64,000 nt of DNA from Faunimonas pinastri (GTDB lineage Bacteria > Pseudomonadota > Alphaproteobacteria > Rhizobiales > Afifellaceae): positions 248,001 through 312,000 of the forward strand of contig NZ_FOFG01000002.1 of assembly GCF_900110915.1 (NCBI RefSeq), read 5' to 3'. Numbering within the stretch: the stretch's first letter is position 1; each line of letters opens with the position of its first letter. Position numbers and translations under genes: made by a program. Positions 1 to 64,000 of the stretch are shown here, in pieces. A model generated the notes under the pieces. The model did not search any database. It saw only the letters and a program-made list of their open reading frames with translations, and had not been told where the DNA came from.

Positions 1-1019
1 ACGGCGGCCATGCCGAGAAGTTCGTCGAGCCGCGCCTCGGCCGCCTTGCGATCGACGGGCGCCGGTTTGCGGATCGCGACAAGCGCCGCGTCCGTGCGGC
101 GCAGGCCATCGCCGGTCAGTTCCGGCACAGCTTCGGCCACCTCGATCATCTCGGAGAAAACCCCGCTGCAATGCAGGACGAGATCGCAGCCGGCTGCCAG
201 CCCGCGCCGGGCCCGCTCCGTCAGGCTGCCTGAAAGCGCACCCATGTTGAGATCGTCCGTCATCAGGGCGCCATCGTAGCCGATTCGGCCCCGGATGACC
301 TGATCCACCACCTTGCGCGACAGCGTCGCCGGGGCGTCCGGGTCGACAGCGGAGAAGACCACATGGGCGCTCATGGCGAGCGGGATATCCGCGCCGAGCT
401 GACGGAAAGGCTCGAAATCCAGCCGGTCCAGTTCGTCGATGGACGCATCGACGGTCGGCAAAGCCTTGTGGCTGTCCACCCCTGCCCGACCGTGCCCCGG
501 CACATGCTTCATGACCGGCAGGACACCGGCGCTCATCAGGCCATTCACCGCCGCACGACCGAGAGCGGTGACCGCTTCGGGCGTCGTGCCATAGGCTCGG
601 CCGCCGATGACGGCATCGCTGCCGGGCGCGGGCACGTCCAGCACCGGCAGGCAATCGACGTTGACCCCCATGCCGATCAGGTCGAGCCCGATCAGTTGCG
701 CGCCGAGCCGGGCGGCTTCCAGCCCGGCCGGCCGGTCGCGGTCATACAGGTCGCCATAGACGCGGGCGGCGGGATAGGCCCGAAAATGCGGCTGGCCGAT
801 CCGCTGGACCCGCCCGCCCTCCTGGTCGATCAGGATCGGCGCATGCTCGTCGCCGAGCGCATCGCGCACGGCGTCGGACAGCTTTCGGACCTGGTCGGGG
901 TTCTCGGTGTTGCGACGGAAATAGATGACGCCCCAAGGCCGCACGGCTGCCAGAAAGGCGCGCTCATCCTCGCCGAGCTGCGTTCCCGACAGCCCGAAAA
1001 TCACCGCACGTGACGCCAC
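1..1019 (-). CDS. nagZ: beta-N-acetylhexosaminidase NagZ (GH3), 3' end cut by window edge
   Basis: Cytoplasmic glycosidase that removes N-acetylglucosamine from anhydro-muropeptides during cell-wall recycling. I translated this frame by hand. It shows the NagZ signature KHVPGHG followed by a DSH motif (catalytic His loop), and MTDDLNMGAL, whose Asp is the GH3 nucleophile. The chosen start is GTG at 1019, 15 nt after the stop of the upstream SPOR gene, with a weak GGCGGGGA Shine-Dalgarno. The frame is open to base 1 after about 339 codons, close to the usual 335-345 residues, so only a few C-terminal residues are missing. The SPOR-nagZ order is typical of Rhizobiales, where scpA/scpB usually follow. 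It pairs functionally with anmK at 42 kb. Confidence 0.93.
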   Translation of the reverse strand, partial: MASRAVIFGLSGTQLGEDERAFLAAVRPWGVIYFRRNTENPDQVRKLSDAVRDALGDEHAPILIDQEGGRVQRIGQPHFRAYPAARVYGDLYDRDRPAGLEAARLGAQLIGLDLIGMGVNVDCLPVLDVPAPGSDAVIGGRAYGTTPEAVTALGRAAVNGLMSAGVLPVMKHVPGHGRAGVDSHKALPTVDASIDELDRLDFEPFRQLGADIPLAMSAHVVFSAVDPDAPATLSRKVVDQVIRGRIGYDGALMTDDLNMGALSGSLTERARRGLAAGCDLVLHCSGVFSEMIEVAEAVPELTGDGLRRTDAALVAIRKPAPVDRKAAEARLDELLGMAA

Positions 1020-1034
1020 TCGAGATTCCCCGCC

Positions 1035-2507
1035 TTATCGCGTGATGAAGCAGCTGCCGCCGGCGGCCTTCAGCTTCTCGCAAAGATCCACCGCTCCGTC
1101 GCGACCGGAGAACGGCCCGACGCGCACGCGATAGAAGGTGCCCTTGTCGCCGAGATCGGTCCTGGCCACGCTCGTATGCTGCTTGCCGAGCACGGACGCG
1201 TAGCGCTTGGACAGCATGGCCATGGCGGATTTGGCATCGGCCTCGACCTTGCGGGAGCTGAGCTGGACGAAGAAGCCGTTCCCCACGGGCGCAGGCGCAG
1301 CCTCGGACTGGGCGCGGGCGATGTGCCGGTCGGGCGCCGCCTGTGCGGTGTCCGGCTGGGCCGGCGCGGGCTCCGCCGCATCGGCCTGCGCGTCGGGCGT
1401 CGCAGGCTGCGCAAAGGTCGCGGCCGCATCGGGTGCGGGCGCTGCCGTCGCATTTGCCGGCTCGGGCGCAGGGCTCGCGGCCGGAGCCTTGGCGCTCGCA
1501 GTCACGATCGTGCCATCCGGGCGCACGGTCACCGTGCGAACCTTGCGAGGTCCGATCGTGTCCGGGTCGGGATTCTGCCCAGACGGAGCATTGCTGGCCG
1601 AGATCTCGCCGCCGAGACCGCCGCCATTGGCGTCGCTGGACGCCGCGAGCGCTGCCTGCTCGTTCGGCTCCTCGGCATTGTCGACGATCTTTTCGTTGGT
1701 GGGCGGCGCAACACCGGCCACACGGTCGTAGACCGCCTGCCCCGTTGCGTTGTCGGCCTTGGCGTCAGCCTTTTCCGGTTCCACCTTCACCGCGCCGTCC
1801 TGCGGCTTGATGATCGGCGGAACGCCGGAGATGGAGGCGACTTCGTCCTTCGCGCCATGAAGGAAGTAGGCGGCCGCACCGACGACCGCGACGAACACGA
1901 CCGCCGCGGCGATCACCAATCCTGTTGCCGGACGGCGCGCCGCGTGGCGCTCCTGGAACTCCGGGTGGAAAGCCGCCGATTCCTCGGCCGGCATCTCCAC
2001 CGAATAGTGGTCGGCCTCCGGCGAGAACTGCGCCTCGTCCCCATACTCGTGGGCGTAGCGCTGGTCGTCGTAATAGCCGTCGTCCTCGTAACCATGAACG
2101 TCCTGCTCGACCGGATAACGGGCGTCGGCATGCACCTCCTCGCCTTCCGGCGGAAAGTGTGCGTAGGCGACGGCCGGCTCACCGTAATCGTATTCCTGCC
2201 CGGCCGGCTCCCGGTCGTCGTACTCGGCCGGACGCGCGGCCTGGTAGTGACCGCCTGCCGCCGTGCGGGCCGCGCCGGTCCGCGCATTCACAGGCCGGGG
2301 CGCGTTGCCCTCCAGCGTGTCTTCCATCTCGCGCATGATGTCGCTTTCGAATTCCGGCGAGAACGGTTGCGGCTCGGCCCGGGCCGGGCCGTCCCGGTGA
2401 AACCGGCTGGCGATGCCGCGATGGCCGGAGCCGGGCTCGCCGTCGGCCGAAGCGGCCCGACCTGCGAGACCGTTGCCTCGGAATGGATTCAGCTTACCCT
2501 CAGCCAT
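1035..2507 (-). CDS. SPOR-domain membrane protein
   Basis: 490-residue bitopic membrane protein. Residues 1-195 are hydrophilic and rich in Asp, Glu, Tyr and Pro (probably disordered, cytoplasmic). One membrane segment lies at about 197-216 (LVIAAAVVFVAVVGAAAYF). A long Pro/Ala linker follows, then a C-terminal SPOR domain at about 410-488 (GFFVQLSSRK...YRVRVGPFSGRDGAVDLCEKLKAAGGSCFI). SPOR domains bind glycan strands stripped of stem peptides at the septum, so a role in division or septal peptidoglycan is inferred. An AGAGGT Shine-Dalgarno precedes the ATG. It lies between argS and nagZ, probably in one transcript. Confidence 0.9.
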   Translation of the reverse strand: MAEGKLNPFRGNGLAGRAASADGEPGSGHRGIASRFHRDGPARAEPQPFSPEFESDIMREMEDTLEGNAPRPVNARTGAARTAAGGHYQAARPAEYDDREPAGQEYDYGEPAVAYAHFPPEGEEVHADARYPVEQDVHGYEDDGYYDDQRYAHEYGDEAQFSPEADHYSVEMPAEESAAFHPEFQERHAARRPATGLVIAAAVVFVAVVGAAAYFLHGAKDEVASISGVPPIIKPQDGAVKVEPEKADAKADNATGQAVYDRVAGVAPPTNEKIVDNAEEPNEQAALAASSDANGGGLGGEISASNAPSGQNPDPDTIGPRKVRTVTVRPDGTIVTASAKAPAASPAPEPANATAAPAPDAAATFAQPATPDAQADAAEPAPAQPDTAQAAPDRHIARAQSEAAPAPVGNGFFVQLSSRKVEADAKSAMAMLSKRYASVLGKQHTSVARTDLGDKGTFYRVRVGPFSGRDGAVDLCEKLKAAGGSCFITR

Positions 2508-2558
2508 GCAGCTGACCTCTCGTTTCGCTGCGGACGCATGCCTGGGTCACAGCGAATC

Positions 2559-4322
2559 TCAGTGCATCTCATCGGGCGCCTGAACACCCAGTATTTCAAG
2601 CCCGGATCGAACGACCGTGCCGAGCGCACTCACCAGTGCCAGGCGCGCCAGAGTTAACTCTCTTTGTTCAGGCTTAATAAAGCGTAATTGCGGCGAGTCC
2701 TTGCCGCGGTTCCAATGGGCATGGAAGGCGCTGGCGAGGTCGTAAAGGTAGAATGCTACCCGATGCGGCTCCTGCGCTTCCGCCGAAAGCTGCACCAGAC
2801 GCGGCCAGTCCGCCATCAGGCGAATCAGTCCGCGCTCGCCCTCGTCTTCCAGAAGGGTCAGGTCGGCCTTCGCCAGTTCCGTCGGGCGGAGATCCAGATC
2901 GGATATCTCTTCCTTGGCCTGCCGCCGGACCGAGGCGGTGCGTGCATGGGCATACTGAACGTAGAAGACCGGATTGTCCTTGGACTGTTCCGTCACCGTC
3001 TGGAAGTCGAAGTCGAGCGGGGCGTCGGCCTTGCGGAACAGCATCATGAAGCGAACGGCGTCGCGGCCCACTTCCTCCACGACCTCGCTCAGCGTGACGA
3101 GATCGCCGGAGCGCTTCGACATGCGCACGGGTTCGCCGGCCCGGAAAAGCTTCACGAGCTGGCAGAGACGGATTTCGAGCTCGGCCTCTCCGCCGCTCAT
3201 CGCCGTCACGGCCGCCTTCATGCGCTTGACGTAGCCGCCATGGTCGGCGCCCAGGACATCGATCATGTCGCGGAAGCCGCGCAGATACTTGTCGTAGTGA
3301 TAGGCGATATCGGACGCGAAATAGGTGTAGCTACCATCGGACTTCAGCAGCGGACGGTCCACGTCGTCGCCGAACTCGGTGGAGCGGAACAGCGTCTGCT
3401 CGCGGTCTTCCCAATCGTCCGGCAGCTGGCCCTTGGGCGGCGGCAGCGTGCCCTGGTAGACCAGCCCACGATCGCGCAGCGCCTGCACGGCCTGCGCCAC
3501 GCGGTCATGCCCCTCGGCGCGGAGCGAGCGCTCGGAATAGAACACGTCGTGGCTGACGCCGAGATCGGCGAGATCGTTGCGGATCATCGACATCATGGCC
3601 GAGATCGCCCGATCGCGCACCTCCGGCAGCCATTCGGACTCGTCCTGCGCCAGCAGCTTATCGCCGAACTCGTCCTTCAGCGCCTCGCCCACCGGCTTCA
3701 GGTAGTCTCCGGGATAGAGGCCGCGCGGGATCTCGCCGATATCCTCGCCCAGCGCCTCGCGGTAGCGGAGGAAGGCGGAGCGGGCGAGCACGTCGACCTG
3801 CCCGCCGGCATCGTTGATGTAATATTCGCGCGTCACGGCGTGGCCGGTGGCCGCCAGCAACGAGGCGATAGCGTCGCCCACCACCGCGCCACGGCAATGG
3901 CCCACATGCATCGGACCGGTCGGGTTGGCCGAGACGTATTCCACGTTGACCGGCTTTTCGGCGCCCACCTCCGAATGGCCGTAAGCGGTGCCGCTGGTCA
4001 GGATCGCCGCGAGCTGGCGCGCCCAGAAGGCATCGGACAGCCGGAGATTGATGAAGCCGGGGCCGGCGATCTCGACGGCCACGACGTCCTCGTCCTTTTC
4101 CAGGATCATGCCGAGTTCGACGCCGAGTTCGCGGGGCTTCAGGCCCAGCGGCTTGGAGAGGACCAGCGCCGCGTTGGTGGAGACATCGCCATGGGCGCGA
4201 TCGCGCGGCGGCTCCACCCCGACGCGGTCGATCAACCCGGCGTCGACCTCCCGGCCTTGCTCGGAGAACAGGGTGTGAAGCGCGGCGCGGACGCGCTGCT
4301 CGAAGTCGGAAAAGAGGTTCAT
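2559..4322 (-). CDS. argS: arginyl-tRNA synthetase
   Basis: Class I aminoacyl-tRNA synthetase charging tRNA-Arg. The HIGH-type motif appears as [12 protein letters not shown] near residue 120 and the KMSKS-type loop as [13 protein letters not shown]. The N-terminal Arg-tRNA synthetase domain and the C-terminal DALR anticodon-binding domain (ending [11 protein letters not shown]) are both complete. The start is ATG at 4322 (MNLFSDFEQ), matching family N-termini; an in-frame GTG five codons upstream is less likely. Length is 587 aa, normal. It lies 51 nt upstream of the SPOR gene and downstream of dgt. Confidence 0.97.
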
Positions 4323-4399
4323 GCGTGTTCCCGCCACGCAGCCCGCCTCGGCGGTACCGGAAGCTGGCTGTCGCGGATGCTCTAGAGTCCCCGGAGCGC

Positions 4400-5617
4400 C
4401 TAACCCAGATCGGGAGTCTCGTCAAACAAGCGGCGATGCTCCGCGACGGCGTAACGGTCCGTCATTCCCGCGATATAGTCCGCGACCCGGCGCGCGGTAC
4501 GGAAACCGTCGCCGTCCAGATTGCGCGACCAATCCTCCGGCATCAGCTCCGGCTCGGCGTGGAACCGCTCGAAGAGATCGGCCACGAGCGCCTCCGCCAG
4601 CGGCACCGGACGCATCACCTCGGAGCTGCGATAAAGCTCGCGGTAAAGGCAGGTCTTCAGCTCCGCTTCCGCCGCCGCCATTCCGACGGAAAAGCCGACA
4701 AGGGTGCGCCCGGCGGCCCGCACGTCCTCAAGGCTGGCAATGCCCGCATCCGCTATCCGCCGGCCGGTTTCCGCGATCACGTCCTCGATCATCACCGTGA
4801 TCATGCGGCGTATCAGTTCGTGCGTCGTGCGGGCGGGCTCCAGCCCCGGATATTCCCGCGCGATCGCCGCGAGGATCCGTCCGGTCACCGGCCATCCGTC
4901 GAGCTCGCCGAGAGACAGGAGCCCGGCGCGCAGGCCGTCTTCCACGTCGTGGGAATCGTAGGCGATATCGTCGGAGATCGCCGCGACCTGCGCCTCCAGG
5001 CTGGAGCAGGAGGCGAGATCGAGATCGTGCCGGGACTGATAGGCGCGGATCGCATAAGGCAGCTCCGCCTCGCCCCGGTGCCTTCCATGCGGCCCCAGCA
5101 GCGGACCGTTATGCTTCACCAGCCCTTCCAGCGTTTCCCAGCTGAGGTTCAGCCCGTCGAAAAGCGGATAGCGGCGTTCCAATTGCGTCACGATGCGGAG
5201 GCTCTGCGCATTGTGGTCGAAGCCCTCGAAGGCCGCGAGCGAGCGATCCAGCGCGCGCTCGCCGGCATGGCCGAAGGGCGTGTGGCCGAGATCGTGCGAG
5301 AGTGCCAGGGCTTCGGCGAGATCCTCGTCCAACCCCATCGGACGGGCCAGCGAGCGGGCGATCTGCGCCACCTCGATCGTGTGGGTCAGGCGCGTGCGGA
5401 AATGGTCGCCCTCGTGATGCACGAAGACCTGCGTCTTGTGCTTCAGCCGGCGAAAGGCGTTGGAATGGACGATGCGGTCGCGGTCGCGCTGGAACGGAGA
5501 ACGCAGGCCGCTGTCGGGCTCGGGAAAAAGCCGGCCGCGCGAATTGCGGGGATCGGCAGCGTAGGGCGCGCGCCAACGCTCTCCATATCTCAGAACATGA
5601 TCCGGCAGGCTCGTCAT
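4400..5617 (-). CDS. dgt: deoxyguanosinetriphosphate triphosphohydrolase-like protein
   Basis: HD-superfamily dNTP triphosphohydrolase, 405 aa, releasing tripolyphosphate from dGTP or other dNTPs. The HD metal site is visible: [12 protein letters not shown] supplies the first His and [15 protein letters not shown] the His-Asp pair. The N-terminal [27 protein letters not shown] is characteristic of the Dgt family. The short bacterial (type 2) length fits Rhizobiales. A GGAAGG Shine-Dalgarno lies 5-6 nt before the ATG. It is divergent from erpA across a 130-bp gap, the usual Rhizobiales arrangement, and probably transcribed with argS. Confidence 0.94.
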
Positions 5618-5684
5618 CGCAGCCTTCCCGCCCTCCGCTGGACCTCTTGCGCCCGGCGCGATCCGGTAACCCGGTTCCCGCCGA

Positions 5685-5713
5685 TTGACTCGCAGCCTGC
5701 CGGTTCTTAGCTA
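5685..5713 (+). promoter_or_regulatory. candidate sigma-70 promoter of erpA-xth
   Basis: TTGACT (5685-5690), 17-nt spacer, TAGCTA (5708-5713), 33 nt before the erpA start. The -35 is good and the -10 moderate. Seen by eye only. Confidence 0.45.
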
Positions 5714-5746
5714 TCGTGGGACGTGGGGCCAAGCGGAGATGAGATC

Positions 5747-6082
5747 ATGCAGGTAGAATCCGTGACGCTCTCGGACAGCGCGGTCCGCCGGATTTCGCGC
5801 ATCCTGAGCAAGGAGCCCGAGGGCACGTCGTTGCGCGTCAGCGTGGAGGGCGGCGGCTGCTCCGGCTTCCAGTACAAATACGACCTGGTGCGCGAAGCCC
5901 CGGCCGACGAAGACCTCGTTCTCGCCAGTGGCGAGGCCAAGGTGCTGATCGATTCCATCTCGCTGCAATATCTCGAAGGGTCGCAGATCGACTTCGTGGA
6001 CGATCTGATGGGCCAGTCCTTCCAGATCCGCAATCCCAACGCGACCGCCTCCTGCGGCTGCGGCACCAGCTTCTCCATCTGA
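5747..6082 (+). CDS. erpA: iron-sulfur cluster insertion protein ErpA (A-type carrier)
   Basis: A-type Fe-S carrier that hands clusters to apo-proteins. The three conserved cysteines are in GGGCSGFQYKY (about residue 41) and in the C-terminal SCGCGT. Start ATG at 5747 follows a GCGGAGATGAG Shine-Dalgarno; a GTG at 5723 would add an unsupported extension. Length 111 aa is typical. It is the first gene of a pair with xth (10-nt gap). The window holds a second A-type protein, SufA, in the suf operon. Confidence 0.94.
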   Translation: MQVESVTLSDSAVRRISRILSKEPEGTSLRVSVEGGGCSGFQYKYDLVREAPADEDLVLASGEAKVLIDSISLQYLEGSQIDFVDDLMGQSFQIRNPNATASCGCGTSFSI

Positions 6083-6092
6083 CATCCAGCCG

Positions 6093-6875
6093 ATGCGGAT
6101 CGCCACCTGGAACATCAACGGGGTCAAGGCCCGCATCGAGGCCCTGACCGCGTGGCTCAAGGAGGCGTCCCCGGACGTCGTCTGCCTGCAGGAGATCAAG
6201 TCCGTCGACGAGGGTTTCCCCCGCGAGCCGATCAGCGCGCTCGGCTACAACATCGAGACGCACGGCCAGAAGGGTTTCAACGGCGTCGCGATCCTGAGCA
6301 AGCGGCCGATGGAAGACGTTCGGCGCGGCCTGCCCGGCGACGAGCCGGACGCGCAGTCCCGCTTCATCGAGGCGCTGGTGCCCGGCGAAAACGGCATGGT
6401 GCGGGTCTGCTCGGCCTACATGCCGAACGGCAATCCGATCGGCACGGAAAAGTTCGCCCTCAAGATCGACTGGCACGCCCGCCTGGAAGGCTGGGCCGCC
6501 CGGAAGCTCGAGCTGGAAGAGCCGCTGGTGATCGCCGGCGACTACAACATCATCCCTGAGCCGATCGACACGAAATACCCGGAGAACTGGTCGGGCGACG
6601 CGCTCTATCAGCCGGAATCGCGCGAAGCTTTCCGCCGTCTCTGCGCGCTGGGGCTGACGGACGCCATCCGCGCCGTCGATGACAGGCCGGGCGTCTTCAC
6701 CTTCTGGGATTATCAGGCCGGCGCGTTCCAGAAGAACAACGGCATCCGCATCGACCATCTGCTCCTGTCGCCGGAAGCCTCGGATCTCCTGATCCAGGTC
6801 GGCATCGACAAGCACGTTCGCGCCTGGGAAAAGCCGTCGGACCACGTCCCGGTCTGGGTCGAACTCGCGGCCTGA
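6093..6875 (+). CDS. xth: exodeoxyribonuclease III
   Basis: AP endonuclease / 3'-5' exonuclease of the EEP (exonuclease-endonuclease-phosphatase) fold, for base-excision repair. Motifs: MRIATWNINGVKAR (metal-binding Asn), CLQEIK (catalytic Glu), GDYNI (Asp/Asn), FTFWDYQAGAF and RIDHLLLSP plus SDHVPVWVEL (catalytic Asp-His). 260 aa, normal length. It starts 10 nt after erpA with no clear Shine-Dalgarno, so translational coupling is likely. Convergent with exoR across 82 bp. Confidence 0.96.
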   Translation: MRIATWNINGVKARIEALTAWLKEASPDVVCLQEIKSVDEGFPREPISALGYNIETHGQKGFNGVAILSKRPMEDVRRGLPGDEPDAQSRFIEALVPGENGMVRVCSAYMPNGNPIGTEKFALKIDWHARLEGWAARKLELEEPLVIAGDYNIIPEPIDTKYPENWSGDALYQPESREAFRRLCALGLTDAIRAVDDRPGVFTFWDYQAGAFQKNNGIRIDHLLLSPEASDLLIQVGIDKHVRAWEKPSDHVPVWVELAA

Positions 6876-6957
6876 GCGCCCTCACCCGCTTATTCGCAGG
6901 AACAGCCGTGGTCGGCGCCGTGCCCGCCGATACCGGTTCCGGTTCGACGCTGCAGCC

Positions 6958-7860
6958 CTACTGGGCGTCGGCGGACTGGTTCTGGTCCTTGTGGGCCATC
7001 CAGTCCTCGGCCAGCGCCAGCGCCGTGCGGCGCTCCGTCTCGTCGGCCGCCGAGAAGGCTTCCTCGTGCTTGGACTGGATGGTCGGATCGCCACGGCCCG
7101 TGAGCCGCGCGATGGAGAGCCACATCAGGCCCTTGATCGGGTTGCGGGCAACACCCACGCCCTGGAAGAGCAGCATGCCGAGCTGGGCCTGCGCGCCGGC
7201 ATGGCCCTTTTCCGCCGCAAGCTTGTACCAGCGCGCCGCCTGACGCGGGCTCTTATCGCCGCCGGTGCCGTTCAGGTACATGCAGGCAAGCTGATACTGC
7301 GCCTCGGAATCACCGAAATAAGAAGCGGCGTAGAGATAGTAGCGCCGGGCGCGGTCCACGTCGGCCTCGACGGAACCGGGGATGCCGCGCTGATAATAGG
7401 TCCCCAGCGCCACGAAGGCGTCGGCCACGAAGGGAGCGTCCGGTCCGTGCGGATTGCCGTCGGCATAATCGTCGGCGACCTGCGAGAACATCTTCAGCGC
7501 CTTGGAATCGTCCTTCGTCACGCCGTCGCCGGTGGCATACATCTGCCCGAGCTTCCAAAGCGCGCCGGCATGGCCCTTGGAGGCGGCATAGTTCAGCGCA
7601 TCGATGGCCTGCGAGGTGTCGCCCTTCTTGTAGGCGGCATAGCCCGTGCGGAAGGCCTCGCTGGGGCTCATGGAGCCGGGATCGAAGGCATGGGCGACGC
7701 CGACCAGGGTGGCGCAGGCGAACAGCATCCCGAGAACCCGGCCCGCGCGCTTGCAGCAGCGGACGACCGAGCGGCCGCGCCCCGCCCGAGTCACGGCAGA
7801 CGACGCGCCAAGATCCGAAGTTCTGTTAACCGAGTTCCTGCTCAACATCTGAGTCTTCAT
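6958..7860 (-). CDS. exoR: ExoR-type periplasmic Sel1-repeat regulator
   Basis: Secreted Sel1/TPR-like repeat protein. The mature N-terminus FDPGSMSPSEAFRTGYAAYKKGD and repeats such as AASKGHAGALWKLGQMYATGDGV, GDSEAQYQLACMYLNGTGG and AAEKGHAGAQAQLGMLLFQG closely follow rhizobial ExoR. In Sinorhizobium, ExoR holds the ExoS/ChvI two-component system off and so controls succinoglycan, motility and acid responses. The chosen start ATG 7860 gives 300 aa with an unusually long leader: about 40 charged residues precede the hydrophobic core ending AHA at residue 58. ATG 7848 is an alternative. Function here is inferred from similarity; ExoS/ChvI are outside the window. Confidence 0.85.
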   Translation of the reverse strand: MKTQMLSRNSVNRTSDLGASSAVTRAGRGRSVVRCCKRAGRVLGMLFACATLVGVAHAFDPGSMSPSEAFRTGYAAYKKGDTSQAIDALNYAASKGHAGALWKLGQMYATGDGVTKDDSKALKMFSQVADDYADGNPHGPDAPFVADAFVALGTYYQRGIPGSVEADVDRARRYYLYAASYFGDSEAQYQLACMYLNGTGGDKSPRQAARWYKLAAEKGHAGAQAQLGMLLFQGVGVARNPIKGLMWLSIARLTGRGDPTIQSKHEEAFSAADETERRTALALAEDWMAHKDQNQSADAQ

Positions 7861-8080
7861 CACGCCCAACAAACGGAACCCGCAGAGCTGGTCTGCCGAA
7901 TACTCCGCCAACCGTCCATTTTCCGTTACCGAAAGCATGGAAGAGGCTACCGGAGACTCCTTGCAGGCGCTCAATCTCAAGATCTGCACATGCAGAAACA
8001 TGGTGCTGACCTGCTCCTTGTTTATGGCTGAAAGGCGGCGTTGTTAATATCTTGCCCGCGGATTCCGGCGGGTTTCAGAC

Positions 8081-8106
8081 TCTGTTGCCGGCCAGCAACA
8101 GATTTT
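8081..8106 (+). terminator. Rho-independent-type terminator in the exoR/ABC intergenic region
   Basis: Perfect 8-bp stem TCTGTTGC / GCAACAGA with a 6-nt loop, followed directly by TTTT on the plus strand only. No plus-strand gene lies just upstream, since exoR is on the other strand. It may end an unannotated RNA or act in the importer leader. Confidence 0.5.
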
Positions 8107-8215
8107 CCGGCGAAGCTCCTCCGGCCTCTAACGGCGGGAACCTTTTCAGCTTTCACTTACCATCGCACCAGTTCTCGTCGCGCTCGTGTAAATCCGCAAC
8201 TCGCCCCCCGGGAAA

Positions 8216-8235
8216 GCTGAAAGCCCGCTGAAAGC
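8216..8235 (+). promoter_or_regulatory. tandem GCTGAAAGC repeat, candidate response-regulator site
   Basis: Two identical 9-mers GCTGAAAGC at 8216-8224 and 8227-8235, repeating every 11 bp (one helical turn), the arrangement OmpR-family regulators bind. A TATGCA -10-like hexamer follows at 8246-8251, which would place the repeats over the -35 region. An inverted copy lies at 8144-8154. The proposed partner is the OmpR-type regulator encoded at 12802-13470. Confidence 0.45.
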
Positions 8236-8337
8236 TTCGACAGGCTATGCATTGGCGGCATGCGAGCCATGCACCGCAAGAGTGCCTCAACGCACCGCCC
8301 CGAGGAAACGAGCGGCTTCCGCTCCCTGGAGAGTTTC

Positions 8338-9366
8338 ATGAAGAAAATGAACGTCCGAACCGTTCTGCCCGCGCTGGCCTTTGTCGCCGCGTTCGGCGCC
8401 ATGACCCCGGCCCATGCCGCGGACAAGATCACCATCATCGTCGGCGGCATGGAAAAGCAGATCTACCTGCCGGCCGTTCTCTGCGATCGCCTGGGCTTCT
8501 TCAAGGAGCAGGGTCTCGACGTCGACCTGATCAACAGCAAGGCGGGCGTCGAGGCGGAGAACGAGCTTCTCGCGGGCGCCGTTCAGGGCGTGGTCGGCTT
8601 CTACGACCACACGGTCGACCTGCAGGCCAAGGGCAAGTTCATCCAGTCCATCGTGCAGTTCAGCCAGGCTCCGGGCGAAGTGGAGATGGTCTCCACCAAG
8701 GCCGAGGACGTGAAGTCGCCGGCCGACTTCAAGGGCAAGACCCTCGGCGTCACGGGCCTCGGCTCCTCCACCGACTTCCTGACCCAGTACATGGCGTCCC
8801 GCGCGGGGCTCAAGGCGGGCGAGTTCACGCTGCTGCCCGTCGGCGCCGGCAACACCTTCATCGCCGCCATGAAGCAGGACGCGATCCAGGCCGGCATGAC
8901 GACCGAGCCCACCGTCGGCCAGTTGATCAAGTCCAACACGGCCAAGGTGCTCGTCGATCTCCGCACACCGGAATCGACCGAAAAGGCCCTTGGCGGGCCC
9001 TACCCGGCGGCTTCCTTCTACGTGCAGACCAATTGGCTCGAGAGCCACCACGACGAGGCGCAGAAGATCGCCAACGCGCTGGTGAAGACCATGCACTGGA
9101 TCGCCGGCCACAGCGCCGAGGAGATCGCAGACAAGATGCCGAAGGACTATTATGTCGGCGACAAGGACCTCTACGTGAAGGGTCTGGCGGGCGGCAAGGC
9201 GATGTTCACGCCGGATGGCCGGATGCCGGAGAAGGGTCCGGAGACGGTGCTGGGCGTCCTGAAGGGCTTCAGCCGCAACGTCCAGGGCAAGGACATCGAC
9301 CTGTCCAAGACCTACACGACCGAGTTCGTGGACGCCGCCGCCAAGACGCTCGGCTCCAGCCAGTAA
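8338..9366 (+). CDS. ABC transporter substrate-binding protein (NMT1/SsuA family)
   Basis: Periplasmic binding protein of the NMT1/SsuA/TauA fold, 342 aa. The signal peptide spans residues 1-27 (MKKMNVRTVLPALAF...PAHA, cleaved before ADK). Mature motifs typical of the family include VGGMEKQIYLPAVLCDRLGFFKEQGLDVDL, the AVQGVVGFYDHT segment, and DFKGKTLGVTGLGSSTDFL. Start ATG 8338 follows GGAGAG and gives a proper signal sequence; the open frame extends 26 codons upstream without support. First gene of an importer operon with the ATPase and permease. The substrate cannot be read from sequence; sulfonates, nitrate, pyrimidine precursors and aromatic acids are all used in this family. Confidence 0.9.
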   Translation: MKKMNVRTVLPALAFVAAFGAMTPAHAADKITIIVGGMEKQIYLPAVLCDRLGFFKEQGLDVDLINSKAGVEAENELLAGAVQGVVGFYDHTVDLQAKGKFIQSIVQFSQAPGEVEMVSTKAEDVKSPADFKGKTLGVTGLGSSTDFLTQYMASRAGLKAGEFTLLPVGAGNTFIAAMKQDAIQAGMTTEPTVGQLIKSNTAKVLVDLRTPESTEKALGGPYPAASFYVQTNWLESHHDEAQKIANALVKTMHWIAGHSAEEIADKMPKDYYVGDKDLYVKGLAGGKAMFTPDGRMPEKGPETVLGVLKGFSRNVQGKDIDLSKTYTTEFVDAAAKTLGSSQ

Positions 9367-9621
9367 GCGGTCGCCCGACCAACCCCCCGGAATGGATCGG
9401 GACCGCTCAGGCCCCGATCCGCAACCGGCTCTAAAAGCCGAACAGAGGCATGTCGGTCCGTGGTGGATCGAAACGACGGCGACATGCCCCGCCGGGCGCC
9501 CTTTCTCCGGGTGCCCAAATACTTCGGCCAACTTGGGCACTTCGGCCAGCTCGGCCGCTCCAGAGCAGCCCCAAACGTCCATGCCGACCAGCGCCGCCCG
9601 AACGCGGCGGGAGTTCAGCAC
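9367..9621 (+). repeat. intercistronic hairpins and 18-bp tandem repeat between binding protein and ATPase
   Basis: 255-nt spacer inside the importer operon. Hairpin 1: GGATCGGG (9394-9401) with CCCGATCC (9413-9420). Hairpin 2: GTGCCCAA (9511-9518) with TTGGGCAC (9533-9540). Two imperfect 18-nt direct repeats (9521-9538 and 9539-9556, about 15 of 18 identical) overlap hairpin 2. Such elements between binding-protein and membrane genes often block 3' decay and raise binding-protein levels. Confidence 0.6.
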
Positions 9622-10485
9622 ATGCTTCAGACCAGTCCGGCGGCGCAGTCCGCCTCCACCCGAATCGCACCCGCTGCCTCGTCGGATGTGGCGATCGATC
9701 TTTCCAACGTCACGCGCCGCTTCGTGACGCCCGACGGCAAGGCCATGACCGCGCTGCGCGATTTCACCATGACGGTGGCGCGCGGCGAATTCGCCTGCGT
9801 CGTCGGGCCGACCGGCTGCGGCAAGTCGACGACGCTGAACCTCATCACCGGGCTTGCCCCGCCGACCGCAGGCGAGGTCCGCGTCATGGGCCAGCCGGTC
9901 TCCGGCATTCGGCCCGATATCGGCTTTGTTTTCCAGACGGACGCGCTCTTCCCCTGGCGCAGCGTCCTCGACAACGTCGCGGCCGGTCCGATGTATCGCG
10001 GCGCGAGCAGGAAACAGGCCTATGAGAAGGCGCGCGACTGGCTGAACCGCGTCGGGCTCAGCCGCTTCGAGAAGCATTATCCTCACCAGCTTTCCGGCGG
10101 CATGCGCAAGCGCGTCGCGCTGGCGCAGACCTTCATCAACGAACCCAAGATCCTGCTGATGGACGAGCCCTTCAGCGCGCTCGACATCCAGACGCGCACG
10201 CTGATGCAGGACGAGCTTCTGCGGCTCTGGGAGGATTCCGGCGCCTCCGTGGTCTTCGTGACGCACGATCTGGAAGAGGCCGTGGCGCTGGCCGACAAGG
10301 TCTATGTGCTGACCGCCGGACCGGCCACCGTGAAGAGCGTCTACCATATCGACCTGCCGCGGCCGCGCGTGATGGAGGACATCCGCTACGACCCGAAGTT
10401 CGTCGAAATCGCCCGCGTGATCTGGGAGGACCTCAAGCAGGAGGTTCATATCGGCCAGAAGCGCACCCTCGAATTCGGCCATTGA
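9622..10485 (+). CDS. ABC transporter ATP-binding protein (SsuB/TauB type)
   Basis: 287-aa nucleotide-binding subunit of the importer. Walker A GPTGCGKSTT, Q-loop VFQTDALFPW, signature LSGGMRKRVALAQ, Walker B ILLMDEPFSALD and switch VTHDLEEAVALAD are all present. Start ATG 9622 (MLQTSPAAQ) is preferred, with GGGAG 11 nt upstream. The longer open frame from 9460 runs through the repeat/hairpin region and looks non-coding. It overlaps the region before the permease by coupling (stop 10485, next ATG 10497). Confidence 0.94.
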   Translation: MLQTSPAAQSASTRIAPAASSDVAIDLSNVTRRFVTPDGKAMTALRDFTMTVARGEFACVVGPTGCGKSTTLNLITGLAPPTAGEVRVMGQPVSGIRPDIGFVFQTDALFPWRSVLDNVAAGPMYRGASRKQAYEKARDWLNRVGLSRFEKHYPHQLSGGMRKRVALAQTFINEPKILLMDEPFSALDIQTRTLMQDELLRLWEDSGASVVFVTHDLEEAVALADKVYVLTAGPATVKSVYHIDLPRPRVMEDIRYDPKFVEIARVIWEDLKQEVHIGQKRTLEFGH

Positions 10486-10496
10486 GCGGAGACGTC

Positions 10497-11372
10497 ATGA
10501 ACACCCAGATCGACGCCGCCGCAGTCGGCGCTACCCCTCCTTCCAACGAAGCAGCCCTTGCCAATGCCGCGCAGATCCGCGCGCGCCGGCGGCACAGCTT
10601 CGTCATCACCATGCGCATCGTGATCCTGGTCGCCGTGCTCGGCCTCTGGGAACTCGGCGCGCGCTTCGGCGTGATCGACCCCTTCTTCTTCGCCAGCCCC
10701 TCCGGGATCTTCGACCAGATCTGGATCTGGATGACGGAAGGCACCTCGCAGGGCCCGCTCTGGCAGCAGATCGCCGTCACGCTGGAAGAAACCATCCTCG
10801 GCTTCCTCATCGGCGCGGTGGGCGGCGTGTTCTTCGGCATCCTGCTCGGCCGAAACAAGCTGCTCGCCGACATCTTCAGCGTCTACATCAAGGTCGCGAA
10901 CTCCATCCCGCGCGTGGTGCTGGGCTCCATCTTCATCATCGCGCTCGGCCTCGGCATGGCCTCCAAGGTCGCGCTGGCCGTGGTGATGGTGTTCTTCGTG
11001 GTCTTCGCCAACGCCTTCCAGGGCGTTCGCGAGGCCGACCGGGCGATGATCGCCAACGCGCAGATCCTCGGCGCCTCCCGTTCGCAGATCACCCGCACCG
11101 TGATCATTCCCTCGGCGATGAGCTGGATCCTCGCCAGCTTGCACGTCAGCTTCGGCTTCGCCCTTGTCGGCGCCGTCGTCGGTGAGTTCCTCGGCGCCAA
11201 GAAGGGCGTCGGCCTGATGATCTCCACCGCGCAGGGCACGTTCAACGCCAACGGCGTCTTCGCCGCCATGGTGATCCTCGCCGTGCTGGCGCTTGTCGTG
11301 GAGTTCATCATCACGCTGGTGGAAAAGCGCCTGGTGAAGTGGCGGCCGCAGCCCCTCAGCGAGACGGCCTGA
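10497..11372 (+). CDS. ABC transporter permease (SsuC/TauC type)
   Basis: 291-aa inner-membrane permease of the BPD_transp_1 family. About six membrane segments are apparent (e.g. SFVITMRIVILVAVLGLWELGARF, EETILGFLIGAVGGVFFGILLG, VALAVVMVFFVVFANAF, GVFAAMVILAVLALVVEFIITLVE). The EAA-type cytoplasmic loop reads EADRAMIANAQILGASRSQITRTVIIPSA. ATG 10497 follows GCGGAGACGTC; an upstream TTG at 10482 is less likely. Last gene of the importer operon; its terminator lies inside the convergent sensor kinase gene. Confidence 0.93.
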   Translation: MNTQIDAAAVGATPPSNEAALANAAQIRARRRHSFVITMRIVILVAVLGLWELGARFGVIDPFFFASPSGIFDQIWIWMTEGTSQGPLWQQIAVTLEETILGFLIGAVGGVFFGILLGRNKLLADIFSVYIKVANSIPRVVLGSIFIIALGLGMASKVALAVVMVFFVVFANAFQGVREADRAMIANAQILGASRSQITRTVIIPSAMSWILASLHVSFGFALVGAVVGEFLGAKKGVGLMISTAQGTFNANGVFAAMVILAVLALVVEFIITLVEKRLVKWRPQPLSETA

Positions 11373-11411
11373 GCGAGAGGACCTGACGGTCCGCCTAGTT
11401 CGCCTAACGAA

Positions 11412-12812
11412 TCAGGACCTGCCCGCAACTCCGGTTGCGGGCAGTTTTATTTCCACCAGCAGCCCGCCTTCCGGCGCGTCGTCCAGCCGGGCCGTCCCGC
11501 CGGTGCTGTCCAGCACTTCACGGACGATGGCGAGGCCCAGGCCGCTGCCTTCGCCGGACGTCCCGAGCACGCGATAGAAGCGCTCGAACACATGCTCCCG
11601 CTCGGCCGGAGGAATGCCCGGCCCGCTGTCGCTTACCGCGAGCAGGACCTGATCGCCGGCGCACTCAACCCGAACGGTGACGCTGCCGCCTTCCGGCGTG
11701 TAGCGGATCGCGTTGTCGACGAGGTTTACGATCATCTCGCGAATCATCGTGCCGTCTCCGCGTGTTAGCGCGGTGCCTTCAACTGTTTCATCCACTTCAA
11801 GACCGAGGTCGATTCGTCTGGCGAGCGCGGCCTGCATCAGGTTTTCCAGCACCTCGCGGGCGGCCTGGGCGAGATCCACGGGCTCGGCCCGCGGTCGGCG
11901 GCTGCCCGGCTCGGCACGGGCCAGCGTCAGGAGCTGCGACGCGAGGCGGGCAAGCTGGCGCGTGCTCACCTGCACCGCCTTCAGCGTTTCGGTTCGCTCA
12001 CCCCCCTCCGTCTGCCGCAGGGCGAACGCGGTCTGCGTGCTCAGCAAGGCGAGCGGGGTGCGGATCTGATGCGCGGCATTGGCGACGAAACGGCGCTGCG
12101 CCGCCATCTGCGCCTGCACCCGGCCCATATGGTCGTTCAGCGCGCCGACGAGCGGCCGCAACTCGCTCTGCACGGAACCGACCGAAAGCGGTGACAGATC
12201 CTGCCGTCCTCGCCCCCGCACGGCATTGCGAAGGCGCAGCAACGGAGCGAGGCCCCGCTGCAATCCGACCAGCGCGAGAATGCCGGCGGCACAAAGCAGC
12301 AGGAGTTGCTGGCCGAAGGAATGGGCCCAGAGCTGCCGCGTCATGGCACGGTGACTGTTCAGCGTCGTCCCGACGACCACCAGAACGCTGGAATCGTCGC
12401 CGGACGCATTGGACGGGTGAGAGAAGGCGATGAGATGCACCGCGCCGCCCCGGTAGATCCCGGCATAGGTGACGGGACGGGCTTCGGTCGCGGGCTCGCG
12501 CGGCAGCGGCAAATCGGGATAGCCGGTGAGCAGCCGCCCCGCGCCGGTCTGGACGCGATAATAGACGTGATCATGATGCCCGGTATCGAACATCTCCAAG
12601 GCCGCCGGGGGAATCGTCGCCTCGATGATGCCGACATCCGCGCGTGTTGCCTCCGCGATGGAGCGGGCCGAGGCCAGCAACAACTGATCGGTGACGAGGT
12701 CCGCCGTTCGCCGGGCCGCGCCGTAGCCGATCCAGACATTGAAGCCCATGACGACCGCGAGCGGCAGCAATATCCAGCCGAGAAGCTGGAGACGGAGGCT
12801 CTCAATCCGCAT
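11412..12812 (-). CDS. sensor histidine kinase, TctE-like
   Basis: 466-aa membrane kinase. A membrane helix at about 8-30 (LLGWILLPLAVVMGFNVWIGYG) is followed by a periplasmic 2CSK_N-type sensor region and a second helix near 160-180. The H-box is RRFVANAAHQIRTPLALL (phospho-accepting His), the N-box NLVDNAIRYTPEGG, G1 DSGPGIPP and G2 GSGLGLAIV. Start ATG 12812 overlaps the last 11 nt of the response-regulator gene, so translation is probably coupled. Convergent with the ABC importer, which it may regulate (inference). Its last 11 codons encode the importer's terminator on the other strand. Confidence 0.91.
   Translation of the reverse strand: MRIESLRLQLLGWILLPLAVVMGFNVWIGYGAARRTADLVTDQLLLASARSIAEATRADVGIIEATIPPAALEMFDTGHHDHVYYRVQTGAGRLLTGYPDLPLPREPATEARPVTYAGIYRGGAVHLIAFSHPSNASGDDSSVLVVVGTTLNSHRAMTRQLWAHSFGQQLLLLCAAGILALVGLQRGLAPLLRLRNAVRGRGRQDLSPLSVGSVQSELRPLVGALNDHMGRVQAQMAAQRRFVANAAHQIRTPLALLSTQTAFALRQTEGGERTETLKAVQVSTRQLARLASQLLTLARAEPGSRRPRAEPVDLAQAAREVLENLMQAALARRIDLGLEVDETVEGTALTRGDGTMIREMIVNLVDNAIRYTPEGGSVTVRVECAGDQVLLAVSDSGPGIPPAEREHVFERFYRVLGTSGEGSGLGLAIVREVLDSTGGTARLDDAPEGGLLVEIKLPATGVAGRS
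11419..11450 (+). terminator. terminator of the ABC importer operon, inside the kinase gene
   Basis: Stem CTGCCCGCAAC (11419-11429), loop TCCG, stem GTTGCGGGCAG (11434-11444), then TTTTAT on the plus strand. It is 47 nt after the permease stop and lies wholly within the 3' coding end of the convergent kinase gene. No T-run follows on the minus strand. Confidence 0.85.
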
Positions 12813-13470
12813 TTTGCAGGAGGTAGCCAAGGCCGCGCAGCGTCATGATCTGCACGCCGCTGCCTTCAAGCTTCTTGCGCAGACGGTGCACGTAGATCTC
12901 GATGGCGCTGGTATCGGCGGGATTGTCGAAATCGAAGATGCTTTCCGACAACGCCGCCTTGCTGACGGTCTGCCCCATCTTCATCAAAAGCTGTTCCAGC
13001 ACGGCGTGCTCGCGCGGGGTGAGCGCAAGCGGCTGGTCGCCAAGCCGGAAGAGTCGCGTGTTGCTGTCGAAGGACAGCGCACCGCAGCTGATCTGCGGAT
13101 CGGCCCGGCGATTGGCGCGGCGAAGCTGGGCGCGAATGCGTGCTTCCAGCTCCTCCATCTCGAAGGGCTTGGCGATATAGTCGTCCGCCCCCTCGTCCAG
13201 CCCGGCGATCCGGCCGCTGAGGCTGGCATTGGCGGTCAGGACGATCACCGGCACGAGATCGCCGCGCTGGCGCAACCGCCGGAGCACGGCAAGCCCGTCG
13301 AGCTTGGGCAGCGAAAGATCCAGGATCACCAGCGCGTATTCCGTGACGCCCAGCGCGAGATCCGCGTCCTCGCCGTCATGGACGACGTCGACCACGTAAT
13401 TGGCAAGACGCAGGTTCCGAGCCAGCCAGCCGGCAAGCTCGCGATTGTCCTCCACCAGGAGCAGGCGCAT
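12802..13470 (-). CDS. response regulator, OmpR family, TctD-like
   Basis: 222-aa transcription factor. The receiver domain (residues 1-115) has the acidic pair VEDN, phospho-acceptor LVILDLSLPKLDGL, TAN (Thr) and KPF (Lys). The C-terminal OmpR/PhoB winged helix ends with the recognition helix SAIEIYVHRLRKKLEGSGVQIMTLRGLGYLL. Start ATG 13470 is fixed by the GAGGAGA Shine-Dalgarno; the open frame upstream is spurious. It precedes and overlaps its kinase. The TctDE-like pairing beside a solute importer suggests that it senses the importer's substrate; a tandem repeat upstream of the importer is a candidate target. Confidence 0.93.
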   Translation of the reverse strand: MRLLLVEDNRELAGWLARNLRLANYVVDVVHDGEDADLALGVTEYALVILDLSLPKLDGLAVLRRLRQRGDLVPVIVLTANASLSGRIAGLDEGADDYIAKPFEMEELEARIRAQLRRANRRADPQISCGALSFDSNTRLFRLGDQPLALTPREHAVLEQLLMKMGQTVSKAALSESIFDFDNPADTSAIEIYVHRLRKKLEGSGVQIMTLRGLGYLLQNAD

Positions 13471-13583
13471 GAACGGGATTCTCCTCAGCCCGAGGCTTAG
13501 CGCGTCTTGCCCCTTCCCGTCACCCCGCCGTGATCCCGCCCACATCGGACAGGATCGTGCTAGACGGAGGAAAAGGAGCGGGA

Positions 13584-14234
13584 ATGCAGGTCATCTCTGT
13601 AAACGTCGGCAAGGCGACGGAACTCGGGAAGCCACGGGGCACGACGCTGACGGGCATCTTCAAGGAGCCGGTCAGCGGGCCCGTTGGTTTCGAGCCGGAG
13701 GGTGTGGCCGGTGATTTCATCGGCTGGCGCAAGGGCCACGGCGCCCCGGCCCGCGCCGCGTATCTCTATCCCCGCGAGCACTATGCCGGTTGGTGCGCTT
13801 TCTTCCGCACCGACGGGTTGCCGGACGGCTATCTCGGCGAGAACCTCACAACTGAGGGGCTCACGGAAGCGACGGTCGCCATCGGCGATCGCCTGCGGAT
13901 CGGCGAGGCGGAACTCCTTGCCACCTGCCCTCGCACGCCCTGCGCCACCTTCACCGCCAGGGTCGGCAACGGCAAGGCCGGTTCGTTCATGATGGATCGG
14001 GGCTGGACCGGGATCTATTTCGCCGTGACGAAGCCGGGCCCGATCCGGGCAGGTGACCGCATCGAAGTGCTGGAGCGCGATCCGGCCGGCATCCCCGTCT
14101 CGGCGTGCGTCGCCGCGCTGGCGAAACGCGGTACGCCGGACCTTCTTGCGCGGCTGGTTGCCCATCCCGTGCTGCCCGACGATCTCCGCCGCACCCTGAA
14201 ACGGATGCAGGATCGGGAAAGCATGGCCGGCTGA
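13584..14234 (+). CDS. MOSC domain-containing protein (YiiM-like)
   Basis: 216-aa MOSC protein. These are beta-strand-rich proteins related to the molybdenum-cofactor sulfurase C-terminus. The conserved cysteine motif reads CPRTPCATF (about residue 115-123). Other family features are GENLTTEGL and RIGEAELLATCP. YiiM-type proteins reduce N-hydroxylated substrates using molybdenum cofactor; activity here is inferred. Start ATG 13584 follows AAAAGGAGCGGGA. Convergent with the AcuI-like reductase (3 nt apart) and divergent from the response regulator. Confidence 0.88.
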   Translation: MQVISVNVGKATELGKPRGTTLTGIFKEPVSGPVGFEPEGVAGDFIGWRKGHGAPARAAYLYPREHYAGWCAFFRTDGLPDGYLGENLTTEGLTEATVAIGDRLRIGEAELLATCPRTPCATFTARVGNGKAGSFMMDRGWTGIYFAVTKPGPIRAGDRIEVLERDPAGIPVSACVAALAKRGTPDLLARLVAHPVLPDDLRRTLKRMQDRESMAG

Positions 14235-14237
14235 GCC

Positions 14238-15206
14238 CTACCAGTGCAGGACGACGCGGCCTTTCAGCTGCTGGTCGAGCAGTGGCGAGGCGAGATCCTG
14301 CACATCCTCGAACGGATGCAGATGCATCATGGCGGCCAGATGCTCACGGTCCAGGTCCCGCGCCAACCTCTCCCATGCCCGAAACCGTTCCACCTGGGGT
14401 GACATGACGGAATCGATGCCGAGCAGGCTCACCCCGCGCAGGATCAGCGGTGCGACGCTTGCCGGCAAATCCATGGATTGCGCCAGCCCGGTCACGGCGA
14501 CTGCGCCGCGCCTTTGCAGCATCGAAACGACATTGGCGAGAATCTTGCCGCCCGCCACGTCGATGGCCGCGCGCCACCGCTCCTTGCCGAGCGGTCGGGG
14601 GTCGCCTTCCAGCTCAGCCCGATCAAGGATCGCGGAAGCCCCGAGATCGCGAAGATAATCGCCTTCCGCCGGACGCCCGGTCGCGGCGACAACCTCGAAA
14701 CCGGCCTTGGCAAGAAGCGCCACCGCATGACCGCCGACCCCGCCGGTGGCGCCGGTGACGAGCACCGGCCCCTCGCCCGGCCTGATGCCGAAAGCCTCGA
14801 GCGCCTGAACGGCGAGCATCGCCGTGAAACCGGCCGTGCCCGTCGCCATGGCCTCGACTTCCGACAAGCCCTCGGGCAGCCGCACCAGCCATTCCGGCTT
14901 CAGCCGCGCAATCTCGGCGAAAGCGCCCCAATGCACCTCGCCGATCGACCAGCCGGTGGCGATTACCTTCTCGCCGGGCAGGAACGTGCCGCTGCGGTCG
15001 CTGAGCACGGTCCCGACCATGTCGACACCCGGCACGACCGGGAATTTGCGAAGGATCGGCGAGCGCCCGGTGAGCGCCAGCGCGTCCTTGTAGTTCAATG
15101 CGGAGTGGCTGACCCGGAGGGTGACTGGCTCGTCCGGGAAATCGCCTTCAGGGAGGTCCGACCAGTGCCCGTCGTCCTTGCTCTTGAACAGCAACGCCTT
15201 CGGCAT
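14238..15206 (-). CDS. MDR-family oxidoreductase, AcuI/YhdH-like (probable acryloyl-CoA reductase)
   Basis: 322-aa zinc-independent medium-chain dehydrogenase. The N-terminal half has VSHSALNYKDALALTGRSPILRKFPVVPGVDMVGTV, the YhdH/AcuI signature. The NADPH-binding Rossmann turn is VLVTGATGGVGGHAVALL at about residue 150. Family members reduce acryloyl-CoA to propionyl-CoA or act as general quinone/enoyl reductases; the substrate is not determined here. Length is normal. It sits 27 nt downstream of psuG on the same strand, with no obvious functional link. Confidence 0.86.
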   Translation of the reverse strand: MPKALLFKSKDDGHWSDLPEGDFPDEPVTLRVSHSALNYKDALALTGRSPILRKFPVVPGVDMVGTVLSDRSGTFLPGEKVIATGWSIGEVHWGAFAEIARLKPEWLVRLPEGLSEVEAMATGTAGFTAMLAVQALEAFGIRPGEGPVLVTGATGGVGGHAVALLAKAGFEVVAATGRPAEGDYLRDLGASAILDRAELEGDPRPLGKERWRAAIDVAGGKILANVVSMLQRRGAVAVTGLAQSMDLPASVAPLILRGVSLLGIDSVMSPQVERFRAWERLARDLDREHLAAMMHLHPFEDVQDLASPLLDQQLKGRVVLHW

Positions 15207-15233
15207 GGTCGTCCTCCGCCTGAATGGCCGAAC

Positions 15234-16160
15234 TTACCGCCCGGCCAGAGCCACCGCAATCTGCGCGGCAAGCGCCGCATTGTTGCGGATCAGCGCGATA
15301 TTCGCCCGGAGACTCACGCCTTCGGAAAGCTCGTTGATCCGCTGCAGCAGGAACGGCGTTACTTCCTTGCGCGCGATGCCCTTCTCTTCCGCCTCACGCA
15401 CCGCGGCCTCGATCGTCGCGTCAATGTCGGCGGAAGCGAGCGCATCGGCCTCTGGGATGGGATTGGCGATCAGCAGCCCCGTGCCGGATCCGAGCTGGCG
15501 ATGAAGGTGGATGGCACCGGCGATATCGGCGGGGCTGTCGAGGCGATGATCCACCTTCTCGCCGCTCGTGCGGCTGAAGAAGGCCGGGAACTCGTCCGTC
15601 GCGTAGCCGATCACCGGCACCCGCTGCGTTTCCAGCACTTCCAGCGTCTTCGGAATGTCGAGGATGGACTTCACGCCGGCGCAGACCACGGCCGTCCCGG
15701 TCTGGCCCAGTTCGGTAAGGTCGGCGGAGATGTCGAAGGTACTCTCCGCGCCCCGATGCACGCCGCCGACGCCGCCGGTCGCAAAGATGCGGATGCCGGC
15801 AAGTTCCGCGATCCGCATCGTGGCGGAAACGGTGGTGCCGGCCGACTGGCCCCGCACCATCACGGCCGCCAGATCGCGGCTGGAAGCCTTCACCACCTGC
15901 TGGTTCTGCGCGAAGCTGTCCAGAAGATCCGCGTCGAGCCCGACGCGGATCTCTCCCGCGATCACCGCGATGGTGGCGGGGATGGCGCCATGGTCGCGCA
16001 CGACGTCCTCGACCGATCGGGCGGTCGCGAGGTTCTCCGGATAGGGCATGCCATGCGAGATGATGGTGGATTCCAGCGCCACGACAGCCGCGCCACGCGC
16101 CAGTGCTTCGCGAACTTCGTCGCTGATCCGCAGAAGGGAAGAGTTCAGTGCTTCGGCCAT
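15234..16160 (-). CDS. psuG: pseudouridine-5'-phosphate glycosidase
   Basis: 308-aa enzyme that splits pseudouridine 5'-phosphate into uracil and ribose 5-phosphate, the key step for breaking the C-C glycosidic bond. The catalytic Glu lies in VALESTIISHGMPYPEN, the metal/phosphate region in FATGGVGGVHRGAESTFDISADL, and the Schiff-base Lys in VCAGVKSILDIPKTLE. The ATG at 16160 directly abuts the psuK TAA (16163-16161), so the two are one translationally coupled unit. Complete and of normal length. Confidence 0.96.
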   Translation of the reverse strand: MAEALNSSLLRISDEVREALARGAAVVALESTIISHGMPYPENLATARSVEDVVRDHGAIPATIAVIAGEIRVGLDADLLDSFAQNQQVVKASSRDLAAVMVRGQSAGTTVSATMRIAELAGIRIFATGGVGGVHRGAESTFDISADLTELGQTGTAVVCAGVKSILDIPKTLEVLETQRVPVIGYATDEFPAFFSRTSGEKVDHRLDSPADIAGAIHLHRQLGSGTGLLIANPIPEADALASADIDATIEAAVREAEEKGIARKEVTPFLLQRINELSEGVSLRANIALIRNNAALAAQIAVALAGR

Positions 16161-17288
16161 TTACGCCTCGATTGCCTGGGATTCGGATGAAGGAATGAGA
16201 AGGTCGGCCAGCAACCCCGGCGAAAGACCGGGATGCACGCTGGCCTCGGTTTCGGTGGTGAGCGCGGCGAGGCGCGCGCCGATCCGCGCGGCGGAAAAGA
16301 TGTCGTCGCCGCTGACCAGCCGTTGCAGCGTCCCGGCGATCAAGGCGTCGCCCGCGCCGGTGACATCGACGGGGATTGCCGGGGGTGCGGGAAGATGGCG
16401 GATCTCGCCGCCGGCTGCGACGACCAGCCCTTCCGCGCCCATGGTCAGCACCACCGAGCCTGCTCCGGCTGCGCACAGGGCCTGCGCGACCTGCTGGGGC
16501 GGGCGGTCGCCTTTGTCTCCCCGTTCCGCCAGATAGGTCTCGGCCTCGTCGCGATTGAGAAACAGCACATCGATTCCGGAAAGATCGGACGGCAGCTTCA
16601 GGACCTTGGCGCGGGACACGGCATCGACAGCAAGCCCGAACCGCGCCGACTGTGCGCGGCGGATCAGGTTACGAATCACGTCGGCGGACGGATTGCAGTC
16701 CCCGAAGACCCACGCGGAAGCCGCGAGATGCGGCCAGCTCCGCTCCAAATGGGCAGGTTCGAGCGTGTCGAAGATCGCCATGTCCGCCAGCCCGAGAACC
16801 AGATCGTGATCCGGCCCCAGCACGGCGACGTATTCCGCAGTTGGCAGGGAAGCATGCGCGAAAACCTGCGAGACATCGGCGCCGAGGTCGCCCAGATGCC
16901 GGAGGACGGCGCGACCGTTCTCGTCGTCACCGACCGTGGAGAGAAGGCTCGTGCGGACGCCGAGCCGGACAAGGTTTTCGGCGACGTTGCGGGCCACCCC
17001 GCCGAAGCTTCGTCGCGCCTCCACCGGATTGGAGGTTTCGGGAATCAAGGGACGTCGGGCGTGATATTTCCGGTCCACCGTCGCACCGCCGATGCAGGTT
17101 ACGCGCATCGGCTCCGGCAGCATATAGCCGCGCCCAAGGATGTGGCCCTTCTGGATCAGTTGTACGATGTGGGCCGCCACAGTGGACCGAGCCAAACCCA
17201 AGGCCTCGGCAATTTCGCTCTGCCCCATGAACGGGTTGCCTGAGATCGCCGCCAGAACGGCCTTTTCCTGCACGCCTAACTGATCCAC
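16161..17288 (-). CDS. psuK: pseudouridine kinase (PfkB family) with N-terminal winged HTH
   Basis: 375-aa fusion. Residues about 5-55 form a winged helix-turn-helix (QEKAVLAAISGNPFMGQSEIAEALGL...RSTVAAHIVQLIQKGHILGRGYML), and the rest is a PfkB kinase: GGVARNVAENLVRLG substrate region and the DVTGAGDALIAG ATP/anion-hole motif. It phosphorylates pseudouridine, feeding psuG. The start is set by the ribosome-binding site: AGGAGG lies 7 nt before GTG 17288, whereas the in-frame ATG 17306 and farther upstream starts have none. The HTH suggests that the kinase may also regulate its own operon (inference). Divergent from the sigma-factor gene. Confidence 0.9.
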   Translation of the reverse strand: MDQLGVQEKAVLAAISGNPFMGQSEIAEALGLARSTVAAHIVQLIQKGHILGRGYMLPEPMRVTCIGGATVDRKYHARRPLIPETSNPVEARRSFGGVARNVAENLVRLGVRTSLLSTVGDDENGRAVLRHLGDLGADVSQVFAHASLPTAEYVAVLGPDHDLVLGLADMAIFDTLEPAHLERSWPHLAASAWVFGDCNPSADVIRNLIRRAQSARFGLAVDAVSRAKVLKLPSDLSGIDVLFLNRDEAETYLAERGDKGDRPPQQVAQALCAAGAGSVVLTMGAEGLVVAAGGEIRHLPAPPAIPVDVTGAGDALIAGTLQRLVSGDDIFSAARIGARLAALTTETEASVHPGLSPGLLADLLIPSSESQAIEA

Positions 17289-17297
17289 CAGCAGCCC

Positions 17298-17315
17298 TCC
17301 TAACATCTGTTTAGT
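17298..17315 (-). promoter_or_regulatory. psuK ribosome-binding site with overlapping CTAA-N7-TTAG dyad
   Basis: The AGGAGG here decides a GTG start for psuK. A short inverted repeat CTAA-N7-TTAG (17300-17314) overlaps it, a possible operator for the HTH of PsuK. Weak, by eye. Confidence 0.3.
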
Positions 17316-17481
17316 CCGGCAACAGGTGTTTTTACAAGCGACCGACGACGGATTCTCATCTTCACGGAACTTTTTCGCTGCCGCGTTGAACCACTCCGGA
17401 ACAGAACCGTTCATCCGAATGCCCAGTCGCGGTTTGTAGCGGATGAGCACCCCACACCGGCAGATGAGCGGAGCAGGCAGG

Positions 17482-18345
17482 ATGGATGACCACGGAATGT
17501 CGCGGCGCCAACTCGTTCGGGCTGCGATGAAGGCGCCTTACCTCGAACGCGAGGAGGAGCACGATCTCGCCGTGCAGTGGAAGGAGCAGAACGATTCCGA
17601 AGCACTGCACCGGCTGACCTCCGCCCATATGCGGCTGGTTATCTCTATCGCCTCCCGCTTCCGGCATTTTGGCCTGTCGATGTCCGACATGATCCAGGAG
17701 GGCCATGTCGGGCTCCTGGAGGCCGCGAGCCGTTTCGATCCAGAACGCGAGGTTCGCTTCTCCACCTACGCGACCTGGTGGATCCGCGCCTCGATCCAGG
17801 ATTACATTCTCCGCAATTGGTCGATCGTGCGCGGCGGCACATCCTCGGCGCAGAAGGCCCTCTTCTTCAATCTGCGCCGCCTGCGTGCCCGTCTCACGGC
17901 CGGCGAAGCCGAACCGGACCGCAACCTCTACGACCAGATCGCCCAGACCATCGGCGTCTCGCGCGACGACGTCGCTCTCATGGACGCCCGGCTTTCCGGC
18001 CCCGACCTGTCCCTGAATGCGCCGCTGGTGGAGACGGATGGCTCCAGTGCCGACCGGCAGGATTTCATCGCCGACAACCGTCCCTTGCCCGATGAAATCG
18101 TCGGCGACGACATCGACCGCGAGCGCCGCGTGATCTGGCTGAACGATGCCTTGCACGCTCTGAACGACCGCGAACTCCGCATCGTGCGGGAACGACGGCT
18201 GACGGAGGATGGTGCGACCCTGGAATCGCTCGGGCAGCAACTCGGCATTTCCAAGGAGCGTGTCCGCCAGATCGAGACGCGAGCGCTGGAAAAGCTGAAG
18301 CACGAGCTCATCAAGCAGAACCAGGACCATAGCGCCTTCGTCTGA
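17482..18345 (+). CDS. rpoH: RNA polymerase sigma-32-type factor (RpoH2-like)
   Basis: 287-aa heat-shock-class sigma factor. Region 2 reads HMRLVISIASRFRHFGLSMSDMIQEGHVGLLEAASRFDPEREVRFSTYATWWIRASIQDYILRNWS. The RpoH box is QKALFFNLRR, and region 4 ends with SKERVRQIETRALEKLKHEL. The GGTSSAQKALFF variant resembles the second RpoH (RpoH2) of rhizobia more than RpoH1. Start ATG 17482 has GGAG 8 nt upstream; ATG 17443 and 17464 are possible alternatives. Divergent from psuK. A strong bidirectional terminator follows. Confidence 0.93.
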   Translation: MDDHGMSRRQLVRAAMKAPYLEREEEHDLAVQWKEQNDSEALHRLTSAHMRLVISIASRFRHFGLSMSDMIQEGHVGLLEAASRFDPEREVRFSTYATWWIRASIQDYILRNWSIVRGGTSSAQKALFFNLRRLRARLTAGEAEPDRNLYDQIAQTIGVSRDDVALMDARLSGPDLSLNAPLVETDGSSADRQDFIADNRPLPDEIVGDDIDRERRVIWLNDALHALNDRELRIVRERRLTEDGATLESLGQQLGISKERVRQIETRALEKLKHELIKQNQDHSAFV

Positions 18346-18380
18346 GACGCCGACCCGACGAAAACGCCCCTTTACGAAGA

Positions 18381-18410
18381 AAGCCCCGCGGCGCGCCGCG
18401 GGGCTTTTCC
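18381..18410. terminator. bidirectional terminator between rpoH and atpC
   Basis: A 26-bp perfect palindrome with 11-nt arms (AAGCCCCGCGG / CCGCGGGGCTT) around a CGCG centre, followed by TT on the plus side and preceded by A-rich DNA that gives T's on the minus side. It serves the two convergent units. Confidence 0.9.
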
Positions 18411-18433
18411 TGTTCAGTATATGCGCCCGCCAA

Positions 18434-18844
18434 TCAGGCGGGCAGGATCCAGCGCTGCACGTCCTCAAGGTCGCTGACCCGCTGCCGGGCCGTCGTCCGC
18501 GTGATGTAGTCGATGCCGGTATTGTCGGCATCTTCCCGGCTCACGCGAATGCGCTCCGAGAGGTAATCGGAGGTCATCTGCTCCGCGCCCATTGCCTCGT
18601 CGGCCAGGATCGTCAGGCCCGACGCATTGATATCCACAAGCCCGCCGCCCACGAAGAACCGCGTGACGGTACCGGACTGCGCCTTGATCTCGATGACACC
18701 CGGACGCAGCGTCGTCATCAGCGGCGCGTGATTGGCCAGCACGGTGAGGTAACCCTCCGTGCCCGGCACCACGACCGACTCAACGATCTCCGAGAAGAGC
18801 AGACGCTCAGGAGATACGAGGTCGAACTTCAGCCCGTCGGCCAT
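18434..18844 (-). CDS. atpC: F0F1 ATP synthase subunit epsilon
   Basis: 136-aa central-stalk subunit that regulates ATPase activity. It begins with the conserved FDLVSPERLLFSEIVESVVVPGTEGYLTVLANHAPLMTTLRPG beta-sandwich, then a short C-terminal helical part. Strong GGGGGA Shine-Dalgarno. It lies 20 nt after atpD and is the last gene of atpHAGDC. Confidence 0.96.
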   Translation of the reverse strand: MADGLKFDLVSPERLLFSEIVESVVVPGTEGYLTVLANHAPLMTTLRPGVIEIKAQSGTVTRFFVGGGLVDINASGLTILADEAMGAEQMTSDYLSERIRVSREDADNTGIDYITRTTARQRVSDLEDVQRWILPA

Positions 18845-18864
18845 GCTTCAGTCCCCCTGCCCGA

Positions 18865-21203
<2,339 letters not shown>

Positions 21204-21229
21204 CCCGCCTGTCCTTGCGTTAAGGGCGG

Positions 21230-21253
21230 ATTACGCGAAGATCTTCGCGTAAT
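21230..21253. repeat. 24-bp perfect palindrome over the atpA stop codon
   Basis: The arms ATTACGCGAAGA and TCTTCGCGTAAT form an uninterrupted palindrome covering the last codons (AKIFA) and TAA of atpA. In RNA it can fold into a stem of about 10 bp with a 4-nt loop 27 nt before atpG. No T-run follows, so it is not a standard terminator. Confidence 0.7.
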
Positions 21254-22760
21254 TGTCGATCACCGACTTGAGCTGCGAACGGATGGCGTCGGTCAGCTGA
21301 CCTTCGGTCCGGATCGAGTCGAGGACGCTCTTGTGCTCGGTACGCAGCAGGCTGAGAAGCCCCTGCTCGAACGCGCCGACCTTGTTGACCGGCAGCGGAT
21401 CCAGATAGCCGTTCACGCCGGCATAGATCACCGCGACCTGCTCTTCCGTCTTCAGCGGCGAGAACTGCGGCTGCTTCAGGAGTTCCGTCAGGCGCGCGCC
21501 ACGGTTCAGCAGTCGCTGCGTGGATGCGTCCAGATCGGACCCGAACTGCGCGAAGGCCGCCATTTCGCGGTACTGCGCCAGCTCGCCCTTGATGGAGCCA
21601 GCAACCTGCTTCATCGCCTTGATCTGCGCGGCGGAACCGACGCGGGACACCGACAGGCCGACATTCACGGCCGGGCGGATGCCCTGGTAGAAGAGGTCCG
21701 TCTCAAGGAAGATCTGGCCGTCGGTGATCGAGATCACGTTGGTCGGGATATAGGCGGACACGTCGTTCGCCTGCGTCTCGATGATCGGCAACGCGGTCAG
21801 CGAGCCGGCGCCATGCGCGTCGCTCATCTTGGCCGAACGCTCGAGCAGGCGCGAATGCAGGTAGAACACGTCGCCCGGATAGGCCTCGCGGCCCGGCGGG
21901 CGGCGCAGCAGCAGCGACATCTGACGGTAGGCCACGGCCTGCTTGGACAGATCGTCATAAGCGATCAGCGCATGCATGCCGTTGTCGCGGAAATATTCAC
22001 CCATCGCGCAGCCGGCGAAGGGCGCGAGGTACTGCATCGGCGCCGGATCGGAAGCGGTCGCCGCCACGACGATGGAATATTCCATCGCGCCGCGCTCTTC
22101 CAGCGTCTTCACCAGCTGCGCCACGGTGGAGCGCTTCTGCCCGATCGCGACGTAGATGCAGTAGAGCTTGGCGCTTTCGATGTTCTGGTCGAAAGCGGCC
22201 TTCTGGTTCAGGAAGGCATCCAGAATGATCGCCGACTTGCCGGTCTGGCGATCGCCGATGACCAGCTCGCGCTGGCCCCGACCGACCGGGATCAGCGCGT
22301 CGATCGCCTTGATGCCCGTGGACATGGGCTCGTGGACGGACTTGCGCGGAATGATGCCGGGCGCCTTGACGTCGACGCGGCGAAGCTCGTCGGACACGAT
22401 CGGGCCCTTGCCGTCGATCGGGTTTCCGAGAGCGTCGACGACGCGGCCCAGCAGACCCTTGCCGACGGGAACTTCAACGATCGCGCCGGTCCGGCGGACG
22501 GTGGAGCCCTCGTTGATGCCACGGTCGGGCCCGAAGATCACGACGCCGACATTGTCGGCTTCGAGATTGAGGGCCATGCCACGCACGCCGTCGTCGAACT
22601 CGACCATCTCGCCGGCCTGGACATTGTCCAGACCGTAAACGCGCGCAATGCCGTCGCCGACCGACAGGACCTGACCGACCTCGGAGACCTCAGCCTCCTG
22701 GCCGAAGTTGCGGATCTGCTCCTTCAGGATGGAGGAGATTTCTGCGGCTCGAATGTCCAT
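21231..22760 (-). CDS. atpA: F0F1 ATP synthase subunit alpha
   Basis: 509-aa non-catalytic nucleotide-binding subunit. The P-loop is [15 protein letters not shown], and the [23 protein letters not shown]-terminal barrel and the conserved [20 protein letters not shown] are present. It begins with [29 protein letters not shown] as in other rhizobia. Its ATG shares one base with the atpH TGA (TGATG), so translation is coupled. Confidence 0.98.
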
Positions 22761-23320
22761 CAGCCGACCTCTTTCAGACGGGTTTTCATCATCATCAGTT
22801 TACTACGAAGCGACGAGTCGATCATCCGCGATCCCACTTTGACGACGAGGCCACCGAGGATCGCCGGGTTGACCGACAGGTCGAACGCGATTTTCTTGCC
22901 GAGCTTCTGGCTCAGGATCGCACGAAGGGATTCCTGCTGCTCCGCGCTCAGCGGATGGGCGGACGTCACCTTTGCCGTCACCTCCCCGCGCGCATCGGCC
23001 ATCAGCACCTCAAAGGCGGCGATGATTCCCGGCAGCGTGAAAAGCCGGCGGTTGTGTGCCACGAGGCGCACGAAGTTTCCGGTCAGCCCCGTGATCCCCG
23101 CGCGATCGGCGATCGCCCCGATTGCCTTCTCCTGCTCCCGCGGAAGAAAGGTCGGGCTCTCGATCAAGCGACGAAGGTCGGCGCTGTCGGCAAGCATGGT
23201 GCGGAAGCTCTTGAGGTCAGCCTCGACGCTGTCCAAAGCCGACTGCTCTCGAGCCAAGTCGAAGAGCGCGGAAGCGTAGCGTTCAGCTACACCGGAAACG
23301 GAAGAATTTCGATCCGTCAC
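22760..23320 (-). CDS. atpH: F0F1 ATP synthase subunit delta
   Basis: 186-aa peripheral-stalk subunit linking F1 to F0. N-terminal [31 protein letters not shown] and C-terminal [40 protein letters not shown] match the family. The start is taken as GTG 23320 ([11 protein letters not shown]), which reproduces the usual 186-residue length; the ATG 23347 upstream lacks a ribosome-binding site. It is the first gene of the F1 operon. F0 genes are elsewhere, as usual in alphaproteobacteria. Confidence 0.94.
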
Positions 23321-23414
23321 GCGCGGTTTCTCTTCTTTCCGGCCCATGAATGGGCCCGCCTGTTGGTAATACGTAGGCTTTCGCTCGAGCCGTGGCCGAG
23401 CGACGCATGCGGTC

Positions 23415-23443
23415 GTCTAGCACAGCGTTTATCCCCGAGGCAA
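23415..23443 (-). promoter_or_regulatory. candidate promoter of atpHAGDC
   Basis: On the minus strand, TTGCCT (23443-23438), a 17-nt spacer and CTAGAC (23420-23415), about 90 nt upstream of atpH. Seen by eye. Confidence 0.4.
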
Positions 23444-23529
23444 CACGCTCTCGCCGCAATTCCGGGGAGACCCGCCCACCTTGCGCAAACGACTGAAATG
23501 CCTCGCCTTATAGTAAGGACGCCGTTGCT

Positions 23530-25695
23530 TCACAGGAAGCTCATCGGGTCGATGTCGACGGCGACATTGACGCTGCCGCGTGCCCGGGGGGCGGCTTGCA
23601 GCCACGCGCGGAGCCAGGAATGCAGCAGCGAGGCCGATTCCGACTGGGCGAGGAGCCGGAAACGGTGACGTCCGCGCAGCACGGCGAACGGCGCCTCAGC
23701 CGGACCGAGGAGTGCGACGGCGGGCTCGACCGGAGCCATTCGCGCCATGGCCTGCGCATGCGCCTGGGCGGTCGGCCTGTCTCCGGCACTGACGATGATC
23801 GCGGCGAGCCGGCCGAAGGGCGGCAGGCGGCCGCGCCGGCGAATCTCCGTTTCCTGCGCGTAGAACGCCTCGCGGTTGCCGGAAACCAGCGCCGCGATCA
23901 CGGGATGCTCCGGCGCGTAGGTTTGCAGCAGACCGCGACTGGCCTGCCCCGCCCGCCCCGCGCGTCCCGTCACCTGTGTCAGCAGCTGAAACGTCCGCTC
24001 CGCCGCGCGCGGATCGCCGTTCGCGAGTCCCAGATCGGAATCGACCACTCCGACCAGCGACAGGCCGGGGAAATTGTGACCCTTGGCAACGAGCTGCGTG
24101 CCGATGACGATGTCCGCCTCGCCCCTGGCGATCGCGTCCAGTTCCAGCCGCAAACGCTGCGCCCCGCCCGGCATGTCGCTTGAGAGCACCAGCGTCCGCG
24201 CCTCGGGGAAGCGATGAACCACCTCCTCCTGCAGCCGCTCCACGCCCGGCCCGCACGCCACGAGACTGTCTTCCGCTCCGCAGCTCGGACAGAGCTCCGG
24301 CCGCCGCTCCTCATGGCCGCAATGATGGCAGCCCAGGATACGCCGGAAGCGGTGATCGACAAGCCAGGTCGAGCAATTCGGGCAGGCCATGCGATGGCCG
24401 CACGTCCGGCAAAGCGTCAGCGGAGCGTAGCCGCGTCGGTTGAGGAAGAGCAGCGACTGCTTCTTCTCGCCGAAAGCCTCGGTCATGGCTTCCACCAGCG
24501 GCGGGGCAAGCCAATGCAGCCGCTCCGGCGGATTGGTCCGCAGGTCCACCACGGAGACGGCCGGCGGCGCCGCGCCGCCGAATCGGGCGGGCAGGCGAAC
24601 ATGGGCGTAGCGACCGCGATCGGCGTTCACCCGGGTTTCGACCGAGGGGGTGGCGGAGGCGAGAACCACCGGCGCGTCGGCCAGCCTCCCGCGCACCACC
24701 GCCATGTCGCGGGCGTTGTAGGTGACGCCCTCTTCCTGTTTGTAGGCGCCCTCGTGCTCCTCATCGACGACGATCAGCGCGAGATCGCGGAAGGGCAGAA
24801 ACAGCGCCGAGCGCGCGCCGACGACCACCCGCGCCTCCCCGGATGCCGCATCGCGCCACACGCGCTCGCGCCCCTTCGCGCCGACCTCCGAATGCCATTC
24901 GGCCGGCCGCGCACCGAAGCGACGGGCGAAGCGGTCGAGGAACTCGCCGGTAAGCGAAATTTCCGGCAGCAGCACCAGCGCCTGGCGCCCTTCCCGCAGC
25001 ACCTGCGCCAGCGCCTCGAAGTACACCTCTGTCTTGCCCGAACCTGTGACGCCGTCGAGCAGCGTCGTGGAAAAGCTCCCGGCCTGAACCGAGGCGACCA
25101 GGGTTTCGGCGGTCGACGACTGGATTTCGGAAAGACCGGCCGGCTTGTGGTCGGGGTCCAGACCGGCCGAGGGCGAACGCGGCGTCATTTCCACAAGCTC
25201 GAGCGTTCCCGCCTGCACGAGACCATCCACCACGCCGGTCGACACCCCGGCGGTGGCGGCCAGCCCGGCCTTGGCCCAGGCAAGACCATCGGCCGCGATC
25301 TCGATGACGCGGCGGCGGGCGGGCGTCACCCGGTCCGGCGGCGGGCCGGCGAGCCGCACACCCACCAGAGTGCGCTCCGGCTCCAGCGCATTGGGGGAGC
25401 GCAGCACCATCCGCAGCACCATGCCGAGCGGACTGAACGTGTAGTTCGCCAGCCATTCCACGAAGCGGAGCAGCGATTCCGGCAATGGCGGCAGGTCGTA
25501 GATGCGCGCGACTTCCCGGAGCTTGCCCTCCGGCACGTCGTCCACCTCCCCCGGCCAGACGCAGCCCAGCACATGGCGCGGCCCGAGCGGCACGACGACG
25601 ACCGTGCCGGGCGCCAGCGGGCGATCGGCCGCATAGGTATAGGGACGGCCGACCGCTACCGGAACCAGCACGGAAACGGGATGCAGGGTGGTCAC
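23530..25695 (-). CDS. priA: primosomal protein N' (replication-restart helicase PriA)
   Basis: Superfamily 2 helicase that reloads the replisome at stalled forks, 721 aa. Order: 3'-DNA-binding domain (VSVLVPVAVGRPYTYA), Walker A GVTGSGKTEVYFEAL, DEEH box VDEEHEGAYKQEE, and paired Cys4 zinc sites (CRTCGHRMACPNC and CHHCGHEERRPELCPSCG) within the helicase core. Motif VI reads QVTGRAGRAGQ. The start is proposed as GTG 25695 with GGAAAAG 7 nt upstream; TTG 25719 is possible. The priA-atpH neighbourhood is conserved in Rhizobiales. Confidence 0.95.
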   Translation of the reverse strand: MTTLHPVSVLVPVAVGRPYTYAADRPLAPGTVVVVPLGPRHVLGCVWPGEVDDVPEGKLREVARIYDLPPLPESLLRFVEWLANYTFSPLGMVLRMVLRSPNALEPERTLVGVRLAGPPPDRVTPARRRVIEIAADGLAWAKAGLAATAGVSTGVVDGLVQAGTLELVEMTPRSPSAGLDPDHKPAGLSEIQSSTAETLVASVQAGSFSTTLLDGVTGSGKTEVYFEALAQVLREGRQALVLLPEISLTGEFLDRFARRFGARPAEWHSEVGAKGRERVWRDAASGEARVVVGARSALFLPFRDLALIVVDEEHEGAYKQEEGVTYNARDMAVVRGRLADAPVVLASATPSVETRVNADRGRYAHVRLPARFGGAAPPAVSVVDLRTNPPERLHWLAPPLVEAMTEAFGEKKQSLLFLNRRGYAPLTLCRTCGHRMACPNCSTWLVDHRFRRILGCHHCGHEERRPELCPSCGAEDSLVACGPGVERLQEEVVHRFPEARTLVLSSDMPGGAQRLRLELDAIARGEADIVIGTQLVAKGHNFPGLSLVGVVDSDLGLANGDPRAAERTFQLLTQVTGRAGRAGQASRGLLQTYAPEHPVIAALVSGNREAFYAQETEIRRRGRLPPFGRLAAIIVSAGDRPTAQAHAQAMARMAPVEPAVALLGPAEAPFAVLRGRHRFRLLAQSESASLLHSWLRAWLQAAPRARGSVNVAVDIDPMSFL

Positions 25696-25802
25696 GAGAT
25701 GCTTTTCCGAGCGGGGCAAAAAGGATTCGGCTGACGCGAACGACTCATTCCTTTAGAAAGGCTCCTCAATAACCCAGCCGCAACCCGCCATCAGGAAACG
25801 CC

Positions 25803-26459
25803 ATGAAGTTCTTTGTCGATACCGCTGACACCAATGAAATCCAAGACCTCGCCGAAGCCGGTCTCCTGGATGGCGTGACGACCAATCCGTCGCTGATCAT
25901 GAAAGCCGGCCGCCCCTTCAAGGAAGTGATCGCGGAGATCTGCAAGCTCGTTCCCGGCCCGGTCTCGGCCGAGGTGACGGCGCTGGATGCGGAAACCATG
26001 ATCGCCGAAGGTCGCCATCTCGCCGAGATCGCGGAGAACGTCGCCGTCAAGGTGCCGCTGACCTGGGACGGGCTGAAGGCCTGCCGCACGCTGTCGAACG
26101 AAGGTCACATGGTGAACGTCACGCTCTGCTTCAACGCGACCCAGGCGCTGATGGCCGGCCGTGCGGGCGCGACCTTCGTTTCCCCCTTCATCGGCCGCAT
26201 CGACGACCTCGGCAATGACGGTATGGAACTGATCTCCGAAATCCGCCAGATCTACGACAACTACGACTACATCGAGACGCAGATCCTCGCCGCCTCGATC
26301 CGTACGCCGAACCACGTCAAGATGTCTGCGCTCGCCGGCGCCGATGTCGCGACCGTTCCCCCCGCCGTTCTCCGCTCCCTCGTGAAGCACCCGCTCACCG
26401 ACAAGGGCATCGAGACCTTTGTCGCGGACTGGGCCAAGACCGGCCAGACCATCCTGTGA
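25803..26459 (+). CDS. fsa: fructose-6-phosphate aldolase / transaldolase (TalC/FSA subfamily)
   Basis: 218-aa small transaldolase-fold enzyme. The N-terminus [32 protein letters not shown] is diagnostic, and the Schiff-base Lys lies in [16 protein letters not shown]. Family members either cleave fructose 6-phosphate or act as transaldolases; which applies is not settled by sequence. A CAGGAAACGCC ribosome-binding site precedes the ATG. Divergent from priA; its stop overlaps the next gene's GTG (GTGA). Confidence 0.93.
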
Positions 26460-26770
26460 GCAACATCCTCGAACACGCGATCCTCGAAGTCCGTCCCGGG
26501 CAGATCGCCGAGTTCGAGACCGCTCTCGCCCAGGCGATCCCGCTGATTGCGGCAACGCCCGGGTTTCTCGGGATCTCGGTTCGGCCCTGCGTGGAAAGGC
26601 CGAGCCGCTATCTCCTCCTGGTCCGCTGGGAGACGGTGGCGGCCCACGAGGTCGGCTTCCGCCAGTCCGATCGCTACGAGCGCTGGAAGGAACTGCTGCA
26701 CCGGTTCTACGATCCGGCTCCGACCGTCGAGCATTACGGCCCGCCGATCGTGACGGAAACGGGTAGCTGA
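26456..26770 (+). CDS. antibiotic biosynthesis monooxygenase-fold (ABM) protein
   Basis: 104-aa dimeric ferredoxin-like barrel protein: [78 protein letters not shown]. The family includes small monooxygenases and heme-degrading enzymes; no catalytic residue lets me choose. Start GTG 26456 overlaps the fsa stop by 4 nt (GTGA), so the two are translationally coupled. Confidence 0.85.
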
Positions 26771-27228
26771 CCGGGCAGATCGTGCCGCCCTCGCGCTCTT
26801 CGGCGGCTGATGCCCGCGCGAGCGTGGCCGGCGCGGTCCCGTCCTCGATCTCAGCCGATCCGCCGCCTCCTTGGAGGCCATTGCCCGGCGACCAGATCGC
26901 CACGTAACGTTCCGGCGTGACGTGGTTGCAGATCCGCCCCTCGCAAAGGCCGCCCCGGCCGGACATCATCCAAGCCCCGCCAAATTACCAAAGACGGGAT
27001 CACGCGCCCCCGGGCCCGCTTTCTTCTCGTCGGACAAAGCACCGTCCGAACCGCCGACGTCTGACAGTCACCAGATCGCTTTCGGGCTCCACGAAGCCGA
27101 AGGCCGCCCACCCTGCGCGACCTGCCTCGTCACCTCGGAGACTCCACCGCGGGACAGCATTCAGGAATGCGAAAAGGCCGGACGCGCGGCCCGGCCTTTC
27201 CTCCAAATATCGGCAAATCGTCAGACGC
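26771..27228. other. intergenic region, no supported gene
   Basis: 458 bp between the ABM gene and the DAHP synthase terminator. The open frames here run antisense through neighbouring genes and show no Shine-Dalgarno or family resemblance. The only clear element is the aroG terminator at 27173-27199. Confidence 0.5.
27173..27199 (-). terminator. terminator of the class II DAHP synthase gene
   Basis: Stem AAAGGCCGG / CCGGCCTTT with a 9-nt loop, ending in TTTT on the minus strand, 30 nt after the stop codon. Confidence 0.85.
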
Positions 27229-28611
27229 TCAGGCCTGCGCGGCGACCTTGGTGTCCCGGCCCTGCCGGTCGTGCTTCAGCCGTTCCGCCACCAGGAAGGC
27301 CAGTTCCAGCGCCTGATCGGCGTTGAGGCGCGGATCGCAATGCGTGTGGTAGCGGTCGGAAAGATCCGTCTCCGTCACCGCGCGCGCACCGCCCGTGCAT
27401 TCCGTGACGTTCTTGCCGGTCATCTCGATATGGATGCCGCCGGCATGCGTGCCCTCGGATGCGTGGATATCGAAGAAGCGGTCGACTTCCCGCAGCACGA
27501 GGTCGAAGGGGCGGGTCTTGTAGCCCGTTGCCGCCTTGATCGTGTTGCCGTGCATGGGATCGCACGACCAGACGACCGAACGCCCTTCCCGCTCCACCGC
27601 GCGGATCAGCGCCGGCAGCTTGTCGCCGACCTTTTCCGCGCCGAAGCGCGCGATCAGCGTCAGTCGGCCCGCCTCGTTCTTCGGGTTCAGCGCATCGATG
27701 AGCTTGAGCAGGTTGTCCGGCTCCAGCGAGGGGCCGCACTTCAGACCCAGAGGGTTCCTCACGCCGCGGCAGAACTCGATGTGGGCGTGGTCGATCTGGC
27801 GTGTGCGATCGCCGATCCAGATCATGTGGCCGGAGGTCGCGTACCAGTCGCCGGTCGTGGAATCGACGCGGGTCAGCGCCTGCTCGTAGCCCAGCAGCAA
27901 CGCCTCGTGGCTGGTGAAAAACTCCGTCTGCCGCAGCGTCGGAGTGGTTTCAGAGTCGAGCCCGATCGCCCGCATGAAGCCGAGCGTTTCGGTGATGCGA
28001 TCGGCCAGCGCCGTATAGCGCTCGCGCATCGGGCTTTCCGCCACGAAGCCCAGCATCCACTGGTGCACATGCTCAAGGTTGGCGTAGCCGCCCTGCGCGA
28101 ACGCGCGCAGCAGGTTCAGCGTCGCGGCCGATTGCCGGTAGACCATCTCCTGCCGTGCCGGATCGGGCGTGCGGGATGCCTCGGTGAAGTCGATGCCGTT
28201 GATCACGTCGCCGCGGTAGCTCGGCAGCACCACGTCACCCTGCCGCTCGATGTTCTCCGAGCGAGGCTTGGCGAACTGCCCGGCGATCCGGCCGACCTTC
28301 ACGACAGGCGAGGCCGCGCCAAAGGTCAGCACCACCGCCATCTGCAGGAACAGACGGAACAGGTCGCGGATGTTGTCCGCGCCATGCTCGGCGAAGCTCT
28401 CGGCGCAGTCGCCGCCCTGCAGCAGGAAGGCCTCGCCCGCCGCCACATCGGCCAGCTGCTTCTTCAGCTTTCGCGCCTCGCCTGCAAAAACGAGCGGCGG
28501 ATAGGTGGCGAGACGAGCCTCGACAGCCTCGAGCGCCTCGGCATCCGGATAGTCCGGAACCTGGACGATCGGCTTGTTCCGCCAGCTCATCGGTGTCCAC
28601 TTCTCACTCAT
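27229..28611 (-). CDS. aroG: class II 3-deoxy-7-phosphoheptulonate (DAHP) synthase
   Basis: 460-aa first enzyme of the shikimate pathway, condensing PEP with erythrose 4-phosphate. It belongs to the plant/actinobacterial class [25 protein letters not shown]-terminus, [14 protein letters not shown] (metal Cys), [13 protein letters not shown], and [10 protein letters not shown] with [18 protein letters not shown] toward the C-terminus. Start ATG 28611 follows GAGCGGAGCG; the 28-codon upstream extension is discarded. Class II is the norm in Rhizobiales. Confidence 0.95.
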
Positions 28612-28796
28612 CACTCGCTCCGCTCGGCTTCGCTCGATGCACTCCTGCGTGCCTTGCTTGTTTGGAAAGGATCGGTGAAGCATTCGGCGCTTCACGCGCG
28701 CTCCTCATATAGGATCGCGGGCAGTCCGACCAGTGAAATGGCCCGAAACTTGCAAAGTGACCTTCCCCCGGACAGCCCTGCTGATCCCGGCGGTTG

Positions 28797-29306
28797 TCAG
28801 AAGCTGCCGCGACGCGAGGTGAGCAATCCCGTAGCCAGCTCCGCAAGCTCGGCCAGCGTCACCTCGAAGGTGGCCCTGTCGGCACGAAGGACGGCATCGC
28901 TGAAGGATCGCTTTCCGTATCCTTCGTCGATCATGTCCCGAGAGCGCCGGGCTTCGACGTCGCTGAAGCGGCGCCCTCGTACCGGATCGAGAATGCCCTC
29001 GGCGTCCGCATCCAGCGAAACGCACCAGCATCTCCTGCCGCCTCCGGAAAGCCCCTTCCGGAAAAACGCCCAGTCGCGCGCCCGGAGTGGCCGGGCGACG
29101 ATCACGAGCGGGACCTCATCCCAGGCGGAAAGGACGTGTTCGATGATCTGCCGCGACACGGTGAGGTTCTGCCCGATCCAGGACTTTCCCTGCTCGCCGA
29201 AATCGTCGCCCTCGATGAAGCGACCACCGAGACTTTCCGCAAGCGCGCCGCCGAGGCTCGACTTGCCACTGCCGATCGGGCCGCTCAGGAAGAGGGCGTC
29301 ACGCAT
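28797..29306 (-). CDS. P-loop kinase-like protein of unknown substrate
   Basis: 169-aa single-domain NTPase. It opens with MRDALFLSGPIGSGKSSLGGALAESLGGRFIEGDDFGEQG: a Walker A P-loop and a substrate-binding Asp-Asp, as in shikimate or gluconate kinases. A central strand VPLVIVARPLRARDWAF and an Arg-rich lid-like stretch DPVRGRRFSDVEARRSRDMIDEGYGKRSF follow. Start ATG 29306 has only a weak AAGGG upstream, but places the P-loop at residue 9 as usual. It does not match a shikimate kinase closely enough to name. Divergent from parE. Confidence 0.7.
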   Translation of the reverse strand: MRDALFLSGPIGSGKSSLGGALAESLGGRFIEGDDFGEQGKSWIGQNLTVSRQIIEHVLSAWDEVPLVIVARPLRARDWAFFRKGLSGGGRRCWCVSLDADAEGILDPVRGRRFSDVEARRSRDMIDEGYGKRSFSDAVLRADRATFEVTLAELAELATGLLTSRRGSF

Positions 29307-29373
29307 GTGCCGAGTACCCTTCAGTCCGCCAGACGCCGTTTTCCCCGCTTTTATCCCCAGCACGGGCGGAAAC

Positions 29374-29412
29374 TTGCATATCCCGCAACATGCTTTAGAA
29401 CAAAGTACGAAC
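29374..29412 (+). promoter_or_regulatory. parE promoter with LexA-type box
   Basis: TTGCAT (29374-29379), 16-nt spacer, TAGAAC (29396-29401). Overlapping the -10 is GAAC-AAAGTAC-GAAC (29398-29412), the alphaproteobacterial LexA direct repeat GAAC-N7-GAAC, 70 nt before the parE start. Confidence 0.6.
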
Positions 29413-29481
29413 CTGAATATCATCCCGCGACGTGTCAGACTGACGCTCAGCTTCCAAGCGATTCGCGAACGGGAAATCGAC

Positions 29482-31536
29482 ATGGACCGCCCCGACGATC
29501 TCTTTGCTCCTCCGGGTGCTTCACCGAGCGCCGCGACGGCGGCGTCGTCTGCCGCCGAAAAGCCCTCTCGCGCCTCCCGCGGCAAGGCGGCTCCGATGGA
29601 GATGGCGCAGACCTACACGGCAGCCGACATCGAGGTGCTGGAAGGGCTGGAGCCCGTGCGCCGCCGCCCCGGCATGTATATCGGCGGCACCGACGACAAG
29701 GCGCTGCACCACCTCTTCGCCGAGGTGATCGACAATTCCATGGACGAGGCCGTAGCCGGCCACGCTTCGTGGATCGAGGTCGAGCTGGACGCCGACGGCT
29801 GTCTCAGCGTCACCGACAACGGCCGCGGCATTCCGATCGACCCGCATCCGAAGTTCAAGGACAAGTCGGCGCTCGAGGTCATCATGACGACGCTGCATGC
29901 CGGCGGCAAGTTCGACTCCAAGGTCTACGAGACATCCGGCGGCCTGCATGGCGTCGGCATCTCGGTCGTCAACGCGCTGTCCGACATGCTGGAAGTCGAG
30001 GTGGCGCGGGACCGCAAGGTGTATCGCCAGAGTTTTTCCAAGGGCCGCGCCCTCGGGCCGATCGAGCATGTCGGCGATACGCAGAACCGGCGCGGCACGC
30101 GCGTGCGCTTTCACCCCGACCCGGAGATCTTCGGAGCGAGCCTGCGCTTCGAGCCGGACCGGCTGTTCCGCATGGCGCGCTCCAAGGCCTATCTCTTCGG
30201 CGGAGTCGAAATCCGCTGGTCCTGCGCGGAGAGCCTGATCCCGGAAAAGTCGGAGACGCCGACCAAGGCGGTCTTCCACTTCCCCGGCGGCCTGAAGGAC
30301 TATCTCGCCGTCTCGCTCACCGGCGAGAACCTCGTGGGCAGCGAACTCTTCGCCGGCAAGACCGACCGGCAGGGCGGCCACGGCTCGGTCGAATGGGCGG
30401 TCGCGTGGTTCGCGGGCGAAGGCTTCGTACAGTCCTACTGCAACACGGTGCCGACGCCGGAAGGCGGCACGCACGAAGCGGGTTTGCGCGGCGTGCTGCT
30501 GCGCGGTCTCAAGAGCTATGGCGAGCTCGTCAACAACAAGCGCGCCGCGATCATCACCGCCGACGATATCATGACGTCCTGCGCGGCCATGCTCTCCGTC
30601 TTCATCCGCGAGCCGGAGTTTGTCGGCCAGACCAAGGACCGTCTGGCATCTGCGGAAGCGACGCGCATCGTCAATTCCGCGCTGCAGGATTCCTTCGACC
30701 ACTGGCTCGCCGCCTCCCCCAACCAGGCGTCCGAACTGCTGGAATGGGTGGCCGACCGCGCCGACGAGCGGCTTCGCCGCCGCAAGGAAAAGGAAGTCTT
30801 CCGCAAGACGCCGACCCGCAAGCTGCGCCTGCCCGGCAAGCTTGCGGATTGCAGCACCAATGCGCGCGAGGACACGGAGCTTTTCATCGTCGAGGGCGAT
30901 TCGGCCGGCGGCTCCGCCAAGCAGGCCCGCGACCGGCGCACCCAGGCCGTGCTGCCGCTGCGGGGCAAGATCCTGAACGTCGCCAATGCCGGCGCGGAGA
31001 AGCTCGCGGCGAACCAGCAGATCTCCGATCTCGTGCAGGCGCTCGGCGCCGGCACCGGCTCGCGCTACCGCGAAGACGATCTCCGCTACGGCAAGATCGT
31101 CATCATGACGGACGCCGACGTGGACGGCGCCCACATTGCGTCGCTGCTGATCACCTTCTTCTATCGCGAGATGCCGGAGCTGATCCGCCACGGCCACCTC
31201 TACCTCGCCGTGCCGCCCCTCTTCCGCATCACGCAGGGACCGAAGATCCTTTATGCCCGCAACGACGCCCACCGCGACCAGTTGCTGGCGACGGAGTTCG
31301 ACGGGCGCGGCAAGGTCGAGATCAGCCGCTTCAAGGGGCTGGGCGAGATGCCGATGCAGCAGCTCAAGGACACGACGATGGACCCGAAGAAGCGGACGCT
31401 CCTGAAGGTCGACATCGTGGACGACGAGATCGCGCTGACCAAGGACACGGTAAAGCGCCTGATGGGCAACAAGCCCGAAGACCGCTTCGCCTTCATCCAG
31501 GAGCGCGCGGAATTCGCGCACGACCTGGATATCTGA
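29482..31536 (+). CDS. parE: DNA topoisomerase IV subunit B
   Basis: 684-aa ATPase subunit of topoisomerase IV, which decatenates daughter chromosomes with ParC. GHKL ATP site: AEVIDNSMDEAVAGHASWIEV, VTDNGRGIPIDPHPK and GGLHGVGISVVNALS. The TOPRIM domain has EGDSAGGSAKQARDRRTQAVLPLRGKILNV and IMTDADVDGAHIASLL. It ends FAHDLDI. Start ATG 29482 (MDRPDDLFAPP) follows GGGAAA; the long open frame upstream belongs to antisense noise. The promoter carries a LexA-type box. Confidence 0.97.
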   Translation: MDRPDDLFAPPGASPSAATAASSAAEKPSRASRGKAAPMEMAQTYTAADIEVLEGLEPVRRRPGMYIGGTDDKALHHLFAEVIDNSMDEAVAGHASWIEVELDADGCLSVTDNGRGIPIDPHPKFKDKSALEVIMTTLHAGGKFDSKVYETSGGLHGVGISVVNALSDMLEVEVARDRKVYRQSFSKGRALGPIEHVGDTQNRRGTRVRFHPDPEIFGASLRFEPDRLFRMARSKAYLFGGVEIRWSCAESLIPEKSETPTKAVFHFPGGLKDYLAVSLTGENLVGSELFAGKTDRQGGHGSVEWAVAWFAGEGFVQSYCNTVPTPEGGTHEAGLRGVLLRGLKSYGELVNNKRAAIITADDIMTSCAAMLSVFIREPEFVGQTKDRLASAEATRIVNSALQDSFDHWLAASPNQASELLEWVADRADERLRRRKEKEVFRKTPTRKLRLPGKLADCSTNAREDTELFIVEGDSAGGSAKQARDRRTQAVLPLRGKILNVANAGAEKLAANQQISDLVQALGAGTGSRYREDDLRYGKIVIMTDADVDGAHIASLLITFFYREMPELIRHGHLYLAVPPLFRITQGPKILYARNDAHRDQLLATEFDGRGKVEISRFKGLGEMPMQQLKDTTMDPKKRTLLKVDIVDDEIALTKDTVKRLMGNKPEDRFAFIQERAEFAHDLDI

Positions 31537-31557
31537 CCGGCGCGCGTTCAGCGCCGC

Positions 31558-31971
31558 TCAGCGGTTGAGCTGCATCGTGTAGCTCGGATCGTCCAGGGTT
31601 CGGAAGCCGAAGCGCTCGTAGAGGCCGTGGGCGTCTCGGGTCGCCAGCGTCCAGGAAGGCACGTCGCGCAGCTTCGGGTGATCCAGCGCGCAGGCGACAA
31701 GCCCGGCCGCAACGCCGCCCCCTCTCGCCGTTTCCGCCACATAGACGTCGGACAGGCGGGCGGAACGGGAATAATCCGTCATGACGCGGGCGAAGCCGAC
31801 GAGCCGATCGCCAACGAAGGCGCCGATCACCACCGAATGTTCAGCCGCGCGGCGAAAGCGTTCCCAGTCGAGGTCTTTCGCCCAATAACTCCCGGCGATC
31901 CATGTCCACGCCTGCCGGAGGTCATCCTCCGAAAGCGCATCCGAGAAATGCAGTCGCTGCTCCATCGCCAT
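31558..31971 (-). CDS. GNAT family N-acetyltransferase
   Basis: 137-aa acetyltransferase: VVIGAFVGDRLVGFARVMTDYSRSARLSDVYVAETARGGGVAAGLVACAL contains the beta4/motif A acetyl-CoA loop (variant RGGGVA), and LYERFGFRTLDDPSYTMQL is the C-terminal motif B. The substrate is unknown. Start ATG 31971 follows AGGAGG closely; ATG 31965 is equally possible. Convergent with parE (21-bp gap). Confidence 0.85.
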   Translation of the reverse strand: MAMEQRLHFSDALSEDDLRQAWTWIAGSYWAKDLDWERFRRAAEHSVVIGAFVGDRLVGFARVMTDYSRSARLSDVYVAETARGGGVAAGLVACALDHPKLRDVPSWTLATRDAHGLYERFGFRTLDDPSYTMQLNR

Positions 31972-32278
31972 CCGCCCTCCTGAACAGAACTCGCCATAGC
32001 AGACGAACGAGGGATGCGCATGGCATCGATCCGCCGCCGCCGCTGCGATCCTGCCCCAGGGACAGCCTTCCCGGCAGCAGCTTCGGGCCGCGCTCTTGCG
32101 CTTCACACCGGTTTGGGGCATGTTGCTGACAGGGTCTGTGGCGCATTAGCCATTTGACGGTCGAGAATCTGCTTCCGGCCGGCTTTTCCTTGACAGGAAC
32201 AGCTTCGATCCTATTTTGCAGCCGTATTCCGGACCTGTCTGACGATCCTGGCTTGCCGCGTCGGACCCGAACATTCTG
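31972..32278. other. intergenic region with rhlE promoter
   Basis: 307 bp between the divergent GNAT and helicase genes. It holds the helicase promoter at 32190-32217; otherwise I see nothing. Confidence 0.5.
32190..32217 (+). promoter_or_regulatory. sigma-70-type promoter of the RhlE-like helicase gene
   Basis: Consensus TTGACA (32190-32195), 16-nt spacer, TATTTT (32212-32217). This leaves a leader of about 55 nt to the ATG at 32279, which has no clear Shine-Dalgarno. Confidence 0.6.
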
Positions 32279-33946
32279 ATGAGCTTCGATACACTCGGAT
32301 TAAGCGACAAGGTTGTAGAGGCCGTAAAAGCGGTCGGCTACACCACCCCCACCCCGATCCAGGAACAGGCGATCCCGCATGTCCTGGAGCGCCGCGACGT
32401 TCTCGGAATCGCCCAGACGGGCACCGGGAAGACGGCCTCCTTCACACTGCCCATGCTGACGATCCTGGAGCAGGGTCGCGCCAGGGCACGCATGCCTCGC
32501 ACCCTGATCCTGGAGCCGACGCGCGAGCTCGCGGCCCAGGTCCAGGAGAACTTCGATCGCTACGGCGTCAACCACAAGCTGACGGTTGCCCTGCTGATCG
32601 GTGGCGTCTCCTTCGACGAGCAGGACAAGAAGATCACGCGCGGCGCCGATGTGCTGATCGCGACGCCCGGCCGTCTGCTCGACCATGTCGAACGCGGCAG
32701 GCTGTTGCTGACCGGCGTGGAACTGCTCGTGATCGATGAAGCCGACCGCATGCTCGACATGGGATTCATCCCGGACATCGAGCGCATCGCCAAGCTCATC
32801 CCGTTCACGCGCCAGACGCTGTTCTTCTCCGCGACCATGCCGCCGGAGATCAGCAAGCTCGCGGACAAGTTCCTGCAGAACCCGGTCCGGGTGGAGACGG
32901 CGCGCGCCTCCTCCACCGCCGAGACCGTGACGCAGAAGTTCGTTCCCGCCGGTTCCAAGCCGCACGAGAAGCGCGAGGTCCTCCGTGGCCTGCTGCGCGA
33001 GGCGGAGAACCTCAAGAACGCGATCATCTTCTGCAATCGCAAGCGCGATGTCGCGACCCTGTTCCGCTCGCTGGAAAAGCACGGCTTCTCCGTCGGCGCG
33101 TTGCACGGCGACATGGACCAGCATTCGCGCCTGAAGATGCTGGAAGGCTTCCGCGACAACCAGATCACGCTTCTCGTCGCCAGCGACGTGGCGGCGCGCG
33201 GTCTGGATATCCCGGATGTCAGCCACGTCTTCAACTTCGACGTGCCGATCCATTCGGAAGACTACGTGCATCGTATCGGCCGCACGGGTCGCGCCGGCCG
33301 TTCCGGCGAGGCCTACACGCTGGTCACCAAGCCGGAAACGAAATACGCCAAGGCGATCGAGAGCCTGATCGGCAAGTCCATCGAGTGGACCGCTCCCATC
33401 GAAAGCGTTGCCGAAACCGGCAACGACGAGGACGAGCGTCCAGCCAAGCGTGGCCGTCGCGGCAAGTCGGCTGAGACCGGCGAAGCCCGTGAGCCTCGGG
33501 AAGCCCGTGAGCCGCGCGAAACCCGTGAGCCGCGCGAGGGTCGCACCGGCCGTGAAAGCCGGAGACGCGGAGGCGCCAAGCCGGAGGCTGTGGCCGAAGT
33601 GGAAGCCGTTGCGGCGTCCGAGCCTGCCGAGACCGTCGAGGAACGTCCCGCCCGCTCCCGCAGCGAGCGCCCGGAACGGGAACGCTCAGAGCGGCCCGAG
33701 CGTCAGGGCGCCGAACGCAACCGTCCGGAACGGGAGCGGTCGGAGCGTGAGCGTCCCGAAAGGGAGCGTCGCGATCGAAACGAACGGTCTGGCCGTTCGG
33801 CTCGTCGCAGCGACGATTTCCTGGAGCCGGCGGAGGACTTCTCCACGCCCTTCGGCTCCAGCGAGTACGTGCCCGCCTTCCTGCTTCGGCCCGTTCGGAT
33901 GCCGAAGCCGATTGCGGCGGAGGAAGAGGCGGCCGAGGAGATCTGA
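32279..33946 (+). CDS. rhlE: DEAD-box RNA helicase, RhlE type
   Basis: 555-aa ATP-dependent RNA helicase. Core motifs: Q motif TPTPIQEQAI, I AQTGTGKT, Ia PTRELA, Ib TPGR, II VIDEADRMLDMGF, III SAT, V DVAARGLDIPDVSHVFNFDVP, VI HRIGRTGRAGR. Residues about 380-530 form a charged, low-complexity tail of Arg/Glu/Pro repeats (EPREAREPRETREPRE, then SERPERERSERPER), likely RNA-binding and disordered. Such helicases aid ribosome assembly and the degradosome. Strong promoter and strong terminator frame it as a single-gene unit. Confidence 0.93.
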   Translation: MSFDTLGLSDKVVEAVKAVGYTTPTPIQEQAIPHVLERRDVLGIAQTGTGKTASFTLPMLTILEQGRARARMPRTLILEPTRELAAQVQENFDRYGVNHKLTVALLIGGVSFDEQDKKITRGADVLIATPGRLLDHVERGRLLLTGVELLVIDEADRMLDMGFIPDIERIAKLIPFTRQTLFFSATMPPEISKLADKFLQNPVRVETARASSTAETVTQKFVPAGSKPHEKREVLRGLLREAENLKNAIIFCNRKRDVATLFRSLEKHGFSVGALHGDMDQHSRLKMLEGFRDNQITLLVASDVAARGLDIPDVSHVFNFDVPIHSEDYVHRIGRTGRAGRSGEAYTLVTKPETKYAKAIESLIGKSIEWTAPIESVAETGNDEDERPAKRGRRGKSAETGEAREPREAREPRETREPREGRTGRESRRRGGAKPEAVAEVEAVAASEPAETVEERPARSRSERPERERSERPERQGAERNRPERERSERERPERERRDRNERSGRSARRSDDFLEPAEDFSTPFGSSEYVPAFLLRPVRMPKPIAAEEEAAEEI

Positions 33947-33969
33947 GCCTCCCCGGTTCCTGCTGAATC

Positions 33970-34003
33970 AAAAAGGCCGCGCCCCTGAGGGCGCGGCCTT
34001 TTT
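33970..34003. terminator. bidirectional terminator between rhlE and sufA
   Basis: Stem AAAAAGGCCGCGCCC / GGGCGCGGCCTTTTT with loop CTGA. A- and T-runs on both sides let it serve both convergent units. Confidence 0.92.
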
Positions 34004-34059
34004 CGTTTCAAGTCAGTCAGCGAACCAAAAGGCGCGGCGTGCCGCACCCGATCCAGGCC

Positions 34060-34440
34060 TCAGGCGCGGATCGCTTCCAGCATCTTGGGATCGGCAGCTT
34101 TCAATTCCACGGACTCGCCGCAGCCACAGGCCGAGGTCTCGTTGGGATTGCGGAAGACGAAACCCGTGCGGAGCTTGGTCTGCTCGAAATCCATCTCGGT
34201 GCCGAGCAGGAACAGCGTCGCCGAGGGATCGACGAACACCTTGCCGCCCTCGAACTCGATCGCGTCGTCACCGGGCTTTGCCTCGGCCGCGAGATCGATG
34301 GTGTATTCCATGCCGGCGCAGCCGCCCTTGCGGATACCGAGCCGGAGCCCCTGGGCCCCGTCACTGGACTCGACGATCTCGCGGACCCGCTCGGCCGCGG
34401 CTTCGGTGACGGTCAGGATCTGAAACTTGCGAAGTGCCAT
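34060..34440 (-). CDS. sufA: SUF-associated A-type Fe-S carrier SufA
   Basis: 126-aa A-type scaffold/carrier. The cysteines lie in IRKGGCAGMEY (about residue 41) and SACGCGES near the C-terminus. It is the last gene of the suf operon, 45 nt after sufT. Distinct from the ErpA at 5747, which ends at CGCGTSFSI. Confidence 0.93.
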   Translation of the reverse strand: MALRKFQILTVTEAAAERVREIVESSDGAQGLRLGIRKGGCAGMEYTIDLAAEAKPGDDAIEFEGGKVFVDPSATLFLLGTEMDFEQTKLRTGFVFRNPNETSACGCGESVELKAADPKMLEAIRA

Positions 34441-34485
34441 GGCATGATTCCCTGGCCCGAAGGCCTCAACTGAATGTCGCCGGCG

Positions 34486-34884
34486 TTACCACCAGCCGAG
34501 CGCGACCTTGGCTTCCTCGGACATGCGCTCCGGCGACCACGGCGGATCGAAGACGAGGTTTGCCTTGACGGCGGAAACGCCGGCTACGCCACCCACGGCG
34601 TCTTCCACCCATTGCGGCATCTCGCCGGCGACCGGGCAACCCGGCGCGGTTAGCGTCATGTCCACGGTGACGGAACGGCTGTCGTCGATATCGACCTTGT
34701 AGATCAGCCCGAGTTCATAGATGTCGGCCGGGATTTCCGGGTCGTAGACGCTCTTCAGCGCCGAAACGATATCGCCCGAAAGCCGCTCCAGCTCGTCGGC
34801 CGGGATCGTGGAAGCCTCGATGGAAGGCACGTTCGGTGCCTCGCCAGCGGTCTCTTCCTCGGTGTTTGCAGCGTTCTCGCTCAT
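34486..34884 (-). CDS. sufT: SUF system assembly protein SufT (MIP18/DUF59 family)
   Basis: 132-aa protein. After a Glu/Ala-rich 30-residue tail comes the MIP18 domain: DIVSALKSVYDPEIPADIYELGLIYKVDI...VDMTLTAPGCPVAGEMPQWVEDAV, with the DPEI and APGCP signatures. SufT helps Fe-S maturation in SUF-dependent bacteria. It lies 15 nt downstream of sufS. Confidence 0.92.
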   Translation of the reverse strand: MSENAANTEEETAGEAPNVPSIEASTIPADELERLSGDIVSALKSVYDPEIPADIYELGLIYKVDIDDSRSVTVDMTLTAPGCPVAGEMPQWVEDAVGGVAGVSAVKANLVFDPPWSPERMSEEAKVALGWW

Positions 34885-34899
34885 CGAAATCCTATTGCC

Positions 34900-36135
34900 T
34901 CAGGCAAAGAAAGAATGGGCCTTCTGGAGGGCGTTCGCAAGAGCGTCCACCTCGGCCATGGTGTTGTAGAGGCCGAACGAGGCACGGCAGGTGGAGGTCA
35001 CGCCGTAATGCGCGAGCAGCGGCTGCGCGCAATGAGTCCCGGCACGAACGGCCACGCCTTCCCGGTCGATGATGGTGGAAACGTCATGCGCATGCGCTCC
35101 CTCCATCTCGAAGGTGACGATGGCGCCCTTCTTCTCGGCATGGCCGAGAATGCGGATCGAGTTGATCGCGGAAAGGCGTTCATGGGCATAGCGGGCAAGC
35201 TCGCCCTCATGGGCGGCAATGGCCTCGCGGCCAAGCCCTTTCATGTAGCGGAGCGCCGCGGCCAGGCCGATCGCCTGCACGATCGGCGGGGTGCCGGCCT
35301 CGAAGCGCGCGGGAGGCGCTTCGTATGTGATCTCGTCCATCGTGACGGTGCGGATCATCTCGCCGCCGCCGAGGAAGGGCGGCATGCGCTCCAGAAGCTC
35401 GCGCTTCGCCCAGAGCACGCCGATGCCGGTGGGACCGTAGGTCTTGTGCCCGGTGAAGACGTAGAAGTCGCAGCCGAGTTCCTGCACGTCCACCGGCAGG
35501 TGAACCGCGGACTGGCTGCCGTCGACCAGCACCGGAATGCCGCGCTCGTGCGCGATGCGACATATGTCGCGGATCGGCACGATGGTGCCGGTCACGTTCG
35601 ACATATGCGTGATCGCGACGATCTTCGTGCGCTCCGTCAGCGCGGCCTTGAAGGCCTCGATGTCGAGCGACCCGTCCTCCAGGATCGGCACCCATTTCAG
35701 CACCGCGCCCCGGCGTTCCCGGTGGAAGTGCCACGGCACGATATTGGCGTGATGCTCCAGGATGGAGATGACGATCTCGTCGCCTTCCCCGATCACCAGT
35801 CCGCCGAAGGACTGCGCGACCAGGTTGATCGCCTCGGTGGAAGACTTGGTGAAGACGATCTCATCGCCGGACGGCGCGTTCAGGAAGGAACGGACTGCCT
35901 CGCGTGCATCCTCGTAGGCGTCCGTCGCGGCATTGGAGAGGTAATGCAGGCCGCGATGGACGTTGGAATAGGTCTCGGTATAGGCGCGCTGGATGGCGTC
36001 CAGAACGGCCCGGGGCTTCTGGGCGGAAGCGCCGTTGTCCAGATAGACAAGCGGCTTGCCGTAAACCTGCAGGGAAAGCGCGGGAAAGTCTTCCCGCACC
36101 TTCTCCACGTCATAGCCCGAGCCGTTGCCCGCCAT
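34900..36135 (-). CDS. sufS: cysteine desulfurase SufS
   Basis: 411-aa PLP enzyme, group II, that delivers sulfur for the SUF machinery. The PLP lysine lies in VFTGHKTYGPTGIGVLW, and the catalytic cysteine in VAVRAGTHCAQPLLAHYG. The DGSQSAVHLPVDV motif binds PLP. Start ATG 36135 shares one base with the sufD TGA (TGATG); the 23-codon upstream frame is discarded. No SufE or SufU gene is adjacent, though group II enzymes normally use such a partner. Confidence 0.95.
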   Translation of the reverse strand: MAGNGSGYDVEKVREDFPALSLQVYGKPLVYLDNGASAQKPRAVLDAIQRAYTETYSNVHRGLHYLSNAATDAYEDAREAVRSFLNAPSGDEIVFTKSSTEAINLVAQSFGGLVIGEGDEIVISILEHHANIVPWHFHRERRGAVLKWVPILEDGSLDIEAFKAALTERTKIVAITHMSNVTGTIVPIRDICRIAHERGIPVLVDGSQSAVHLPVDVQELGCDFYVFTGHKTYGPTGIGVLWAKRELLERMPPFLGGGEMIRTVTMDEITYEAPPARFEAGTPPIVQAIGLAAALRYMKGLGREAIAAHEGELARYAHERLSAINSIRILGHAEKKGAIVTFEMEGAHAHDVSTIIDREGVAVRAGTHCAQPLLAHYGVTSTCRASFGLYNTMAEVDALANALQKAHSFFA

Positions 36136-37469
36136 CACGTGGCCTCGCCCACCGTGACGGACGCGGGCGCACCCAGCGCGCGGCGGATGCGCTCGTCCAG
36201 GCACTCGGCCACCGCCTCATCACCGATCTCGGCGACGACCTCGGAAAGAAACGCCTGGATCAGCAGGCGCTCGGCCTCGCGCTTGTCCAGCCCACGCGAG
36301 CGCAGGAAGAACAGCATCTCTTCGTCAATCTGCCCGCAGGTCGCGCCGTGGCCGCAGACCACGTCGTCGGCGAAGATCTCCAGCTCCGGCTTGTTGGCGA
36401 ACTCCGCCTCCTCCGACAGGAGAAGCGCGCGGCTCATCATCTTGCCGTCGGTCTTCTGGGCGTGCTTGCGCACGATGATCTTGCCCTGGAAGACGCCATG
36501 CGCCTCGCCGTCGATGGCGGAGTTGAACTGCTCGCGGCTGGCGCAGTTCGGCACCGCGTGATCGACGACCAGCGTGTTGTCGATCAGCTGCTTGCCCTTG
36601 GCGACCGTCGCCCCGCGCAGCGATGCGGAAGAGCCTTCCGCATCGAAGGAAAGCCTCACCTCGTTGCGGGAAACCAGCGAGCCGGACGCGAGCGTGAACG
36701 GGTCGAAGGTGACGTCGTCGGCCAGGCGCGGCACGAGAAGGTTCAGGTGGATGGCGCAATCGCCCTCCTCCTGCGCGACGATCCAGCGGACCACGGCCTG
36801 AGCCTCGACCTGCACTTCGCTGACCACGTTGGTGTGGTAGGCGACCCCGTCGGGGCCGGAGAAGGTCTGCAGGATCGTGACTTCGGCGCCTTTGCCGACC
36901 ATCACCTGGTGGCGCATGGTCTGCAGACCCGGTTCGCTGCCGGCAAAGACGGACACGATCTCGAGCGGACGCGCGACCTTGGCGTCCTCCCGGATGCGAA
37001 GCGCCGCGCCGTCCCGCACGAACGCGCCGTTCAGCGCGAGGATCGGGCTTTCGGACGCGTCGAGTTGCGAGCGGCTGAGGAAGGAGCCGCCATCGGCCAG
37101 GAAACGATTGAGCGAGACGAATTCCACGTCGCCTTCGATCCCCTTGGTGTCGGAGAGAGAGGGCACGAAGAAGCCGTTGACGAAGACGATGCGCGCGGGC
37201 GCGAGCGGCGCGAAGACGTCGGCGCGCGCCAGGGCGTCCCGCGAGGCGTCGAACGCGGCCGGCTGGGCCGGAGCGGGCACGTCGCGGACCAGCGCGCGAA
37301 GATCGGTGTATTTCCAATCTTCCACGCGGCGATGCGGCAGGCCCTTCTCGAGAAAGGCATCGAAGGCGGCGTTGCGGATCTCGGCGGCGGCATCGTCGCT
37401 GGCGAGCGCCGCGAAGTGGTTCGCGAGCGCCTCCTCCGCCTTTGTGCGGATGCGAGTGGCTTCGGCCAT
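36135..37469 (-). CDS. sufD: Fe-S assembly scaffold protein SufD
   Basis: 444-aa beta-helix protein of the SufBCD scaffold. N-terminal KGLPHRRVEDWKYTDLRALV and the C-terminal DVVCGHGATCGQIDEEMLFFLRSRGLDKREAERLLIQAFLSEV (SufB/D signature) are clear. It lies 2 nt after sufC and overlaps sufS by 1 nt. Confidence 0.95.
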   Translation of the reverse strand: MAEATRIRTKAEEALANHFAALASDDAAAEIRNAAFDAFLEKGLPHRRVEDWKYTDLRALVRDVPAPAQPAAFDASRDALARADVFAPLAPARIVFVNGFFVPSLSDTKGIEGDVEFVSLNRFLADGGSFLSRSQLDASESPILALNGAFVRDGAALRIREDAKVARPLEIVSVFAGSEPGLQTMRHQVMVGKGAEVTILQTFSGPDGVAYHTNVVSEVQVEAQAVVRWIVAQEEGDCAIHLNLLVPRLADDVTFDPFTLASGSLVSRNEVRLSFDAEGSSASLRGATVAKGKQLIDNTLVVDHAVPNCASREQFNSAIDGEAHGVFQGKIIVRKHAQKTDGKMMSRALLLSEEAEFANKPELEIFADDVVCGHGATCGQIDEEMLFFLRSRGLDKREAERLLIQAFLSEVVAEIGDEAVAECLDERIRRALGAPASVTVGEAT

Positions 37470-37471
37470 GA

Positions 37472-38224
37472 TCAGGCGGCCTCCTCGCTGACGTAGTCGG
37501 CGTAGCCCTTGGCTTCCAGCTCCAGTGCCAGCTCCTTGCCGCCGGTGCGCACGATGCGGCCCTTGGACATGACATGCACCACGTCCGGCACGATGTGGTC
37601 GAGCAGGCGCTGATAGTGGGTGATGACGAGGAACGACCGCTCGGGCGAACGCAGCGCGTTCACGCCTTCAGAGACGATGCGGAGAGCGTCGATGTCGAGA
37701 CCGGAATCGGTTTCGTCCAGCACGCAGAGGCTCGGCGTCAGCAGCGCCATCTGCAGGATTTCCATGCGCTTCTTCTCACCGCCGGAGAAACCGACATTGA
37801 GCGGACGCTTCAGCATATCTTGAGACACCTTAAGCGTCTGTGCGGCTTCCTTCACGCGGCGCATGAAGTCCGGCGTGGTCAGTTCCGGCTCGCCGCGCGC
37901 CTTGCGCTGCGCGTTCATGGCGGTCTTCAGGAAGTTCATGGTCCCCACCCCGGGGATCTCGATCGGATACTGGAAGGCCAGGAACACGCCGGCGGCGGCG
38001 CGCGCATCCGGCTCCATTTCCAGGAGGTTCTCGCCGTTGAAGAGGATCTCGCCCTCGGTGATCTCGTAGTCCGACTTGCCGGCGAGGATATAGGAGAGCG
38101 TCGACTTGCCGGAACCGTTCGGCCCCATGATGGCGTGGACCTCGCCGTCCCGGATGGTCAGGTCGATGCCGCGGAGGATCTTCTGTCCCTCGACCTCGGC
38201 ATGCAGGTTCTTGATCTCGAGCAT
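37472..38224 (-). CDS. sufC: Fe-S assembly ATPase SufC
   Basis: 250-aa ABC-type ATPase driving SufBCD. Walker [18 protein letters not shown], signature [14 protein letters not shown], Walker [17 protein letters not shown] (Glu-Thr-Asp variant typical of SufC) and switch [11 protein letters not shown]. It lies 38 nt after sufB and 2 nt before sufD. Confidence 0.97.
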
Positions 38225-38262
38225 GATTCTTTTCTCTGTCGTGTGGGTCGGACGGCGGGCGA

Positions 38263-39783
38263 TCAGCCCACGCTGCCCTCAAGGCTGATGCCGATCAGAC
38301 GCTGCGTCTCGGCCATGAATTCCATCGGGAGCTTCTGCAGCACGTCGCGGACAAAGCCGTTGACGATGAGGGCCACCGCCTCTTCCTGGCTCATGCCGCG
38401 CTGCAGGCAGTAGAACATCTGGTCGTCGGAGATCTTCGAGGTCGTCGCCTCGTGCTCGAAGACGGCGGACGCGTTCTTGCTCTCGATATAGGGGATCGTG
38501 TGGGCGCCGCACTGATCGCCGATCAGCAGAGAGTCGCACTGGGTGAAGTTGCGCGCGCCGCTCGCCCGGCGATTGGCCGAGACCAGGCCGCGATAGGTGT
38601 TGTCGGACCGCCCAGCAGCGATGCCCTTGGAGATGATGCGGCTCGACGTGTTCTTGCCGAGGTGGATCATCTTGGTGCCGGAATCGACCTGCTGGCGGCC
38701 GTTGGAGATGGCGATGGAGTAGAACTCGCCCTGGCTGTTGTCCCCGCGCAGGATGCAGGACGGGTACTTCCAGGTGATCGCGGAGCCGGTTTCCACCTGC
38801 GTCCACGAAATCTTGGAGTTGCGGCCACGGCAATCGCCACGCTTGGTGACGAAGTTGTAGACGCCGCCCTTGCCCTCGGGATCGCCCGGATACCAGTTCT
38901 GGACGGTGGAGTACTTGATCTCCGCATCGTCCAGCGCGACCAGCTCGACGACCGCCGCATGCAGCTGGTTCTCGTCGCGCATCGGCGCGGTGCAGCCTTC
39001 GAGATAGCTCACGTAGGAGCCCTCGTCGGCGATCACCAGCGTGCGTTCGAACTGGCCCGTGTTCCGCTCGTTGATGCGGAAATAGGTGGACAGCTCCATC
39101 GGGCAGCGAACGCCCTTGGGGATGTAGACGAAGGAACCGTCGGAGAAGACCGCGGAATTCAGCGTCGCGAAATAGTTGTCGCTCGCCGGAACGACGGTGC
39201 CGAGATACTTGCGGACGAGATCCGGGTACTCGCGGATCGCCTCGGAGATCGGCATGAAAATCACGCCGGCCTTCGCGAGTTCCTTCTTGAAGGTCGTGAC
39301 CACGGAAACCGAATCGAAGACGGCATCGACGGCCACGCGGCCGGACGCATATTCGCCACCCGGGGCCTCTTCCAGCACGTCGCCGCCATCGGGCTTGCGA
39401 ATGCCGGCCAGGATCTCCTGCTCCTTGAGCGGAATGCCGAGCTTGGCGTAGGTCTTCAGGATCTCCGGATCGATTTCGTCAAGGCTCGTCGCCGTCGCGC
39501 GCAGCTTGGGCGCCGCGTAATAATGCAGATCCTGATAGTCGATCTTGGGATAGTCGACGCGCGCCCAGGTCGGCTCTTCCATGGTCAGCCAGCGGCGGAA
39601 GGCGGCAAGGCGCCATTCCAGCATCCAATCCGGCTCGCCCTTCTTGGCGGAGATCAGGCGAACGATGTCCTCGTTCAGGCCCTTCGGCGCCAGATCGGAC
39701 TCCACGTCCGTGATGAAGCCGTACTTGTACTTGTCCACGTCGAGCAGCTTGACCTGCTCGATTGTCTCCTGAACCGCGGGCAT
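38263..39783 (-). CDS. sufB: Fe-S assembly scaffold protein SufB
   Basis: 506-aa scaffold subunit. Family segments include [19 protein letters not shown], the [25 protein letters not shown] region, [45 protein letters not shown], and the C-terminal SRGMSQEEA-type stretch ([17 protein letters not shown]). It starts 15 nt after the first desulfurase gene. Confidence 0.97.
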
Positions 39784-39798
39784 GAACGTCTCCTACTC

Positions 39799-40962
39799 CT
39801 ATGCGGCGCGGCCCTGCCGGAGGCGCGGATAGATCTCGCGCCACGCCGCAATAAAACGATGAATATCAGCCCGGCTCGCATCAACGCAGAGGCTGACGCG
39901 GATTCCGGACCGTGCGAGGTCGAAGGGAAGACCCATCGCCTCCAGAACGTGGCTGGCCGCCACCTTGCCCGATGAACAGGCCGAACCTGCCGAAACGGCG
40001 ATGCCCTGCAGGTCGAACGCGATCACGGCCGTTTCGGCTGCAACGCCCGGCACGACAAACAGCGTCGTGTTCGGGAGCCGCGCCAGGTCGCGACCCATGA
40101 TGCCGATCTCCGGAGAGATCTCGATCAAACCCGCTTCGAGTTCATCACGCAGACGAGCAAGCTCGCCAACGCTGTTTAGATATATTCCAAACAGCTCCGC
40201 CGCAATCCCAAACCCGACAATACCAGTCACGTTTTCAGTGCCTGCGCGTTTATAACGCTCCTGTCCACCGCCACGAAGCAGCGACGCCGGCCGAAGGTCT
40301 TCGGATGCGGAAACCAGCGCCCCCACGCCCTGTGGCCCACCCAGTTTGTGGGCGGAGAGCGACAGGAAATCCACGCCGAGTTCGTCGATGGAGAACGGAA
40401 TTCGCCCCGCGGCCTGGACCGCGTCGCAGAAGACAAAGCCGCCGTGCGACTTGACGATCCGCGCCGCCTCCGACACGGGGTTGACGATGCCGGTCTCGTT
40501 GTTGGCGAGCATGAGGGCGACGAGTGGCGCGCCGGTCGCGTAATCGTGCGCGGCAAGACGGGCTTCCAGCGTATCCAGATCGATTCGCCCGTCGGCTCGA
40601 GCCGGGAGGCGTTCCACATCCTCGGGGGCGAAGCGGCCGCCCGCCAGCACGCAGGGATGCTCCGTCGCGCCGACATACAGCCGGCCGAGCCGCACCGTCT
40701 CGGATCCACGGGAGAGCGTCGGAGAGAGCGCCAGCACCGCCGCCTCGGTGGCGCCGCTGGTGAAGGTCACGCCCTCCGTCCGGGCCCCGACAAGCGCCGC
40801 GACCTGTCCCCGCGCCCTTTCCACCAGCCCGCGCGCGCGACGGCCTTCGGAATGCACGGACGACGGATTGGAGGCCAGCGACAGCGTCTCGACCAGGGAA
40901 TCACGCACCTCGCGCAGCAGCGGCGCTCCGGCATTGGCGTCCATGTAGATGCGCTGAGGCAT
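39799..40962 (-). CDS. cysteine desulfurase, IscS/NifS class, first gene of the suf operon
   Basis: 387-aa PLP enzyme of group I, distinct from SufS. MDANAGAPLLREVRDSL begins the domain; the PLP Lys lies in SLSAHKLGGPQGVGAL and the active Cys in VSAGSACSSGKVAASHVLEAMG. ALMLANNETGIVNPV is the cofactor-contacting motif. Rhizobial suf operons often carry this second desulfurase. It heads the operon, 15 nt before sufB, with an Irr-like dyad about 95 nt upstream. No IscR or IscU gene is adjacent. Confidence 0.92.
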   Translation of the reverse strand: MPQRIYMDANAGAPLLREVRDSLVETLSLASNPSSVHSEGRRARGLVERARGQVAALVGARTEGVTFTSGATEAAVLALSPTLSRGSETVRLGRLYVGATEHPCVLAGGRFAPEDVERLPARADGRIDLDTLEARLAAHDYATGAPLVALMLANNETGIVNPVSEAARIVKSHGGFVFCDAVQAAGRIPFSIDELGVDFLSLSAHKLGGPQGVGALVSASEDLRPASLLRGGGQERYKRAGTENVTGIVGFGIAAELFGIYLNSVGELARLRDELEAGLIEISPEIGIMGRDLARLPNTTLFVVPGVAAETAVIAFDLQGIAVSAGSACSSGKVAASHVLEAMGLPFDLARSGIRVSLCVDASRADIHRFIAAWREIYPRLRQGRAA

Positions 40963-41054
40963 GCGGGCCGACCCCTAAGTCACGGAATCCTTGAAATTCG
41001 GCAGGCAGATGGTGTTTAGATCGCGCCCGCTACACTGTCCGGGCCGCGGCCAAC

Positions 41055-41078
41055 TTTTGAACCATTCAAAACTGGTTC
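41055..41078. promoter_or_regulatory. Irr/ICE-like dyad between suf operon and alpha/beta hydrolase
   Basis: Perfect 17-bp inverted repeat TTTTGAA-CCA-TTCAAAA (41055-41071). It has the 7-3-7 layout of the rhizobial ICE box (TTTAGAA-N3-TTCTAAA), with one substitution per arm. Overlapping it is a second dyad GAACCA-N8-TGGTTC (41059-41078). A plus-strand promoter is possible: TTGAAC (41057) with a 16-nt spacer to TAGGAA (41079). Confidence 0.6.
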
Positions 41079-41155
41079 TAGGAACGGCCCCGGAAGGTGT
41101 CAAGGAACGCGCATACGCCTCAACAGGCCTGTGCAGGAAGACGGGACAGGATTTA

Positions 41156-41812
41156 ATGCCGGAAGTGATTTTTGCCGGACCGGACGGTCGGCTCGAAGGG
41201 CGCTATCAGCCTTCGAAGGAGAAGACCGCGCCCATCGCACTGGTCCTGCATCCCCATCCCCGCTTCGGCGGCACGATGAACAACCAGATCGTCTACCGGC
41301 TCTTCTACATGTTCCAGGAGCGCGGCTTCACCTGCCTGCGCTTCAATTTCCGGGGCGTCGGCCGCAGCCAGGGCTTCTTCGACCATGGCATGGGCGAGCT
41401 TTCCGACGCCGCTTCGGCGCTGGACTGGATCCAGACCCTGCACCCGGATTCGCGCGGCGTGTGGATCGCCGGCTTCTCCTTCGGCGCCTGGATCGGCATG
41501 CAGCTCCTGATGCGCCGTCCGGAAGTGGAGGGCTTCATGTCGATCGCCCCGCAGCCGAACCTCTACGACTTCTCGTTCCTCGCCCCCTGCCCCTCCTCCG
41601 GCCTGATCGTCAACGGCACGCAGGACAAGGTGGCGCCGCCGGAAGCGGTGCAGGGTCTCGTCGACAAACTGAAGACGCAGAAGGGCATCATCATCGATCA
41701 CGCCAAGATCGAGGGTGCCAACCACTTCTTCGAAAGCAAGTCGGACGAACTGATCGGCACCTGCTCCGATTACCTCGACATGCGCCTGGCCAAGCTGGAC
41801 CGTCAGCGCTGA
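41156..41812 (+). CDS. alpha/beta hydrolase (COG2945-like)
   Basis: 218-aa serine-hydrolase-fold protein. The oxyanion segment is LVLHPHPRFGGTMNNQIVYRLF, the nucleophile elbow WIAGFSFGAWIGM (GxSxG as GFSFG), and the late Asp and His are NGTQDKVAPPE and EGANHFFESK. The substrate is unknown. Start ATG 41156 follows ACAGGA. It is divergent from suf across the shared dyad and overlaps anmK by 10 bp at their 3' ends. Confidence 0.87.
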   Translation: MPEVIFAGPDGRLEGRYQPSKEKTAPIALVLHPHPRFGGTMNNQIVYRLFYMFQERGFTCLRFNFRGVGRSQGFFDHGMGELSDAASALDWIQTLHPDSRGVWIAGFSFGAWIGMQLLMRRPEVEGFMSIAPQPNLYDFSFLAPCPSSGLIVNGTQDKVAPPEAVQGLVDKLKTQKGIIIDHAKIEGANHFFESKSDELIGTCSDYLDMRLAKLDRQR

Positions 41813-42939
41813 GCTGAAGGCCGACTGATCCGGCCGCCGGTCAGCGGCACCGGTGCGCCCGTCGTGCCGGGAAAGCTGATCGGCTTGCCGTCCGCCGTCC
41901 GCGCGGCGAGATAGGCGAAGGCCTGCGCCTCGGTGGCATCGCCATCGAGGCCGACATCCTCGGCGGACCTGAGCCGCCCGCCGGCTTGCGCGACAAGTCC
42001 GCCCAGTACGCGCATCAGTTCGCGATTATGCCGGCCGCCGCCGCAGACGACCCAGTCACCCGCCGCTTCCGGGAAATGCTCCGCCGCCCGCGCGATCGAC
42101 CGTGCGGTGAAGTGCAGCAACGTCGTCGCCCCGTCCGCATCGGAGAGGCCGGCGAGTGCGGCGGATGAGAAAGCGTCGCGGTCCAGCGACTTCGGCGGCG
42201 TCACGTCGAAGAAGTCATGCGAGAGAAGCCGGGCCAGCCTTTCCGTCTCCACGGTTCCGGATGCCGCCAGTTCGCCGTCCGCATCGAACGCCCGACCCGT
42301 GCGCTCCCGTGTCCAGTCGTCCATCAGCGCGTTTCCGGGCCCGGTGTCGAAGGCCAGGAGGGCATCGTCCCGGCCGATGAAGGTGACGTTGGACACACCC
42401 CCGATATTGACGAAGACGGCCGGGGCCGTGAGCCCGGCGGTGGCCATCAGCGCGCGATGGAAGATCGGCACCAGCGGCGCGCCCTGCCCACCGGCGGCCA
42501 CGTCGTCGGCCCGGAAATCCCAGGCGACCGGGAGCTGGAGCGACTGCGCAAGCGCCTCACCGTCGCCGATCTGCACCGTGAGCTTGCGCGCGGGGTCGTG
42601 GAAGACCGTCTGGCCGTGGAAACCCACAAGCGCGACATCCTCCCGCGCGATCCCCCTCTCCGCGAGGAACCGGGTCACCGCCTCGGCGTGGCGGCCGGTG
42701 ACCAGCTCTTCCGCCGTTCCAAGAACGCCCGGCCGCGCCGCACGGTCGTCCAGCGCCCGAGCCTCGCCAAGCGCCGCACGCAGCGTCTCCCGGTCGGCAT
42801 CGGTGAAGGGGTAGCTGGCGGAGGGTCCGAATTCCTGTACGGCCTCCCCGTCGGTACGGATCAGCGCCACGTCGATCCCGTCCATCGACGTTCCGCTCAT
42901 CAGGCCGATCACAGTACGAATGGTCGTCATGGCGTTCAT
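41803..42939 (-). CDS. anmK: anhydro-N-acetylmuramic acid kinase
   Basis: 378-aa ASKHA-fold kinase that phosphorylates and opens 1,6-anhydro-MurNAc in cell-wall recycling. Motifs: IGLMSGTSMDGIDVALI (phosphate loop), VNIGGVSNVTFIG, AFDTGPGNALMDDW and VCGGGRHNRELM. ATG 42939 follows GGAG; ATG 42930 is an alternative. Works in the same pathway as NagZ at 1-1019. Its stop overlaps the convergent hydrolase by 10 nt. Confidence 0.96.
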   Translation of the reverse strand: MNAMTTIRTVIGLMSGTSMDGIDVALIRTDGEAVQEFGPSASYPFTDADRETLRAALGEARALDDRAARPGVLGTAEELVTGRHAEAVTRFLAERGIAREDVALVGFHGQTVFHDPARKLTVQIGDGEALAQSLQLPVAWDFRADDVAAGGQGAPLVPIFHRALMATAGLTAPAVFVNIGGVSNVTFIGRDDALLAFDTGPGNALMDDWTRERTGRAFDADGELAASGTVETERLARLLSHDFFDVTPPKSLDRDAFSSAALAGLSDADGATTLLHFTARSIARAAEHFPEAAGDWVVCGGGRHNRELMRVLGGLVAQAGGRLRSAEDVGLDGDATEAQAFAYLAARTADGKPISFPGTTGAPVPLTGGRISRPSAQR

Positions 42940-43043
42940 GGCGTGGGATCTCCGATCGGCCCAAATATTCCCACGCGCCGCCGATCTTTGCTAGAGAGGT
43001 CCCGCCTGGCATTTGAGGGCCGAATTCCCGGAAAGAATGGATT

Positions 43044-44288
43044 ATGAGCGGTTTCAAGTCGGACTTCCTGCGCGTGCTCGACGAGCGCGGCTTCATTCAT
43101 CAGATCTCCGATCCGGCGGGTCTGGACGAAGCGGCGGCCAAGGGTCCGATCTCCGGCTATATCGGCTTCGACGCGACCGCCACGAGCCTTCATGCCGGGT
43201 CGCTGATCCAGATCATGATGCTGCACTGGATGCAGCAGACCGGCCATCACCCGATCGCGCTGATGGGCGGCGGCACGTCGATGATCGGCGACCCGTCCTT
43301 CAAGGACGAGGCGCGCAAGATGCTGACGCTGGAGGACATCGAGCGCAATCTCGTCGGCATCCGCAAGGCGTTCAGCCGCTATCTCGATTTCGACGGTTCG
43401 GCGAAGATGCTGAACAACGCGGATTGGCTGACCGGGCTCAACTATCTGGGATTCCTGCGCGACGTCGGCCGGCACTTCTCGGTCAACCGGATGCTGTCCT
43501 TCGATAGCGTCAAGCTGCGGCTCGACCGCGAGCAGTCGCTGTCCTTCCTGGAATTCAACTACATGATCCTCCAGGCCTACGATTTCGTGGAGCTGAACGC
43601 GCGCCACGGCACCGTGCTGCAGATGGGCGGCTCCGACCAGTGGGGCAACATCGTCAGCGGCATCGATCTCGGCCATCGCATGCGCGACGTGCAGCTCTTC
43701 GCGCTGACCTCGCCGCTGCTGACGACCTCCTCGGGCGCCAAGATGGGCAAGACGGCGAACGGCGCCGTCTGGCTGAATGGCGACCTGCTGAGCCCCTACG
43801 AGTTCTGGCAGTATTGGCGCAACACCGAGGACGCCGACGTGGAGCGCTTCCTGAAGCTCTACACGACGCTGCCGCTTTCGGACGTGGCGCGGCTGGCGGC
43901 GCTTGGAGGCTCGGAGATCAACGAGGCCAAGAAGGTGCTGGCCTCCGAGGTCACCGCCATGCTGCACGGGCGGGAGGCAGCCGAGCAGGCGGCGAAAACC
44001 GCGCGCGCCACCTTCGAGGGGGGCGGCGCGGCGGAAGGCCTGCCGACAATCGAGATCCCGGCGGCCGAACTCGCGGAAGGTCTGGGCATTCTCAACGCCT
44101 TCGTGCGCGCCGGCCTCGCGCCTTCCAACGGCGAAGCACGCCGGCAGGTGAAGGGCGGCGGCCTCCGCGTCAACGACGAGGTGCTCACCGACGAACGCCT
44201 GACGCTGACGCCGGACAGCCTGAATGCCGAGGGCGTGGTCAAGCTCTCGCTCGGGCGCAAGAAGCACGTGCTGCTGAAGGCGGTCTGA
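43044..44288 (+). CDS. tyrS: tyrosyl-tRNA synthetase
   Basis: 414-aa class I synthetase. The HIGH-like motif reads [15 protein letters not shown], the Tyr/tRNA pocket contains [15 protein letters not shown], and the KMSKS-like loop is [12 protein letters not shown]. The C-terminal S4 RNA-binding domain is [27 protein letters not shown] 43044 is preceded by GGAAAGAATGGATT. Divergent from anmK. Confidence 0.97.
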
Positions 44289-44317
44289 CCGGCTTTCCCC
44301 TCGCCCGCCTTCCTCGT

Positions 44318-44350
44318 GAACGGCTCGCCTCCCGGCGGGCCGTTTTCCGT
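44318..44350 (+). terminator. terminator of tyrS
   Basis: Stem AACGGCTCGCC / GGCGGGCCGTT (one G-T pair), loop TCCC, followed by TTCCGTTTC. About 30 nt after the tyrS stop, just outside the AsmA-like gene. Confidence 0.75.
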
Positions 44351-44351
44351 T

Positions 44352-47300
44352 TCAATAGTCGAAGATGCGGCGCAGGATGCCGGGCGCGATGGCGGAAATG
44401 GGGTTCATCGCCAGCGTCGGGCTGTCGAGCGGGCCGTAGACCTTGTAGGTGATCCCGACCAATCCCTCGTTGCGTCCGCCGCCCAGGATCGTGCCGAGGA
44501 TCGGAATAGATCCCGCGATGTTGTTGATGCCGAAGGCCGGCACCAGCGTGCCCGAGATGGCGATCTTGCTGTCGGTCAGGTTGATCGTGCCGCTTCCCGT
44601 GCCGCCCAGCACCGGACCCCGCAGATAGGCATCCTGCACGCTGATCGTGCCGCCCGAGCGGTCGAAGGGCACGCGAAGCTTGGAGAAGTTCATCGTTCCC
44701 GAGGTCGGAAGCTTCGCCTGCGGGGCCGTCTTGCTGGAACTGACCGCCTTGGCCAGCGCCTCCTCGTTGATGACGTGGAAATCGCGAAGCGTGAGGTCGC
44801 CCGAGCCGGTCTGCAATCCGTCGCTGCCCATGAAGTCCATGGTCATCCCACCGCCGGCGATCTTCTGGTAGACGCCGAGGAAGCGGAACACGGTGCCGGC
44901 ATCGCCGGCCTCCAGATGCACGCGGCGAGCCGAGGCGGGGCCTCCGATCGTGAGATTGACCGGGCTCGCCACGCCGGGGATCCTGCCGGTCAGCGCGGCC
45001 GAACGAACGTCGCCGTTGCTGATCACCGCCGAGCCGCTAACGGAACGAAGGAAGGCCCCGTTCAACCCCGTCGCCGAGCTGAGCTTCACGCTGAGGAAGA
45101 GGTCGGGACTGGAAGCGCCGCCCTTGGCTGTTCCGCCTTTGACGGAACTTCCGTTGCCGCGAAGCAGGCCGCGCACGTCGAGGGACGCGCCGCTGACCTT
45201 GACGTCGTAGCCATTTCCGTGCGGCTTGACGCTGACATCGACATCGTCGCCCTGCCGCAGCGAGACATCGGCCAGGCTGACGTCCGTGAGCTTGCCCTTG
45301 CCGTCGAGACTGGCCGAGCCTTTTGCGCCGAAGCCCTCGCCGGACACGGATATGTTGCGGATCTGCGTGCTGCCGTCCGGCAGCTTGGAAAGCTGGAAGC
45401 TGGCAGCGGCCGGAACGCCAGCGCCCTTTTCCCAGCCGAGCGCATCGAGGCTGACGGTCGCCTGCTTCAGGTCCAGCGAGATGTCCTGGGGGCTGTTGGC
45501 GCCTTCGCCCTGCTTGACGGAAGCCTGCACCGGCCCGTGGATGGTGTCGCCGAGATCCAGCCCGAGCTTCTTGCGCGCGGCCTCGTCCAGCGAAAGCGAC
45601 ACGGCCGACTTGTCGGCGACGCTGCTGCCGGCGACGAGGTCGAGCGTCGCCGCGACGCCGTCGAGCTTCGCCGTGCCCTTGACGGAATAATTGTCGGCCT
45701 TGCCTTCCAGCAAGATGTCGGCATCGGCGATCGCATGCCCCTGGAACGGCGTCTGGCTGCTGAAATCCTTCAGCGTCAGCTTGAACTCGGGGCTGATGTT
45801 GTCGAGCCCGTTGTCGGTCAGCGGAATGTCGGCGTGGAGCTCCAGATCGCTGTTTCCGGTGAGCTTGCGCGGATCGATCTTCTGGTCCTTGGCGACGGAG
45901 AACGGCTTGATGTCGGAAAGCGCGGCCAGCGCTTTGGCTGAGCCCGCCAGATGCAGGCTCAATTCAGCGGTCGGATCGGGACGGCCGAGCTCCGGGATCG
46001 CCACCACCGTGCCATCGGCCTGCAGGGTTCCGAAATCCGGCACGTTGATATGCGCGTCCGCGGTGGTGATGGTCGCCGTCGCGTTGGCGAACTCGATGGT
46101 GCCTTCCGCTCCGACCAGCGGCGGCAGCCGCCCCAGCGCGGTGAAGCTGCCATCCCGGAAGGGCACGGAGCCGGTCAACCCGTAGCCGGGCAGCACCTTG
46201 TCCTTGCCCGCCTCGCCGAGGAACTCCCAAGGCAGTTTAACCTGCACGGCGGCCGGCCCGAGCGTCGCGGCATTGACGTTCTGGTCGAACCAGACCCGCG
46301 TCTTCGGCGCGACGAAGGGCGGCCACATCGCGCGGAGCGTGGAGGCCGGCAATTCGCTCGTCGTGATGGACAGCGACAGGCCGGGATTCGGCCCCGCGAA
46401 GGTCGCGCCGCCGGTGATCGACGCGTGACCTTCCGGCGCCGCCATATCGAGCGAGGTGATGGTGAGGGCCTGATTGGCGAGATCGACGCGCCCCTTCAGG
46501 CCACCCGAGGTCAGCGTCAGCGGCCGCTGGTTGCCTCGACCGATCGGCAGCACGCCCGAGACGAGGTCGGCGGAAACCTCGATCGGCGCCTTTTCGGAGG
46601 CGAGGTGAACCGCCCCCTGAAACTCCATCTTGCCGTTCTGCGTCTCCATCAGGATCTGCGGCAACAGGAAGTCGCTGCCGTCCGGCGGCATGTCGAACTC
46701 GACGGCCGCGCCGGTCACGCCCGTGGCGTCCTTGTCGGAGAAGGAAAGCTGCCCGCCGCCCGAGCGCAGCGTGCCGTGCAGCCGGCGATAGCCGCCGTCC
46801 GACGCCAGCTCGATCCGCGCCTCCAGATTGAAGCTGGTATCGAAGAACGGCCGCAGCTTCGGGTCGGCCATGTCGGGCGCCAGCCACGCCATCGGCATGT
46901 CTGCGACGTTCATGTCGACGATGTTGCCGCCGTCGGCCGTGGGCGCATTGGAGAGCATGGCGCTCCAGTCGTGCCCCTGCACCGGCTCGAACTGCACCCA
47001 CAGATTGCTCCGGCGCGCTCCCAGCGGCTGCCAGCGGATCTCGCGGATCTGCACCAGCGGCTTGGTCGTGACGGCGGGCTGTCCGCTGGCCACCGGCAGG
47101 GTCAGGCTGGCGTTGGTGATCTTGACGTCGTTCAGGCCCGCCTTCTGCATCTGGTCGGTGCCGCCGATGATCTGGCGGCCGATTTCCTGCGCGCCCTGGC
47201 GGATGAGGTCGGCCTGCGCAGTCGCCGGCATCTGACCGCCGCTGAGCGGCACGGACAGCGCGACATCGTCGATCTGGACGGAGTTGAAGCTGATATTGCC

Positions 47301-47723
47301 GCGCAGCAGCGAGGACAGGTGCGTGACGGTGGAGATCGTCCCCGCCCGCATGGCGACCGCACCGGGCAGGCCGAGCTGCACGTCGTGCGCATCCAGGACG
47401 AGGCCGCGATCGAAGCGGTAGGAGATCGCAGAGCGGCCGACGTGAAGATCCGACCCGGGCGGCAGGCTGCCTTTCAGCGCCGCTTCCAGCCGGGAATTCA
47501 GCGCCTTGAAGCCGATCTCCGAGCGCGTCATCTGCACGCCCAGCCCGACGAGGCAGAGCACCAGGACCAGCAGCACATATCCACAGCCGCGGACAACGGT
47601 ACTGCCACCGCCACTGCTTGGCTCCGGCACGCGGATGGTCCTGTAACTCTCGACGGGCTCGGGTGGCAGCGGTATGTCCTCTCGCCTTGGGAATCGGCTT
47701 GCATCGACCAGTCTTAGCCGCAA
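44352..47723 (-). CDS. large AsmA-like (DUF3971-type) envelope protein
   Basis: 1123-aa protein. A cytoplasmic Arg-rich N-terminus is followed by one membrane helix at about 46-65 (GCGYVLLVLVLCLVGLGVQM), then a long, beta-rich periplasmic region with repeated sheet motifs (TSGGLKGRVDLANQALTITSLDMAAPEGHASITGG and similar). The C-terminal AsmA-like domain is about 980-1120 (GSGTINLTDSKIAISGTLVPAFGINNIAGSIPILGTILGGGRNEGLVGITYKVYGPLDSPTLAMNPISAIAPGILRRIF). AsmA/YhdP-type proteins probably carry phospholipids to the outer membrane. The start is uncertain: the first in-frame start is a TTG (47723) without a ribosome-binding site. Confidence 0.85.
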   Translation of the reverse strand: MRLRLVDASRFPRREDIPLPPEPVESYRTIRVPEPSSGGGSTVVRGCGYVLLVLVLCLVGLGVQMTRSEIGFKALNSRLEAALKGSLPPGSDLHVGRSAISYRFDRGLVLDAHDVQLGLPGAVAMRAGTISTVTHLSSLLRGNISFNSVQIDDVALSVPLSGGQMPATAQADLIRQGAQEIGRQIIGGTDQMQKAGLNDVKITNASLTLPVASGQPAVTTKPLVQIREIRWQPLGARRSNLWVQFEPVQGHDWSAMLSNAPTADGGNIVDMNVADMPMAWLAPDMADPKLRPFFDTSFNLEARIELASDGGYRRLHGTLRSGGGQLSFSDKDATGVTGAAVEFDMPPDGSDFLLPQILMETQNGKMEFQGAVHLASEKAPIEVSADLVSGVLPIGRGNQRPLTLTSGGLKGRVDLANQALTITSLDMAAPEGHASITGGATFAGPNPGLSLSITTSELPASTLRAMWPPFVAPKTRVWFDQNVNAATLGPAAVQVKLPWEFLGEAGKDKVLPGYGLTGSVPFRDGSFTALGRLPPLVGAEGTIEFANATATITTADAHINVPDFGTLQADGTVVAIPELGRPDPTAELSLHLAGSAKALAALSDIKPFSVAKDQKIDPRKLTGNSDLELHADIPLTDNGLDNISPEFKLTLKDFSSQTPFQGHAIADADILLEGKADNYSVKGTAKLDGVAATLDLVAGSSVADKSAVSLSLDEAARKKLGLDLGDTIHGPVQASVKQGEGANSPQDISLDLKQATVSLDALGWEKGAGVPAAASFQLSKLPDGSTQIRNISVSGEGFGAKGSASLDGKGKLTDVSLADVSLRQGDDVDVSVKPHGNGYDVKVSGASLDVRGLLRGNGSSVKGGTAKGGASSPDLFLSVKLSSATGLNGAFLRSVSGSAVISNGDVRSAALTGRIPGVASPVNLTIGGPASARRVHLEAGDAGTVFRFLGVYQKIAGGGMTMDFMGSDGLQTGSGDLTLRDFHVINEEALAKAVSSSKTAPQAKLPTSGTMNFSKLRVPFDRSGGTISVQDAYLRGPVLGGTGSGTINLTDSKIAISGTLVPAFGINNIAGSIPILGTILGGGRNEGLVGITYKVYGPLDSPTLAMNPISAIAPGILRRIFDY

Positions 47724-47740
47724 GACGGCCGAAGCAAATC

Positions 47741-47752
47741 ACCAGATCTGGT
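47741..47752. promoter_or_regulatory. palindrome between AsmA-like gene and bcp
   Basis: Perfect 12-bp palindrome ACCAGATCTGGT, flanked by AAATC and TTTAG, in the 62-bp gap between two divergent genes. It could be an operator. Weak by itself. Confidence 0.3.
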
Positions 47753-47785
47753 TTAGGCATTCTTTTGCGGAAGGAAAATGGCGAG

Positions 47786-48262
47786 ATGACCGACGCACTG
47801 AAAGACGGGGACAACGCCCCGGAAATCGACCTTCCTACCGATGGCGGCGCGCACTTCCGGCTGAGCGATCTTCGTGGCTCGCCCGTGGTGCTTTACTTCT
47901 ACCCGAAGGACGACACGTCGGGTTGCACCAGGGAAGCCATCAACTTTCAGGAAAAGGCGGAAGACTTCAAGGAAATCGGCGCCCGCGTCGTCGGCATTTC
48001 GCCGGACAGCCCGACCAGCCACGACAAGTTCAAGGCCAAGCACGGACTGGGCTTCACGCTGGCGTCGGACGCGGAGAAGACGGTCGCCGAGGCCTATGGC
48101 GTGTGGGTGGAGAAATCCATGTATGGCCGCAAATATATGGGCGTCGACCGTTCCACCGTGCTGATCGACCGCGATGGCCGCATCGTGAAATTCTGGCGCA
48201 AGGTCAAGGTGCCCGGCCATGTCGAGGAGGTGCTCGACGCGGCGCGCCTGCTGGCTCAGTAG
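47786..48262 (+). CDS. bcp: thioredoxin-dependent peroxiredoxin Bcp, single-cysteine type
   Basis: 158-aa peroxidase that reduces peroxides. The peroxidatic cysteine lies in YFYPKDDTSGCTREAINFQ. Bcp of E. coli has a resolving Cys five residues later; here that position is not Cys and this is the only cysteine in the protein, so it must use a one-Cys mechanism or an external thiol. The C-terminus FWRKVKVPGHVEEVLDAARLL is typical. ATG 47786 is preceded by GGAAGG. Divergent from the AsmA-like gene. Confidence 0.93.
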   Translation: MTDALKDGDNAPEIDLPTDGGAHFRLSDLRGSPVVLYFYPKDDTSGCTREAINFQEKAEDFKEIGARVVGISPDSPTSHDKFKAKHGLGFTLASDAEKTVAEAYGVWVEKSMYGRKYMGVDRSTVLIDRDGRIVKFWRKVKVPGHVEEVLDAARLLAQ

Positions 48263-48270
48263 GCCAGGTT

Positions 48271-48298
48271 CAGGCGTCTCCTCTATGGGAGACGCCTG
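48271..48298 (+). terminator. hairpin after bcp, no U-tract
   Basis: Stem CAGGCGTCTCC / GGAGACGCCTG with a 6-nt loop, 8 nt after the bcp stop. No T-run follows, so termination is uncertain; it may protect the 3' end. Confidence 0.5.
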
Positions 48299-48372
48299 GA
48301 AGGGGGGCGGAGCAAAAGCTTGCGTTAACCTTGTTGGCCCATCTTGGACGGCGAGCAACAACGCTTCCGCAG

Positions 48373-49740
48373 ATGGCCAGCCAAGACGCAATCACCCCGC
48401 CTGCCCGTCGCGGCCTTCTTGCGCGGCTCCCCCTCTTCCGCCTGCCCCTCCTCCGGTTGGGGCGCGTCGACCGGAGCTTGCCGAAGGTCATCATCGCGCA
48501 CGGCGACGGGGTCCGCGCGTACACGGTTCGCCCCTGGATGATGGGCGGGGCCGCGGCCATCTTCCTCCTGTTCGGAACCGGCTATATCGGCGCGACCGTC
48601 TACCTGATCTCGCGCGACGGATTGCTTGGCGGCCTGCTGCAGCACCAGGTCAGCATGCAGTACAGCTATGAGGACCGCATCGCCGCGCTGCGTGCCGACG
48701 TCGAGCGCGTCACCAGCCAGCGCCTCGTCGAATCGCAGAATGTCGGCGATCAGGTCGCCCTCCTCGTGCAGCGGCAGGAGGTGCTGGATCACCGGCAGGA
48801 CGCGCTGGACGGACTTGTGGCGCAGGCAAGGGATGCCGGCGTGGTCCTCGCCTCGTCCCGTCCGGCGCCACGGCCCCGCTCCCGGCCGATCTTCGCCAGC
48901 AAGGACGTGGGGGCCACGGCGGCGATGCCGGCCGTGGCGCAGGGCGATGGGCCCGCCCCGATGCTGGCCTATGCCGAGGCGACGCAATCCCCCGATACGA
49001 TCATCACCGGCAGCCTGATCCGCCCGGTGCCGTCTTCCGTGCCGGTGCGCAAGGGCGACATGCAGCCGCTCGTGGAGGGACTCCGCGCATCCATCGGCAC
49101 CGCCGAAGACAACCAGTCCAGGGCGCTCACCGTGATCGACGAAGCCGCAAGCCGCGAGGCCGCGCATCTCGGCGAAGTGGCTGCGAAACTCGGCATCAAG
49201 GTCGCGCCGAAGCCTGCCGACGCGCAGGGCGGCCCCTTCGTTCCCGCCACGGACGGAGCCTTGCGCTTCGTCGATCGTATCCGGGACGTGCACGAGACGC
49301 TGAAGGAAATCACGGGGCTTCGCGGCAGGTTCGACGCGACGCCTCTCGCCTATCCCATCGCCAATCCGGTGATCAGCTCGACCTTCGGCTACCGCCGCGA
49401 CCCGTTCCTGGGTCGCCTTGCGCTGCATAGCGGCATCGACTTCGCCGAGCCGATGGGCACCGCGGCCCGTGTCACCGCGCCGGGCAAGGTGGTGTTCGCG
49501 GGATGGAGCAATGGCTACGGCCAGATGGTCGAGGTGCAGCATGCCGGCGGCCTCAGCACGCGCTACGGCCATCTCTCCGAGATCGACGTGCGGGCGGGGC
49601 AAACGCTGGCGCGCGGCGACGTGATCGGCCGCGTCGGTGAAACCGGTCGCGCCACCGGCCCGCATCTCCATTACGAAACCCGCCGCAACGGCGAAGCGGT
49701 CGATCCCGCCTTCTATCTGGAGGTCGGCCGCGAACTTTAG
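48373..49740 (+). CDS. M23 family metallopeptidase, membrane-anchored
   Basis: 455-aa envelope peptidase of the lysostaphin/LytM type. One membrane helix at about 58-80 (MMGGAAAIFLLFGTGYIGATVYLI) is followed by a coiled-coil region at about 95-155 and a linker. The LytM domain, at about 320-455, has the Zn ligands in HSGIDFAEPMGTAARVTAPG and the catalytic GPHLHYETRRNG (HxH). All residues for an active enzyme are present. Start ATG 48373 (MASQDAITPP) lacks a good Shine-Dalgarno. A bidirectional terminator separates it from prfB. Confidence 0.9.
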   Translation: MASQDAITPPARRGLLARLPLFRLPLLRLGRVDRSLPKVIIAHGDGVRAYTVRPWMMGGAAAIFLLFGTGYIGATVYLISRDGLLGGLLQHQVSMQYSYEDRIAALRADVERVTSQRLVESQNVGDQVALLVQRQEVLDHRQDALDGLVAQARDAGVVLASSRPAPRPRSRPIFASKDVGATAAMPAVAQGDGPAPMLAYAEATQSPDTIITGSLIRPVPSSVPVRKGDMQPLVEGLRASIGTAEDNQSRALTVIDEAASREAAHLGEVAAKLGIKVAPKPADAQGGPFVPATDGALRFVDRIRDVHETLKEITGLRGRFDATPLAYPIANPVISSTFGYRRDPFLGRLALHSGIDFAEPMGTAARVTAPGKVVFAGWSNGYGQMVEVQHAGGLSTRYGHLSEIDVRAGQTLARGDVIGRVGETGRATGPHLHYETRRNGEAVDPAFYLEVGREL

Positions 49741-49766
49741 GCGGCGCCATCTCTCGGCAGACGTGA

Positions 49767-49795
49767 AAACGGCCCGGCGACAGACCGGGCCGTTT
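49767..49795. terminator. bidirectional terminator between M23 peptidase gene and prfB
   Basis: Stem AAACGGCCCGG / CCGGGCCGTTT with a 7-nt loop. A T-run is present in both directions. It serves the two convergent genes. Confidence 0.9.
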
Positions 49796-49797
49796 CG

Positions 49798-50926
49798 TTA
49801 TTCGGCGGTGACCGGCTCGGTCGTGCCGCCGGTGATGCGATGGGCCAGCGAGGCTTCCATGAAGCGATCGAGATCGCCGTCCAGCACGTCGCCGGGCGAG
49901 GTGCTTTCCATGCCGGTCCGCAGGTCCTTCACGAGCTGATAGGGCTGCAGCACGTAGGAGCGGATCTGGTGGCCCCAGCCGATATCGGACTTGGAGGCTT
50001 CCTGGGCGCTCGCCGCTTCCTCGCGCTTCTTCAGCTCATGCTCGTAGAGGCGCGCGCGCAGCATGGACCAGGCGGTGGCCCGGTTCTTGTGCTGCGAGCG
50101 CTCGCTCTGGCACTGCACGACGATGCCGCTCGGCTCGTGCGTGATACGCACGGCGGAATCGGTCGTGTTGATGTGCTGACCGCCCGCACCGGAGGCGCGA
50201 TAGGTATCCACGCGGCAATCCGACTCGTTCACCTCGATCTCGATGGAATCGTCGATGACCGGATAGATCCACACGCTGGCAAAGCTCGTATGGCGGCGAG
50301 CCTGGCTGTCGAACGGCGAGATACGGACAAGGCGATGGACGCCCGATTCCGTCTTCAACCAGCCATAGGCGTTCTGGCCCTTGATCTGCACGGTGGCAGA
50401 CTTCATGCCGGCTTCTTCACCGTCGTGATATTCCAGCGTCTCGGTCTTGAAGCCGTGCCGCTCCGCCCAGCGCGTGTACATGCGGAAGAGCATGGACGCC
50501 CAGTCCTGGCTTTCCGTACCGCCGGCGCCGGCATGGATTTCGATATAGGTGTCGTTGCCATCGGCCTCGCCGGAGAGCAGCGTCTCCACCTGCCGCACAG
50601 CCATCTCGTCGCGAAGGGCCGCAATGGCCGCCTCAGCATCGGCGACGACGGTCGCGTCGCCCTCCTCCTCGCCCATCTCGATCAGATCGAGATTGTCGGC
50701 AAGCTGGCGCTCCGTGGAGCGGACGGCCGTGATGGCGGTGTCCAGCCGCTGGCGCTCGCGCATCACCGACTGGGCCTCTTCGGAATTGTTCCAGAGGTTC
50801 GGGTCCTCGACCCGCGCGTTCAGCTCCAGCAGACGTCGTTCAGCGACATCCCAGTCAAAGATGCCTCCGGATAAGCGTTAACGCATCGCGGATTTCATCA
50901 ACCAGGGCAGTCGTTTCGGCGCGCAT
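49798..50926 (-). CDS. prfB: peptide chain release factor 2, with programmed +1 frameshift
   Basis: Release factor for UGA/UAA stops. A short frame starts at ATG 50926 (GGAG Shine-Dalgarno) and reads 23 codons to an in-frame TGA (50857-50855) in the context CTT-TGA-C. Just upstream is an internal Shine-Dalgarno-like GGAGG. After +1 slippage the frame continues from 50856 as [22 protein letters not shown] to the stop at 49798, giving 375 residues. Codon-recognition motif SPF ([11 protein letters not shown]) and GGQ ([12 protein letters not shown]) are present. This is the autoregulatory frameshift known from E. coli prfB. Confidence 0.96.
50854..50872 (-). promoter_or_regulatory. prfB: prfB programmed frameshift site
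   Basis: The sequence around codons 19-24 is GGAGG-CAT-CTT-TGA-C. The slippery CTT (50860-50858) sits beside the TGA stop, with the stimulatory GGAGG three bases before it. Low RF2 levels favour the shift. Confidence 0.92.
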
Positions 50927-50939
50927 TCTCAAACTCCGG

Positions 50940-50973
50940 AAAAACGGAAGGGCGCGGGGATGAGCCCGCGCCC
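50940..50973 (-). terminator. terminator of mrcA
   Basis: Stem GGGCGCGGG / CCCGCGCCC with a 6-nt loop (50950-50973). The minus strand continues into a T5 run at 50944-50940. It lies about 20 nt after the mrcA stop. Confidence 0.85.
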
Positions 50974-50993
50974 CTCACCTCATATCGTGGCCC

Positions 50994-53426
50994 TTAGTAC
51001 AGGCCGCCAGTGCCTGCCGCAACCGCCCGGTCCGCCTCCGGCGTCACCGACTCCGACTGCACCTGCTGCTGGCTGTTGCCGATGATGGAGGTGCTGGTCG
51101 GCGGCTCCGTACCGGGCTTGAAGGCTTCCAGGATCACGTTCGGGCCCATGCCGGACGTCCGCAGGCCGGTCTTGCGGTCGATCGGGATCAGCGTCATGCC
51201 GGCGGGCACCTGGAAGGGCTTGGCCGGCTCGTCGGCCAGCGCCGTCTTCATGAATTCGGTGAAGACGGGTGCGGCCAGCGTGCCGCCGAACTCATGCTTG
51301 CCCATCGGCTTCGGCGTGTCGTAGCCCATGAAGACGCCGACCACGAGATCCGGCGAGAAGCCGATGAACCAGGCGTCCTTGTTGTCGTTGGTGGTGCCCG
51401 TCTTGCCCGCGATGGGCTTGCCGACCTGCTTCACCACCGTCGCCGTGCCGCGCTGGACCACGCCCTCCATCATGGAGGTGATCTGGTAGGCGGTCATCGG
51501 ATCGAGCACCTGCTCGCGATTGTCGACCAGCGTCGGCTCGGGCTGGTTGTTCCATTCCTCAGCCTCGCAGCCCTCGCACTTGCGCTTGTCGTGCTGGTAG
51601 ATCGTCTTGCCGTAGCGGTCCTGGATGCGGTCGATCAGCGTCGGCTCGATCTTGCGGCCGCCATTGGCGATGGTCGCGTAGGCCGTGACCATCCGCATCA
51701 CGGTGGTCTCGCCCGCGCCGATGGCCATCGGCAGCACCGGCATCAGGCTGTCGTAGACGCCGAAGCGCTTGGCATATTCCACGACCAGCGGCATGCCCAT
51801 GTCCTGCGCCAGGCGGATGGTCATCACGTTGCGCGAACGCTCGATGCCGGTTCGCAGTGTCGAGGGGCCGAGGAAGTCCTTCTCGTCGTTCTCCGGCCGC
51901 CAGATCTTGCCGTTGCCGGCCTTCAGTTCGATCGGCGCGTCCAGCACCACGGAGGACGGGGTGTAGCCATTGTCGAGCGCGGCGGAATAGACGATCGGCT
52001 TGAACGAGGAGCCGGGCTGGCGCATCGCCTGCGTGGCGCGGTTGAACTCGCTCTGCCCGAAGGAGAAGCCGCCGGACAACGCGAGAACGCGGCCGGTATA
52101 GGGATCCATCGCCACCAGAGCGCCCTGGATTTCAGGCGGCTGGCGCAGGCGATAAACGTTCGTCTCGTCCTTCACCTTCTGCGCATAGACGACGTCGCCG
52201 ACCTTGAGCACGGCGCTCGCCTTGCGGACGTTGGACTTCGCCCACTTCATCTCGCTCAGCGGGATCGTGCCCTGCGCGCGCTCCTTGGAAAGCGCGCCGG
52301 ACGGCTCGTGATCCGGCTGCAGTCCGATCGTTGCGGCGGTGTCGCTGACGGAGAGGACCACGGCCAGCTTCCATTCCGGCACATCGGTGAGGCCCGGCAT
52401 GTCGGAAAGGGTCTTGCCCCAGTCGCCGTCGGTCTCGATCGACTTCACCGGCCCGCGATAACCGCGCTTCTCGTCATAGGAAACGAGCCCGTCCTGCAGC
52501 GCGCGCCGAGCGACCCGCTGAAGGTTGGGATCCAGCGTCGTGCGGACGGACAGGCCGCCTTTGTAGAGCTTGTCGGAGCCCACCATGTCGACAAGGTTGC
52601 GGCGGGCTTCCTCGGTAAAATATTCCGCCTCGTACTGGTCGCGACCGACCGGGCGATTGGTGATCGTGAGCGGCTCGGCCTTGGCCTTCTCGCCCTCCTC
52701 CGCCTTGATGTAGCCGTTCTCCACCAGGCGATCGATCACCCAGTTCCGGCGCTCCACCGCGCGATCGTGGTTGCGGAAGGGATTGTAGTTTTCCGGCCCC
52801 TTCGGCAGCGCGCCGAGATAGGCCGCCTGCGCGATGGTGAGATCGTTGACGGACTTGTCGAAATAGTTGAGCGCGGCGGCGGCCACGCCATAGGAGCCCT
52901 GCCCGAGATAGATCTCGTTCAGGTAGAGCTCGAGGATCTTGTCCTTGGAATAGGCCTTCTCCATGCGCACGGCGAGAAGGGCTTCCTTGATCTTGCGATC
53001 GAAGCTGACCTGATTGGTCAGCAGCATGTTCTTGGCGACCTGCTGGGTGATCGTCGAGGCGCCGACGAGGCGACGCCCGGATCCGCGATTTTCGAGGTTG
53101 ACCATGATGGCTCGGCCGATGCCGGAGAGATCGACGCCGCCATGCTGGTAGAAGTTCTTGTCCTCGGCCGACAGAAACGAAGCCTTAACCAAGTTCGGAA
53201 TAGCCTGGATGGGCAGATAGAGGCGCCGCTCGCTGGCATATTCGCCGATCAGGTCACCATCCGCGGCTTCCATGCGGCTCATGACCGGCGGCTCGTACTT
53301 GGCGAGCACCTCATAATCCGGCAGATCCTGCTCGTATTTATGGACGATGAGGGCAACGCCACCGGCCACGCACAGGGCGAGGAAAACCCCGACCCCGAAG
53401 ATGTAGCCGAAAATCCGCATAAGCAT
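50994..53426 (-). CDS. mrcA: penicillin-binding protein 1a (bifunctional)
   Basis: 810-aa peptidoglycan synthase. The N-terminal membrane helix (FGYIFGVGVFLALCVAGGVALIV) is followed by a GT51 glycosyltransferase with SAEDKNFYQHGGVDLSGIGRA (catalytic Glu) and EIYLGQGSYGVAAAA. The transpeptidase has SxxK in PGSSFKPIVYSA, the SxN-type element in IERSRNVM, and KTG in AGKTGTTNDNKDAWFIGF. ATG 53426; ATG 53420 also possible. In line behind the amidase gene with a 205-nt gap. Confidence 0.95.
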   Translation of the reverse strand: MLMRIFGYIFGVGVFLALCVAGGVALIVHKYEQDLPDYEVLAKYEPPVMSRMEAADGDLIGEYASERRLYLPIQAIPNLVKASFLSAEDKNFYQHGGVDLSGIGRAIMVNLENRGSGRRLVGASTITQQVAKNMLLTNQVSFDRKIKEALLAVRMEKAYSKDKILELYLNEIYLGQGSYGVAAAALNYFDKSVNDLTIAQAAYLGALPKGPENYNPFRNHDRAVERRNWVIDRLVENGYIKAEEGEKAKAEPLTITNRPVGRDQYEAEYFTEEARRNLVDMVGSDKLYKGGLSVRTTLDPNLQRVARRALQDGLVSYDEKRGYRGPVKSIETDGDWGKTLSDMPGLTDVPEWKLAVVLSVSDTAATIGLQPDHEPSGALSKERAQGTIPLSEMKWAKSNVRKASAVLKVGDVVYAQKVKDETNVYRLRQPPEIQGALVAMDPYTGRVLALSGGFSFGQSEFNRATQAMRQPGSSFKPIVYSAALDNGYTPSSVVLDAPIELKAGNGKIWRPENDEKDFLGPSTLRTGIERSRNVMTIRLAQDMGMPLVVEYAKRFGVYDSLMPVLPMAIGAGETTVMRMVTAYATIANGGRKIEPTLIDRIQDRYGKTIYQHDKRKCEGCEAEEWNNQPEPTLVDNREQVLDPMTAYQITSMMEGVVQRGTATVVKQVGKPIAGKTGTTNDNKDAWFIGFSPDLVVGVFMGYDTPKPMGKHEFGGTLAAPVFTEFMKTALADEPAKPFQVPAGMTLIPIDRKTGLRTSGMGPNVILEAFKPGTEPPTSTSIIGNSQQQVQSESVTPEADRAVAAGTGGLY

Positions 53427-53631
53427 GAGTCAGAAAGCCTCGTCTGGCGACCGCGCAGGGCTGCGCGCGCGGGACGTCGTGTCCTGGGATTAAACCTGTC
53501 GCTGGTTGGGCACAAATAATGGCGTTCTGAGGACGATATCAAGCGCCGGGCCGGGAACTCTCCCCCGCGCGGCCCTTCTGCCCGAAGCTGTTGCCCTGCT
53601 GCCGCAGCGCGCGCCGCTTCGGAGTGCCCCC

Positions 53632-54864
53632 TCAGGGACCCGCCGCAGCAGGATCGGCCGCTGCGGGATTCGCCGCGGCTGGACTGGTTCCGGCGGGAGC
53701 GGCGGCGACTTCCGGCGCGAGGAAGTTCTCGATCGCCCTGGCGATGGCCAGCGCGGTGGCGTGCCGCCATTCTTCCGACTTCAGCAGCGCCTCGTCGTCC
53801 TTGTTGGAAAGAAAGCCGAGCTCGACCAGCACCGAGGGCACGTCCGGCGAGCGCAGCACCTGGAAGGAGGCGCGCCGCCACGGCGTCTTGCTGAACTTCA
53901 ACGGCGAGTCGTCCTCGTCCATCAGCGTCTTGGCGAAACGGACGGAAATATTCTTGGTTTCCCGGCGGGCGAGGTCGAACAGAATGTCGGCCACGTCCTT
54001 GGGCTGGTCGTCGATGGCGAGGCCGGCCAGGACGTCAGAGCGGTTTTCCTGCTCGGCCAGCACCGCGGAAAGGCGGTCGGACGCCTTCTCCGAAACGGTA
54101 TAGACCGTGGAGCCGCTCACATAATCCTCCGGCACCTTGTCGGCATGGATGGAGACGAACAGCGCTGCCTTGTGCGCCTCGGCGAACTTCACCCGCTCCG
54201 ACAGCGACAGGAAATCGTCCGTGCTCCGCGTCAGGATCGCGTCGACCTTGCCGTCCTGCTTCAGGATGTCGGACAGCATCACACCGAACGGCAGCGTCAG
54301 GTTCTTCTCCTTGGTCCCGTCGGCGGCGATGGCGCCGGAGTCGATACCGCCATGGCCGGGGTCGAGCACCACCACCGGCTTGTCACCGGGCTGCGGCGCG
54401 GCGGCGGCCTGCGTCTCCGACGGCTTCACGGAGGGATCGAAAGTGGAATCGTGACTGGCCGATTCGCGAAACGCCTGCCGCGTGGTCGGCTCCAGTTCCA
54501 CGATGAGCCGCGAGGGGGCATCGCCCTTGCCGTCCTCGAAGCTGCTCGCCTTCACCTGGACCGGCTTCTGCAGGTCCAGCACGACGCGCGCCTTGCCGGG
54601 CGCGATCAGGCCGTAACGGAAATCCTTGATCAATCCCCTGCCCTTGCCGGGCTCCGGGTCCGAGGAGAATTCCACGTCTGCGAGATCGACCACCAGCCGG
54701 TCGGGATCGGTCAGGCGCAGGATGCCGAACTGGGGATGCCCGTCGAGGTCAATCTCCAGCCGGGTGCGATGCGCGTTGCCGGTCACCCGCAATTCCTTGG
54801 CGGTGAAGGACGAGGCGGGCGTGGCGAGGAGAACGGAGAGGAGGAAAAGAAGGAGACGTGTCAT
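53632..54864 (-). CDS. amiC: N-acetylmuramoyl-L-alanine amidase (AmiC-type)
   Basis: 410-aa cell-separation amidase. Signal peptide at residues 1-19 (MTRLLLFLLSVLLATPASS), an AMIN domain at about 25-130 (LRVTGNAHRTRLEIDLDGHPQFGILRLTDPDRLVVDLADVEF), and a catalytic Amidase_3 domain at about 170-385. Zn ligands and catalytic residues: VVLDPGHGGIDSGA, FVSIHAD and VLVELGFLSN. The Pro/Ala tail is low-complexity. Start ATG 54864; the longer open frame adds a non-signal segment. Confidence 0.93.
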   Translation of the reverse strand: MTRLLLFLLSVLLATPASSFTAKELRVTGNAHRTRLEIDLDGHPQFGILRLTDPDRLVVDLADVEFSSDPEPGKGRGLIKDFRYGLIAPGKARVVLDLQKPVQVKASSFEDGKGDAPSRLIVELEPTTRQAFRESASHDSTFDPSVKPSETQAAAAPQPGDKPVVVLDPGHGGIDSGAIAADGTKEKNLTLPFGVMLSDILKQDGKVDAILTRSTDDFLSLSERVKFAEAHKAALFVSIHADKVPEDYVSGSTVYTVSEKASDRLSAVLAEQENRSDVLAGLAIDDQPKDVADILFDLARRETKNISVRFAKTLMDEDDSPLKFSKTPWRRASFQVLRSPDVPSVLVELGFLSNKDDEALLKSEEWRHATALAIARAIENFLAPEVAAAPAGTSPAAANPAAADPAAAGP

Positions 54865-54983
54865 GTTTTGCCGGTCCCGGCTTTGGCCCAGCACTGCGGC
54901 GCCCGCAAGGCGAAAGGCCGGATTGCGACGACACGGGCCCCCGTCCCGATCGCACTGGAGGCAACACGGGGAAAAGTGTGTGC

Positions 54984-55012
54984 TTGCAATAGTTCGTCGG
55001 CGTTCCTAAAAG
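54984..55012 (+). promoter_or_regulatory. candidate promoter of rne
   Basis: TTGCAA (54984-54989), 17-nt spacer, TAAAAG (55007-55012). It would give a leader of about 350 nt before the rne ATG. Confidence 0.4.
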
Positions 55013-55330
55013 AAACGTGACGGATTCCCCTGGGCCATGTCGGCGCGAGCGTGATGCGATTTATCGCCAGCCGCATCTGCCGGAACTGCCCCGGACGAAG
55101 ACGGCCCGCTGCGCTCATTCTGCAGCGTTTGTAGTCATGTGGGACTGTGTCCCTTTCCTGGAAGGTCAGCCGATGCGATTCCGGCAGACGAGACCTGCAA
55201 TGAAGCGAGCGAGCGCTGCCTCGAATGCGCCGCTTTGCCATTGCCGCTCTCCCAATGCCGGACCTCAGCAGGCGCAACACCTTCCGATCCTCAACGATAT
55301 TGGATCCGATCAGGCGCGCTGTTTCACGCG

Positions 55331-55360
55331 CCGGACGGCGGCTTGGCCGCCCGGGTCCGG
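55331..55360 (+). promoter_or_regulatory. leader hairpin partly sequestering the rne ribosome-binding site
   Basis: Stem GGCGGC (55337-55342) with GCCGCC (55346-55351), extended by CCGGA (55331-55335) with TCCGG (55356-55360). The Shine-Dalgarno GGAG (55359-55362) begins within the stem, 10 nt before the ATG at 55373. A candidate RNase E target for autoregulation. Confidence 0.5.
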
Positions 55361-55372
55361 AGTGAATACCAG

Positions 55373-58309
55373 ATGTCCAACAAGATGCTCATCGATGCGA
55401 CGCATCGGGAAGAGACCCGCGTCGTTGTCTTGCAGGGAAGCAAGGTAGAAGAGTTCGATTTCGAGGCGGCCAACCGCCAGCAGCTCCGGGGAAACATCTA
55501 TCTCGCCAAGGTGACGCGGGTCGAACCGTCGCTCCAGGCGGCGTTCGTGGAGTATGGCGGCAATCGCCACGGCTTCCTCGCCTTCTCCGAAATCCATCCC
55601 GACTACTACCAGATCCCCCTCGCCGACCGGCAGGCGCTGCTGGCCGAACAGGCAGCCGAGGAAGCCGAGAACGCCAAGGCCGAGTCCGCCGCCATGGGCG
55701 ACGAGGACGAGCCGGCTCCCCGCCGTCGAGGGTCCCGCTCCCGTCAGGGTGGCACGGGTTCCAGCGAGGCGGATTCCGGGGTTGCCGCATCGGACGATGC
55801 CGGCTCTGAGGATCAGTCCCCCGAGGACTCGGGCGAGGCTGCCGAAGGCGACGAGGCCATGGCCGAGCGCGCCCAGGGCGACAGCGTGAGCGCGCCCGCC
55901 GAGAACGGCGACGAGGATCATCGTCACTCCGGCGACGTATCCGAGGTCCACGAGAACGAAAACGTGGAAAGCGTCGGCGCCGAAGACGCGATGGAAGAAG
56001 TGCCGGAGCGCCGCAAGCCGCGCCCGCGCCAGTACAAGATCCAGGAAGTCATCAAGCGCCGCCAGGTGCTGCTGGTGCAGGTCGTCAAGGAAGAGCGCGG
56101 CAACAAGGGCGCTGCTCTCACCACCTACCTGTCGCTGGCCGGCCGCTATTCCGTGCTGATGCCGAACACGGCGCGCGGCGGCGGCATCTCCCGCAAGATC
56201 ACCAATGCAGCCGACCGCAAGCGGCTGAAGAGCGTCGCTTCCGAGCTGGAGGTGCCGGAGGGCATGGGCGTGATCCTGCGCACGGCCGGCGCCAACCGGA
56301 CCCGCACGGAGATCAAGCGCGACTTCGAATATCTGCTGCGCCTGTGGGAGAACGTCCGCGAGCTGACGCTGCGCTCCACCGCGCCGACCCTCGTCTACGA
56401 GGAAGGCAGCCTCATCAAGCGCTCGATCCGCGACCTCTACAATCGCGACATTGACCAGGTGCTGGTGGCGGGCGACGACGCCTACCGCGAGGCCAAGGAC
56501 TTCATGCGCATGCTCATGCCGAGCCATGCCAAGAACGTTCAGCCCTACCGCGAGGAAATTCCGATCTTCTCCCGCCAGGGCGTGGAGATGCAGCTAGATG
56601 CGATGTTCTCGCCGCAGGTGACTCTGAAGTCCGGCGGCTACATCGTCATCAACCAGACCGAGGCGCTCGTCGCCATCGACGTGAACTCCGGCCGTTCCAC
56701 CCGTGAGCACTCCATCGAGGACACCGCGCTCAGCACCAACATGGAAGCGGCGGAAGAAATCGCCCGCCAGCTGCGTCTGCGCGACCTTGCCGGGCTGATC
56801 GTCATCGACTTCATCGACATGGAGGAGAAGCGCAACAACCGGTCCGTCGAGCGCAAGCTCAAGGACTGCCTGCGCATGGATCGCGCCCGCATCCAGGTCG
56901 GCCATATCTCGCATTTCGGCCTGATGGAAATGTCGCGCCAGCGTATGCGCACCGGCGTGCTGGAAAGCTCCAGCGAGCCTTGCGAGCATTGCCATGGCAC
57001 GGGCCAGGTCCGCTCGATCTCGTCCCTGTCGCTGCGCATCCTGCGCGCGCTGGAAGACCAGCTGATGCGCAACAACGGCCATCACCTCTATGTCCGCACC
57101 CGTCCGGACGTGGCGCTCTATGTCCTGAACCAGAAGCGCGCCCATCTGCTGCAGCTGGAGGACCGGTTCGGCCTCTCCATCAGCATCTCCGGCGACGAGC
57201 CGCATAACGAGTCCGGTTTCGTGATCGAGCGCGGCGAGCCCGTCCAGGAGCGGCTGATCCGCCCCGCCCCGGTCGCGATGCTGGATGTTCGCGACATCGA
57301 GGATATCGACGTCGAGATCGAGGACGAGCCCGAGGCGGAGATCGCCGAAGAGAGCGCCCCGGTCGAGGGTGCCGAGAGCCGCGAGGGCGAAGGCCGTGGC
57401 GAGCGTCGTCGGCGTCGTCGTCGCCGGCGCGGTGGCAATGGCGAGAATCGCGAGGGCGAAGGCCAAGCGGAGGCGACCTCCGGGGACGAGACCGCCGACG
57501 CCGCAGACGAAAACGACACTGCCGCTGAAGGCGAAGCCGGCGCGGCCGAGTTCGCCGGCGAGGAAGGCGACAGCGAGAGCGATCAGCAGGGCCGCCGCCG
57601 CCGTCGTGGCCGTCGGGGTGGCCGCCGTCGTGGTCGTGGTCGCGACGAGAACGAGGCGAATGCCGAGGGCGACGAGGCTGCCGACGCGGACGAAACCGTT
57701 CGGGAGTTCGCAGCCGAGGAAGGCTTCGCAGGCGAGCCGGGCGTCAGCGCGGCCGACATGCCGGACGTGCAGCCCGAAGCGCATCCCGCTGCCGTAAACG
57801 CGGCCATGGATGCCGGCGCCCAGCCCGAGATCGGCAACCCCGCCGAGCTGGAGAACCGAGCCGAAGCGGCTCCCGAGCAGCCGGTCGCTGCCGAGAACGT
57901 CCAGCCTGCCGTCTTCGGCGAGTCCGAGGCGCTGGAGGAATCCGCGCCCGCGTTCAACGAAGCCGAGGACGCTGCACAGGCCGAGCCTCTTTCCGGGTAC
58001 GCAGAAGCTCCGATGGCCAATTCGGATGCAAGCGCCGACGAGGCTCCGATGGGTGCCTTCGAGCCGACCGGTGCGGAAGACCCGGCTCTGACGCCGGCTG
58101 CACGCGGTCACGCTGTCGAGGACGACCGGAGCGTGGACGAGGGATCGTCCTCCGAGGCCATGAACGCTCCGGAACCCTACAATGCCGACGCGGCAACACA
58201 CGCCGAACCGGCCGTGGCGGAAGCTGCTCCCGAACCCGAGCCCGCCCCGGAGCCCGAGGACACCGGTCCGAAGCGCTCCGGCTGGTGGAACCGGCGCTCC
58301 TTTTTCTGA
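55373..58309 (+). CDS. rne: ribonuclease E
   Basis: 978-aa degradosome endoribonuclease. The N-terminal S1 domain (NIYLAKVTRVEPSLQAAFVEYGGNRHGFL) is interrupted by an acidic insert at about 87-215, as in other alphaproteobacteria. The DNase I-like catalytic region has VAIDVNSGRST and LIVIDFIDMEEKRN (Mg-binding Asps). The Zn-link is PCEHCHGTG. The tail has two Arg-rich RNA-binding stretches (GERRRRRRRRRGG and GRRGGRRRGRGR) and ends SGWWNRRSFF. In Caulobacter the GWW tail binds PNPase. Start ATG 55373 (MSNKMLIDATHREETR); the frame upstream is not coding. Confidence 0.95.
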   Translation: MSNKMLIDATHREETRVVVLQGSKVEEFDFEAANRQQLRGNIYLAKVTRVEPSLQAAFVEYGGNRHGFLAFSEIHPDYYQIPLADRQALLAEQAAEEAENAKAESAAMGDEDEPAPRRRGSRSRQGGTGSSEADSGVAASDDAGSEDQSPEDSGEAAEGDEAMAERAQGDSVSAPAENGDEDHRHSGDVSEVHENENVESVGAEDAMEEVPERRKPRPRQYKIQEVIKRRQVLLVQVVKEERGNKGAALTTYLSLAGRYSVLMPNTARGGGISRKITNAADRKRLKSVASELEVPEGMGVILRTAGANRTRTEIKRDFEYLLRLWENVRELTLRSTAPTLVYEEGSLIKRSIRDLYNRDIDQVLVAGDDAYREAKDFMRMLMPSHAKNVQPYREEIPIFSRQGVEMQLDAMFSPQVTLKSGGYIVINQTEALVAIDVNSGRSTREHSIEDTALSTNMEAAEEIARQLRLRDLAGLIVIDFIDMEEKRNNRSVERKLKDCLRMDRARIQVGHISHFGLMEMSRQRMRTGVLESSSEPCEHCHGTGQVRSISSLSLRILRALEDQLMRNNGHHLYVRTRPDVALYVLNQKRAHLLQLEDRFGLSISISGDEPHNESGFVIERGEPVQERLIRPAPVAMLDVRDIEDIDVEIEDEPEAEIAEESAPVEGAESREGEGRGERRRRRRRRRGGNGENREGEGQAEATSGDETADAADENDTAAEGEAGAAEFAGEEGDSESDQQGRRRRRGRRGGRRRGRGRDENEANAEGDEAADADETVREFAAEEGFAGEPGVSAADMPDVQPEAHPAAVNAAMDAGAQPEIGNPAELENRAEAAPEQPVAAENVQPAVFGESEALEESAPAFNEAEDAAQAEPLSGYAEAPMANSDASADEAPMGAFEPTGAEDPALTPAARGHAVEDDRSVDEGSSSEAMNAPEPYNADAATHAEPAVAEAAPEPEPAPEPEDTGPKRSGWWNRRSFF

Positions 58310-58313
58310 AAGC

Positions 58314-58342
58314 AAAAAGCCCGGCATCAAGCCGGGCTTTTT
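58314..58342. terminator. bidirectional terminator between rne and argC
   Basis: Stem AAAAAGCCCGGC / GCCGGGCTTTTT with loop ATCAA. It serves both convergent genes. A second GC hairpin without T-run follows at 58358-58381 (GCGGGGCCGCC / GGCGGCCCCGC). Confidence 0.92.
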
Positions 58343-58384
58343 ATTTGAGGCGGGCGAGCGGGGCCGCCTTGGCGGCCCCGCTTC

Positions 58385-59440
58385 TCAGGGGAACATCGGC
58401 AGCTGCAGGAGACCGCTGGTCTCTTCCAGCCCGAAGGCGACGTTCATGTTCTGCACCGCCTGCCCGGCCGAACCCTTCACGAGATTGTCGATCACGGACA
58501 CCACGATGGCGCGGCCCTTGATACGATCGTCGAAGACGCCGAACTGCGCGTAGTTGGAGCCGCGGACATTCTGCGTTTGCGGCATGACGCCTTTCTTCGC
58601 GACCAGCATGAAGGGCTCGTCGCGATAGGCCGCTTCCAGTGCCGCCCGCAGATCGTCCGGCGTCGCGCCATTCGCAAGCCGGAGATAGGACGTGCAGAGC
58701 TCGCCCCGGCTCATCGGAATGAGATGCGGCGTGAAGTTCACCGCGATGGGCTCGCCCGCACCCGCTGCCGCGCCGATCTCCTGCTCGATCTCCGGCGCAT
58801 GGCGGTGCTTGCCGATGGAATAGGGCGAAATCCCTTCCCCTGCCTCGCAGAACAAGGTGTTCTGCTTCAGCCCGCGACCCGCGCCGGAGACGCCGGACTT
58901 GGCGTCGACAATGATCTCGGACGCATCGACCAAGCCGGCTTTCACCAGCGGCACCAGCGACAGCAGCGTCGCCGTCGGATAGCAGCCGGGGCAGGCGATG
59001 AGCCGCGCGCCGGCAATTTTGTCGCGGTAATGCTCGGTCAGGCCGTAGACGGCTTCCGCCTGCAGGTCGGGCGCGCGATGCGTGCCGCCATACCATTCGG
59101 CATAGGTGTCCATGTCGCGCAGCCGGAAATCGGCCGACATGTCGATGACCTTGATCGCGGGATTGCTGGCAAGCACCTTCGCCGTGATCTCCTGCGTCGT
59201 GCCATGCGGCAGACCGCAGAAAACGGCGTCGAGCTTCGACCAGTTCACCTCTTCCCACGTCACGAGGTCCGGCAGCTTCAGCATGGAAAGGTGCGGGAAG
59301 ACCTCGGCCAGCGGCTTGCCGGCATGGCTGTTGGCGGTGAGCGCCGCGATCTCCACCTGGGGGTGGCGCGCGAGCAGTCGCACCGCGTCGGCTCCGGTGT
59401 AACCCGAGGCACCCAGAATGCCGACCCTGATCTTTTCCAT
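58385..59440 (-). CDS. argC: N-acetyl-gamma-glutamyl-phosphate reductase
   Basis: 351-aa arginine biosynthesis enzyme, reducing N-acetylglutamyl phosphate with NADPH. The Rossmann turn is VGILGASGYTGADAVRLL, the catalytic Cys lies in LIACPGCYPTATLL, and ITTEGISPYSIGKHRHAPEIEQEIG-like text includes the conserved His. Start ATG 59440 (MEKIRVG) follows GAGCGGTAGG; the upstream frame is discarded. Convergent with rne. Confidence 0.96.
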   Translation of the reverse strand: MEKIRVGILGASGYTGADAVRLLARHPQVEIAALTANSHAGKPLAEVFPHLSMLKLPDLVTWEEVNWSKLDAVFCGLPHGTTQEITAKVLASNPAIKVIDMSADFRLRDMDTYAEWYGGTHRAPDLQAEAVYGLTEHYRDKIAGARLIACPGCYPTATLLSLVPLVKAGLVDASEIIVDAKSGVSGAGRGLKQNTLFCEAGEGISPYSIGKHRHAPEIEQEIGAAAGAGEPIAVNFTPHLIPMSRGELCTSYLRLANGATPDDLRAALEAAYRDEPFMLVAKKGVMPQTQNVRGSNYAQFGVFDDRIKGRAIVVSVIDNLVKGSAGQAVQNMNVAFGLEETSGLLQLPMFP

Positions 59441-59530
59441 CCTACCGCTCCAGTCTTGCAGCCCGGCCCGCAAATAGGGGTTGCCGGGCACGGAGTAAAT
59501 GTCGCTGTGCCCATGTCGGCTTCACGACGG

Positions 59531-60046
59531 TCAGGAAAGGCCGATTCCGGTCTCCCGCTGAAAGACGATGAGGTCGAGCGACGGCGCGGCGTCGCGGCCG
59601 CCGATCGCCGTCAGCAAAGCGTGGACCTGCCCGCGATGATGGGTCTGGTGATTGAAGAGGTGCGCCAGAGCGGGCGCGAGCGGTTGGGTGATGTCGCGCG
59701 GATTGGTAACGGGCTGATAGGTGAAGGTGCCGGCGAGATCCTCCTCAGACAGGCCATCCGCCCACTCGACAATCCGCCGATCCTCTTCGGCGCGCGCGGC
59801 GGCCAGCGACGGCAGATCCTCGTGCAGCACCAGGTCGAGCGACGGATAGGTCGGTCCGCTGCCGGTGAAGCGGGAAAGCCAGATCCGGTCGGTGACGAGC
59901 AGATGATTCAGCGTGCGGTGGACGGAGCCGAAGAAGGCGCCCCGGTCTGCGCGATAATCGGTGTCGTTCAATTGCCCCGCGGCATCGTAGAGACGGCGGT
60001 TCGCCCATTCGTTATAGGCGGCCATCATCCTGAAATGCTCCCGCAT
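59531..60046 (-). CDS. DinB family protein
   Basis: 171-aa four-helix-bundle protein of the DinB/YfiT fold: MAAYNEWANRRLYDAAGQL, FGSVHRTLNHLLVTDRIWLSRF and LAHLFNHQTHHRGQVHALLTAIG. The three His of the metal site are conserved (HRTLNH... and HQTHH). Members include thiol-dependent transferases; no substrate can be inferred. Divergent from the GST-like gene. Confidence 0.88.
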   Translation of the reverse strand: MREHFRMMAAYNEWANRRLYDAAGQLNDTDYRADRGAFFGSVHRTLNHLLVTDRIWLSRFTGSGPTYPSLDLVLHEDLPSLAAARAEEDRRIVEWADGLSEEDLAGTFTYQPVTNPRDITQPLAPALAHLFNHQTHHRGQVHALLTAIGGRDAAPSLDLIVFQRETGIGLS

Positions 60047-60131
60047 GCGCTTCCCCTGCTTCTCTCAACCGTCATTCGGTTCTATCCCTTGAGAGAAACG
60101 ATCGGCTTAAATCGGGACCGGGAGCAAGGCC

Positions 60132-60818
60132 ATGGGACGCATTCTTTTCGACCTGCGCGGAGGCGATCCGGGCCTTCGGTTCTCGCCCTATTGCTGGCGC
60201 GCCAAGATGGCGCTCGCCCACAAGGGCCTCGCGTTCGACACCAATGCGGTGACCTTCACCGAAATCGAGCATGCCACCGACGGCTTCTCCGCGACGGTGC
60301 CGGTGCTGCATGATGGCGGCACGCGTATCCGCGATTCCTTCGACATTGCGCTCTATCTCGACCGAACCTATCCGGAGCGGCCGCTCTTCGGAGATCCCGC
60401 GATCGTGGCGCTTGCCCGCTTTGTCGAGAACTGGACATTCCTGTCGGTCAACGCGCTCGGCATGAAGATGATCGTCAGCGACATCCATGCGGCGCTGGAC
60501 GAGAACGACCGGGCCTATTTCCGCCAGAGCCGGGAAGCGCGGCTCGGGCGCTCGCTGGAGGAGGCACAGCTCGGCGTCGCCGCCTGCCGGGGCGACTTGA
60601 AAAAGGCGTTGGAGCCGGCGCGGCGGGCGCTTTCCGATTCGGAATGGCTCTCCGGCGCAGAACCGCGCTTTCCCGACTACATCCTGTTCGGCTCGCTGAT
60701 GTGGATTCACACCATCTCCCGCGATCCGCTCTTCGCGCCGGACGATCCGGTGGGGCATTGGTTCGAGCGTGCCGCGCGTCTCTACCCCGAACTGGGGATC
60801 GCTCAGTCTGCAGCGTGA
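60132..60818 (+). CDS. glutathione S-transferase family protein
   Basis: 228-aa protein with an N-terminal thioredoxin-fold GST domain (RFSPYCWRAKMALAHKGLAFDTNAVTFTEI...VPVLHDGGTRIRDSFDIALYLDRTYP) and a helical C-terminal domain. The SPYCWR motif keeps a Ser and a Cys at the glutathione site. Function is unassigned; beta-etherase-like or stress-related roles are seen in the family. GGGAGCAAGGCC precedes the ATG. Confidence 0.87.
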   Translation: MGRILFDLRGGDPGLRFSPYCWRAKMALAHKGLAFDTNAVTFTEIEHATDGFSATVPVLHDGGTRIRDSFDIALYLDRTYPERPLFGDPAIVALARFVENWTFLSVNALGMKMIVSDIHAALDENDRAYFRQSREARLGRSLEEAQLGVAACRGDLKKALEPARRALSDSEWLSGAEPRFPDYILFGSLMWIHTISRDPLFAPDDPVGHWFERAARLYPELGIAQSAA

Positions 60819-60887
60819 CCTTGCAGCGGAATCGCGGCAAGGTTATAGCTCCGGCACAGAGTTTCCCAACGAGAGATTACCCACCCA

Positions 60888-61310
60888 ATGGCTATCGAAC
60901 GCACCTTCTCGATCATCAAGCCGGACGCGACCGAGCGCAACCTGACGGGCAAGATCATCGACAAGTTCGAGAGCAACGGCCTGCGCGTCGTCGCCTCCAA
61001 GCGCGTCAAGCTTACCCGCGACCAGGCGGAAGGCTTCTATGCCGTCCACAAGGAGCGTCCCTTCTTCGGCGAGCTGGTCGAGATGATGCTCTCCGGCCCG
61101 GTCGTCCTCCAGGTGCTGGAAGGCGAGAACGCCATCGCGAAGAACCGCGAGATCATGGGCGCCACCAACCCGGCGAATGCCGAGGCCGGCACGATCCGCA
61201 AGGAATTCGCCAAGTCCATGGGCGAGAACTCGGTGCATGGCTCCGACGCGCCGGAGACGGCCGCGCAGGAGATCAAGTATTTCTTCAAGGACGAAGAGAT
61301 CGTCGGCTGA
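60888..61310 (+). CDS. ndk: nucleoside diphosphate kinase
   Basis: 140-aa enzyme that balances (d)NTP pools by transfer through a phospho-His. [21 protein letters not shown], the active His motif [35 protein letters not shown] (the NSVHGSD His) and the C-terminus are intact. Followed by its own terminator. Confidence 0.97.
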
Positions 61311-61336
61311 CGGCCAGCCCCTTCTCAGTCGAACAG

Positions 61337-61360
61337 AAGGCCGGCTTGCGCCGGCCTTTT
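61337..61360 (+). terminator. terminator of ndk
   Basis: Stem AAGGCCGG / CCGGCCTT with a 6-nt loop, then TT; 26 nt after the ndk stop. Confidence 0.88.
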
Positions 61361-61399
61361 GCATTCTGAAAAGAACAAACAACCTTCCGGAGGCTCGAC

Positions 61400-61666
61400 A
61401 TGATCAGAGGTGGCTCGACCGAAAAAGCTGTCCACTGGCTCGAAGACTGGGCGAAGAGCCACATCCAGGCGCTCGATGAGGACGAAGAGGTGCAGGCGGA
61501 GGCGCTCGCAACCGAGGCACATGCGGCGTCCATCGAAGCCAAGGTCTATCTCGGTTCCGCGCTCCGGGCGCTTGGCTACAAGAACCTGAAGGATTTCATG
61601 CTGGACGAGTTGACCAGCCGCGCGGACGACGAGGCGGAACGACTGGAAAACGAAGCCGAAAGCTGA
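61400..61666 (+). CDS. small acidic conserved-type protein, function unknown
   Basis: 88-aa soluble, helical, acidic protein (MIRGGSTEKAVHWLEDWAKSHIQALDEDEEVQAEALATEAH...ALRALGYKNLKDFMLDELTSRADDEAERLENEAES). No signal, membrane segment or cysteine. A strong GGAGG Shine-Dalgarno and framing by two terminators support it as a real gene. I do not recognise the family. Confidence 0.75.
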   Translation: MIRGGSTEKAVHWLEDWAKSHIQALDEDEEVQAEALATEAHAASIEAKVYLGSALRALGYKNLKDFMLDELTSRADDEAERLENEAES

Positions 61667-61713
61667 GCCCCGTTCTCCCGACGCACATCGGACCGGACAT
61701 TCGGGAATTGAAA

Positions 61714-61738
61714 AAGGCCGGCGCAGTGCGCCGGCCTT
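61714..61738. terminator. bidirectional terminator between the small protein gene and katA
   Basis: Stem AAGGCCGGCGC / GCGCCGGCCTT with loop AGT. A T5 run follows on the minus strand (katA) and a weaker run on the plus strand. Confidence 0.9.
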
Positions 61739-61761
61739 CTTGTTCTACCCTGCCCTGCCGC

Positions 61762-63387
61762 TCAGCGGTTCGGAGCAGCGGCCGCCTGGTCCGGAGCGAC
61801 CGTGACACCGGCGGGTTCTTCCGCCTTGCCGCTGGTATAGGTCGGATGCGCCAGGTTCTCGTGCGGAGCGGCACGGCCCGGCAGCGGCGGCAACGCCTTC
61901 GCCTTCTCCAGGTCGAGGCCGGCCCCCTCCGCGACGCGGCGACCGTAATCCTCGTCCGCATGCCAGAAATGCCAGATCATGCGGAGCGCGAGTTCCTCAG
62001 GGCACTGCTTCAGGTCGCCGGAGAGATTGTTGATCAGGTCCTCGCGCTCCCAGTCCTGGAAGGAGCGATAGCGATCGCCGGCCTGCTTGTAGTCGTCCAT
62101 GGCGCGGCTGGTCTGATACCGGCCGAGATGCCCCTCGATGTACTGGTGGTACTCCTTGGAGGACTTCGGCGCTTCCTTCAGGCCGCGTCCGAGATAGCTG
62201 GGCTCGTAGTTGACGTGGTCGCTTTCACCACCCTTGTCGACGTAGAACGCCATCTGGCCGTCGCGCTGGTTGGTCGCGTAGGGGCACTGTACCTGCGGCG
62301 CGTTGATCGGCAGCTGCAGATAGTTCGGACCAACGCGGTAGCGTTGCGTGTCGGAGTAGGACAGCGTGCGGCCCTGCAGCATCTTGTCGTCGGAGAAGTC
62401 GATGCCGTCGACGAGCACGCCCGTACCGAATGCCGCCTGCTCCACTTCCGCGAAGAAGTTGGACGGCGCGCGATCCAGCACCATGCGGCCGACCGGCAGC
62501 AGCGGGAACTGGTCTTCCGGCCAGCGCTTCGTGTCGTCCAGCGGATCGAAGTCGAGCTCGGGATGCTCGCCGTCGCTCATGAGCTGGACGCAGAATTCCC
62601 ACTCCGGGTAATCGCCGCGCTCGATGGCGTCATAAAGATCGCGCGTGGCGTGGCCGACATCCTTGCCCTGGATCTCCTGCGCCTGCGGCGTGGTGAGATT
62701 GCGGACGCCCTGCTTGGGCTGCCAGTGGAACTTGACGAGGTGGGCGACGCCATCGGCGTTCACCAGCTTGTAGGTGTTGACGCCCGAGCCTTCCATCTCC
62801 CGGTAGTTCGCCGGAATGCCCCAGGGCGACTTCAGCCAGGTCACCATATGGATCGATTCCGGGTGCGCGGCGATGAAGTCGTAGAAGCGCCAGGCTTCCT
62901 GCCGATTGGTGACCGGATCGGGCTTGAAGGCGTGGATCATGTCCGGGAACTTGATGGCGTCCCGGATGAAGAAGACCTTGAGGTTGTTGCCGACGAGGTC
63001 CCAGTTGCCTTCCAGCGTCTTGAACTTGACGGCGAAGCCGCGCGGGTCGCGCTCCGTCTCCGGGCTTTCCTTGGCGCCGGCCACGGTGGAGAAGCGAACG
63101 AACATGGGCGTCTTGACGCCGGTCTCGTTCAGCACGCGGGCGCGGGTGTACCTGGAAGCCGGCTCGTCGCCGATCTTCCCGTAGGCTTCGAACCAGCCAT
63201 GCGCGCCGGCGCCGCGCGCGTGGACCACGCGCTCTGGAATGCGCTCGCGGTCGAAATGTGTGATCTTCTCGATGAACTGGTAGTTTTCCAGGGTTGCCGG
63301 ACCGCGCTCGCCAACCGAGCGCAGGCTCTGGTTGTCGTGGACCGGATGACCCTGCCGGGTCGTCAAAGTGCGGGTTTCATCACTCAT
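61762..63387 (-). CDS. katA: monofunctional heme catalase
   Basis: 541-aa catalase that dismutates hydrogen peroxide. The distal His lies in [19 protein letters not shown], the Asn in [17 protein letters not shown], and the proximal Tyr in [20 protein letters not shown]. Length and the EEPAG tail fit the bacterial small-subunit clade. Start ATG 63387 (MSDETRTL) follows GGAGAG; the 27-codon upstream frame is discarded. The promoter carries an Irr-like box. No oxyR gene is adjacent inside the window. Confidence 0.96.
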
Positions 63388-63489
63388 CGTGATCTCTCCA
63401 TGGACGGCTACTGAGCGCTCGCACCGGCATCCGGCGCAAGGAACGACCCTCAGGAAGAGGGCCGTCATGCTGATCGCGAGGCTATGGAG

Positions 63490-63517
63490 AGCTTATTTTA
63501 GAATTAGTCTAAGTCAA
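63490..63517 (-). promoter_or_regulatory. katA promoter with Irr/ICE-like box
   Basis: On the minus strand: TTGACT (63517-63512), 16-nt spacer, TAAGCT (63495-63490). The spacer and -35 contain, on the plus strand, TTTAGAA-TTA-GTCTAAG (63497-63513): the ICE left arm is exact and the right arm matches 5 of 7. Confidence 0.5.
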
Positions 63518-63668
63518 GTTCTCGATTCTGATCTTCAGGATTACCCCGCTCCCCTCGGCCAGCTGCCGTTCACAGCCAGTCGGGAGCCTCCGACCGGCAG
63601 GGAAACGCGCAGGAGGTCGCGCGGGTTACGTTTGTTCCCGTCTTTTTCGCCCGCGCACCGAAGCGATG

Positions 63669-64000
63669 TCAGCCGATCCTGTTCAGCGCCTGTTCGAGGT
63701 CGGCGATGATGTCCTGCGGGTCTTCCAGTCCCACGGACAGGCGGATCACGTCAGGCCCCGCCCCGGCGGCCGTCTTGATCGCGTCCGGCACCTGCGCATG
63801 CGTCGTGGACGCCGGGTGGATGATCAGCGAGCGCGTATCGCCGATATTGGCGAGATGGGAGAGCAACTGGACGTTCTTCACCAGCGAGATGCCCGCCTCG
63901 TGTCCGCCCTTGAGGCCGAAGGTAAAGACGGCCCCCGCCCCCTTGGGCGTGTATTTCTGGGCAAGGTTGTAATAGCGGTTGCCGGCCAGGCCGGCATAGC
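63669..64000 (-). CDS. metY: O-acetylhomoserine sulfhydrylase-type PLP enzyme, 3' part only
   Basis: C-terminal 110 residues of a Cys/Met-metabolism PLP enzyme running off the window: LAQKYTPKGAGAVFTFGLKGGHEAG, SHLANIGDTRSLIIHPASTTHAQV and GAGPDVIRLSVGLEDPQDIIADLEQAL. This pattern is typical of O-acetylhomoserine aminocarboxypropyltransferase. The stop is at 63671-63669. The start and PLP lysine lie beyond base 64000. Confidence 0.9.
   Translation of the reverse strand, partial: YAGLAGNRYYNLAQKYTPKGAGAVFTFGLKGGHEAGISLVKNVQLLSHLANIGDTRSLIIHPASTTHAQVPDAIKTAAGAGPDVIRLSVGLEDPQDIIADLEQALNRIG

Follow-up and report, generated by a model that had tools for sequence, protein, structure and literature searches.

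A predicted Irr operator at the suf promoter of Faunimonas pinastri, facing a conserved divergent hydrolase promoter

Introduction

Control of the suf genes for Fe-S cluster assembly by iron regulators has been described in several relatives of the organism considered here. In Rhizobium leguminosarum both RirA and Irr are stated to regulate the Suf system (PMC5863699). In a separate study, suf genes were more expressed in an irr mutant (PMC3413700). The arrangement closest to ours is that of Rhodobacter sphaeroides, where an Irr box is predicted from -13 to +1 of P2, the main isc-suf promoter (PMC6956336); for Rhodobacter, PMC6956336 cites Rodionov et al. 2006 as having predicted an Irr box at the isc-suf promoter. 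A divergent hydrolase gene, RSP_0444, is read there from an antisense promoter, P5, and the position of this gene beside isc-suf is conserved in Rhodobacteraceae and Rhizobiaceae (PMC6956336). P5 is insensitive to iron and to the absence of Irr, is repressed by OxyR and stimulates P2, while Irr in vitro left P2 unbound and bound the internal promoter P3 inside iscS (PMC6956336).

Here, we analyzed a stretch of 64,000 nucleotides from Faunimonas pinastri (hereafter the window), in which a suf operon and a divergent alpha/beta hydrolase gene are separated by a short spacer carrying a perfect palindrome. Compared with the suf Irr boxes, or iron control elements (ICE), of Rhizobiales, the site has the same palindrome layout, consensus, operon and promoter position, whereas its arms read TTTTGAA/TTCAAAA and no IRO box lies over its -35. 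With P2/P5 of R. sphaeroides it shares an Irr box around the main promoter, the divergent hydrolase and an antisense promoter just downstream (PMC6956336). In R. sphaeroides, however, the operon begins with iscR and its promoter carries an IscR box at -36 to -19, while the window is without iscR at that place; moreover, P2 was left unbound by R. sphaeroides Irr in vitro. A first-pass annotation of this DNA had suspected that an iron link between suf and the hydrolase was undescribed. This was wrong, as the layout is in PMC6956336 and the control of Suf by Irr is in PMC5863699. The link between Irr and suf and the layout are already known in related bacteria, and what we describe is an operator of a known kind in a new organism.

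Materials and methods

The comparison set consisted of 150 genomes of the order (Rhizobiales) and 80 named genomes, from which the divergent suf/hydrolase spacers were taken. A position matrix was seeded from the host's family and refined de novo over the order sample, with the window excluded, giving 84 sites. Features of the window are collected in Table 1.

Table 1. Features of the window discussed in the text, with window coordinates and the evidence for each.
Feature	Position	Strand	Evidence or remark
SufA-type Fe-S carrier	34060..34440	-	PF01521
Fe-S assembly protein, SufT-like	34486..34884	-	PF01883
sufS cysteine desulfurase	34900..36135	-	NCBIfam sufS, 587 bits
sufD	36135..37469	-	SUFBD_core
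sufC (ABC ATPase)	37472..38224	-	Profile search and operon position
sufB	38263..39783	-	NCBIfam SufB equivalog, 900.8 bits
First suf gene, NifS/IscS-type cysteine desulfurase (SufS2-like)	39799..40962	-	Profile searches
Second Irr-like site, TTTAGATATATTCCAAA	40175..40191		Score 20.3; inside first suf gene
Inferred hydrolase promoter -35, TTGAAA	40991..40996	+	CTTGxAW-type motif (CTTGAAA 40990-40996), 129/152 loci
Inferred hydrolase promoter -10 (weak), TTTAGA	41015..41020	+	Same register in listed family members
Predicted Irr box (iron control element)	41055..41071		Matrix score 28.0/34.1, window left out of training
Predicted suf promoter -10, TAGAAC	41075..41080	-	TAnAAC-like hexamer at same register, 117 loci
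Predicted suf promoter -35, TTGACA	41098..41103	-	TTGAC at most 60 nt upstream of box in 166/167 box loci
Alpha/beta hydrolase (COG2945-like)	41156..41812	+	Pfam alpha/beta hydrolase families
Irr-like site, TTTAGAATTAGTCTAAG	63497..63513		Score 21.3; upstream of catalase (HPII-like) gene, minus strand

Results

A conserved palindrome between suf and the hydrolase

The suf operon occupies the minus strand from 40962 down to 34060. In the spacer upstream of it, at 41055-41071, lies TTTTGAACCATTCAAAA, a perfect 7-3-7 inverted repeat (TTTTGAA-CCA-TTCAAAA), exactly as the first-pass annotation had read the 17-bp dyad between suf and the hydrolase. The suf operon begins with an ATG at 40962 on the minus strand, 92 nt away, and the hydrolase with one at 41156 on the plus strand, 84 nt away; both distances are near the figures of about 95 and 85 nt given in that annotation. 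Allowing up to three mismatches, the dyad pattern is found twice in the 64-kb window against an expectation of 0.34, and the dyad is the sole exact match; a search of the complete 4.2-Mb genome for TTTNGAANNNTTCNAAA gave no other exact match, and none at all for the reversed control pattern.

The de novo consensus from the suf/hydrolase spacers of relatives is TTTAGAATAATTCTAAA (84 sites). We take this consensus to be the Irr iron control element as generally known. Scored with the matrix trained on these relatives, the left-out site of the window reaches 28.0 of a possible 34.1, a high score against the 99.9% point of 14.6 of a null made by simple base shuffles of the spacers. Its arms nevertheless depart from the TTTAGAA/TTCTAAA of the ICE, and the T at position 4 of the left arm, taken in the suf direction, is found in 0 of the 84 training sites in that orientation. 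The comparison with relatives shows the dyad kept in place: a box is present in 93 of the 129 order-sample loci with suf adjoining the hydrolase (34 of 46 families), and 73 of the 80 named genomes have it, including Rhizobium, Agrobacterium, Ensifer and Mesorhizobium. The one finding that would suit a chance palindrome without function is that loose matches to the pattern (up to two mismatches) barely exceed the reversed control genome-wide, at 38 versus 29. Against this, the register is nearly fixed over 34 families and the score greatly exceeds the null, leaving chance a negligible probability; the dyad is real.

There are several lineages in which Irr and suf are kept and the box is absent. 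The spacers of five such loci (L047, L051, L055, L056 and L065), in genomes that encode Irr, carry a TTGAC...CCTAGAA promoter-like sequence without an Irr box, and another control may have taken the place of the box there. In Brucella, Falsochrobactrum and a near relative (L219, L229, L231 and L272) the suf box is broken, e.g. TCTAGAACCGGTTTGAA, with the TTGAC element kept, which suggests a lineage-specific shift of suf control.

Position of the box at the suf promoter

Read toward suf, the spacer runs TTGACA (41103-41098), N17, TAGAAC (41080-41075), CAG and then the box. The two hexamers, with a 17-nt spacer between them and the second lying 3 nt before the box, have the form of a -35 and a -10, and across the 167 box loci TTGAC mostly stands 32-33 nt before the box. 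Since the box directly follows the conserved -10, it covers the likely suf start point, predicted near 41066-41069 on the minus strand, and spans about -3 to +14 of it. A box in this position fits repression by Irr (PMC3413700). A strict E. coli-type promoter scan found no match at the suf promoter because the -10, TAGAAC, is without the final T that the scan demands. An Irr box is thus found at the promoter of iron-related genes, the suf promoter being itself known by sequence only. Motif, conservation and promoter register together back the assignment, already made in the first-pass annotation, of an Irr/ICE-type site belonging to the suf promoter. We put the probability that the dyad is the Irr operator of the suf operon, predicted to repress suf at low iron, at roughly 88%.

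Other regulators at the same spacer

Overlapping the box is a second dyad, GAACCA (41059-41064)-N8-TGGTTC (41073-41078), which had been proposed to mark a second regulator in competition with the first. A regulator of RirA or IscR type binding here against Irr would have precedents, as both act on suf promoters of relatives (PMC5863699, PMC6956336), and the host genome carries a RirA-like Rrf2 gene. The dyad, however, is not conserved even within the host's family: in the 166 other boxes its arms are complementary at five of six positions in 2 loci and at all six in none. The IRO layout of RirA, TGA-N9-TCA, is absent from the suf promoter of the window and from those of its ten relatives in the family. 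We therefore reject the second dyad as a site for RirA, IscR or another regulator, and read it as the -10 hexamer meeting the box; competition of this kind is very improbable.

Outside the host's family, TGA-N9-TCA lies close to the suf -35 in about 50 other loci; in dozens of Rhizobiaceae loci (L204-L213, for example) it overlaps the -35, some 32 nt before the box. In those Rhizobiaceae, the sequences point to a likely dual control of suf.

Other readers of palindromes were also considered, namely the alphaproteobacterial LexA (GTTC-N7-GTTC) and FNR (TTGA-N6-TCAA). Two relatives (L010 and L011) do have GAAC-N7-GAAC at the promoter, as the LexA reading would have it, but the LexA layout is limited to these 2 of 167 loci and the FNR layout to 4 of 167, and neither occurs exactly in the window, which has TTGA-N5-TCAA where an FNR box has TTGA-N6-TCAA. 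Both readings were dropped for reasons of spacing and conservation, and an operator of either kind is even less probable than a second regulator of RirA or IscR type. The Irr operator is the reading we carry forward.

Irr and other Irr-like sites in the genome

A search for Irr relatives was positive in 147 of the 150 order-sample genomes. The Irr of the host clears the NCBIfam cut-offs for both Irr (194.1, cut-off 170) and IrrA (206.7, cut-off 150) and keeps an HHH motif. Of the three genomes in which Irr was not detected, two (G075 and G112) are also without the box, and the third, a 550-contig draft (G055), has it.

When the suf-trained matrix was applied genome-wide to candidates from a pattern search with at most two mismatches, the top matches beyond the suf operon lay upstream of a catalase (21.3), a bacterioferritin (19.3) and a RirA-like Rrf2 gene (18.6), followed by sites upstream of a Rieske oxygenase (18.3), a formate dehydrogenase (17.8) and a second catalase (14.8). 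The genes behind these six sites are all iron proteins or an iron regulator. Two further Irr-like sites score in the same range: one at 16.4 (L090) has no nameable iron gene beside it, and one at 15.4 (L093) is near a CoxG-like gene.

Some details of these genes are recorded here as side observations. For the catalase next to the site at 63497-63513, the first ATG is at 63468 and the true start may be some 80 nt further in. The RirA-like Rrf2 regulator (L083:833-1321) has its Irr-like site at 1352-1368, about 30 nt upstream; the protein scores 148 bits on the NCBIfam RirA model, under the cut-off of 193, and appears to be without the third cluster cysteine of RirA. The formate dehydrogenase alpha subunit (L097:1647-4700), with its Irr-like site about 60 nt upstream, has an in-frame TGA at codon 200 in a VUHG context, probably encoding selenocysteine.

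An internal Irr-like site in the suf operon

A second Irr-like site lies within the first suf gene (Table 1). Synonymous resampling of that gene, repeated 5000 times, never reached the score of TTTAGATATATTCCAAA, and the site is built on codons that are rare, ATA (1.6% of Ile codons) and CTA (0.6% of Leu codons). It is not conserved in the 112 other desulfurase genes scanned, all from outside the host genus, in which the next best score was 5.1. The nearest known parallel is P3 of R. sphaeroides (PMC6956336), likewise within the operon's first cysteine desulfurase gene; P3, however, is bound by Irr, whereas the internal site of the window is a prediction and is absent from those 112 genes. It is a tentative idea, and one we hold to be rather unlikely, that Irr acts on suf through a pair of operators, the promoter box and, about 880 bp away, the rare-codon site in the first gene. 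Looping, a roadblock or the gating of an internal promoter, as at Rhodobacter P3, would be possible means, and if the idea were true, the leading cysteine desulfurase gene would differ in its iron response from the genes that follow it. This internal site is the one part of the locus that a specialist might not expect.

The divergent hydrolase

The hydrolase is 71-88% identical in the aligned relatives. Its -35 motif, found in 129 of 152 loci as compared with 10 for the reversed and 39 for the complement control, precedes the box by 68 nt (median). The predicted start is at about 41027, which would place the box at about +28 to +44 of the hydrolase transcript. As judged by conserved sequence only, the hydrolase promoter lies on the opposite strand within the suf leader, as in the P2/P5 layout; the suf and hydrolase promoters point toward one another, with overlapping leaders.

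This geometry would suit a shared operator, at which Irr would control both suf and the hydrolase, in the latter case by blocking polymerase some 30 nt past the hydrolase start. The hydrolase promoter is on the far side of the box, the transcript must cross the box, and the hydrolase adjoins suf in most loci. The comparison across loci speaks otherwise, as a box is found in 1 of the 9 order-sample loci where suf was not found within reach of the hydrolase and, by eye, a similar hydrolase promoter motif remains in some loci without a box. P5 of R. sphaeroides, unresponsive to iron or Irr loss and controlled by OxyR (PMC6956336), also stands against it. Shared control by Irr seems unlikely to us, slightly more so than the two-operator arrangement. 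A dedicated Irr box for the hydrolase is disfavored, as most loci where suf does not adjoin the hydrolase have no box; the occurrence of the box tracks that of suf and not that of the hydrolase. The hydrolase is unlikely to be a dedicated target of Irr. That iron controls the hydrolase is unproven, and the result was negative in R. sphaeroides, the one organism tested.

Discussion

The preferred reading, an Irr operator of the suf operon, can be put as a simple scheme. The data show the site itself, its conserved spacing to a promoter-like element, an irr gene in the genome and further occurrences of the motif at iron genes; that Irr binds the box, that it represses suf and which way suf responds to iron is what we infer. 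When iron and haem are scarce, Irr would bind the box over the predicted suf start and Fe-S cluster assembly would be repressed; when haem is plentiful, Irr would let go and suf would be transcribed. The hydrolase promoter within the suf leader would fire the opposite way through the box, and the hydrolase may feel Irr as a roadblock or by interplay between the promoters.

The suf Irr box leaves the known picture unchanged. What the comparison adds is a box locked in register to the suf promoter and facing a conserved hydrolase promoter, and it supports the view that control of Fe-S assembly by Irr is old and widespread in the order.
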